A stretch of DNA of 36,733 nucleotides from the NCBI GenBank assembly GCA_939792625.1, contig CALNFG010000002.1:1-36733 (forward strand), read 5' to 3'. Positions within the stretch are counted from its first letter, which is position 1, and every line of letters begins with the position of its first letter. The translations under genes and the position numbers were made by a program. Source of the DNA: an uncultured Prevotella sp. Its GTDB lineage: Bacteria; Bacteroidota; Bacteroidia; Bacteroidales; Bacteroidaceae. Under the pieces are notes generated by a model that saw only the letters and a program-made list of their open reading frames with translations, was not told where the DNA came from and did not search any database. This document shows, one piece after another, positions 1 to 36,733 of the stretch.

Positions 1-545
1 TGGAAGGCATACACAGCCGCACCGACTTCGACCTGTCGCAGCACGAGAAGTTCTCCGGCAAGTCGATAAAATACTTCGACCCGCAGACCAACGAGAGCTA
101 CACTCCGTATGACATCGAGACGTCAATCGGCGTTGACCGCATGTTCCTTTCCGTGATGTGCCACTCTTACTGCGAGGAGCAGCTCGAAGGAGGAGAGACG
201 CGCGTCGTGCTGAAGCTGCCCGCTGCGCTGGCTCCCGTCAAGCTGGCCGTGATGCCGCTGCTGAAGAAAGACGGACTGCCCGAAAAGGCCCGCGAGATTA
301 TCGACGAGCTGAAACTGTACTTCAACTGTCAGTATGACGAGAAGGATTCTATCGGCAAGCGCTACCGCCGTCAGGACGCCATAGGCACTCCTTACTGCGT
401 TACCGTTGACCACGACTCGCTGAACGACAACACCGTCACCCTGCGCTTCCGCGACACGATGGAGCAGGAGAGGGTTGCCATAGCCGACCTGCGCGGCATA
501 ATCGAAGACAAGGTGAGCATAACGAGTCTGCTGAAAAAGCTGTGA
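1..545 (+). CDS. glyS: Glycine--tRNA ligase, C-terminal part (truncated by window start)
   Basis: Open in frame from position 3 to TGA at 543-545; translation EGIHSRTDFDLSQHEKFSGKSIKYFDPQ...PYDIETSIGVDRMFL...LPAALAPVKLAVMPL...DEKDSIGKRYRRQDAIGTPYCVTVDHD resembles class II GlyRS motif 3 and anticodon-binding domain. Confidence 0.93.
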   Translation, partial: EGIHSRTDFDLSQHEKFSGKSIKYFDPQTNESYTPYDIETSIGVDRMFLSVMCHSYCEEQLEGGETRVVLKLPAALAPVKLAVMPLLKKDGLPEKAREIIDELKLYFNCQYDEKDSIGKRYRRQDAIGTPYCVTVDHDSLNDNTVTLRFRDTMEQERVAIADLRGIIEDKVSITSLLKKL

Positions 546-600
546 CCGTGCGCTCCGTGCATCGAATATTTGTATCACCTGACAAACTGTGTGTGACGAG

Positions 601-1233
601 ATGAAACATTTCTTGATGACGATATGCACCGTGGCGGCGCTTGCCGTTATTCCGCTGTGGCTTGCCTCGTGCAGCGAGAACGACGATACGGTGGAGGAGT
701 TTCCCGACTGGCAGGAGCGCAACGACGCTTACTTTGCCGGCATTTACGAGCAGGCGCGGGCCAATGTGGACGGCTCGTGGCGGCTGATAAGAAACTATGC
801 GCTTGAGGATACCATTGACGCCGTTTCGACAGACTATATCGCCGTGCAGGTGATACAGCAGGGCGAGGGCAGCGGCTGTCCGATGTTTACTGACTCCGTG
901 CTGGTGAACTATCGCGGCCGGCTCATCCCGTCTACTTCCTATGTTGATGGTTACGTGTTTGATCAGAGCTACACGGGCGAGTATAATGCTGCCACGGCCC
1001 AGCCGCGGCAGATGTATGTAGGCTCGACGGTCGATGGTTTTGCCACAGCTCTGCAGCACATGCACATCGGCGACCGCTGGCTTGTGTACATTCCGTATTC
1101 AATGGGTTACGGGACGGGAGGTTCCGACGCAATTCCCGGTTACAGCACGCTCATCTTCGATGTGGAGCTTGTCGCGTATTACAGGGCCGGCGTTTCGCCC
1201 GGACCGTGGCGTACGGATGAGTATAAGGAATAA
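601..1233 (+). CDS. FKBP-type peptidyl-prolyl cis-trans isomerase, lipoprotein
   Basis: ATG at 601 gives a lipoprotein signal (MKHFLMTICTVAALAVIPLWLASCSEN) followed by an FKBP domain (VLVNYRGRL...VFDQSY...MHIGDRWLVYIPYSMGYG...IPGYSTLIFDVELV). Confidence 0.88.
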   Translation: MKHFLMTICTVAALAVIPLWLASCSENDDTVEEFPDWQERNDAYFAGIYEQARANVDGSWRLIRNYALEDTIDAVSTDYIAVQVIQQGEGSGCPMFTDSVLVNYRGRLIPSTSYVDGYVFDQSYTGEYNAATAQPRQMYVGSTVDGFATALQHMHIGDRWLVYIPYSMGYGTGGSDAIPGYSTLIFDVELVAYYRAGVSPGPWRTDEYKE

Positions 1234-1291
1234 AGAAGTAAGAGTTAGGAAGAATGGCTTCAGTTGCCGTTTTCTTAACTCTTAATTCTTT
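1232..1291 (+). terminator. Imperfect hairpin just 3' of the FKBP gene
   Basis: AAAGAAGTAAGAGTTAGGAAGA (1232-1253) pairs with TTTTCTTAACTCTTAATTCTTT (1270-1291); differences are two G.U wobbles and one mismatch; followed by T-rich sequence. Confidence 0.55.
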
Positions 1292-1430
1292 TTATTACCG
1301 GGCTGAAAGTTTCGCCTGTTTGTTTTCTTGATTCCTGCTCTTACCTCCAAATTTATTTGATTTATGTCAAAATATCGCGCATAATATGCAGAAACCTGTC
1401 ATTTTTCTTGTCTGTGTGCGCAAACAGCTG

Positions 1431-1438
1431 TATCTTTG
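1431..1438 (+). promoter_or_regulatory. Bacteroidetes -7 box (TATCTTTG) for an intergenic transcript
   Basis: TATCTTTG matches TAnnTTTG; a TTG lies upstream at about 1408-1411, so spacing is only approximate. Confidence 0.6.
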
Positions 1439-1444
1439 CATCGT

Positions 1445-1784
1445 CAAAACAATACAATAGGTATTAGTAAAGACTCAGATAATAGGTATTAAGTTATAAG
1501 GTAAAGTAGGTAAAAGGATTGTTATAAAGACAGGATAACGCTCATGCCGCGAGGCACGGCTTAAAAGTTTTCATAGGTAATAAGGTAAAAAAGATTTGTT
1601 TAGGTAACAGATGTTCAAAACCCTGTTTGCTGTTTAGAACAGCAACAGGTTTCGGGGGTGAGGAAAGCATAGAATGGTAAAGATGACACAGCCTCCGTGT
1701 TTTGTTAAGAGATTAAGTTCAGATTTAATGTTGATACATAGGTCGGACGGCAACCACGGAATGATGGTTGCCGTCCGTTTTTTT
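1445..1784 (+). ncRNA. Putative ~340-nt intergenic non-coding RNA with repeated AGGTA motifs
   Basis: Bounded by a -7 box and a strong Rho-independent terminator; no convincing ORF; AGGTA at 1459, 1484, 1499, 1508, 1575, 1583 and 1602; GNRA hairpin TGCC-GCGA-GGCA 1545-1556; long hairpin 1618-1652. Confidence 0.6.
1744..1784 (+). terminator. Rho-independent terminator
   Basis: CGGACGGCAACC-acggaatgat-GGTTGCCGTCCG followed by TTTTTTT. Confidence 0.93.
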
Positions 1785-1818
1785 GTGACGCATCATATAT
1801 TAATTGAGTTAAAAGTAG

Positions 1819-1826
1819 TAATTTTG
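1819..1826 (+). promoter_or_regulatory. -7 box TAATTTTG upstream of MATE gene
   Basis: Perfect TAnnTTTG; TTG at about 1803-1806. Confidence 0.55.
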
Positions 1827-1830
1827 CACC

Positions 1831-3258
1831 ATGTTTTCAAGCGATAAGGATAATGCCCTGCTTGCGATGATACGCAACGGCAGCGAGATGAACGGCAGTC
1901 AGAAGCTGCATCTTATAGTGCAACTGAGTATTCCCTCGATACTTGCACAGCTCACAACGATAATGATGTTCTACATCGATGCCTCAATGGTAGGCTCGCT
2001 CGGCGCAAAAGCGTCGGCGTCAATAGGTATTGTGGAGTCTACCACGTGGCTTTTCGGCGGACTTACGTCGGCCGCGGCACTGGGCTTTTCGGTGCAGGCG
2101 GCTCACTTCATCGGTGCCAACGACTTTATGAAGGCACGCCAGGTGTTCCGTCAGGGCATTATGGCCACGTTGCTGTTTACCGTCATCCTCACATCTGTCT
2201 GTGTGATGATAGCCGGTCCGTTGCCCCGCTGGTTGGGCGGCGGAGAAGACATTCATGCCGACGCCTCGGCCTATTTCACTATTTACTGTCTGGCTCTGCC
2301 CGTATATCAGATAGGCATACTCTCGTCGAGCATGCTCAAATGTTCGGGCAACATGCGCATACCCAGCATGATGAGCATACTGATGTGTCTGCTCGACGTG
2401 GTGTTCAATTATTTTCTCATTTATGAGACGCGTCCCGTCAGTCTGTTCGGCACGACGTTCACCATGCCCGGTGCCGGCATGGGTGTGCCCGGTGCGGCTC
2501 TCGGCACGGCCCTTGCATATACCGTCACGGGGGCACTGCTGGTGTGGTTTGCCACGGTCAGGTCGCCCGAACTGTCGCTGCGCGGCGAGAAGTGGACGTT
2601 CGCCCCGTTGTGGAACTATCTGCGCAATGCCGCAAAGGTCAGTCTGCCGATGGGCGCGCAGTACATGATGATGAGCGGTGCCCAGATAGTAAGCACCATG
2701 ATAGTGGCTCCTTTGGGCAACATCGCCATTGCTGCCAATACTCTGGCCATCACCGCCGAGAGCCTGTGCTACATGCCCGGTTATGGTATAGGCGATGCCG
2801 CCACCACGCTGGTTGGCCAGAGCATCGGTGCCGGGCGTCCGCGTCTGGCCCGCAGTTTCGCATTCCGCACGGTTGGCATGGGCATGCTTGTCATGGCCTT
2901 GATGGGTGCGGTGATGTATGTTTTCGCGCCGCAGATGATAGGCGTGATGACCCCTGACGAACAGGTACGCCTGCTCGGGGCACAGTCGTTGCGCATAGAG
3001 GCATTTGCCGAGCCTATGTTCGCTGCGGCCATCGTCACTTACAGCGTATGCCTCGGTGCGGGTGACACGCTTGTGCCTGCCTGCATGAATCTGGCCAGCA
3101 TGTGGCTGGTGCGTCTAACGCTCGCGGCATGGCTTGCGCCTGTTTACGGTCTGCGTGGCGTCTGGATGGCAATGGCCGTGGAGCTGACTTTCCGCGGCAC
3201 GATATTCCTTGTGCGTCTGTTCCGCGGCAGATGGATGAAGAAGTCGTTCAGCAGTTAA
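1831..3258 (+). CDS. MATE family efflux transporter
   Basis: 475-aa polytopic membrane protein with duplicated MATE-like halves (LSIPSILAQLTTIMMFYIDASMVGSLGAKASASIGI...GIGDAATTLVGQSIGAGRPRLA). Start may be downstream (ATG 1867 or 1888) because the -7 box is very close. Confidence 0.9.
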   Translation: MFSSDKDNALLAMIRNGSEMNGSQKLHLIVQLSIPSILAQLTTIMMFYIDASMVGSLGAKASASIGIVESTTWLFGGLTSAAALGFSVQAAHFIGANDFMKARQVFRQGIMATLLFTVILTSVCVMIAGPLPRWLGGGEDIHADASAYFTIYCLALPVYQIGILSSSMLKCSGNMRIPSMMSILMCLLDVVFNYFLIYETRPVSLFGTTFTMPGAGMGVPGAALGTALAYTVTGALLVWFATVRSPELSLRGEKWTFAPLWNYLRNAAKVSLPMGAQYMMMSGAQIVSTMIVAPLGNIAIAANTLAITAESLCYMPGYGIGDAATTLVGQSIGAGRPRLARSFAFRTVGMGMLVMALMGAVMYVFAPQMIGVMTPDEQVRLLGAQSLRIEAFAEPMFAAAIVTYSVCLGAGDTLVPACMNLASMWLVRLTLAAWLAPVYGLRGVWMAMAVELTFRGTIFLVRLFRGRWMKKSFSS

Positions 3259-3279
3259 AGGATATGTGTATAAAAACAG

Positions 3280-3319
3280 AATCCCCTTCCGCATGCCGGT
3301 TGTGCTGCGGAAGGGGATT
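3280..3319. terminator. Bidirectional terminator between convergent genes
   Basis: AATCCCCTTCCGCA / TGCGGAAGGGGATT perfect 14-bp stem, followed by TTGTTTT on + strand. Confidence 0.85.
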
Positions 3320-3336
3320 TTGTTTTATTCCGGTTA

Positions 3337-4278
3337 TTATTGTCTGAAGAGTGTCTTCGCTTCTTCAAAGCCGTCAACCAGTTCGCGCATCACGTCGGCC
3401 ACGGGCTTAACGGTCTTTATGGCCGAAGCAATTTGTCCTATTTCCAATTCTCCGTTGGCTGTGTCGCCCTCAAAGATGCCCCGCTTCGATGCGGCCCGGC
3501 CCAGTATGTCGCGCAGTTCATCGGCAGTGGCACCCTTGTCTTCGGCTTCTTTCACTTTGTCATACAGTGTATTTTTTATCAGTCGGGTGGGGGCTATCTT
3601 CTTCAGGCACAGCATGGTGTCGCCTTCTTCCAGTGTGGTGCAGCGCTGTTTGAAAGCTTCTGCAGCCGAGCTTTCCTCGGTCAGCGCGAACAGTGTGCCT
3701 ATCTGTACGCCCTCGGCGCCAAGCACCATCGTGGCCAGCATAGCCCGTCCCGAGGCTATTCCTCCTGCGGCGATGAGCGGCAGGCTTGTGGCTTGGCGCA
3801 CCTGGGGTATCAGTGCCAGTGTGGTTGTTTCCTCGCGGCCGTTGTGTCCTCCCGCCTCAAAGCCTTCGGCCACTACTGCGTCGACCCCGGCTTCCTCGCA
3901 TTTGCGGGCAAACTTGCTGCTCGACACCACGTGTGCGACCTTTATTCCCGCCTCGTGGAGCATCGGTGTGTATTTCTTGGGACTGCCGGCAGACGTGAAA
4001 ACAGTCTTTACGCCGCTGTCGATGATGAGTTTCATCAGGCGGTCGATTTCCGGATACATCAGCGGCACGTTCACTCCCCACGGCTTGTCTGTCGCCTCAC
4101 GCATGCGGGCGATATGCTCTTCAAGCGTTTCGGGGTGCATGGAGCCTGCTCCGAGCAGGCCCAGTCCGCCGGCGTTGCTTACCGCAGAGGCCAGCCGCCA
4201 GCCGCTGCACCATACCATACCGCCCTGTATTATGGGGTATCTGATGCCGAATAGTTCGGTTATTCTGTTTTTTTCCAT
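3337..4278 (-). CDS. NAD(P)H-dependent flavin oxidoreductase (nitronate monooxygenase / FabK-like)
   Basis: MEKNRITELFGIRYPIIQGGMVWCSGWRLASAVSNAGGLGLLG...IPQVRQATSLPLIAAGGIASGRAMLATMVLGAEGVQIGTLFALTEE: 2-nitropropane dioxygenase/FabK fold signatures; ATG at 4278. Confidence 0.88.
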   Translation of the reverse strand: MEKNRITELFGIRYPIIQGGMVWCSGWRLASAVSNAGGLGLLGAGSMHPETLEEHIARMREATDKPWGVNVPLMYPEIDRLMKLIIDSGVKTVFTSAGSPKKYTPMLHEAGIKVAHVVSSSKFARKCEEAGVDAVVAEGFEAGGHNGREETTTLALIPQVRQATSLPLIAAGGIASGRAMLATMVLGAEGVQIGTLFALTEESSAAEAFKQRCTTLEEGDTMLCLKKIAPTRLIKNTLYDKVKEAEDKGATADELRDILGRAASKRGIFEGDTANGELEIGQIASAIKTVKPVADVMRELVDGFEEAKTLFRQ

Positions 4279-4301
4279 AAATATCTGTTTAAGTGTTATA
4301 C

Positions 4302-4342
4302 AAAAAAATCCCGATGCAAAGATAAGCGTTTGCATCGGGATT
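4302..4342 (-). terminator. Rho-independent terminator of the porE-like gene; overlaps a -7 box
   Basis: Minus strand: AATCCCGATGCAAA-cgcttatc-TTTGCATCGGGATT followed by a U-tract. Confidence 0.85.
4317..4324 (-). promoter_or_regulatory. -7 box TATCTTTG for the FabK-like gene, inside the upstream terminator hairpin
   Basis: Minus-strand TATCTTTG about 40 nt upstream of ATG at 4278; no clear -33 TTG. Confidence 0.45.
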
Positions 4343-4373
4343 CTGTTATTATGTACGTCTTTTTTATGTAAAG

Positions 4374-6446
4374 TCACTCAAAGTTGAAGTACAGGTCCTC
4401 TTCGTTGCCGCTGCCGTTGTCCTGCTGCTGTGGTTTGGGAGGATTCTTCAGGTTGCCTTTTTCGTCAAACATGCCGTAAGTGATGCGCAGCACCACAAAC
4501 TCGGTGCGCCTGTTCAGCTGGTTGCATATTTCCTGCTTCTCGGGGTCAAGTTTCTTTATGAACTCTTCGGTAAGCACGTCTCCCTCTTTCAGCCACGTGT
4601 ACTTTTCGGTCAGCTTCTTGCGTATTGTCTTTGGCTTTTCCTTTCCGTACCCCACGGGCGACAGCCTGTCTTCGGCTATGCCGTGGCTTATCAGATAGTT
4701 TACCACTGTTTCTGCACGCCGCTGCGACAGCACTTTGTTGTATTCGGCGCTGCCCTTGTAGTCGCAGTGGGCACTCAGCTCTATCGTAACGTTGGGATTC
4801 TCGTTGAGCAGCTTCACCAGTTCGTCGAGCGCGGTTTCCGATTCAGGCCTCAGTGTGTACTTGTCAAAGTCATAGAAGATGTTGTCTATGAGTACCGGCA
4901 CACGGATGGATGCCAGCGGGAACTGCAGCACATATTCTTCAGATTCCTCGACGGGTTTCACCCTGAGTTCCTCCTTATGGTTTAAGAAGCCCTTGCACGT
5001 GGCCAGCATTATGTAGTCAACATCGGGCTTGATAACCTGTGTGAACGAGCCGTCACCTTTGACGCTGAGCTTCAGGTTTGTGCCGTCGCTGCCTATCATG
5101 TACACCAGAGCTTCGGGCAGTTCGTAGCCGTCCATCTCGTAAACCCAGCCCTTAACGGTCTGTACTATCTCCGGTTTCTCAAAGCTGTATATGTGGTCCC
5201 AGCCTCGGGCGTCGCCCCGGTTTGAGGAGAAGAAGCCGCGGTTATGCACGCCTTCAAATGTCATTCCGAAGTCATCGCCTTGTGAGTTGAGCGGGTAACC
5301 CGGATGTTCAAGCACAAATCTTTTTGTCTTCGGGTCTACGGTGGCGATGAAGATGTCTAGTCCGCCGAGACCTTTGTGACCGTCGGAAGAGAAATACAGG
5401 TCGCCGTTGGGCCTGAATGTGGGAAACATCTCGTTGCCCGGAGTGTTGATGGGGGCGCCGAGATTCTCGACACCGCCCAGTCCGGCGGCGGTCAGTCTCA
5501 CGCGCCAGATGTCAAGGCCGCCCTTTCCTCCGGGCATGTCGGACGTGAAGTAGAGCCACAGGCCGTCGGGCGATATGGCGGGGTGGGCATAGCTTGACAG
5601 AGTGTCGCGTGTCAGTTCGAGCGGCGACGGCTTGCTCCATGCGGCGTCGGTGCGGTTTGACGTGACGATGGTGGCAAACCTCGGATAGTTGGGGTCGGTG
5701 GTACACTGCGTGAGATACATTTCTCTTTGGTCAGGCGTAAAGCAGCATGCACCCTCGTCAAACTCAGAGTTAAGTCCCGACTCTATTGTTTCAGGGCGCT
5801 GCCACTTGCCGTTCTCGTCTTTCTGTGAGAAGAAGATGTCGCCGGGCTTGGCTCCCGTGATGCCGCTCAGTTCGTCGCCCTGAGCCTCGTTGCGTGTCGA
5901 CGTGAAGTACAGCTGGTCATACTCGTCGCCGAAAAGCATGGGCGAATAGTCGGCCCGGCGTGAGTTGAAGATGTCCATCTTCTTTACGATATATCTCGAG
6001 CCGGCCTCTTTTTCGGCCTGTGCCGTCTGTGCGGCCAGCAGTCCGGTGCGGGCCAGTTCGTTGTCGGGCAGCGAGTCCAGAACGAGCTGAAACTCCTTTG
6101 CCGCTTCCTTGTAGCTTGCCGTCTTCATCAGCAGACGTGCCAGCGAGAGGTGTGTGTCTATGCTGTCCTTTTTGTATCTTATCACGTTGCGGTAAGCGGC
6201 TATGGCTTTGGCGTCGGAGTTTATGCGGTCGTAACAGTAGGCCAGCTTGCGTGCCCGTTCGCCGCGTTTTGCCCTCTCTTTGGCCGGGGTCTTGCTGTAA
6301 GCCACCTTAAACTCGGCCGCCGCGTCATAATATTCGCCTATGGTGAGAAATTTCTCACCTTTTTTCATGTAATGGTCGGCTCCGCACGAAGCGGTGAGGA
6401 GCGCCGCGATACACATTATTATATATGTAGAGAGTCTTGCGTTCAT
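4374..6446 (-). CDS. PorE-like lipoprotein: TPR + PD40/WD40-like propeller + CRD-like + OmpA C-terminal domain
   Basis: Lipoprotein signal MNARLSTYIIMCIAALLTASCGADHY; TPR-like N-terminus; PD40 motifs (YFTSDMPGGKGGLDIWR, YFSSDGHKGLGGLDIF); OmpA peptidoglycan-binding motif (VTIELSAHCDYKGSAEYNKVLSQRRAETVVNYLISHGI). Confidence 0.88.
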   Translation of the reverse strand: MNARLSTYIIMCIAALLTASCGADHYMKKGEKFLTIGEYYDAAAEFKVAYSKTPAKERAKRGERARKLAYCYDRINSDAKAIAAYRNVIRYKKDSIDTHLSLARLLMKTASYKEAAKEFQLVLDSLPDNELARTGLLAAQTAQAEKEAGSRYIVKKMDIFNSRRADYSPMLFGDEYDQLYFTSTRNEAQGDELSGITGAKPGDIFFSQKDENGKWQRPETIESGLNSEFDEGACCFTPDQREMYLTQCTTDPNYPRFATIVTSNRTDAAWSKPSPLELTRDTLSSYAHPAISPDGLWLYFTSDMPGGKGGLDIWRVRLTAAGLGGVENLGAPINTPGNEMFPTFRPNGDLYFSSDGHKGLGGLDIFIATVDPKTKRFVLEHPGYPLNSQGDDFGMTFEGVHNRGFFSSNRGDARGWDHIYSFEKPEIVQTVKGWVYEMDGYELPEALVYMIGSDGTNLKLSVKGDGSFTQVIKPDVDYIMLATCKGFLNHKEELRVKPVEESEEYVLQFPLASIRVPVLIDNIFYDFDKYTLRPESETALDELVKLLNENPNVTIELSAHCDYKGSAEYNKVLSQRRAETVVNYLISHGIAEDRLSPVGYGKEKPKTIRKKLTEKYTWLKEGDVLTEEFIKKLDPEKQEICNQLNRRTEFVVLRITYGMFDEKGNLKNPPKPQQQDNGSGNEEDLYFNFE

Positions 6447-6533
6447 AATCGGGAAAGGTATAAAGGCCCGTATCGCTTGTGCCGGCGGGCATGCCCGGGC
6501 TGACTTTTATATAATAACTCTTTTTTCCGACTT

Positions 6534-8579
6534 TTATTGTTTGAACGGCAGTCTGAATGTGCAGCCCTCGCGCCAGCGGTCACATCCGTATGCCGTCTTG
6601 CCCTTTATGACGTGCCCCTTGCCGCACACAGGGCACGTTGTGCCTATAATCGAATCGTCGGCCGCAGGCGTAGCATCACCGGCGGGCTGTGTCGTCGTGT
6701 CGCCGTCGGGCGTTTTCGCCTCTTTCTTTCGCGGTTTGGCCGCCTTTTTGGGTGTTTTCTTCTTCAGGTCGTCGTCCGTAAGCACAGTCACGTGGCGGTT
6801 GCTGTTGTCGGCCAGCACGTCGTTGACTATTGTCGTAATCTGCTGTTTCAGTTCGTTGATAAACAGCCCCGCGTCATACTTCTTATGCTCTATGTCGCGC
6901 AGCTTCTTTTCCCAGATGCCCGTCAGCTCGCAGCTCTTCAGCAGTTCCTCCTTGATGGTGTCTATCAGTTCGATGCCTGTCGGCGTGGCCACTATGTTCT
7001 TGCGCTCGCGCTTTATGTAGCGTCTCTTGAAGAGCGTCTCTATTATGTTGGCCCGTGACGACGGTCTCCCTATGCCGTTCTCCTTGAGTGCGGCCCGCAG
7101 TTCTTCGTCGTCGACAAACTTTCCGGCGGTCTCCATGGCCCGCAGCAGTGTCGCCTCGGTGTAGTATTTGGGCGGAGTGGTGGTCTTTTCGGTCAGTGTC
7201 GGGCTGTGCGGTCCGCTCTCTCCTTTGGTGAATGTCGGCAGGGTGCGCTCCTCGTCCTGCGCTTTTGCCGTGTCGCCGTCGGTGGGCTGAGGCTCCTTTG
7301 CGTACAGCACGCGCCAGCCCGGGTCGAGTATCTGCCTGCCGCTCACCTTGAAGTCTACGTCGTCAACCTTTCCCGTCACCGTAGTGGTGGAGAACTTGCA
7401 GTCGGGGTAGAACACGCTGATGAAGCGGCGGGCCACGAGGTCGTAGACGTGGCGCTCGAGATCGGTCAGCCCCGATGCCGGAACGCCTGTCGGTATGATT
7501 GCGTGGTGGTCGGTAACTTTTGACGAGTCGAACACTTTCTTGCTCTTCGCCAGAGGCTTGCCGGCCAGCGGCAGCGTGAAGTCTTCATATCCGCGCAGGC
7601 CCTTCAGTGTGGCGGGGCACTTGGGGTAGATGTCGTCGCTGAGATACTGAGTGTCCACACGGGGATACGTGGTCAGCTTTTTCTCGTACAGCGACTGTAT
7701 GACGTTGAGCGTAGTCTCGGCGCTCATGGAGTACTTGCGGTTACAGTCCACCTGCAGCGACGTCAGGTCGTACAGGTGCGGCGGAGCCTCTCTGCCGGCC
7801 TTCTTCTGCACGTCGGTTACGGTGAACGGCTTGTCGGCTATCTTGGCAAACGACTTCTCTCCCTCCTCCTTGCTGGTGAATTTGCCGGCTGTGGCGGTAA
7901 ACAGCGTGTCGCGGTATATGGTAGACAGCACCCAGTAAGGCTCCGGCCTGAAGTTGTCAATCTCCTTCTGGCGGTTTACTATCAGTGCGAGCGTTGGCGT
8001 CTGCACGCGCCCGATTGACAGCACCTGGCGGTCTTGGCCGTATTTCAGCGTGTAAAGACGCGTGGCGTTCATGCCCAGTATCCAGTCGCCTATGGCGCGG
8101 CTCAGCCCCGCGAGGTAGAGCGGCTGGTATTCCTGCTGGTCTTTCAGGGTGCTGAAACCTTCGCGTATGGCCTCGTCGGTCATCGACGATATCCACAGAC
8201 GTTTCACCGGGCATTTTGCCTGTGCCTTCTGCATCACCCACCGCTGTATCAGCTCGCCTTCCTGTCCGGCGTCGCCGCAGTTTATTATGCCGTCGGCGGC
8301 CTGCATCAGTCTCTCTATTATGCCGAACTGTTTTATTATCCCTTTGTCGTCTATCAGCTTGATGCCGAAACGTTTGGGCAGCATCGGCAGCGCTCCGAGC
8401 GACCACCGCTTCCACATCGGTGTGTAGTCGTCAGGCTCTTTCAGCGTGCATAGGTGGCCGAAAGTCCATGTCACCTGATACCCGTTGCCCTCCATGTATC
8501 CGTCGTGTGAAGTTGTAGCGCCCAGTATCCGGGCTATGTCTTTCGCTACGCTTGGCTTTTCGGCAATGCAGACAATCAT
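6534..8579 (-). CDS. topB: DNA topoisomerase III (type IA)
   Basis: MIVCIAEKPSVAKDIARILGA...; active-site region SIGRVQTPTLALIVNRQKEI; YTEATLLRAMETAGKFVDDEE; ENGIGRPSSRANIIETLFKRRYI; C-terminal CPVCGKG zinc-binding module. Confidence 0.95.
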   Translation of the reverse strand: MIVCIAEKPSVAKDIARILGATTSHDGYMEGNGYQVTWTFGHLCTLKEPDDYTPMWKRWSLGALPMLPKRFGIKLIDDKGIIKQFGIIERLMQAADGIINCGDAGQEGELIQRWVMQKAQAKCPVKRLWISSMTDEAIREGFSTLKDQQEYQPLYLAGLSRAIGDWILGMNATRLYTLKYGQDRQVLSIGRVQTPTLALIVNRQKEIDNFRPEPYWVLSTIYRDTLFTATAGKFTSKEEGEKSFAKIADKPFTVTDVQKKAGREAPPHLYDLTSLQVDCNRKYSMSAETTLNVIQSLYEKKLTTYPRVDTQYLSDDIYPKCPATLKGLRGYEDFTLPLAGKPLAKSKKVFDSSKVTDHHAIIPTGVPASGLTDLERHVYDLVARRFISVFYPDCKFSTTTVTGKVDDVDFKVSGRQILDPGWRVLYAKEPQPTDGDTAKAQDEERTLPTFTKGESGPHSPTLTEKTTTPPKYYTEATLLRAMETAGKFVDDEELRAALKENGIGRPSSRANIIETLFKRRYIKRERKNIVATPTGIELIDTIKEELLKSCELTGIWEKKLRDIEHKKYDAGLFINELKQQITTIVNDVLADNSNRHVTVLTDDDLKKKTPKKAAKPRKKEAKTPDGDTTTQPAGDATPAADDSIIGTTCPVCGKGHVIKGKTAYGCDRWREGCTFRLPFKQ

Positions 8580-8624
8580 GTTTTGAGTTAATGATTAAGA
8601 AATTTAGCAGACGTTATTTTTATA

Positions 8625-8793
8625 TGAATGTCCGCAATCAGCAAACATCCACAGTAGGGACATAATTTATTATGTCCGCACGCCGCGAAGTGGCGTATGT
8701 TTGCAGGCTATACTGCGTAATACGTTTCTGCGAAACGTGCGGACATAATAAATTATGTCCCTACTGTGGGTGTTTGCTGATTGCGGACATTCA
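8625..8793. repeat. 169-bp MITE-like inverted-repeat element
   Basis: Arms 8625-8682 and 8736-8793 are reverse complements at 57/58 positions; 53-bp centre contains smaller hairpins (ACGCC..GGCGT, GCAG..CTGC, ACGTTTC..GAAACGT). Confidence 0.85.
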
Positions 8794-8800
8794 TTTAGCA

Positions 8801-8830
8801 AAAAAAATCAAAACAGTTTCCTGGCAAACT
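8801..8830 (-). terminator. Rho-independent terminator of the LUD-domain gene
   Basis: Minus strand ACAGTTT-gccagg-AAACTGT followed by TTTGATTTTTTTT. Confidence 0.7.
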
Positions 8831-8831
8831 G

Positions 8832-9467
8832 TCAGTACCCTAAGTCTTCGCCCACAAGCACCACGGTGTGGCGGCCGGCGGGATGGGAGTTGCGCATGAA
8901 GTGTATGTAGTTGCAGATGCTTTCGGGCGAGTTGCAGTTGTGGCATGTGCCGTCGGTGCGGCACGGGGTCTTAATGTCGAAGCGTGCCGCGTTTATCGGA
9001 CTTGCCGTCGAACGGGCGCGTGCCAGTGCGCTCTGCACGTCTTGCGTTACCTTGTTGAGGCCGGCAACCAGTATGACGTGCTTGGGTCCGAACGTTATGG
9101 CGGCCACGCGGTTGCCGTTGCCGTCGATGTTCACTATCACTCCGTCCTCGCTAATCGCGTTGACGCTCGACAGATAATAGTCGGCCGAGAACGCCTCGCG
9201 GTATATGCGCTGGGCCTCTTCGCGCGTTTCGGCCAGGTCGCGGTCGAGCAGTGTGAGGTCGCGCTTGTGCAGCGCCGCGGTCAGTCCCATGTCGCGTATG
9301 GTCATCGAGCCGCCCCACGACACGCTGCTGCCGTCGGGAATCATGGCCGAAACGCGCTCAACGGCCTCTGTCGCCGTGGGGCAGTAGAAGGCATCGAAGT
9401 TGCGGCGCTTCAGGTTTTTTATCATCTTCTGTGCAAGTTGTCCGTTGCGTATTTCTTTAGGTGTCAT
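8832..9467 (-). CDS. LUD domain protein (LutC/YkgG-like)
   Basis: RRNFDAFYCPTATEAVERVSAMIPDGSSVSWGGSMTIRDMGL...ISEDGVIVNIDGNGNRVAAITFGPKHVILVAGLNKV. Confidence 0.85.
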   Translation of the reverse strand: MTPKEIRNGQLAQKMIKNLKRRNFDAFYCPTATEAVERVSAMIPDGSSVSWGGSMTIRDMGLTAALHKRDLTLLDRDLAETREEAQRIYREAFSADYYLSSVNAISEDGVIVNIDGNGNRVAAITFGPKHVILVAGLNKVTQDVQSALARARSTASPINAARFDIKTPCRTDGTCHNCNSPESICNYIHFMRNSHPAGRHTVVLVGEDLGY

Positions 9468-9503
9468 AATGCTGTTGTGTAAAAAATGAAGTCAATGTAA
9501 GTG

Positions 9504-9511
9504 CAAAATTA
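9504..9511 (-). promoter_or_regulatory. -7 box TAATTTTG for the LUD gene
   Basis: Minus-strand TAATTTTG about 37 nt upstream of ATG 9467. Confidence 0.5.
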
Positions 9512-9626
9512 CTAATTTTTCCGCAACGGGAGAAGGATGGAGGGCAAACAAACGTAAAAAGCGCGGAAATGACTTTTCACCTCACAGGCAACCGTCGGCA
9601 TTGGCTCCTGTTACGGGGCGCTTTGC

Positions 9627-9714
9627 AAAAGCTTAACTTTCGGCTTCCCAAAGGTAAGCTTTTGGTCGCTAAAAGGTAAGCTTTTGCAAGCTAAAAGACG
9701 GTCTTTTACAACGC
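9627..9714. repeat. 22-bp-period palindromic array A (4 units)
   Basis: AAAAG-N5-CTTTT-like units start at 9627, 9649, 9671 and 9693 (exact 22-bp steps); cores CTTAA, GTAAG, GTAAG, ACGGT. Confidence 0.85.
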
Positions 9715-9900
9715 ATTTCATAAACCTTTGATTTTCAATGATTTATGTTGAGGCTCTTTGCAATGCTTTTTCGCATGGTTTTGCAACTTCATTTTGGTGT
9801 GTGTACCGTACATGCTGAGGCTGTTGTTGTCAGCCGTTGTTTATGTTTGCGTTATGTCTTATTTCATTCGTTTTCATTTCGCTTAATCGAAATTTTGCAT

Positions 9901-9908
9901 TAACTTTG
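9901..9908 (+). promoter_or_regulatory. -7 box TAACTTTG for S8 peptidase gene
   Basis: TAnnTTTG 24 nt upstream of ATG 9933; argues that the longer ORF start at 9837 is not used. Confidence 0.55.
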
Positions 9909-9932
9909 CACGCTAAAACCGAAGGTCTGTCG

Positions 9933-11336
9933 ATGAGTAAGCTATCAGCCATACTTATATTACTTTTGTTGGTGATTACGGCCGGTGCCCGTCCGTCCGG
10001 CAATGCGCACAAGGTGAAATATCCGGGAGGCAGGACATACATGTTCCGCGTTGAGTTGCGAGATAAGTGTGGCACGCCGTTCAGCATCAGCCGGCCTAAA
10101 GAGTTTCTTTCGGCAAAGGCGATAGTGAGGCGCAGCAGACAGCATATAGACGTAGATTCGACCGACCTGCCCGTAAATCCCGCTTACATCAACGAGATAC
10201 GCTCCACGGGCGTGGAGGTGGTGAGCCGCAGCAAGTGGAACAACACCGTGCTTGTGCGCAGCCACAGTCTTGACGTGCTGAAGAGCGTAGCGTTGCTGAA
10301 GTGCGTAAAGAGCATAAAGAAAGTATGGACATCACCCGACTCTGTAAGTCCGTCGCCCGCGAGGGCACGCTATCATACGGAGTTTAACCGCTGGGACACT
10401 ATATCGCAAAGTCACTACGGTGTGGCGCTTGAACAGATAGCCATGGTGAACGGGATGAAGATACACCGTCATGGTTTCTGCGGGCGCGGAATGACCATCG
10501 CCGTACTCGACGGTGGATTTATGAATGCCGACCTGATACCCTGTCTGCGTGAAGCCCGCATCGAGGGCAGTGCCGATTTTGTTGTGCCGCCGTCGCAGGA
10601 CATATTCAAGGAGATGGACCACGGCACGAAGGTGCTGTCGGTAATGTCGGTCAACGTGCCGGGCACATTTGTCGGCACGGCGCCGGATGCCTCTTATTGG
10701 CTGCTGAGGTGTGAAGACTATCAGACCGAAAGTCTTGCCGAAGAAGACTATTGGACCGCTGCAGCCGAGTTTGCCGACAGTGTGGGAGCAGACATAATAA
10801 GCAGTTCGGTCGGTTATCATGCTTTCGACATTTCTTCAGACAATTATGCCTATACCCAGCTTGACGGCCGCACTGCGCTTGTGTCCCGCACGGCCTCGAT
10901 GCTTGCCGGCAAGGGTATAATACTTGTAAACAGTGCCGGTAACGACGGCATGGGCTCGTGGAAAAAAATCAGTGTGCCTGCCGATGCAACCGATATAATA
11001 ACCGTGGGCGCAGCCACGCCCGACGGCCTTAATGCCGCGTTCAGCAGCATCGGGCCCACGGCCGATGGCCGGATAAAGCCCGACGTGATGGCTATGGGCA
11101 GCCCCACGGCGGTGATAACCGGCCGCGGCACTATAATAAAAGGAGTCGGAACATCATTCTCTACACCGGTGGTGGCGGGTATGGTGGCGTGTCTGTGGCA
11201 GGCCCTGCCCGACAAGACAGCCCGTGAGATAATAAGTCTGGTGCGCCGCTGTGCCGACAATACCGCCACGCCCGACAACATTTACGGGTATGGAATACCC
11301 GACTTTTGGAAGGCATACCAGATGGGCCGTGACTGA
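9933..11336 (+). CDS. Secreted S8 (subtilisin-like) serine peptidase
   Basis: Signal peptide MSKLSAILILLLLVITAGA; catalytic motifs IAVLDGG (Asp), MDHGTKVLSVM (His), GTSFSTPVVAGMVA (Ser). Confidence 0.92.
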   Translation: MSKLSAILILLLLVITAGARPSGNAHKVKYPGGRTYMFRVELRDKCGTPFSISRPKEFLSAKAIVRRSRQHIDVDSTDLPVNPAYINEIRSTGVEVVSRSKWNNTVLVRSHSLDVLKSVALLKCVKSIKKVWTSPDSVSPSPARARYHTEFNRWDTISQSHYGVALEQIAMVNGMKIHRHGFCGRGMTIAVLDGGFMNADLIPCLREARIEGSADFVVPPSQDIFKEMDHGTKVLSVMSVNVPGTFVGTAPDASYWLLRCEDYQTESLAEEDYWTAAAEFADSVGADIISSSVGYHAFDISSDNYAYTQLDGRTALVSRTASMLAGKGIILVNSAGNDGMGSWKKISVPADATDIITVGAATPDGLNAAFSSIGPTADGRIKPDVMAMGSPTAVITGRGTIIKGVGTSFSTPVVAGMVACLWQALPDKTAREIISLVRRCADNTATPDNIYGYGIPDFWKAYQMGRD

Positions 11337-11402
11337 CGGCACGGTACGCCGCCGTATGCCGGCCGGAATACAGTGGCGTGTCTGTTGACAAAATGTGTTT
11401 TT

Positions 11403-12704
11403 ATGAAAAAGCCTCTTACTCTGTATGAACTTAATTCGCTTGTGCGCAACGCCGTCGAACTGACTCTGCCCGACAGTTATTGGGTGGAGGCCGAGATTGC
11501 CGAAATACGCGAGCGTGGCGGCCACTGCTACATGGAACTGGTGCAGAAAGACGCACTTGGCTCCACGCCCGTGGCACGTGCCTCGGCCAAGTGCTGGCGT
11601 TCGTCGTGGATGCTGGTGCGGCCGCACTTTGAGCGGGTGGCGGGTCAGAGTCTGCACGCAGGCATGCAGGTGTTGCTGCAGGTATATGCTCAGTTTCACG
11701 AAAACTACGGATTCTCGTGGATAGTAACCGACATTGACCCCACGTTCACGCTTGGCGACATGGCCCGCAAGCGCCGCGAGGTGATAAGGATATTGCGTGA
11801 GGAAGGCGTGTTCGACCTTAACAAAGAACTGCCGATATCTCTGTTTGCCCGGCGCATAGCCGTGGTGTCGAGCGAGACGGCTGCCGGCTACGGCGACTTT
11901 TGCCATCAGCTTGGCACCAATGCCTTCGGCTTCAGTTTCAGCGTGACGCTGTTTCCCGCCGTAATGCAGGGAGAGCGTGCTGGGCGGAGCATAATAAGCG
12001 CGCTTGACGACATCAACAGCCATGTGGCAGATTTTGATTGTGTGGTGATAATCCGTGGAGGAGGCGCCGTGAGCGATCTGTCGGCTTTCGACTCACTCGA
12101 ACTGGCCGAGAACGTGGCCAATTTCCCTTTGCCGGTGATTGCCGGCATCGGACACGAGCGCGACGAGTCGGTTGTTGACATGGTGGCCAATACCCGTGTA
12201 AAGACGCCTACGGCCGCAGCCGCTTTTCTCATAGACAACCTGAAGCGCACGCTCGACCGTATAGACGGGGCACGCACTGCGATTGTGTCGGCCGTGAGCC
12301 GCCGCATGGACCTTGAGCGGATGCGGCTGGCACGTGTAGCCGAACGCATACCCGTGCTGTTCTCGCTCGTCAACGTGCGTCAGCAGTCGCGCTTGGATGC
12401 TCTGGCCAAGCGCGCCGAGACTGCCGTAAGGCGCAAGCTGATGCTCTCAGGGGCGCGTCTTGACCGCCTGGCCGCTGCGTTGCCGCCTGCCGTAAGGCAG
12501 CGTATCATGGGCGAGAGCCACCGGCTCGAACTGCTGGCAAAGCGCCTGGAGGCAGCCGACCCTGCGCTGTTGCTGAAGCGCGGCTATTCGATAACGCTGC
12601 TTAACGGGCGCGCAGTGCGTTCGGTGACGGAGTTACACGACGGTGACGTGATAGAGACACGCCTGAGCGACGGCAGGATAATGTCGGAAGTGATAAAAAA
12701 GTAG
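11403..12704 (+). CDS. xseA: Exodeoxyribonuclease VII large subunit
   Basis: MKKPLTLYELNSLVRNAVELTLPDSYWVEAEIAEIRERGGHCYMELVQKD...RIAVVSSETAAGYGDF...VVIIRGGGAVSDLSAFDS...VIAGIGHERDESVVDMVANTRVKTPTAAAAFLI. Confidence 0.95.
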   Translation: MKKPLTLYELNSLVRNAVELTLPDSYWVEAEIAEIRERGGHCYMELVQKDALGSTPVARASAKCWRSSWMLVRPHFERVAGQSLHAGMQVLLQVYAQFHENYGFSWIVTDIDPTFTLGDMARKRREVIRILREEGVFDLNKELPISLFARRIAVVSSETAAGYGDFCHQLGTNAFGFSFSVTLFPAVMQGERAGRSIISALDDINSHVADFDCVVIIRGGGAVSDLSAFDSLELAENVANFPLPVIAGIGHERDESVVDMVANTRVKTPTAAAAFLIDNLKRTLDRIDGARTAIVSAVSRRMDLERMRLARVAERIPVLFSLVNVRQQSRLDALAKRAETAVRRKLMLSGARLDRLAAALPPAVRQRIMGESHRLELLAKRLEAADPALLLKRGYSITLLNGRAVRSVTELHDGDVIETRLSDGRIMSEVIKK

Positions 12705-12831
12705 TTAGAGTATTTAAAGAAGTTATCGCCCGCTGCGCGGGCTTGGCAGTTAAAGTCAAATGCCTTGCCTGTAAAGTTTATTAAAAAGGCGGAGAGGGTG
12801 ATTGAGGACATTCATTTAAAGATTATACCGA

Positions 12832-13022
12832 TGAAAGAGTTTAAATATGAAGAAGCCTTGAAGCAGCTTGAGGACATCGTGGCAAAGATAGAGAACGACG
12901 AACTCGACATAGACAGTCTGAGCCGCGAGCTGAAAGTGGCGCAGAAGCTGATAAAGCAGTGCAAGGACAAGCTGACAAAGACGGACGAGGAAATCAGCAA
13001 AATACTCGGCAGCGATGCGTAA
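12832..13022 (+). CDS. xseB: Exodeoxyribonuclease VII small subunit
   Basis: MKEFKYEEALKQLEDIVAKIENDELDIDSLSRELKVAQKLIKQCKDKLTKTDEEISKIL; downstream of xseA. Confidence 0.92.
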
Positions 13023-13111
13023 CCTGCCGTTACGGTACGGGACGATGCACATTTGCCCCGCACATCAGTCAAATAATTTCGGAAAAAATTGTAAGTTACT
13101 GAGATTATTCG

Positions 13112-13119
13112 TATTTTTG
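13112..13119 (+). promoter_or_regulatory. Promoter for ilvE (TTG - ~20 nt - TATTTTTG)
   Basis: TTG at about 13089-13091 and TATTTTTG at 13112-13119. Confidence 0.65.
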
Positions 13120-13150
13120 CACTACTAAATTCAACTTTTAAAATGATATT

Positions 13151-14173
13151 ATGAAAAATCTGGATTGGGCTAATTTGTCTTTCGGTTACATGCCGACCGA
13201 TTACAATGTCCGTTGCTATTACCGCGACGGCAAATGGGGTGAGATTGAAGTATGTTCTGACGAGTACATAAAGATGCACATGGCTGCCACGTGTCTGCAT
13301 TACGGTCAGGAAGCCTTCGAGGGCTTGAAAGCGTTCCGCTGTCCTGACGGGAAGGTGCGTGTGTTCCGTATGGACGAGAATGCAGCCCGTCTGCAAAGCA
13401 CGTGCCGCGGCATACTTATGCCCGAAGTCCCGACTGAGTTGTTTGAGGAAATGGTCACAAAAGTTGTGCGTCTCAATCAGGACTATATTCCGACTTACGA
13501 GAGCGGCGCCACACTGTACATCCGTCCGCTGCTTGTTGGTATGTCGGCTCAGGTAGGTGTTCATCCTGCTTCTGAATACTTGTTCATGATATTCGTTACT
13601 CCGGTAGGTCCGTATTTCAAGGGCGGATTTGCCACCAATCCGTATGTAATCATCCGTGAGTATGACCGCTCGGCTCCGCTCGGCACGGGTGTATATAAGG
13701 TGGGAGGCAACTATGCCGCTTCTCTGCGTGCCAACAAGATGGCTCACGATCTGGGTTACGCCTGTGAGTTCTATCTCGACGCAAAGGAAAAGAAATATAT
13801 GGACGAATGCGGAGCTGCCAACTTCTTCGGCATCAAGGACAATACTTACGTAACTCCGAAGTCAACGAGCATTCTGCCGAGTATAACCAACAAGAGTCTC
13901 ATGCAGCTTGCCGAGGACATGGGCATGAAGGTGGAGCGCAGACAGATACCGGAGAAAGAGCTTGCCACATTCGAGGAAGCAGGAGCATGCGGTACCGCAG
14001 CCGTGATAAGTCCTATCTCAAAGATTGACGACCTTGAGGAAAAGAAGAGCTACGTGATAAGCAAGGACGGCAAACCCGGCCCCATCTGCACCAAGCTTTA
14101 CAACAAGCTTCGCAACATACAGTATGGCATTGAGCCGGATGTTCACGGATGGACTAAAGTGGTTATCGAATAA
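13151..14173 (+). CDS. ilvE: Branched-chain amino acid aminotransferase
   Basis: MKNLDWANLSFGYMPTDYNVRCYYRDGKWGE...LHYGQEAFEGLKAFR...YKVGGNYAASLRANKMAHDLGY...DECGAANFFGIKD. Confidence 0.95.
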   Translation: MKNLDWANLSFGYMPTDYNVRCYYRDGKWGEIEVCSDEYIKMHMAATCLHYGQEAFEGLKAFRCPDGKVRVFRMDENAARLQSTCRGILMPEVPTELFEEMVTKVVRLNQDYIPTYESGATLYIRPLLVGMSAQVGVHPASEYLFMIFVTPVGPYFKGGFATNPYVIIREYDRSAPLGTGVYKVGGNYAASLRANKMAHDLGYACEFYLDAKEKKYMDECGAANFFGIKDNTYVTPKSTSILPSITNKSLMQLAEDMGMKVERRQIPEKELATFEEAGACGTAAVISPISKIDDLEEKKSYVISKDGKPGPICTKLYNKLRNIQYGIEPDVHGWTKVVIE

Positions 14174-14192
14174 ATACGTTTTAATTTGAGAG

Positions 14193-14268
14193 TTATGAAT
14201 TAAGAGTTAAGAAAAACACTCTTGTTGCTGAATTGCATGAGACGATTTTCTTAACTCTTAATTCATAA
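14193..14268. repeat. Inverted repeat / terminator-like hairpin between ilvE and trmB
   Basis: TTATGAATTAAGAGTTAAGAAAA (14193-14215) perfectly complementary to TTTTCTTAACTCTTAATTCATAA (14246-14268); followed by degenerate AATTCATAATT-type repeats. Confidence 0.8.
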
Positions 14269-14295
14269 TTTATAATTTCATAATTTCTAATCTGA

Positions 14296-15066
14296 ATGGG
14301 TAAAGGGAAATTAGCCAAGTTTGCCGACATGGAGCGGTATGAGAACGTGTTTCAATATCCTTATTCGGTTGTTGACAATGTTCCGTTTGAGATGAAAGGT
14401 CACTGGCGTGACATGTATTTTCATAATGACAATCCCATAGTGCTTGAGCTTGGCTGCGGTAAAGGTGAGTATGCGGTCGGGCTGGCGCGTCTTTTCCCTG
14501 ACGTCAACTTCATCGGCGTTGATATAAAAGGAGCCCGCATGTGGACAGGAGCCACTGCAGCGTTGGCTGAAGGACTGGGAAACGTTGCTTTTCTGCGTAC
14601 CAACATCGAGATTATAGACCGGTTTTTCTCTGCGGACGAGGTGCAGGAGATATGGCTCACCTTCAGTGACCCGCAGATGAAAAACGTGCGCAAACGTCTC
14701 ACAAGCACGTATTTCATGGAGCGTTACCGCCGTTTTCTCGTAGACGGAGGCATAATACATGTCAAGACAGACAGCAATTTCCTTTTCACCTACACAACAT
14801 ACATGGTAGAGCATAACCGTCTGCCTCTGCTGTTCCGTACGGAAGACCTCTATCATACAGCCGACATCGACGATGACACACGCCGCATACTTTCGATACA
14901 GACTTATTACGAGAGTCAGTGGATAGAACGTGGACTGAACATCAGATACATGAAGTTTCGTCTTCCCCATGGCGCTTGTCTGGAAGAGTCAGGCGTGGAG
15001 ATTCCCGTTGATGACTACCGCAGCTACAAGCGTACGGGGCGCAGTGGTGTGGAAACACGTAAATAG
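14296..15066 (+). CDS. trmB: tRNA (guanosine(46)-N7)-methyltransferase
   Basis: [38 protein letters not shown]...[42 protein letters not shown]. Confidence 0.94.
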
Positions 15067-15218
15067 AGCCTGCGTGTGTCTGTGACGGACGTGGAGACGG
15101 TACACGTGTCTGCAAGTGTCCGTGTTGTCCTTTTGCGTTGCATGACGTGTGGCGGTATTGCGTAAGAAAATAAATTTTGTTTCATACGCATTTATTTTGT
15201 TCTTCTGCCGATTTGCAG

Positions 15219-15226
15219 TAACTTTG
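15219..15226 (+). promoter_or_regulatory. -7 box TAACTTTG for second MATE gene
   Basis: TTTTG about 19 nt upstream; ATG 27 nt downstream. Confidence 0.6.
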
Positions 15227-15252
15227 CACGCGATTTTAAAAAGGATATTTTT

Positions 15253-16614
15253 ATGGATAACAAACAGGCTACACTTGAACTTGGAACAAAACCGGTAGGT
15301 AAGCTGCTGGCTCAATATGCCTTGCCGGCCATCGTGGCGATGACGGCCTCTTCGCTGTATAACATGATAGACAGCATCTTCATAGGGCAAGGCGTGGGGG
15401 CGTTGGCCATATCGGGACTTGCCATCACGTTCCCGTTGATGAACCTTTCTGCAGCCTTCGGCGCTGCCGTCGGTATAGGTTCGTCTACATGTATATCGGT
15501 GAAACTCGGACAGAAAGACTATGACATGGCCGAAAACATCTTCGGCAACAGCTTTACACTTAACCTGGTGGTGGGTTTGGCTTTCGGACTTATAGCCATG
15601 ATATTTCTTGACCCGATACTGTATTTTTTCGGAGCGAGTGAGAACACCATACCTTATGCCCGCGACTACATGACAGTTATATTGGCCGGCAACGTTGTTT
15701 CACAGACGTTTCTCGGGATGAACGCAGTGCTGCGTGCAGCCAGCAAGCCCAAACAGGCCATGGCCGCCACGATATTGACCGTGATTCTGAACATCGTGCT
15801 TGCACCTGTATTTATCTGGCCTATGAACATGGGCATTCAGGGTGCGGCTCTCGCAACAATCATTTCTCAGGCCGTGGCTCTGATATGGCAGATAAAGCTG
15901 TTCAGCAACGATAAGGAGATACTTCACTTCAAGCGTGGCATATACAAACTGAAGAGTGCCATTGTGAAAAACATTATAAGCATTGGCATGTCTCCGTTTG
16001 CCATGAACGTCTGTGCCTGTGTGGTGGTAATATTCATCAATGCCGGCCTGTCTCATTATGGAGGCGATTTGGCCGTTGGCGCTTACGGTATAGCAAGCAA
16101 GGTCTCGTTTATATTTGTGATGGTTACCATCGGCCTTAATCAGGGGATGCTTCCCATTGCCGGTTACAATTATGGCGCACAGCGTTTCGACAGATTGATG
16201 GGAGTACTTAAATATGCAATGATTACAGCCACTATAATAACAACGTTGGGATTTATCATTGCTGAGTTCTTCCCGTACCAGTGCGCAAGGCTTTTTACTA
16301 CGGATAAAACTCTGATAGATATGTCGATAGAGGGAATAAGGATACACATGCTGGCTTTCCCGATTGTCGGTTGTCAGATGGTCATTACCAACTTCTTTCA
16401 GTGCATAGGAAAAGCAAAAATAAGCATATTCCTTTCACTTTCGCGCCAGATGCTCTTCTTGCTGCCTCTTCTTGTGATGCTGCCACCTATAATGAAACTT
16501 GACGGTGTATGGACAGCCATGCCCGTGTCAGACGTCATTGCTGCAATAGTGGCGTTTGTGATGATGGCTAAATATATGAGAAAGTTTAAGAAACAGATGC
16601 AGATGACGGCTTAA
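15253..16614 (+). CDS. MATE family efflux transporter
   Basis: LLAQYALPAIVAMTASSLYNMIDSIFIGQGVGALAISGLAITFPLMNLSAAFGAAVGIGSSTCISVKLGQKD... Confidence 0.93.
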   Translation: MDNKQATLELGTKPVGKLLAQYALPAIVAMTASSLYNMIDSIFIGQGVGALAISGLAITFPLMNLSAAFGAAVGIGSSTCISVKLGQKDYDMAENIFGNSFTLNLVVGLAFGLIAMIFLDPILYFFGASENTIPYARDYMTVILAGNVVSQTFLGMNAVLRAASKPKQAMAATILTVILNIVLAPVFIWPMNMGIQGAALATIISQAVALIWQIKLFSNDKEILHFKRGIYKLKSAIVKNIISIGMSPFAMNVCACVVVIFINAGLSHYGGDLAVGAYGIASKVSFIFVMVTIGLNQGMLPIAGYNYGAQRFDRLMGVLKYAMITATIITTLGFIIAEFFPYQCARLFTTDKTLIDMSIEGIRIHMLAFPIVGCQMVITNFFQCIGKAKISIFLSLSRQMLFLLPLLVMLPPIMKLDGVWTAMPVSDVIAAIVAFVMMAKYMRKFKKQMQMTA

Positions 16615-16690
16615 TGACGTGAGCCTGTGTGTCAGGATTGCTGTGCAATCGGAGTAAGGTTTCGTCGTATGACAATAAAAATTGAAAAAT

Positions 16691-17314
16691 ATGGAACACA
16701 AGAATATAATAATCAACGTTGGCCGACAGCTCGGAAGCGGTGGAATGATTATAGCAAAGATGCTGGCCGAAGACTTCGGCTGTAAGTTCTATGACAAGGA
16801 GTTGCTCAATCTTGCAGCGAAAGAAAGTGGTTTCAGCGAGAAGTTTTTTGAACAGAACGATGAAAAGAAAGGCTTTTTCCGGTCGTTGTTTCATGTTCAT
16901 GCACCTTTCGTGTCAGACAATAACTTTTATAATAACAAACTGTCGCAGGAAAGTCTGTTCCAGTTTCAGAGCGACGCCATCCGCAAAGCCGCACAGACAG
17001 ACTCTTGTGTTTTTGTCGGGCGTTGTGCTGATTATGTGTTACGTGACTTTGATAATACCGTAAGCGTGTTTATAACGGCAGACCTCAAAGAGCGTGTGGA
17101 GCGTATCTGCGAACGTCATAACTGCGGTGAAGAAGAGGCCAGAAAGATAATCGAGAGCAAAGAATCGACGCGCTCGTCTTATTATAATTATTATACAGGC
17201 AAGGTGTGGGGACACGGCACTTCTTACGATCTTTGCATAAACTCAAGCGTTTTGGGCATAGATGGTACAGAGCAGTTTGTCAAGGATTTTATAAAAAAAG
17301 TTTTGAAAGTATAA
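16691..17314 (+). CDS. Cytidylate kinase-like family protein
   Basis: IIINVGRQLGSGGMIIAKMLAEDFGCKFYDKELLNLAAKESGFSE...CVFVGRCADYVLRD...VFITADLKERVERICERHN. Confidence 0.87.
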   Translation: MEHKNIIINVGRQLGSGGMIIAKMLAEDFGCKFYDKELLNLAAKESGFSEKFFEQNDEKKGFFRSLFHVHAPFVSDNNFYNNKLSQESLFQFQSDAIRKAAQTDSCVFVGRCADYVLRDFDNTVSVFITADLKERVERICERHNCGEEEARKIIESKESTRSSYYNYYTGKVWGHGTSYDLCINSSVLGIDGTEQFVKDFIKKVLKV

Positions 17315-17365
17315 GGTTGATACGTGCATTCTTCATCCTTTCATCTTTTCTGGTAAATATATCAA

Positions 17366-17884
17366 ATGAAACGAATAGGTATAATCAGCGACACGCACTC
17401 ATACTGGGATGACAAGTATCTGCATTACTTTGAGCCTTGCGACGAAATCTGGCATGCCGGTGACATCGGTTCGCTTGAGGTGGCGGAACGCCTGGCAGAA
17501 TACAGAATGTTCCGTGCCGTATGCGGAAACTGTGACGGCGGCGACCTGCGCCGGATGTATCCCGAGGTGTTAAGATGGAAGTGTGAAGATGCTGATGTGC
17601 TGATGAAGCATATAGGCGGTTATCCGGGCAATTACGATCAAAGTATCAGGGCTTCGATTTACGCCATGCCTCCGCAGTTGTTCATAAGTGGACATTCGCA
17701 CATTCTGAAAGTAAAATACGACAAGACACTCAACCTGTTGCACATCAATCCCGGAGCTGCAGGATTGCAGGGATGGCACAGGGAGCGAACTCTAATCAGG
17801 CTGATAATTGACAGAGGTAAGTTTAAAGATCTTGAAGTGGTCACTCTTGATGACCCGAGGAAATGTGGCGCACACAATTTTTAG
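17366..17884 (+). CDS. YfcE/MJ0936-type metallophosphoesterase
   Basis: MKRIGIISDTHSYWDDKYLHYF...DEIWHAGDIGS...VCGNCDGGD...FISGHSHILKV...LLHINPGAAGLQGWH. Confidence 0.92.
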   Translation: MKRIGIISDTHSYWDDKYLHYFEPCDEIWHAGDIGSLEVAERLAEYRMFRAVCGNCDGGDLRRMYPEVLRWKCEDADVLMKHIGGYPGNYDQSIRASIYAMPPQLFISGHSHILKVKYDKTLNLLHINPGAAGLQGWHRERTLIRLIIDRGKFKDLEVVTLDDPRKCGAHNF

Positions 17885-17957
17885 CCGATAATTGAGTTAT
17901 ATATACATGGTAACCAACCTAAAATGTATAACAACCAACTTAAATAAATACATTAAT

Positions 17958-19106
17958 ATGAAAACTTATCTTGTGACAGGTGCGGCCGGATTCATAGGGT
18001 CAAATTACATCAAGTATCTTCTTTACAGAAAGTATAAAGATGAAGACATTAAAGTAATCGTGCTGGATGCACTGACCTATGCCGGAAATTACGGAACGAT
18101 AAAAGACGATATAGACGGTAAAAGATGTGTATTTGTTCATGGTGACATCCGTGACAAGGCTTTGGCCGGCAAGCTGTTCGCTGAGAATGATATAGATTAT
18201 GTCGTTAATTTTGCTGCTGAAAGCCATGTTGACAGAAGCATTGAAAACCCGCAACTGTTTCTTGAGACAAACATATTGGGTACTCAGAATCTGCTTGACG
18301 CCGCGCGCCGTGCATGGGTCACGGGTAAAGATGCTTCGGGTTATCCGTCATGGAAAGCCGGCAAGCGCTTTCATCAGGTAAGTACAGACGAAGTGTACGG
18401 CTCGTTGGGCAATGACGGCTATTTTACCGAAACTACTCCGGTCTGCCCGCACAGCCCTTATAGCGCATCAAAAACGAGTGCAGACCTGATAGTTAAGGCA
18501 TATCATGATACTTACCACATGCCTGTGACAATAACCCGCTGCTCGAACAATTACGGTCCGTATCATTTTCCGGAGAAACTCATTCCTTTGATTATCAACA
18601 ACATTCTTGAGGGCAAGCAACTGCCTGTTTACGGCAAAGGTGACAATGTGAGAGACTGGCTTTACGTAGAAGACCACTGCAAGGCTATTGACCTTGTCGT
18701 GCGTGAAGGGCGTGACGGAGAGGTTTACAATGTCGGCGGACACAACGAAATGGCCAACATTGACATCGTGAAACTTACCATAAAGACCATTCACGACATG
18801 ATGGCAGAGGACAAAAGTCTTCGTAACATCTTGAAGAAACAGGTAAAAGACGCCGGCGGCGACATTGACATAAACTGGATAAACAATGATCTTATCACCT
18901 TTGTTGCCGACCGTTTGGGGCATGACCAGCGTTATGCCATTGACCCGACCAAGATTAAGAATGAACTTGGATGGTATCCGGAGACGATGTTTGCAGACGG
19001 AATTGTAAAGACAATCCGCTGGAATCTTGAACATCAGGACTGGGTAAACGAAGTAACCAGCGGCGACTATCAGAAGTATTACGAACAGATGTACGGCAAC
19101 AGATAA
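17958..19106 (+). CDS. rfbB: dTDP-glucose 4,6-dehydratase
   Basis: MKTYLVTGAAGFIGSNYIKYLL...FAAESHVDRSIENPQLFLETNILGTQNLLDAAR...VSTDEVYGSLG...YSASKTSADLIVKAYHDTYHMPVTITRCSNNYGPYHFPEKLIPLII. Confidence 0.95.
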   Translation: MKTYLVTGAAGFIGSNYIKYLLYRKYKDEDIKVIVLDALTYAGNYGTIKDDIDGKRCVFVHGDIRDKALAGKLFAENDIDYVVNFAAESHVDRSIENPQLFLETNILGTQNLLDAARRAWVTGKDASGYPSWKAGKRFHQVSTDEVYGSLGNDGYFTETTPVCPHSPYSASKTSADLIVKAYHDTYHMPVTITRCSNNYGPYHFPEKLIPLIINNILEGKQLPVYGKGDNVRDWLYVEDHCKAIDLVVREGRDGEVYNVGGHNEMANIDIVKLTIKTIHDMMAEDKSLRNILKKQVKDAGGDIDINWINNDLITFVADRLGHDQRYAIDPTKIKNELGWYPETMFADGIVKTIRWNLEHQDWVNEVTSGDYQKYYEQMYGNR

Positions 19107-19116
19107 AGTGAATAGG

Positions 19117-19154
19117 GAGCTGAGAATGAACATTGAGAATATTATTCTCAGCTC
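19117..19154 (+). terminator. Terminator-like hairpin after rfbB
   Basis: GAGCTGAGAAT (19117-19127) / ATTCTCAGCTC (19144-19154), perfect 11-bp stem. Confidence 0.55.
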
Positions 19155-19185
19155 TTGATTTCAAACTATTAACTCAAAAAAACGT

Positions 19186-19497
19186 ATGGACGCACTCTCT
19201 CAAGAACTTCAGGATTTCCTGATACGTCTCGGCAGGGAGCCCGGCTGTGTGGGCGAGAAGGTGGAACACTACATGAAACACATCATGCACCTTGTCTATG
19301 CCGATGACGAAGACATGCTTCAGCAGTATTATGGATTGTTCGGTAACGATGTGAAGCCTCTTGAAGACATAGCCCGTGAACGCCATGTGAGCAATGAGAC
19401 CATGCTGAAAATCATAGAGGCGAATCTGCGTAAGATGGCAGTTTCACCGGAATGGCAGATGGTAAAGCAGATAATCAGCAGACGGGCAGACAAATGA
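19186..19497 (+). CDS. Small protein resembling a stand-alone sigma-70 region 4 (HTH) domain
   Basis: 103 aa: DEDMLQQYYGLFGNDVKPLEDIARERHVSNETMLKIIEANLRKMAVSPEW resembles region 4.1/4.2 (YYGL..., LEEIA...V(S/T)RE.(I/V)RQI...ALRKL); no region 2. Confidence 0.6.
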   Translation: MDALSQELQDFLIRLGREPGCVGEKVEHYMKHIMHLVYADDEDMLQQYYGLFGNDVKPLEDIARERHVSNETMLKIIEANLRKMAVSPEWQMVKQIISRRADK

Positions 19498-19563
19498 CAA
19501 GCAGACAAGGAGATTTGTTTTTACCGGAATATGGCTTTTGTGCAAATCTCCTTGTCTGCTTGT
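19497..19563. repeat. 21-bp perfect inverted repeat (TTGTCTGCTTGT family)
   Basis: ACAAGCAGACAAGGAGATTTG (19497-19517) / CAAATCTCCTTGTCTGCTTGT (19543-19563), starting immediately at the stop codon of the preceding gene. Confidence 0.85.
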
Positions 19564-19598
19564 TGCTTGTCTGCTCGTAAACTATAAAATAAGAATCA

Positions 19599-20759
19599 AT
19601 GAAAAAGATATTATTGTTAGGCTCTGGAGAACTGGGCAAGGAGTTTGTTATTGCGGCCAAACGTGCAGGACAGTATGTCGTTGCTTGTGACCGTTATGCC
19701 AACGCTCCGGCCATGCAGGTGGCCGATGAGAGCGAAGTTTTCAACATGCTTGACGGCGATGCACTTGACAGAGTGGTGGAAAAACACCGTCCGGACATAA
19801 TCGTTCCGGAGATAGAAGCTATCCGCACAGAGCGTCTTTTCGATTTTGAGAAGCAAGGCATGCAGGTGGCTCCGAGTGCAAGAGCCGTGAACTTCACGAT
19901 GAATCGTAAGGCCATACGTGACCTTGCGGCCGGAGAACTGGGACTGAGAACGGCCAAATATTTTTATGCCAAGACGTTGGACGAACTTAAAGAACATTCA
20001 AAGGAGATTGGTTTTCCGTGCGTCATAAAGCCTCTAATGTCGTCATCAGGTCACGGACAGAGTGTTGTTGAGAAGGCAGACGAACTTGAAGCAGCGTTCA
20101 ATTCGGCCATGGAAGGCAGCCGTGGTGATGTGAAAGAGATAATCATAGAAGAGTTTATTCACTTTGACAGCGAGTTTACCTTGCTCACGGTGACGCAAAA
20201 AAACGGTCCGACACTGTTCTGCCCGCCGATAGGACATGTGCAGAAAGGCGGCGATTACCGTGAGAGCTGGCAGCCGTTTGCCATAAGCGATGCTGACCTG
20301 AAAGAGGCCTGCCACATGGCCGATGCTGTAACGAAAGCCTTGACTGGTGCCGGTATATGGGGAGTGGAGTTTTTCCTGAGCCGGGACAAAGGTGTGATTT
20401 TTTCCGAACTTTCGCCTCGTCCGCATGACACGGGCATGGTGACTCTCGGCCATACGCTCAATCTCAATGAGTTTGAACTGCACTTCCGTGCCGTCATGGG
20501 CTTGCCGATTCCGGCCATTCATCTTGAGCATGCCGGAGCAAGTGCAGTGGTGCTGGCAAAAGAAGAAGCCGGCCATGAGCCTCAGTATGACATGACGGAT
20601 GTGCTGACCGAGGATTATACGCGCCTTAGAATTTTCGGAAAACAGCAGCAACACGTCGGGCGGCGCATGGGTGTAGTGCTGTGTTATGGAGATGTTGATG
20701 CCGACACAGCGGCATTGAGAGACAAGGCAAAGCGACTTGCGGCCACTGTAATCAGATAA
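19599..20759 (+). CDS. purT: Formate-dependent phosphoribosylglycinamide formyltransferase (ATP-grasp)
   Basis: [56 protein letters not shown]...[17 protein letters not shown]...[17 protein letters not shown]...[17 protein letters not shown]. Confidence 0.95.
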
Positions 20760-20774
20760 ATATAGGCTGCTGAA

Positions 20775-21851
20775 ATGATAGAGACGTTACACTCTTTCCG
20801 CTTTTTGTTCGTTGTGCTTGTGTTCTTTTCACATTTTGTGTGGGAGGGCCATGTTCCGTTTGATTACGGCGGAGAGTGTGGCGTTTCTTTCTTTTTTATC
20901 TTGAGCGGCTTTGTGTTGTCGGTTGGCTACGGCGGCAGGCTGCGCGGCGGTGTATTCTCTGAAAAGACGTTCCTGTTGAAGCAGTTATGCAAGTTTTATC
21001 CGCTCCACATTGTCATGACATTGTTTTTCATGATGCTCGATATGCGTACTGATGCCGGTGTTGATTGGGTAAAGCTGCTGTTGAATCTTTTTCTGTTGCA
21101 GAGCTGGCTGCCTGACAACGATTATAATTTTGCGTTCAACGGTGTTTCATGGTTTCTGTCTGACATGCTGCTGTTTTATTTGCTGTTTCCGGTGCTGTTC
21201 AGGAAGATAGACAGCATGCCGTCCCGTCAGTTGTGGGGCGTCACATTTGTGGGTATTGCCGCTTATTTTGTTCTGGTGTTGCTGGTACCGCAAAGTGCGG
21301 TCAATACCGTATTATATGTGTTCCCGCCGGTCAGATGTCTTGATTTCATTCTCGGAATACTTGTTTACAGGGTTTATGCCGGTTGTCGTGAATTACCGTT
21401 TCTTTACAGTTCCGTATGCAAAAGGCGTTTCATATTTGTGACTGTTTTTGAGTTAGCGGTCGTACTGTTGCTTGTCTCTTCATATCTTGTGTATGGCAGT
21501 CTGCCGTCACGGATACGTTGTGTGGGCCTGTTCTGGTTTGTCTTGCCGTTGCTGATTCTGTTTTTTGCCATTGTCGACAAGTGCGGAGGTACTTTCACAC
21601 GTTTGCTTCACAGTCGTGTGCTGCTGTGGCTAGGCGGTGTAAGTTTTGAAGTCTTTTTATTGCATCTTGCGGTTATCCGGCTGTTCACCGGAGCAGCGAT
21701 CCGTATAGGTCTTACTTCTTTGTCTTTATATGAATATATCGCGGCATCGTTGTTGTGCCTGGGTGTTACGGTAGGTCTGGCTGTGCCTGTGAAAAAATAT
21801 TTTGTGGATAATTTATACTCAGTTTTGATAAAAGCCGTTATAAAGGTATGA
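20775..21851 (+). CDS. Acyltransferase family 3 (OafA/YrhL-like) membrane protein
   Basis: SFRFLFVVLVFFSHFVWEGHVPFDYGGECGVSFFFILSGFVLSVGY, multiple TM segments. Confidence 0.85.
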   Translation: MIETLHSFRFLFVVLVFFSHFVWEGHVPFDYGGECGVSFFFILSGFVLSVGYGGRLRGGVFSEKTFLLKQLCKFYPLHIVMTLFFMMLDMRTDAGVDWVKLLLNLFLLQSWLPDNDYNFAFNGVSWFLSDMLLFYLLFPVLFRKIDSMPSRQLWGVTFVGIAAYFVLVLLVPQSAVNTVLYVFPPVRCLDFILGILVYRVYAGCRELPFLYSSVCKRRFIFVTVFELAVVLLLVSSYLVYGSLPSRIRCVGLFWFVLPLLILFFAIVDKCGGTFTRLLHSRVLLWLGGVSFEVFLLHLAVIRLFTGAAIRIGLTSLSLYEYIAASLLCLGVTVGLAVPVKKYFVDNLYSVLIKAVIKV

Positions 21852-22261
21852 GCAAAATGATAGATTTACCTAAGATTTTTGATGTGCGCGGCAATCTTAC
21901 TGTTGCCGAGGAGCATGTCAACGTGCCTTTTGGCATCAGGCGGGTGTATTGGGTGTACGACGTGCCGGGCGGAGAGAGCCGTGGCGGGCATGCACATAAG
22001 AAGTGTAAGGAGTTTATCATAGCCGTCAGCGGCAGTTTCACGGTGACGCTCGACAATGGAAGCGACAGACATACGTACATGTTGAATCATCCCTATCAGG
22101 GACTGTTCGTCGATACCGACACGTGGCGTACGCTTGACGACTTTTCGTCGGGCGCGGTGTGTCTTGTCCTTGCATCAGAGCTTTACGAGGAAGAGGACTA
22201 TATCCGCGAATATGACGAATATCTGAAGTACATTTCCAATAAGAATCTTGGGAAGTTATGA
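21848..22261 (+). CDS. WxcM-like cupin, putative dTDP-4-keto-6-deoxyglucose 3,4-ketoisomerase (FdtA/QdtA type)
   Basis: IFDVRGNLTVAEEHVNVPFGIRRVYWVYDVPGGESRGGHAHKKCKEFIIAVSGSFTVTLDNG; ATGA overlap with preceding gene. Confidence 0.88.
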   Translation: MSKMIDLPKIFDVRGNLTVAEEHVNVPFGIRRVYWVYDVPGGESRGGHAHKKCKEFIIAVSGSFTVTLDNGSDRHTYMLNHPYQGLFVDTDTWRTLDDFSSGAVCLVLASELYEEEDYIREYDEYLKYISNKNLGKL

Positions 22262-22316
22262 CCATGACTCTATGTGGTTTGACATCCCGTAACCTGACGA
22301 GTGCAGCGAGTGATAT

Positions 22317-23240
22317 ATGAATATTCTTGAAGTTTCGGCTGCCGAGTATAAAGAAATGTTCGGCCGGCAGTCTCATGTTTTCAATTTTGTGGAGTTTTCA
22401 GAATTGAACAAAGGCAAGGTCGCGTCTCTTCATTATCTTGCCTTTGCTGATACGAAAGTAAGATTCGGGTTGACGCTTGGCGAACGTGCAGACGGTCTGT
22501 ACAGCCCGTTTTCGGCACCTTTTGGCGGTTTTGTCGAGTGTGCGCATCAGCGTCTTGGCTTTATTGACGAGGCCGTGTCAGCACTTTCCGGTTACGGACG
22601 TGCGCATGGCAAACCGGTGTATGTCACGCTGCCCCCGCTCGTGTATGACTGTTCACAGTTGTCAAAGTGGGTGAACGTGTTCATGCGCAGGGCCGTGCTT
22701 CGTCATGTCGACCTGAATTATCATTTCGATTTGTCGCTGTTTCCGCATTATGAAGAGATAATAGAGCGTAATGCACGTAAGAATCTGCATCGCGCCAGAC
22801 ATGAAGATCTCGTCACGTTGCATCTCGACACGTCGTCAGACCGTGACGTGGAGCGTGCTTACAGTGTGATAAAGGCTAATCGTGAGCAGCACGGTTATCC
22901 GCTGAGGATGTCGCTCGAGGCAGTTAAAGAGACTGTGAAGATTGTCGATGCCGATTTTTTTGTGATGACCCACGGCGGTAAAGACGTGGCAGCGGCTCAG
23001 GTTTTTGTCGTGGCCGATGGCGTGGCTCAGGTGATATATTGGGGTGACTTGAAAGAATATTCAGCTCTGCGTACGATGAACGGCTTTGCCTGTGACATTT
23101 TTTCTTATTATCACAGCCGCGGATTTAAAACGCTCGATATTGGTCCTTCGACCGAAAACGGACAGCCAAGCTACGGTCTGTGTGACTTTAAAGAAGGGAT
23201 TGGTTGCGGAATAACTCCGAAGTTCGCATTTGAGTTATAA
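22317..23240 (+). CDS. GNAT/FemAB-like acyltransferase
   Basis: RNARKNLHRARHEDLVTLHLD...AYSVIKANREQHGYPLRMSLEAVKETV...GGKDVAAAQVFVVADGVAQVIYWGDL...MNGFACDIFSYYHSRGFKTLDIGPSTENGQPSYGLCDFKEGIG. Confidence 0.75.
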   Translation: MNILEVSAAEYKEMFGRQSHVFNFVEFSELNKGKVASLHYLAFADTKVRFGLTLGERADGLYSPFSAPFGGFVECAHQRLGFIDEAVSALSGYGRAHGKPVYVTLPPLVYDCSQLSKWVNVFMRRAVLRHVDLNYHFDLSLFPHYEEIIERNARKNLHRARHEDLVTLHLDTSSDRDVERAYSVIKANREQHGYPLRMSLEAVKETVKIVDADFFVMTHGGKDVAAAQVFVVADGVAQVIYWGDLKEYSALRTMNGFACDIFSYYHSRGFKTLDIGPSTENGQPSYGLCDFKEGIGCGITPKFAFEL

Positions 23241-23298
23241 ACCGTTGCGGCTTCGGCAATGAGGCAGTTTGTTCTTATTTTTCCATTTTTATGACATC

Positions 23299-24414
23299 AT
23301 GATGACATCTGAAGTGATAAAATATCTTGAACTTTCTAAGGTTACGGCTATGCACGCTGACGAAATAAATGCTGCCGTAAGGCGGGTGGTTGACAGCGGC
23401 TGGTATCTGCAGGGTGAGGAAAACAGATTATTTGAGACTGAGTATGCCGCATACACCGGCACGCGTCACTGCGTGGGTTGCGGCAACGGACTCGACTCGC
23501 TCACGCTAATTTTCCGTGCATACATCGAGATGGGCGTGATGAGTCCGGGCGATGAGGTAATAGTTCCGGCAAATACATACATAGCGAGCATACTGGCCAT
23601 AACGGAGAATGGTCTGCGTCCCGTTCTGGTGGAGCCGCGTCCGGACACGCTGCAGATAGACGACAGCAGGATAGAGCAGGCCGTCACGCAGCATACGCGT
23701 GCCGTTATGATAGTACATCTTTACGGTCGCTGTGCGTACACCCTACGGATAGGCGATATTTGCCGGCGCCATGGCCTGAAGCTGGTAGAGGACAACGCTC
23801 AGGCACACGGCTGTACTTTCGGCGACAGACGCACAGGCTCGTTGGGCAGCGCGGCGGGTCACAGCTTTTATCCGGGCAAGAATCTCGGTGCGCTCGGCGA
23901 TGCCGGCGCCGTGACCACTGATGACGAGCGTCTGGCCGACACGGTGAGGGCACTGGGCAATTACGGCTCTGAGCGTAAGTATGTGTTCGGCATGCGCGGC
24001 CGCAACAGCCGGCTTGACGAACTTCAGGCTGCCGTGCTTCGAGTCAAACTGAGATATCTCGATGCCGATAATGCCGTGCGCCGCCGCATAGCCGCTTTCT
24101 ACATAGCCAACATCGCAAATCCTGTTCTGCATCTGCCTTCGGCCGATTATTGCCGCAACAGTGTGCATCATATCTTTCCCGTGATGTGTGCCCGCCGTGA
24201 CGAACTGCAACGTTATCTTGCCGACCGTGGTGTTCAGACCATGATACATTATCCTATACCGCCGCACCGTCAGCGCTGTTACAGTGAGTGGGGCGGCCTG
24301 AGTCTGCCCGTCACAGAGAAGATTCACCGTGAAGAACTAAGCATACCGTTAAACCAGACCATGACACGTGATGAGGTGGAACGTGTGGCCGAACTTCTTA
24401 ATGCTTTTGAGTGA
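23299..24414 (+). CDS. DegT/DnrJ/EryC1/StrS aminotransferase, putative dTDP-3-amino sugar aminotransferase (FdtB/QdtB type)
   Basis: [18 protein letters not shown]...[22 protein letters not shown]...[12 protein letters not shown]...[21 protein letters not shown] (PLP Lys); ATG at 23299 or 23302. Confidence 0.88.
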
Positions 24415-24419
24415 GAATA

Positions 24420-24504
24420 CCCAAAGGTTACCTTTGGCTTCGTAAAAGGTAACCTTTGGGCCGGTAAAAGGTAACCTTTGGCTTTGTAAAAGGTTACCTT
24501 TTGG
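24420..24504. repeat. 22-bp-period palindromic array B (4 units)
   Basis: Units at 24422, 24444, 24466 and 24488 (exact 22-bp steps), cores GTTAC, GTAAC, GTAAC, GTTAC between AAAAG and CTTTK; 16-bp perfect stem 24420-24435/24445-24460. Confidence 0.9.
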
Positions 24505-24643
24505 AATAAGAAATGTTTTGTATCTTGGCTTGATTGCTCATGTCTCCGTATTTACCTGATAATCAAATGATTATCAAGAGTAATAAAGCGGGGCGATAAT
24601 GTTTGTGTGGTGATGCCTCATAAGGTCTGTACGGAAAGTACAG

Positions 24644-25315
24644 TTATTTGCATTTTGCATACCATTCGAGCAGTGTGCCGCGCGGTATTCCTTTGCGTAC
24701 GGCATCGTCAAGTGTTGTTTTGGCCTCTTGTTTTCTTCCCATTATCAGCAGCAGTTCCACTTTCGACACGATGATGTCTTTATTGCCGGGGTCTCTTTTC
24801 AGTGCTTCATCCATGTCGTATAGTGCCGGCTCATACTGTTTCATTTCTTTCTCTATCTCGGCTCTTGCCGCATAAGTCATGCTGCTGTCCGGATACATTT
24901 CTATCAATGTGCCGGCTTCATCGAGGGCTTCGGCGTAGCGGTTGAGCTTGGTGTAGGTATAAGCCAGGCCGAGGCGGGCTTCCATGTTGCGTGGTGCCAT
25001 GCTCAGCAGGCTTTTATAATCGTTCTTTGCCTGTTCGTAGCGGCGCAGATTGTTATTGGCGTAAGCGCGGTAGTATAGTGCCGGCATACTGTTCTTGTTC
25101 TTCTCAAGTATGGCGTTGCATGTCGATATGGCGTCTTCCCATTCAAGCAGTTGCAGGCTTACGGCAGCCTTGTTGAGCTGCAGTTCGAGCGAATCTGGAT
25201 AAATGGATAATTGCCTGTTTATGACGGCAAGCGAGTCATTCCATTCTTTCATGCTTTGTGCGTTTGCTGTCGCAGCATACAGAAATGCTGACATGAACAG
25301 TATTTTTCTAATCAT
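24644..25315 (-). CDS. Secreted tetratricopeptide-repeat protein
   Basis: Signal peptide MIRKILFMSAFLYAATANAQ; TPR-like pattern (PALYYRAYANNNLRRYEQAKNDYKSLLSMAPRNMEARLGLAYTYTKLNRYAEALDEAGTLIEMYPDS). Confidence 0.85.
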   Translation of the reverse strand: MIRKILFMSAFLYAATANAQSMKEWNDSLAVINRQLSIYPDSLELQLNKAAVSLQLLEWEDAISTCNAILEKNKNSMPALYYRAYANNNLRRYEQAKNDYKSLLSMAPRNMEARLGLAYTYTKLNRYAEALDEAGTLIEMYPDSSMTYAARAEIEKEMKQYEPALYDMDEALKRDPGNKDIIVSKVELLLIMGRKQEAKTTLDDAVRKGIPRGTLLEWYAKCK

Positions 25316-25399
25316 TATGCTTTGTTTTTATGGATAGTCGGGAGGCATACAAAGGTCGTGTGAAATATGCCTGTCTGTTTGTCTGCTTGTTAAAAAAGG

Positions 25400-25465
25400 C
25401 GAGTCACAAGCTGACGGCTGTGAAGATATGTGTATATCCTTCTGGCTCCGTCTGCTTGTGACTCG
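25400..25465 (-). terminator. Inverted repeat downstream of DUF349 gene (TTGTCTGCTTGT family)
   Basis: CGAGTCACAAGCTGACGG (25400-25417) vs CCGTCTGCTTGTGACTCG (25448-25465), 17/18 complementary; minus strand continues CCTTTTTTAAC. Confidence 0.65.
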
Positions 25466-25505
25466 TTGCTTATGTTTTTATTTGTAATTCTTGCGTGTCT
25501 GAAAA

Positions 25506-27377
25506 TCAGTTTTCGGCATCAATGGCTTTGATTTTCTCGCGTACAAGATTCATGTCGTCTTTCAGCTTCTGCACCTTGCGGTTCATCTCGTCTATAAGAG
25601 AATTGCCTTTCTTGCTGGATGCGCTGAGGAAGCCTATGTTGTTTTCGTACGTCTGCACTTCCTGTCTCAGAGCCTCGTAGCGGCGCATTAGCCGGGCACG
25701 CTCATTGTCGAGCGCGTCTACGCCTTTTTCTGCCACATTCTTCAGATTGTTTCTGAACTTGTCAAGACGGCGGCGTGCGGTGGAGATGTTAAGGTCTTTG
25801 TAAAGTTTGTCAAGTATGTCGTGATACTCTTTATACACCTTGTCTTTCTCCTTGAACGGCACATGGCCGATAGCATTGTATTGGTCTATCAGTTCGCGTA
25901 CCTTTTCCTGAATGTTGTCTTCGGCATTTTCAGCCAGAGTTTTCAGCTGTTCTATTATGTCGCGTTTCTTTTCGAGGTTTTCGCGTTCTTCGCTGCGTGT
26001 ACCGGCATTTGCGCTGTTGCGTGCGTCGAAGAAGTGGTTGCAGGCGGTAAGGAAGTCATTCCACAGTTTGTCTCCCAGTTTCTTCGGCACCATGCCTATC
26101 GTTTTCCATTCCTTCTGCAGGGCTATCAGCTTGTCGCTTGTTGCCTTCCAGTCTGTGCTGTCCTGAAGTGCCTGAGCCTGCTCCACAAGTGCTTTTTTCT
26201 TCTCGGCATTGTCTGCAAACTGCTGTTTCATGCTCTTGAAGTATTCGGCTTTCTTGCCGAAGAAGTCATCGCAGGCTGCACGGAAGCGCTCGAATATCTT
26301 GACGTTCATCTTTTGCGGAGCAAAACCTATCGTCTTCCATTCTGTCTGTATGGCGATTATTTCTTTTGTTTTCTTATCCCATTCAGATGCGTTCTTTATT
26401 TCAGCTTTTGCGATTTCCTCCACCTTTTCGCACAATGCGGTCTTTTTGACAAGATTGTCTTCTTCTTTTGCACGCAGTTCTTCGAAGTGCTGCTGGTGAC
26501 GTTTGTTTATCACGGTGGAAGCAGCCTTGAAGCGTGCCCATATCTCTTCACGCAGTTCTTTGTTTACGGGGCCGGTCTCGCGATACTCCTGATGCAGCTT
26601 CTGCAACTGGTGGAAAGCGCTTATGACGTCGTTTTCTTCAGCCAGTTTCTCGGCTGCTTCGCAGAGCCGTGTTTTGATTTCAAGATTCTTCTTGAAGTCG
26701 TATTCGCGTGCTTCGCTGTTCAGCTTCAGTAAATCATAATACTGTTCTACGTAAAGCTGGTAGTTACGCCACAGTTCGTTGGCCTTCTCCGCGGGCACAA
26801 GTTTTATCTCTTTCCACTCCTGCTGAAGTTTTTTGAATTCTTGGTAAGACTTGTTTGCCTCTTCGGGAGAGGTTATCATGGCCTTGATTCTTTCTATGAT
26901 ATCGAGTTTCTTTTTGAGATTCTCTTGTTTTTCCTGCTCTTGTTCGAGGAATATTTTTGCGCGTTTTTCTCTTATGACGCTCATCTCGGCCTTGAATTCT
27001 TCTTCGTCTTCATCGGGAGTAACCTTGTAATTTGCCGGGTCGCCTCCGTTTTCGACGTATGCTTTCATGTCGGCCTCCCTTTCGGCAAAGTGTAGTTTGT
27101 AGAAGGCTGTTTTGAGGTTTTCCACCTCTTCTTTTTTCGGCGTGTCATCGCTGTGTGCGATTTCCTTCATCCTTTCTATTACCTCCTTTTTGCTCTTGTA
27201 CACTTTTCTTTGTTCTTGCGAGCCTGTGGGGGCAGAAGTGTTTTCTGCTGTAGCTTCTGATACTGTTGCGTCTTCCGCTCCGCTGTCAGCCGTTGTTACA
27301 TCGTTGTCAGCGGGTGCTGCGTTCAGCATTTCTTCTGTCTTCTCTTGACCGAGAGTGTTTTCTTGAGGGTCCATCAT
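25506..27377 (-). CDS. DUF349 repeat protein
   Basis: Repeated WK.I...P....LW..F..ACD.FF motifs (LQQEWKEIKLVPAEKANELWRNYQ; IQTEWKTIGFAPQKMNVKIFERFRAACDDFF; LQKEWKTIGMVPKKLGDKLWNDFLTACNHFF); ATG at 27377. Confidence 0.9.
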   Translation of the reverse strand: MMDPQENTLGQEKTEEMLNAAPADNDVTTADSGAEDATVSEATAENTSAPTGSQEQRKVYKSKKEVIERMKEIAHSDDTPKKEEVENLKTAFYKLHFAEREADMKAYVENGGDPANYKVTPDEDEEEFKAEMSVIREKRAKIFLEQEQEKQENLKKKLDIIERIKAMITSPEEANKSYQEFKKLQQEWKEIKLVPAEKANELWRNYQLYVEQYYDLLKLNSEAREYDFKKNLEIKTRLCEAAEKLAEENDVISAFHQLQKLHQEYRETGPVNKELREEIWARFKAASTVINKRHQQHFEELRAKEEDNLVKKTALCEKVEEIAKAEIKNASEWDKKTKEIIAIQTEWKTIGFAPQKMNVKIFERFRAACDDFFGKKAEYFKSMKQQFADNAEKKKALVEQAQALQDSTDWKATSDKLIALQKEWKTIGMVPKKLGDKLWNDFLTACNHFFDARNSANAGTRSEERENLEKKRDIIEQLKTLAENAEDNIQEKVRELIDQYNAIGHVPFKEKDKVYKEYHDILDKLYKDLNISTARRRLDKFRNNLKNVAEKGVDALDNERARLMRRYEALRQEVQTYENNIGFLSASSKKGNSLIDEMNRKVQKLKDDMNLVREKIKAIDAEN

Positions 27378-27470
27378 ATAACTATTTTTAGTTGGCAAGT
27401 CTTCGGTTTAGCAGGGCGAGTTGATGGTCTTGTCGGCTTTTGTGTGCCAGTGCCTGCCGACCGGGAAGCC

Positions 27471-27499
27471 TTGTCTGCTTGTGTAAATGTCTGCTTGTT
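27471..27499. repeat. Direct repeat of TTGTCTGCTTGT
   Basis: TTGTCTGCTTGT at 27471-27482 and TGTCTGCTTGT at 27489-27499. Confidence 0.6.
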
Positions 27500-27519
27500 A
27501 CTATTTTATTATATGCGTG

Positions 27520-27527
27520 CAAACTTA
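27520..27527 (-). promoter_or_regulatory. -7 box TAAGTTTG for DUF349 gene
   Basis: Minus-strand TAAGTTTG ~143 nt upstream of ATG 27377; -33 not clear. Confidence 0.4.
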
Positions 27528-27580
27528 ATTAAAAATATTGTAAATCCCTAAACTATTTTGGAAAATTTGGTTTTTTCTGC

Positions 27581-28507
27581 TTAAATGAGACGTTTGTGGC
27601 GGAATATCCACCACGATATACCTGAAATAAGCGCCGACATGACGATGGCGATAAGGAATCCGAACTTGTTGTTCTCCATGCCGTTTATCAGGTTCATGCC
27701 GAAGATGCTTGCTATGAGTGTGGGGAACATCAGGATTATCGATACGGAAGTAAGTGTTCGCATCACGGTGTTCATGTTGTTGTTGATGATGCTCGAGTAT
27801 GTGTCCATCGTCGATTCGAGGATGTCTGAATATATGTTTGTTGTCTCGCGTGCCTGGCTCATCTCGATGTTTACGTCTTCGATGAGGTCGGCATCGAGTT
27901 CGTCCACCTGCAGCTTGAATTTCAGTTTTGCCAGGAGATTCTCGTTGCCTCTGATGGACGTGATGAAGTATGTCAGCGAGTCTTGCAGGCGTGACAGGCC
28001 GATGAGCGACTCGTTGTTGACTTCGCGGTCAAGGTTACGCTTTGCTTTCTCGATGAGGCTGTTTATCTGTTTCAGCCGTTTCAGATACCATACGGCCGAT
28101 GACAGGAACAGGCGGAAAATCATGTCCACATAGTCGGTAAAGCCTTCGCCGCGTTTCTGCTGATAGCTTACGAAGTCGATCATCATGTTTGTCTCGTGGA
28201 AACACACCGTTATCGTAACGTCGCGCTTGTGTATTATGCCGAGCGGCACGGTGGTGTATGGTGTGCGTGAGCGTATTTCCTTGACAAAGGGTATACGGAG
28301 AATGATGAGCATCCAGCCGTCGTCGTATTCATAACGGGCACGCTCGTCATTATCGCTGATGTCTGACAGGAAATAGTCGGGAATCTTAAATTCTTCTTCC
28401 AGCAGGCGCTGGTCGTCTTCTGTGGGGCATGTCACTTGTATCCAGCAGTTAGGCTCCCATTGGTCTATCTGCTTCAGGCCCTTGTTGGTGTTCCAGTATG
28501 TTCTCAT
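27581..28507 (-). CDS. CorA-family divalent cation transporter
   Basis: C-terminal MFPTLIASIFGMNLINGMENNKFGFLIAIVMSALISGISWWIFRHKRLI includes the GMN motif; ATG at 28507. Confidence 0.92.
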   Translation of the reverse strand: MRTYWNTNKGLKQIDQWEPNCWIQVTCPTEDDQRLLEEEFKIPDYFLSDISDNDERARYEYDDGWMLIILRIPFVKEIRSRTPYTTVPLGIIHKRDVTITVCFHETNMMIDFVSYQQKRGEGFTDYVDMIFRLFLSSAVWYLKRLKQINSLIEKAKRNLDREVNNESLIGLSRLQDSLTYFITSIRGNENLLAKLKFKLQVDELDADLIEDVNIEMSQARETTNIYSDILESTMDTYSSIINNNMNTVMRTLTSVSIILMFPTLIASIFGMNLINGMENNKFGFLIAIVMSALISGISWWIFRHKRLI

Positions 28508-28800
28508 TTGCCAATCCTCCAAAAAAATGTTGTGTCAAGTGGGGAAGACCGGCCCTTTCCGAGAGCATTCCTCCTCACCTTACAAGTTCATCTTTTCCGC
28601 GTGATAGTCGTCCATAAAAGTTTTGAATTTCTGTTTTGCGTTGCAAAGATAGTGCAAGTTGGGCGAAATTCAAAATAAAAACGCTTTAAAAGAATCTTAT
28701 TCCTGTTTTTCGGGGACTTATTTTTCTCCGGTGTAACATGAGTTCGGGCGATGGCAGGAAACCTTCTTGGATTTTGTGGATTTATGTAATGCTGCATGAT

Positions 28801-28839
28801 AAAAGGTTGCCTTATGCAGCGCGTAAGGCAACCTTCTGG
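28801..28839. repeat. Two-unit 22-bp-period palindromic element C / pepD terminator
   Basis: AAAAG-GTTGC-CTTAT-GCAGCGC-GTAAG-GCAAC-CTTCT-GG, units 22 bp apart; 12-bp stem AAGGTTGCCTTA (28803-28814)/TAAGGCAACCTT (28824-28835). Confidence 0.7.
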
Positions 28840-28866
28840 AAAAATAACGTTAGTCAGTTGTGATGT

Positions 28867-30324
28867 TTACTTTTCGGGAATCTCTTCCAGCGTCTTAACG
28901 AGCAAGTCCCAGAACTTTGTCGTTGACGGCCAGTTGGCACGCTCGCTCGGAGTGTGGGGCGAGAGCAGTGTCGGGCCGAATGAGCAGATGTCAAGACCGG
29001 GATATTTTGAAAGGATGATGCTGCACTCAAGTCCTGCGTGAACAACCTGTACGGTAGGCTCCTCGTTGAACAGGTCGTTGTATATCTTGCGCATGCGCTT
29101 GATGAGTTCGCTGTCGGTGTTGGGGTCCCATCCGCCGTAGGCTCCGCTCAGCTCGACTTTCATTCCTGCCATGTTGAAGCAGCTTTCGAGCGATGTTGCC
29201 AGCTCGTCTTTTTTTGTCTCGCTCGAGCTGCGGGCCAGTATCTTGACGGCAGCCTTGCCGCCCTCTATGTCGACAATGGCGAGGTTAGATGATGTTTCGA
29301 CGATGTTGGGAATCGACGGGATGTAGCGCCATACGCCGTTGTGGGCGGCATAGATTGCGTCAACGAGGTTGTCCTGTATTTCTTCGGGCACGATGTTTGC
29401 CGGCAGGTCAACTTCCTCAATCAGTACTTCTATCTCGTCTTCGATGGCCTTGTATTCGTCATTGAATGTCTCGCGGTAGTCGGCTACGAGTTCTTTCAGG
29501 TCGTCAAGGTTGTCTTTCGGCAGGGTGAGTACGGCTTCGGCCTCGCGCGGTATGGCGTTGCGCATGTTGCCGCCGTGCCAGCTTGCCAGGCGTGCCTCGT
29601 CGTCGGCTATGGCCTCGCGTACTATGCGCACGAGCATCTTGTTGGCGTTGCCGCGGCCTACGCCTATTTCAAGGCCTGAGTGTCCGCCTTTCAGTCCTTT
29701 TACGGTTACTTTTACGGCGATGTCATCCTTGTCGCTTTCCTCTTCCTTATAGTCGAGCGTGGCTGTGATGTCTACGCCGCCGGCGCTGCCTATTATCAGT
29801 TCGCCTTCCTGCTCGGTGTCGAGATTGAGCAGAATCTCGCCCTCGAGTTCGCCTCCGGGCAGGGCGTTGGCGCCATACATGCCGGTCTCTTCGTCAGCTG
29901 TGATGAGAGCCTCTATCGGGCCGTGCTTCAGGTCTTTGGCTTCCATGACGGCCATTATCGCTGCCACTCCCAGACCGTCGTCAGCGCCCAGCGTGGTGCC
30001 TTTGGCCTTTACCCAGTCGCCGTCGATGTATGTCTGTATGGGGTCAGTCTCGAAGTTGTGTGTGCTGTCTTTCTCTTTCTGTGGCACCATGTCCATGTGT
30101 GCCTGGAGAATTACCGTCTTGCGGTTTTCCATTCCCGGTGTGGCGGGCTTGCGCATGACGATGTTCTCAGCTTCGTCCTTGAATGCCTCTACGCCTATGT
30201 TTTTGGCGAAGTCGAGCAAGAACTGCTGTACTTTTGCAAGGTGTCCTGACGGGCGCGGAACTTGTGTCAGCGCGTAAAAGTTTCTCCAGATGCACTCCGG
30301 TTTCAGATTTTTGATTTCACTCAT
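28867..30324 (-). CDS. pepD: Aminoacyl-histidine dipeptidase (PepD, M20 family)
   Basis: VILQAHMDMVPQKEKDSTHNFETDPIQTYIDGDWVKAKGTTLGADDGLGVAAIMAVME...ITADEETGMYGA...GLKGGHSGLEIGVGRGNANK...SFGPTLLSPHTPSERA. Confidence 0.95.
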   Translation of the reverse strand: MSEIKNLKPECIWRNFYALTQVPRPSGHLAKVQQFLLDFAKNIGVEAFKDEAENIVMRKPATPGMENRKTVILQAHMDMVPQKEKDSTHNFETDPIQTYIDGDWVKAKGTTLGADDGLGVAAIMAVMEAKDLKHGPIEALITADEETGMYGANALPGGELEGEILLNLDTEQEGELIIGSAGGVDITATLDYKEEESDKDDIAVKVTVKGLKGGHSGLEIGVGRGNANKMLVRIVREAIADDEARLASWHGGNMRNAIPREAEAVLTLPKDNLDDLKELVADYRETFNDEYKAIEDEIEVLIEEVDLPANIVPEEIQDNLVDAIYAAHNGVWRYIPSIPNIVETSSNLAIVDIEGGKAAVKILARSSSETKKDELATSLESCFNMAGMKVELSGAYGGWDPNTDSELIKRMRKIYNDLFNEEPTVQVVHAGLECSIILSKYPGLDICSFGPTLLSPHTPSERANWPSTTKFWDLLVKTLEEIPEK

Positions 30325-30395
30325 AGTAATACATTTTTAAAAGGTCCGTATGTTTCAGTTTTTCAATAAATGACAATGGGGCCGGCCGCCGGTTG

Positions 30396-31394
30396 TTATC
30401 TGCCGGCTTTCTTAGTGAATGCCAGCGCTGCCCATGCGTATATGCCGAGGGCTACCACGAGCAGTGTCTGCACGGCGTGTACTATCAGCACGAAGTACAA
30501 GGCGTTGTTGTCGGCCACGCCGTAGAGTATCAGCATGGTCTTTACTGCAAAGTGCCACGGTCCGGCGCCGTTGGGTGTTGGCACTATCACGGCTATGCTG
30601 CCTACGACAAATGTCACCAGGGCACACTGCAGACCAAGACCCGAGGTGAAGTCGAAGCAGAAGAACGTAAGATAGTAATGCAGGAAGTAGCAGAGCCAGA
30701 TGCCGAGGGTGTAGAAGATGAACAATGGAATGTTTTTCACACTTTTCAGCGACATCACGCCTTGCCATATTCCGCCGAGCGTGGCTTTCACCTTATTATA
30801 TATCGACAGCCTTTTCAGCAGGATGTGCAGCAGGAACATCACGGCCACGGCGCAGGCCGCCGTGACGAGATAGCCCGTGGCTGAGAACTTGTTCAGTACC
30901 GAGTCCATGCTCGTGCCTGTCCTGCTGAAGAACGTTGAGAATACCTTCATCTGCATGAGCAGGGTCAGCAGAGTGACCGCACCCATGAGCAGGGTGTCGA
31001 TGGCACGCTCGGTGACCACCGTGCCGAGGGCTTTGGGAAACGACACTCCGTCGTATCTCTTCAGCACGCCGCAACGTGTGAACTCGCCTATGCGGGGCAC
31101 AACGAGGCTGGTGGCGTAAGACATGAATATGGCGTTGACCGACGTCGATGCTCGGGCCTGTTCGCCTATGGGGGCGAGCGTCTGGCGCCAGCGCCATCCG
31201 CGGAACACCTGTGCCATGATGCCGAAAGGGAACGACAGCAGCATCCATGTCCAGTTCATTCCGCCGAAGAGAATGTCATCAATGCTTCTGAAATCGAAGT
31301 CACGGTACATCCAATAAAGTATCGCTCCGCCGAAGGCCAGCGGAAGCAGTATTTTTGCGGCATTGTTGCAGATGGATGTTATTTTCACGCTCAT
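30396..31394 (-). CDS. UPF0104 / lysylphosphatidylglycerol synthase TM-region family membrane protein
   Basis: MSVKITSICNNAAKILLPLAFGGAILYWMYRDFDF...WRWRQTLAPIG...SYATSLVVPRIGEFTRCGVLKRYDGVSFPKALGTVVTERAIDTL...PTPNGAGPWHFAV. Confidence 0.87.
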   Translation of the reverse strand: MSVKITSICNNAAKILLPLAFGGAILYWMYRDFDFRSIDDILFGGMNWTWMLLSFPFGIMAQVFRGWRWRQTLAPIGEQARASTSVNAIFMSYATSLVVPRIGEFTRCGVLKRYDGVSFPKALGTVVTERAIDTLLMGAVTLLTLLMQMKVFSTFFSRTGTSMDSVLNKFSATGYLVTAACAVAVMFLLHILLKRLSIYNKVKATLGGIWQGVMSLKSVKNIPLFIFYTLGIWLCYFLHYYLTFFCFDFTSGLGLQCALVTFVVGSIAVIVPTPNGAGPWHFAVKTMLILYGVADNNALYFVLIVHAVQTLLVVALGIYAWAALAFTKKAGR

Positions 31395-31602
31395 GAGATG
31401 TTGCTTTGTCCCGACGTCTTGCGGTCGCGGCTGCACTTAGTCTTTGCAAACTTACAATATTTTTTTCAAACGGCATGCCTGCATGTTCAAATATTTTTAT
31501 CATGCGCCGGGATTTGGCCGCCTTTGCCTGTCTGAGCGGCGTTTTTGCGGCAGATAAGCCAAATAAAGATGGTGCGGATATGGTTATCTCGTGATTTGTG
31601 AG

Positions 31603-31610
31603 TATTTTTG
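31603..31610 (+). promoter_or_regulatory. -7 box TATTTTTG for N6-adenine methylase gene
   Basis: TAnnTTTG 67 nt upstream of ATG 31677. Confidence 0.5.
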
Positions 31611-31676
31611 CAACGATGTACGGGACATGCCGCCGGCACGTTCCCGCCACTTGTGTAAAAAACTTTTTTCTTGTAT

Positions 31677-33422
31677 ATGCCACGGATAAGCAAAGCCACC
31701 GAATACAACTGGAAGAAACTGAACAGCGACACAGAAGCAAAACTCACGAAACGTGCCAACAAGACCCGTTCTGAAAGGCGTGTCACGGCCACGGCTTATC
31801 TTAATGACCCTGCGGCCCTGCGGCTGCTCGATGCCGCCGTCCGTGCATGCGCTCCGGTGGAGCAGGTGATGTATGCGCTCGTGGTGTCGTGCCTTACCGC
31901 TGCGGGGATAATCGGCAAGGAGCATGTGCGCAGGTTTCTTGCTGGGTATGAGAAGTGGGCCGGAGCATCCGTTGACGTGCCCGCCGGCGTGTGGAATACG
32001 AGTGAAGATGTGCTTGGCTTCATCTACCAGTCGCTGACGGCGGAGGGCCGGCGCAATCTTACGGGCTTGTACTATACCTCACGTAAGATAGTGGAACACA
32101 TGCTTGACGGCAAGCAGCTGGCCGAAGGCGAGACTTTTCTTGACCCGTGTTGTGGCAGCGGCGCGTTTCTCACGGGGGTGCGCACTGCCGACCCCTCGGG
32201 CCTGTACGGTTTCGATACCGACCCCGTTGCGGTGATGCTGGCCACGGCCAATCTGTTGGTGAAGTACAGCAGCGTAGAGTTTACCCCCAATGTCTTCTGC
32301 ACCGACTTCCTTGCTCCGCCGGCCGTCGGCGGTAAGTGCATACCCCGGCGCTTTGACAACATTTACACCAATCCGCCGTGGGGCAGCGACAGGGACGGCA
32401 TGTATGCCGGCCGTTATCCGCAGATAAAGTCGAAGGAGAAGGCCTCGATGGTGGTGGCTGAGGCCCTGAGGCGCATCGGCAGTGATGGCACGCTGTGCTT
32501 CCTTTTGCCCACGTCATTGCTGAAAATAAAGACGCACGCAGACTTGCGCCGGCTGCTGTTGTCGCAGACGGATGTCAGACAGATAGACCTTTTCACCGGC
32601 CGTTTCGACGGTGTGTTTACCGATTACTTCAGCATCAGGATGAAGCCGGGCGCCGGTGGCACAGCGGGCTATGTCGTGAGACGGGAAGGAAAGTGCAGCC
32701 GTGTGAAGCTCTCTGACGGCGACCGCCGGTCCGGGCACATCGTGACGGAGCCGCTCTCCGGGCAGGACCGTGAGATAGTAAACAGAGTAGAAGCTTGCCG
32801 CCACGGTGACCTCACGAACAGCCTTTGGGCGCTGGGCATAGTGACGGGCGACAATAAGAACAAGGTGAAGACGGAGCCGGGCGAAGGACTTGAGCCTGTC
32901 TATGCGGGGCGTCAGGTCGTACCGTTCGGCTTTACCGACAGCCGGTCGTACATCAGCTTTGCCCCCGACGAGTTCCAGCAGTGTGCGCGGGAGGAGTATT
33001 TCAGGGCCCCCGAGAAGCTGGTCTACCGCTTCATAGCCCGCTATCCCGTCGTGGCTTACGATGACGGCCGGCGCCTCTGTCTCAACAGCGCCAACATCCT
33101 GATACCCAGCATCGAAGGCCTGTCGGTGAAGAGCGTCGCCGCGCTGCTCAACTCGTCGTTGTACCGCTATTTGTACGTCCTCAGATTTCACGACATCAAG
33201 GTACTGAAGTCAAATCTCGCCTCGCTGCCTTTTCCCCGTCTTACGCCTGAAGCCGATGCCTCCCTAAGCCGCCTTACAGATGACATAAGGACATCGGCCT
33301 TCACTTCCGTGATGCAGCGGCGGCTCGACGCCGCCGTGTATTCGCTCTTCGGCATACCGGCGGCCGGGCGGCGGCATATCGGCTTGCGTCTGGCCGAGGC
33401 CGGGCTTAGAAACTGTTTTTGA
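31677..33422 (+). CDS. N6-adenine DNA methyltransferase (NPPW type) with C-terminal target-recognition-like region; no nuclease domain evident
   Basis: Motif I FLDPCCGSGAFL, motif IV NPPWGS, LCFLLPTSLLKIKTHADLRRLLL; C-terminal NSANILIPSIEGLSVKSVAALLNSSLYRYLYVLRFHDIKVLKSNLASLPFP resembles TaqI-like specificity domains. Confidence 0.88.
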   Translation: MPRISKATEYNWKKLNSDTEAKLTKRANKTRSERRVTATAYLNDPAALRLLDAAVRACAPVEQVMYALVVSCLTAAGIIGKEHVRRFLAGYEKWAGASVDVPAGVWNTSEDVLGFIYQSLTAEGRRNLTGLYYTSRKIVEHMLDGKQLAEGETFLDPCCGSGAFLTGVRTADPSGLYGFDTDPVAVMLATANLLVKYSSVEFTPNVFCTDFLAPPAVGGKCIPRRFDNIYTNPPWGSDRDGMYAGRYPQIKSKEKASMVVAEALRRIGSDGTLCFLLPTSLLKIKTHADLRRLLLSQTDVRQIDLFTGRFDGVFTDYFSIRMKPGAGGTAGYVVRREGKCSRVKLSDGDRRSGHIVTEPLSGQDREIVNRVEACRHGDLTNSLWALGIVTGDNKNKVKTEPGEGLEPVYAGRQVVPFGFTDSRSYISFAPDEFQQCAREEYFRAPEKLVYRFIARYPVVAYDDGRRLCLNSANILIPSIEGLSVKSVAALLNSSLYRYLYVLRFHDIKVLKSNLASLPFPRLTPEADASLSRLTDDIRTSAFTSVMQRRLDAAVYSLFGIPAAGRRHIGLRLAEAGLRNCF

Positions 33423-33511
33423 TTTTTCCAGAAATCGTTTATTGTGAAACAGCAATCGGAAACATCTCGAAAATACATCTCAATACATTTAACAAAAAAT
33501 CAAAACAGTTT
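33408..33511. repeat. Inverted pair of a GAAACTGTTTTGATTTTTT motif at convergent 3' ends
   Basis: AGAAACTGTTTTTGATTTTT (starts ~33409, +) and AAAAAATCAAAACAGTTTCTT (ends ~33511); flanks the methylase/GH28 junction. Confidence 0.65.
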
Positions 33512-33512
33512 C

Positions 33513-34877
33513 TTAAAGAGCCTTGCCGTTGATCACCACGGAGCGCGTCACCGTGCCCTCTATGAGCGAGGGGTCGAAGGCGCCCGTCTTGTCGGTGACG
33601 TCGATGTTCTCGAAGGTAAAGTCGTTCAGGCTGTATTTGTCGCTCGTGCCCACGTCAAAGAAGTTGGCGCAGTCCATCCTCACCCCGTTTATCCTTATGT
33701 TGTTACAGCGCGACATGGGCATGTCGTCACGCTGTTGCGGCTTGAAGAACTGTGTCCACGGCCTCACCACGATGAAGCTGCCGCAACGCCCTGTCATGTT
33801 CTCCACCGTCACATACTCATAATGCTGGGGCGTGTCCGGGCGCATCTTCAGCCACAGCACGCGGCCGGCGTCGTCGGCATGGCAGTCGCGCAGCACTATG
33901 TTGCGGTCGTGCAGCGACTCTGAGCCGAGTGTTAGGCAGCCATGCACCTTACCGTAACGGCAGCGCTGTATGAGAATCTCGCTGCACGGGCCGTTGCGGG
34001 GGTCTTTGTCGGCAAAGGTGCCCTTGCCTCCCTTCAGTACCACGGCGTCGTCGCATACGTGCATGTAGCAGCCCGATATCAGCACGTCGCGGCAGGCATC
34101 GATGTCTATCGCGTCAGAACTCGGCGCGCCGCGCTGCGGCTCGGGCGGGTAGACGTTCTCCGTGGGGGCGTAGATGAAGCAGTCAAGATAGCGCACCCGG
34201 CTGCAGCGGTAGAGATGGTTGGTCCAGAAGGGGCTGTTTACCAGCCTCACGTCCTGTACGGTCACGTTGGTCGAGTTGGATATGTACACCAGTCGCGGGC
34301 GCTGTGCGTCCTTGTTCGTGCAGTCGGGATTCCACCGCCTGCGTATCCAGAACTCCTGCCAGTAAGCGCCGCCGTTGCCGTCGATGGTGCCGCTGCCGGT
34401 TATCGTGAAGCCGTCGAGTCCGTCGGCGTTGATCAGCGCGGTGAAGTACAGGCACGTCTCGCCCTCTATGCGTGTGGTGTCTATCGGGAAGTCGGCAATG
34501 CGGTCAGAGCCCTTCAGCCGGCCACCCTCGGCTACGTGCAGATGTGTGCCCGGCCTGAAGAACAGCGCTCCGCTGAGAAACGTGCCGCGCGGTATCACCA
34601 CCACGCCGCCGCCCCCGGCCCAGGCCGTGTCGATAACCTTCTGTATCCGTTCGGTCTGCACGGCGGTGCTGTCAGCGGTCACGCCGTAGTCGGTTATCAC
34701 ATATTTGCGCCCCAGGGTGTCGGGGTCAATCTTCGCGGTGTCGGCAAACCACCGGCTCATCCTAGTACCGTCGGGCCATGTTCTTTCTTGTGCTGCGGCG
34801 CCCGTTGCCGCCACTGCCGGCATCAGCAGCGCCAACAGGCGCATAATCAGATGTCTTGTGTCTGTGTGCATAGTCAT
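33513..34877 (-). CDS. Glycoside hydrolase family 28 (polygalacturonase/rhamnogalacturonase-like), secreted
   Basis: Signal peptide; YGVTADSTAVQTERIQKVIDTAWAGGGGVVVIPRGTFLSGALFFRPGTHLHVAEGGRLKGS...GSGTIDGNGGAYW...SSDAIDIDACRDVLISGCYMHVCDDAVVLKGGKG. Confidence 0.9.
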   Translation of the reverse strand: MTMHTDTRHLIMRLLALLMPAVAATGAAAQERTWPDGTRMSRWFADTAKIDPDTLGRKYVITDYGVTADSTAVQTERIQKVIDTAWAGGGGVVVIPRGTFLSGALFFRPGTHLHVAEGGRLKGSDRIADFPIDTTRIEGETCLYFTALINADGLDGFTITGSGTIDGNGGAYWQEFWIRRRWNPDCTNKDAQRPRLVYISNSTNVTVQDVRLVNSPFWTNHLYRCSRVRYLDCFIYAPTENVYPPEPQRGAPSSDAIDIDACRDVLISGCYMHVCDDAVVLKGGKGTFADKDPRNGPCSEILIQRCRYGKVHGCLTLGSESLHDRNIVLRDCHADDAGRVLWLKMRPDTPQHYEYVTVENMTGRCGSFIVVRPWTQFFKPQQRDDMPMSRCNNIRINGVRMDCANFFDVGTSDKYSLNDFTFENIDVTDKTGAFDPSLIEGTVTRSVVINGKAL

Positions 34878-35061
34878 ATTTGTTTTTAAGTTATGTTGTT
34901 TTCAGTCCGCGTGCGGTGAATCTCCGTCCGCCGTCTGCAAAGGTAAACACAAATGCAGAAATAACTGCACCATGCGCCATTATTTAACTACTTGCCGGCT
35001 GTTCATTGAAATTGGTGCAACAATCAGTAATCTGTGTATGTACGCATACTTTGTTTTTCTG

Positions 35062-35069
35062 TAATTTTG
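35062..35069 (+). promoter_or_regulatory. -7 box TAATTTTG for BASS-like transporter
   Basis: TAnnTTTG 30 nt upstream of ATG 35099. Confidence 0.5.
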
Positions 35070-35098
35070 CATGCTGAAAAATACAGTATGTAATAATC

Positions 35099-36076
35099 AT
35101 GCACAAGCTGATAACAATCTTAAAGGACTTCACACTGCCGGCCGGCATGACGTGCGGGCTGGCAGGTTTCCTAGCGTTTCATTACGTAAGATGGCTCGCT
35201 CCGGTAAAGCCCGCGGCACAGGCAGCGGCCGAAGCGTTGATGCCTACGGTGCTGTTCATCATGTTGTTTGCCACCTTCTGCAAGGTGAATCCGCGTGACA
35301 TGCGCGTCAGAGGGTGGCACGTATGGCTGGTCGCATTCCAGCTCTTGTCGTGCCTGCTGATAGCTCTCTATCTCCACTTCACGCCCGGCGCCCCCGGCGA
35401 ACTGCTGCTTGAGGGACTCATGCTGTGCCTGGTGTGTCCCACGGCGGGTGCTGCCGCCGTGATAACGGGACGTCTCGGCGGCAGCGAGACATCGCTCACC
35501 ACATACACCATACTCTGCAATCTGGCTGCGGCCGTGGCCATACCGCTGGTGTTCCCGCTCGTCGAGCGGCACGCGGGCGCGTCGTTTCTCGGCCAGTTTC
35601 TGCTGATACTGCGTCGCGTGTTCCCCCTGCTCATTTTTCCGTTCCTCATGGCGTGGGGCCTGCGCGAGTTCTTCCCTAAGGCTCATGCGCGAGTTGTGGC
35701 AGGCTGCCGCGACCTGGCTTTCTACCTGTGGGGCTTCGGCCTGGTGCTTTCGGTGGGGCAGACGTGCCGCTTCCTTGCCGACAGTCCCGTAAGCGCGCAC
35801 CTGAAGTGGTTGCTCTCTGTGGTAAGCCTTGCGGCCTGCGCCCTGCAGTTCTTTATGGGCAAAAACGTCGGCGCGGCCTACGGCGAGCGCATCGGCGGCG
35901 GGCAGGCTCTCGGCCAGAAGAACACGATATTTGCCATCTGGGTGGCTTACACCTACCTGTCGCCGGTACTGTCGGTTGCTCCCGGCACGTACATTATATG
36001 GCAGAACGTGTTCAACTCGTGGCAACTCTGGCGCAAGCAGAAGCGCGATGAGGACATTAAAAAACAATTAACATGA
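35099..36076 (+). CDS. Bile acid:sodium symporter (BASS)-like transporter
   Basis: Polytopic protein with LMLCLVCPTAGAAAVITGRLGGSETSLTTYTILCNLAAAVAIPLVFPL...GQKNTIFAIWVAYTYLSPVLSVAPGTYIIWQNVFNSWQLW. Confidence 0.8.
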   Translation: MHKLITILKDFTLPAGMTCGLAGFLAFHYVRWLAPVKPAAQAAAEALMPTVLFIMLFATFCKVNPRDMRVRGWHVWLVAFQLLSCLLIALYLHFTPGAPGELLLEGLMLCLVCPTAGAAAVITGRLGGSETSLTTYTILCNLAAAVAIPLVFPLVERHAGASFLGQFLLILRRVFPLLIFPFLMAWGLREFFPKAHARVVAGCRDLAFYLWGFGLVLSVGQTCRFLADSPVSAHLKWLLSVVSLAACALQFFMGKNVGAAYGERIGGGQALGQKNTIFAIWVAYTYLSPVLSVAPGTYIIWQNVFNSWQLWRKQKRDEDIKKQLT

Positions 36077-36733
36077 ACGTAAGGATATTTTTCAAAACTA
36101 TCTGTTTGCTTATGTCTGCACTCACATTCGACGGTTGCGGAGGCGCTCCCGCTTACCATCAGACGCCGCACCCGCAAGACCGTCACCTGACAACGGCAAG
36201 CACCATACGCGACGTGCTTGACCATCCGGCCTTTGAAGGCTTCTCGCGATACATTCTGCCGCTTGAGTGGGGATATGACGAGGACATGCCTCTCGGCAGA
36301 GTGGCGGGTCTGCTGCCGTATCATAATTATGTCAATGCCGACAGCGTGGTAAGCTGCATCAACAGCATGATTGACTCCGTGGCGGCCGGCAGGCGGATAT
36401 ATTACCCGTTAGGCAGGGCCGACGCCGGCTGTTCTTTTTCCGCGGACGGCCCGGAGCGCCGTTTGCCGTGGTCTGTCCGGGCGGCGGCTTCTCTTACGTA
36501 GGCTCTGTCCACGAGGGTTTTCCCCACGCTCTGGCACTCAGCCGCATGGGGTACAACGCCTTCGTCATACAGTACCGCACGGGCAGCGCACTTGCGGCGT
36601 GTGAGGATTTGGCTGCCGGTATAGAGTACATATTCAGCCACAGGGACGAGCTGCAGGTCGGCACCGGGGGTTATTCGGTGTGGGGCAGCTCTGCCGGAGC
36701 ACGCATGGCAGCCTACATCGGCTCGTATGGCAC
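36073..36733 (+). pseudogene. Alpha/beta hydrolase lipoprotein, apparent frameshift near 36429-36432 (truncated by window end)
   Basis: Frame 1 gives MNVRIFFKTICLLMSALTFDGCGGAP...RRIYYPLGRADAG then diverges and stops at 36501; frame 3 continues LFFFRGRPGAPFAVVCPGGGFSYVGSVHEGFPHALALSRMGYNAFVIQYRTG...GYSVWGSSAGARMAAYIGSYG to the window end. Confidence 0.8.

Follow-up and report, generated by a model that had tools for sequence, protein, structure and literature searches.

A candidate multi-site sponge for a BTnc060-type small RNA in a Prevotella-like bacterium

The window analysed here, i.e. the whole stretch of 36,733 nt of DNA, carries a cluster of AGGTA motifs in the gap between two protein-coding genes, which raises the question of what such a repeated motif is for. 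A preliminary description had seen in the gap a candidate non-coding RNA and suggested that the repeats could dock an RNA-binding protein, for example one with an RRM domain, the RNA acting as a sponge or scaffold. We computed the anatomy of this RNA, hereafter the window RNA, and the following features were recognized in and around it.

601 to 1233, + strand: upstream neighbour, an FKBP-type peptidyl-prolyl isomerase gene (PF00254, E=2e-16)
1408 to 1438, + strand: promoter of the window RNA, read from the sequence as TTG at 1408-1410 and a -7 box TATCTTTG at 1431-1438
1412 to 1427, strand not applicable: palindromic operator-like site CTGTGTGCGCAAACAG, overlapping the promoter spacer
1442 to 1784, + strand: window RNA, its start placed from the -7 box; it has a promoter, a terminator and seven orthologues that share no ORF
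1545 to 1556, + strand: GNRA hairpin TGCC-GCGA-GGCA, kept in the seven orthologues
1622 to 1649, + strand: long hairpin CCTGTTTGCTGT...ACAGCAACAGG, near-invariant in the seven orthologues
1652 to 1698, + strand: 3' stem, UCGGGGGU at 1652-1659 with GCCUCCGU at 1691-1698, from the alignment of orthologues
1744 to 1784, + strand: intrinsic terminator, a 13-bp stem at 1744-1777 followed by T7
1831 to 3258, + strand: downstream neighbour, a MATE transporter gene (PF01554, E=1e-51)

The -7 box, the GNRA hairpin and the terminator thus lie where they had been proposed, and the long hairpin, previously given as 1618-1652, is present and is best drawn at 1622-1649. The strand of the window RNA folds better than shuffled sequences (z -2.9). 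Full-length orthologues were found in only seven of 300 genomes of the genus, the window's own copy included; in their alignment the motif zone, the GNRA hairpin, the long hairpin and the 3' stem are conserved, and the promoter is kept as well. The outer pair of the GNRA hairpin is changed on both sides in one orthologue and broken in another (n=7), and the 3' stem shows one compensatory pair together with several one-sided changes that preserve pairing. Covariation in the long hairpin is uninformative because the hairpin hardly varies. A coding mini-ORF was rejected, since none is common to the seven orthologues. The RNA is directly followed by the MATE gene (MFSSDKDNALLAMIRNG...) in the window and in five of the six other orthologues, and for the remaining one (G267) no downstream ORF is listed. 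Judging from the sequence, the MATE gene has an apparent separate promoter (TAATTTTG at 1819-1826); therefore, the window RNA is probably not a MATE leader.

The window contains no match at the gathering score of any Rfam family, 6S RNA, tmRNA, RNase P and SRP RNA included, and relaxed thresholds gave chance-level matches only. Among the candidates, the FopS sRNA (RF04319) was rejected for positions 1697-1787, where it scores 20.3 bits (E=1.2, i.e. chance level) against a gathering score of 56 bits. The window RNA, presumably expressed, is a stand-alone non-coding RNA of a Prevotella-like bacterium, flanked by two ordinary genes, and its description as an independent RNA with repeated motifs conserved in relatives is borne out by the seven orthologues.

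AGGTAW occurs at 1459, 1484, 1499, 1508, 1575, 1583 and 1602, always on the + strand. These seven copies within 1451-1610 are far above chance, as had been claimed, dinucleotide shuffles giving 0.70 copies each and at most four (2000 shuffles). The motif extends beyond AGGTA, and three kinds of it can be distinguished: AATAGGTATTAGT, AAGGTAAAAARGATTG and AGGATAAC. That the motifs are unpaired agrees with the consensus fold of the seven orthologues, in which the motif zone is open except for the GNRA hairpin, and only partly with the single-sequence calculation, where the unpaired probabilities of the AGGTA sites are 0.42-0.84 and the mean of the RNA is 0.43.

A genome-wide search by clusters of three AGGTA was swamped by unrelated repeats, such as AAAGGTAAGCTTTCG runs in the window's own genome, and was rejected. 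As a separate observation, this genome (G000) contains dispersed intergenic AAAAGGTAAGCTTTYGC runs with a spacing of 22 bp on many contigs (e.g. L066-L090); they form an unrelated repeat family and are the source of most AGGTA triples there. The first homology search found about 30 relatives that have only the promoter block in common with the window, i.e. the palindrome CTGTGTGCGCAAACAG and the -7 box. Many of these promoters are followed by further AGGTA-rich RNAs, in which the words AGGTATTAG, AAGGTAAAAAGATT and AGGATAAC recur, and related AGGTA-array RNAs are also present in other Prevotella.

Of 60 genomes of the genus, 57 contain the word AAGGTAAAAAGATTG, in one to three copies each (reversed control, 0), and most of its occurrences belong to one element whose opposite strand is a small RNA gene. 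In the gene, a -7 box is followed by GTTATCCTGAAWACAATCTTTTTACCTT-n-CTAATACCTATTGA and this by a terminator hairpin, and the RNA comes in two forms within the genus, GAAAAC and GAATAC. In the window's own genome the sRNA is about 91 nt long and lies on contig 12 at about 2997-3087. Its 48-nt 5' region is unpaired and nearly invariant, and 12 of 12 terminator pairs show compensatory changes, which together argue for a genuine RNA gene whose seed region is protected. The distribution is wide: a 29-nt core (up to three mismatches) was found in 85 of the 151 Bacteroidaceae genomes searched, representing 21 of the 30 genera sampled, the named carriers including Bacteroides, Phocaeicola, Segatella and Hallella. 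In several genomes a type-2 sRNA gene (L132, L133, L134, L400) is divergent to, and adjoins, an apparent glutaminyl-tRNA synthetase-like gene.

Copies of the sRNA were not listed by Rfam at the gathering threshold; using E-values, the copy of the own genome matches the full-length model of BTnc060 (RF04184) with 82.5 bits (E=1e-11), and that of B. gallinarum matches part of the model with E=1e-30. As 82.5 bits is below the curated gathering score of 228.9 bits, we call the sRNA of the own genome a BTnc060 homologue and not a member of the family. It has the BTnc060-type architecture, with a terminator hairpin after a conserved 5' block that is unpaired, and the block GUUAUCCUGAAAACAAUCUUUUUACCUUA...CUAAUACCUAUUGAA is nearly identical in both; unlike the sRNA, the RF04184 model extends about 120 nt further upstream and takes in an apparent promoter. 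BTnc060 is the counterpart of the partner sRNA, not of the window RNA. Our literature search found no paper on the function of BTnc060 or on the sequences of the window RNA or the sRNA.

The AGGTA motifs are reverse complements of the 5' half of this sRNA (CAATAGGTATTAGT, AAGGTAAAAAGATTG, CAGGATAAC). Each of the three motif kinds corresponds to a segment of its own in the sRNA, with extended matches of 9-16 nt, and at 1481-1539 they follow one another as expected; one pair of counterparts is the array word AGGTATTAG and the sRNA segment CTAATACC. Calculated duplex energies place the sites at 1455-1470, 1480-1513, 1500-1543 and 1571-1612, and the sites can be described as follows.

1455 to 1468, + strand: sRNA site 1, CAATAGGTATTAGT, 14 nt, exact complement of the own sRNA
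1481 to 1515, + strand: sRNA site 2, AATAGGTATTA at 1481-1491, TAAGGTAAA at 1497-1505 and AGGTAAAA at 1508-1515; duplex of -26.4 kcal/mol in 1470-1514
1500 to 1543, + strand: sRNA site 3, AGGTAAAAGGATTGTT...CAGGATAACG, the strongest single duplex (-34.0 kcal/mol), overlapping site 2
1571 to 1612, + strand: sRNA site 4, AGGTAATAAGGTAAAAAAGATTTGTTTAGGTAAC, -24.6 kcal/mol, exact 8-mers covering 1581-1596

Seed complementarity to the sRNA of the same genome exceeds chance. Exact 8-mers complementary to the first 48 nt of the own sRNA cover 67 nt of the window RNA, compared with 6.4 nt (maximum 28) in 300 shuffles, and the complementarity is restricted to the 5' half, the terminator half giving 0 nt and the reversed sRNA 8 nt. 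The best total duplex energy is -42.8 kcal/mol, while that of shuffles averages -21.2 and reaches -33.3 at the minimum. Several sRNA sites are retained in all seven orthologues. The sRNA was found by a search with a motif word from the related arrays, so that part of the match reflects selection; the test was therefore repeated without the 15-nt segment, and 15 arrays from 15 genomes, each against its own sRNAs, still gave 453 complementary nt compared with 30 (maximum 93) in shuffles. Most of these 15 RNAs resemble the window RNA in this respect; without the 15-mer, two of them (L019 and L027) do not reach significance on their own. In the set compared for co-variation of array and seed, one genome (G048) whose array bears AGGTATTA has the changed seed CTAGTACC, and this array contains one AGGTACTA; a single genome is too little to count. 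Beyond the genus, array RNAs of B. gallinarum, B. pyogenes, B. ilei and S. copri have 58-118 nt complementary to BTnc060, compared with 13-26 nt in shuffles, and for a further S. copri candidate (L405) the complementarity is not significant. By these calculations, the window RNA very probably base-pairs with the BTnc060-type sRNA.

This result bears directly on the proposed protein ligand. A protein, of the RRM type or other, that binds the AGGTA repeats and is titrated by the RNA in a CsrB-like way would suit a short motif repeated in a weakly structured RNA, and RbpB of B. thetaiotaomicron prefers a related motif, GUAGGAUA (PMC12119571); the Bacteroidaceae group has been reported to be without Hfq, ProQ and CsrA (PMC12119571). 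Among genomes from other families of the order, nine of 16 encode an RRM_1 protein, as does the Bacteroides control, yet none of 24 genomes of the same genus does (G000-G023, the own genome, 78% complete, included), and RRM docking was rejected for the genus. Binding of any protein would also leave the extended matches to three segments of one sRNA unexplained, and such a ligand is very unlikely. Since the repeats appear to be base-pairing sites for a Bacteroidaceae-wide sRNA, they probably soak up the sRNA and do not dock a protein. The earlier idea of a "sponge or scaffold" points in a fitting direction, and its RRM ligand is not supported; the extended sequence of the motif is explained by complementarity to the sRNA.

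Complementarity at several sites fits both a sponge and a multi-site target, and does not by itself separate the two directions. We infer, with a probability of roughly two in three, that the window RNA is a multi-site sponge for the BTnc060-type sRNA. Its three to four degenerate copies, each the reverse complement of the sRNA 5' half, would, when the RNA is made, pair with several copies of the sRNA; the pairing would divert the sRNA from mRNA targets having a AAGGTAAAAGATTG-type site at their start regions, i.e. would act as a titrating sponge, and a single transcription factor acting via the promoter palindrome would set both the sRNA and the array RNA.

The main rival is that the array RNA is a target of the sRNA or a relic mRNA leader, with many sites for tight control and a hydrophobic peptide of 25-30 aa as its original product. 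Some of the AGGTA-rich RNAs of relatives are followed by hydrophobic ORFs of this size, and as arrays precede such an ORF in several relatives, some of them may be 5' leaders. Similar promoters and arrays stand before mini-ORFs such as MNMTMIVAMCAVMVASAILFENTIEKK in L006, L009-L011 and L366, and the ATG of the mini-ORFs is adjoined by AGGATAAC or GGTAAAAAGATG. However, the seven orthologues of the window RNA have their 3' helices in common and no ORF, they end before the apparently independently promoted MATE gene, and control of one start codon needs fewer than seven motifs; for the window RNA we consider this explanation unlikely. The hydrophobic ORFs at L366, L006, L009, L010 and L011, downstream of the AGGTA arrays, end in FENTIEKK, and the one that was tested has no Pfam or NCBIfam match.

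Start regions of mRNAs are the usual place for sRNA targets. We searched 40 genomes of the genus with the reverse complement of the sRNA 5' region, and below the sRNA genes themselves the list contains single sites overlapping mRNA start regions. The candidate targets include an apparent ABC transporter ATPase, found in several genomes (AAGGTAAAAGATTGTTTTCATG), a protein with an MGS domain (Pfam PF02142) and putative MFS-like transporter and DapDH-like proteins; a 34-aa ORF (L373) is the candidate from the own genome. Some weaker matches are at chance level (E near 1), and the list is one of candidates only. The ORF at L373 (G000, contig C155) and that at L355 (G024) represent a conserved short ORF of 34-39 aa with NYGRVN near its end, the sRNA-complementary sequence lying at or just before the start codon; the copy tested has no Pfam or NCBIfam match.

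The roles could also be reversed, the AGGTA RNA being an active FopS-like regulator of start regions that contain UACCU and the BTnc060-type sRNA its decoy. The R1' seed of FopS (PMC11697453) resembles AGGTATTAG..AAGGTAA and pairs with BTnc060 at -16.8 kcal/mol, as good a value being reached by two of 1000 shuffles. However, the widespread and nearly invariant partner is the sRNA and not the array, and the matching start regions bear the AGGTA side, i.e. they would pair with the sRNA; a reversal is thus highly improbable. Apart from this, the complementarity of the FopS seed to BTnc060 means that BTnc060 might titrate FopS in Bacteroides.

The shared transcription factor of the sponge reading can be considered from the promoters. 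In most type-1 sRNA genes of Prevotella, a palindrome like the operator of the array, TTGTGTGSSCACACAA, starts at -80 to -83, the likeness between sRNA and array operators being judged by eye at 12 of 14 positions. Many type-2 sRNA genes of Prevotella have ATGTTWTTWAACAT at -60, and Bacteroides sRNA genes carry ATGTTATAAGACAT. Palindromes of the matching kind are found upstream of the arrays in S. copri (TGTGTGCGCACACA), Prevotella G019, B. gallinarum and B. ilei, and TGTGTGCGCAAACANNNGTANNTTTGC (up to two mismatches) occurs in 28 of 60 genomes of the genus (control, 0). The agreement suggests that one transcription factor may set both the array RNA and the sRNA genes. HcpR and Cur (BT4338) sites were considered for the identity of the operator, and no text giving their motifs was found in the literature. 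A promoter with a similar operator (TGTGTGCGCAAAAAG) also precedes an apparent electron-transfer-flavoprotein beta gene in several genomes (L022, L023, L026). Tentatively, and with somewhat less than even confidence, the sponge reading might be extended to a Bacteroidaceae-wide pair, in which a nearly invariant sRNA and fast-evolving tandem-site sponges would share their controlling transcription factor within each lineage (TGTGTGNNCACACA in Prevotella/Segatella, ATGTTATAANACAT in Bacteroides), the dose of the sponge setting the strength of the sRNA.

Sponge pairs of bacterial sRNAs include SroC/GcvB and chbBC/ChiX, and a quorum-sensing sponge RNA has been reported from Vibrio cholerae (PMC9732341). 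The window RNA is probably like them in sequestering an sRNA by base pairing. To our knowledge, SroC/GcvB, chbBC/ChiX and the Vibrio cholerae sponge have one or two sites each; unlike SroC/chbBC-type sponges, the window RNA has its degenerate copies in tandem. RNAs of the CsrB/RsmY type contain many copies of a short motif and titrate the protein CsrA. The window RNA would share with them the many motif copies that titrate a regulator and would differ in that the ligand is an RNA. FopS and GibS (PMC11697453) are, like the window RNA, Bacteroidaceae RNAs with an unpaired seed of the GUAUUAG..UUAAGGU type; FopS, however, is short, has a single seed and has the RRM protein RbpB as its partner (PMC11697453), whereas the window RNA is about 340 nt long, has several sites and belongs to a genus with no RRM protein in the 24 genomes searched.

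Members of the Bacteroidaceae rank among the main bacteria of gut and rumen, and little is known about how their sRNAs are put to use and turned off. For one sRNA of the family, which hardly varies, there are now candidate targets and a natural multi-site candidate sponge, so that the question can be addressed directly in B. thetaiotaomicron, for which genetic and RNA-seq resources are at hand. If the sponge reading is true, tandem-site sRNA sponges would be an unusual bacterial design.
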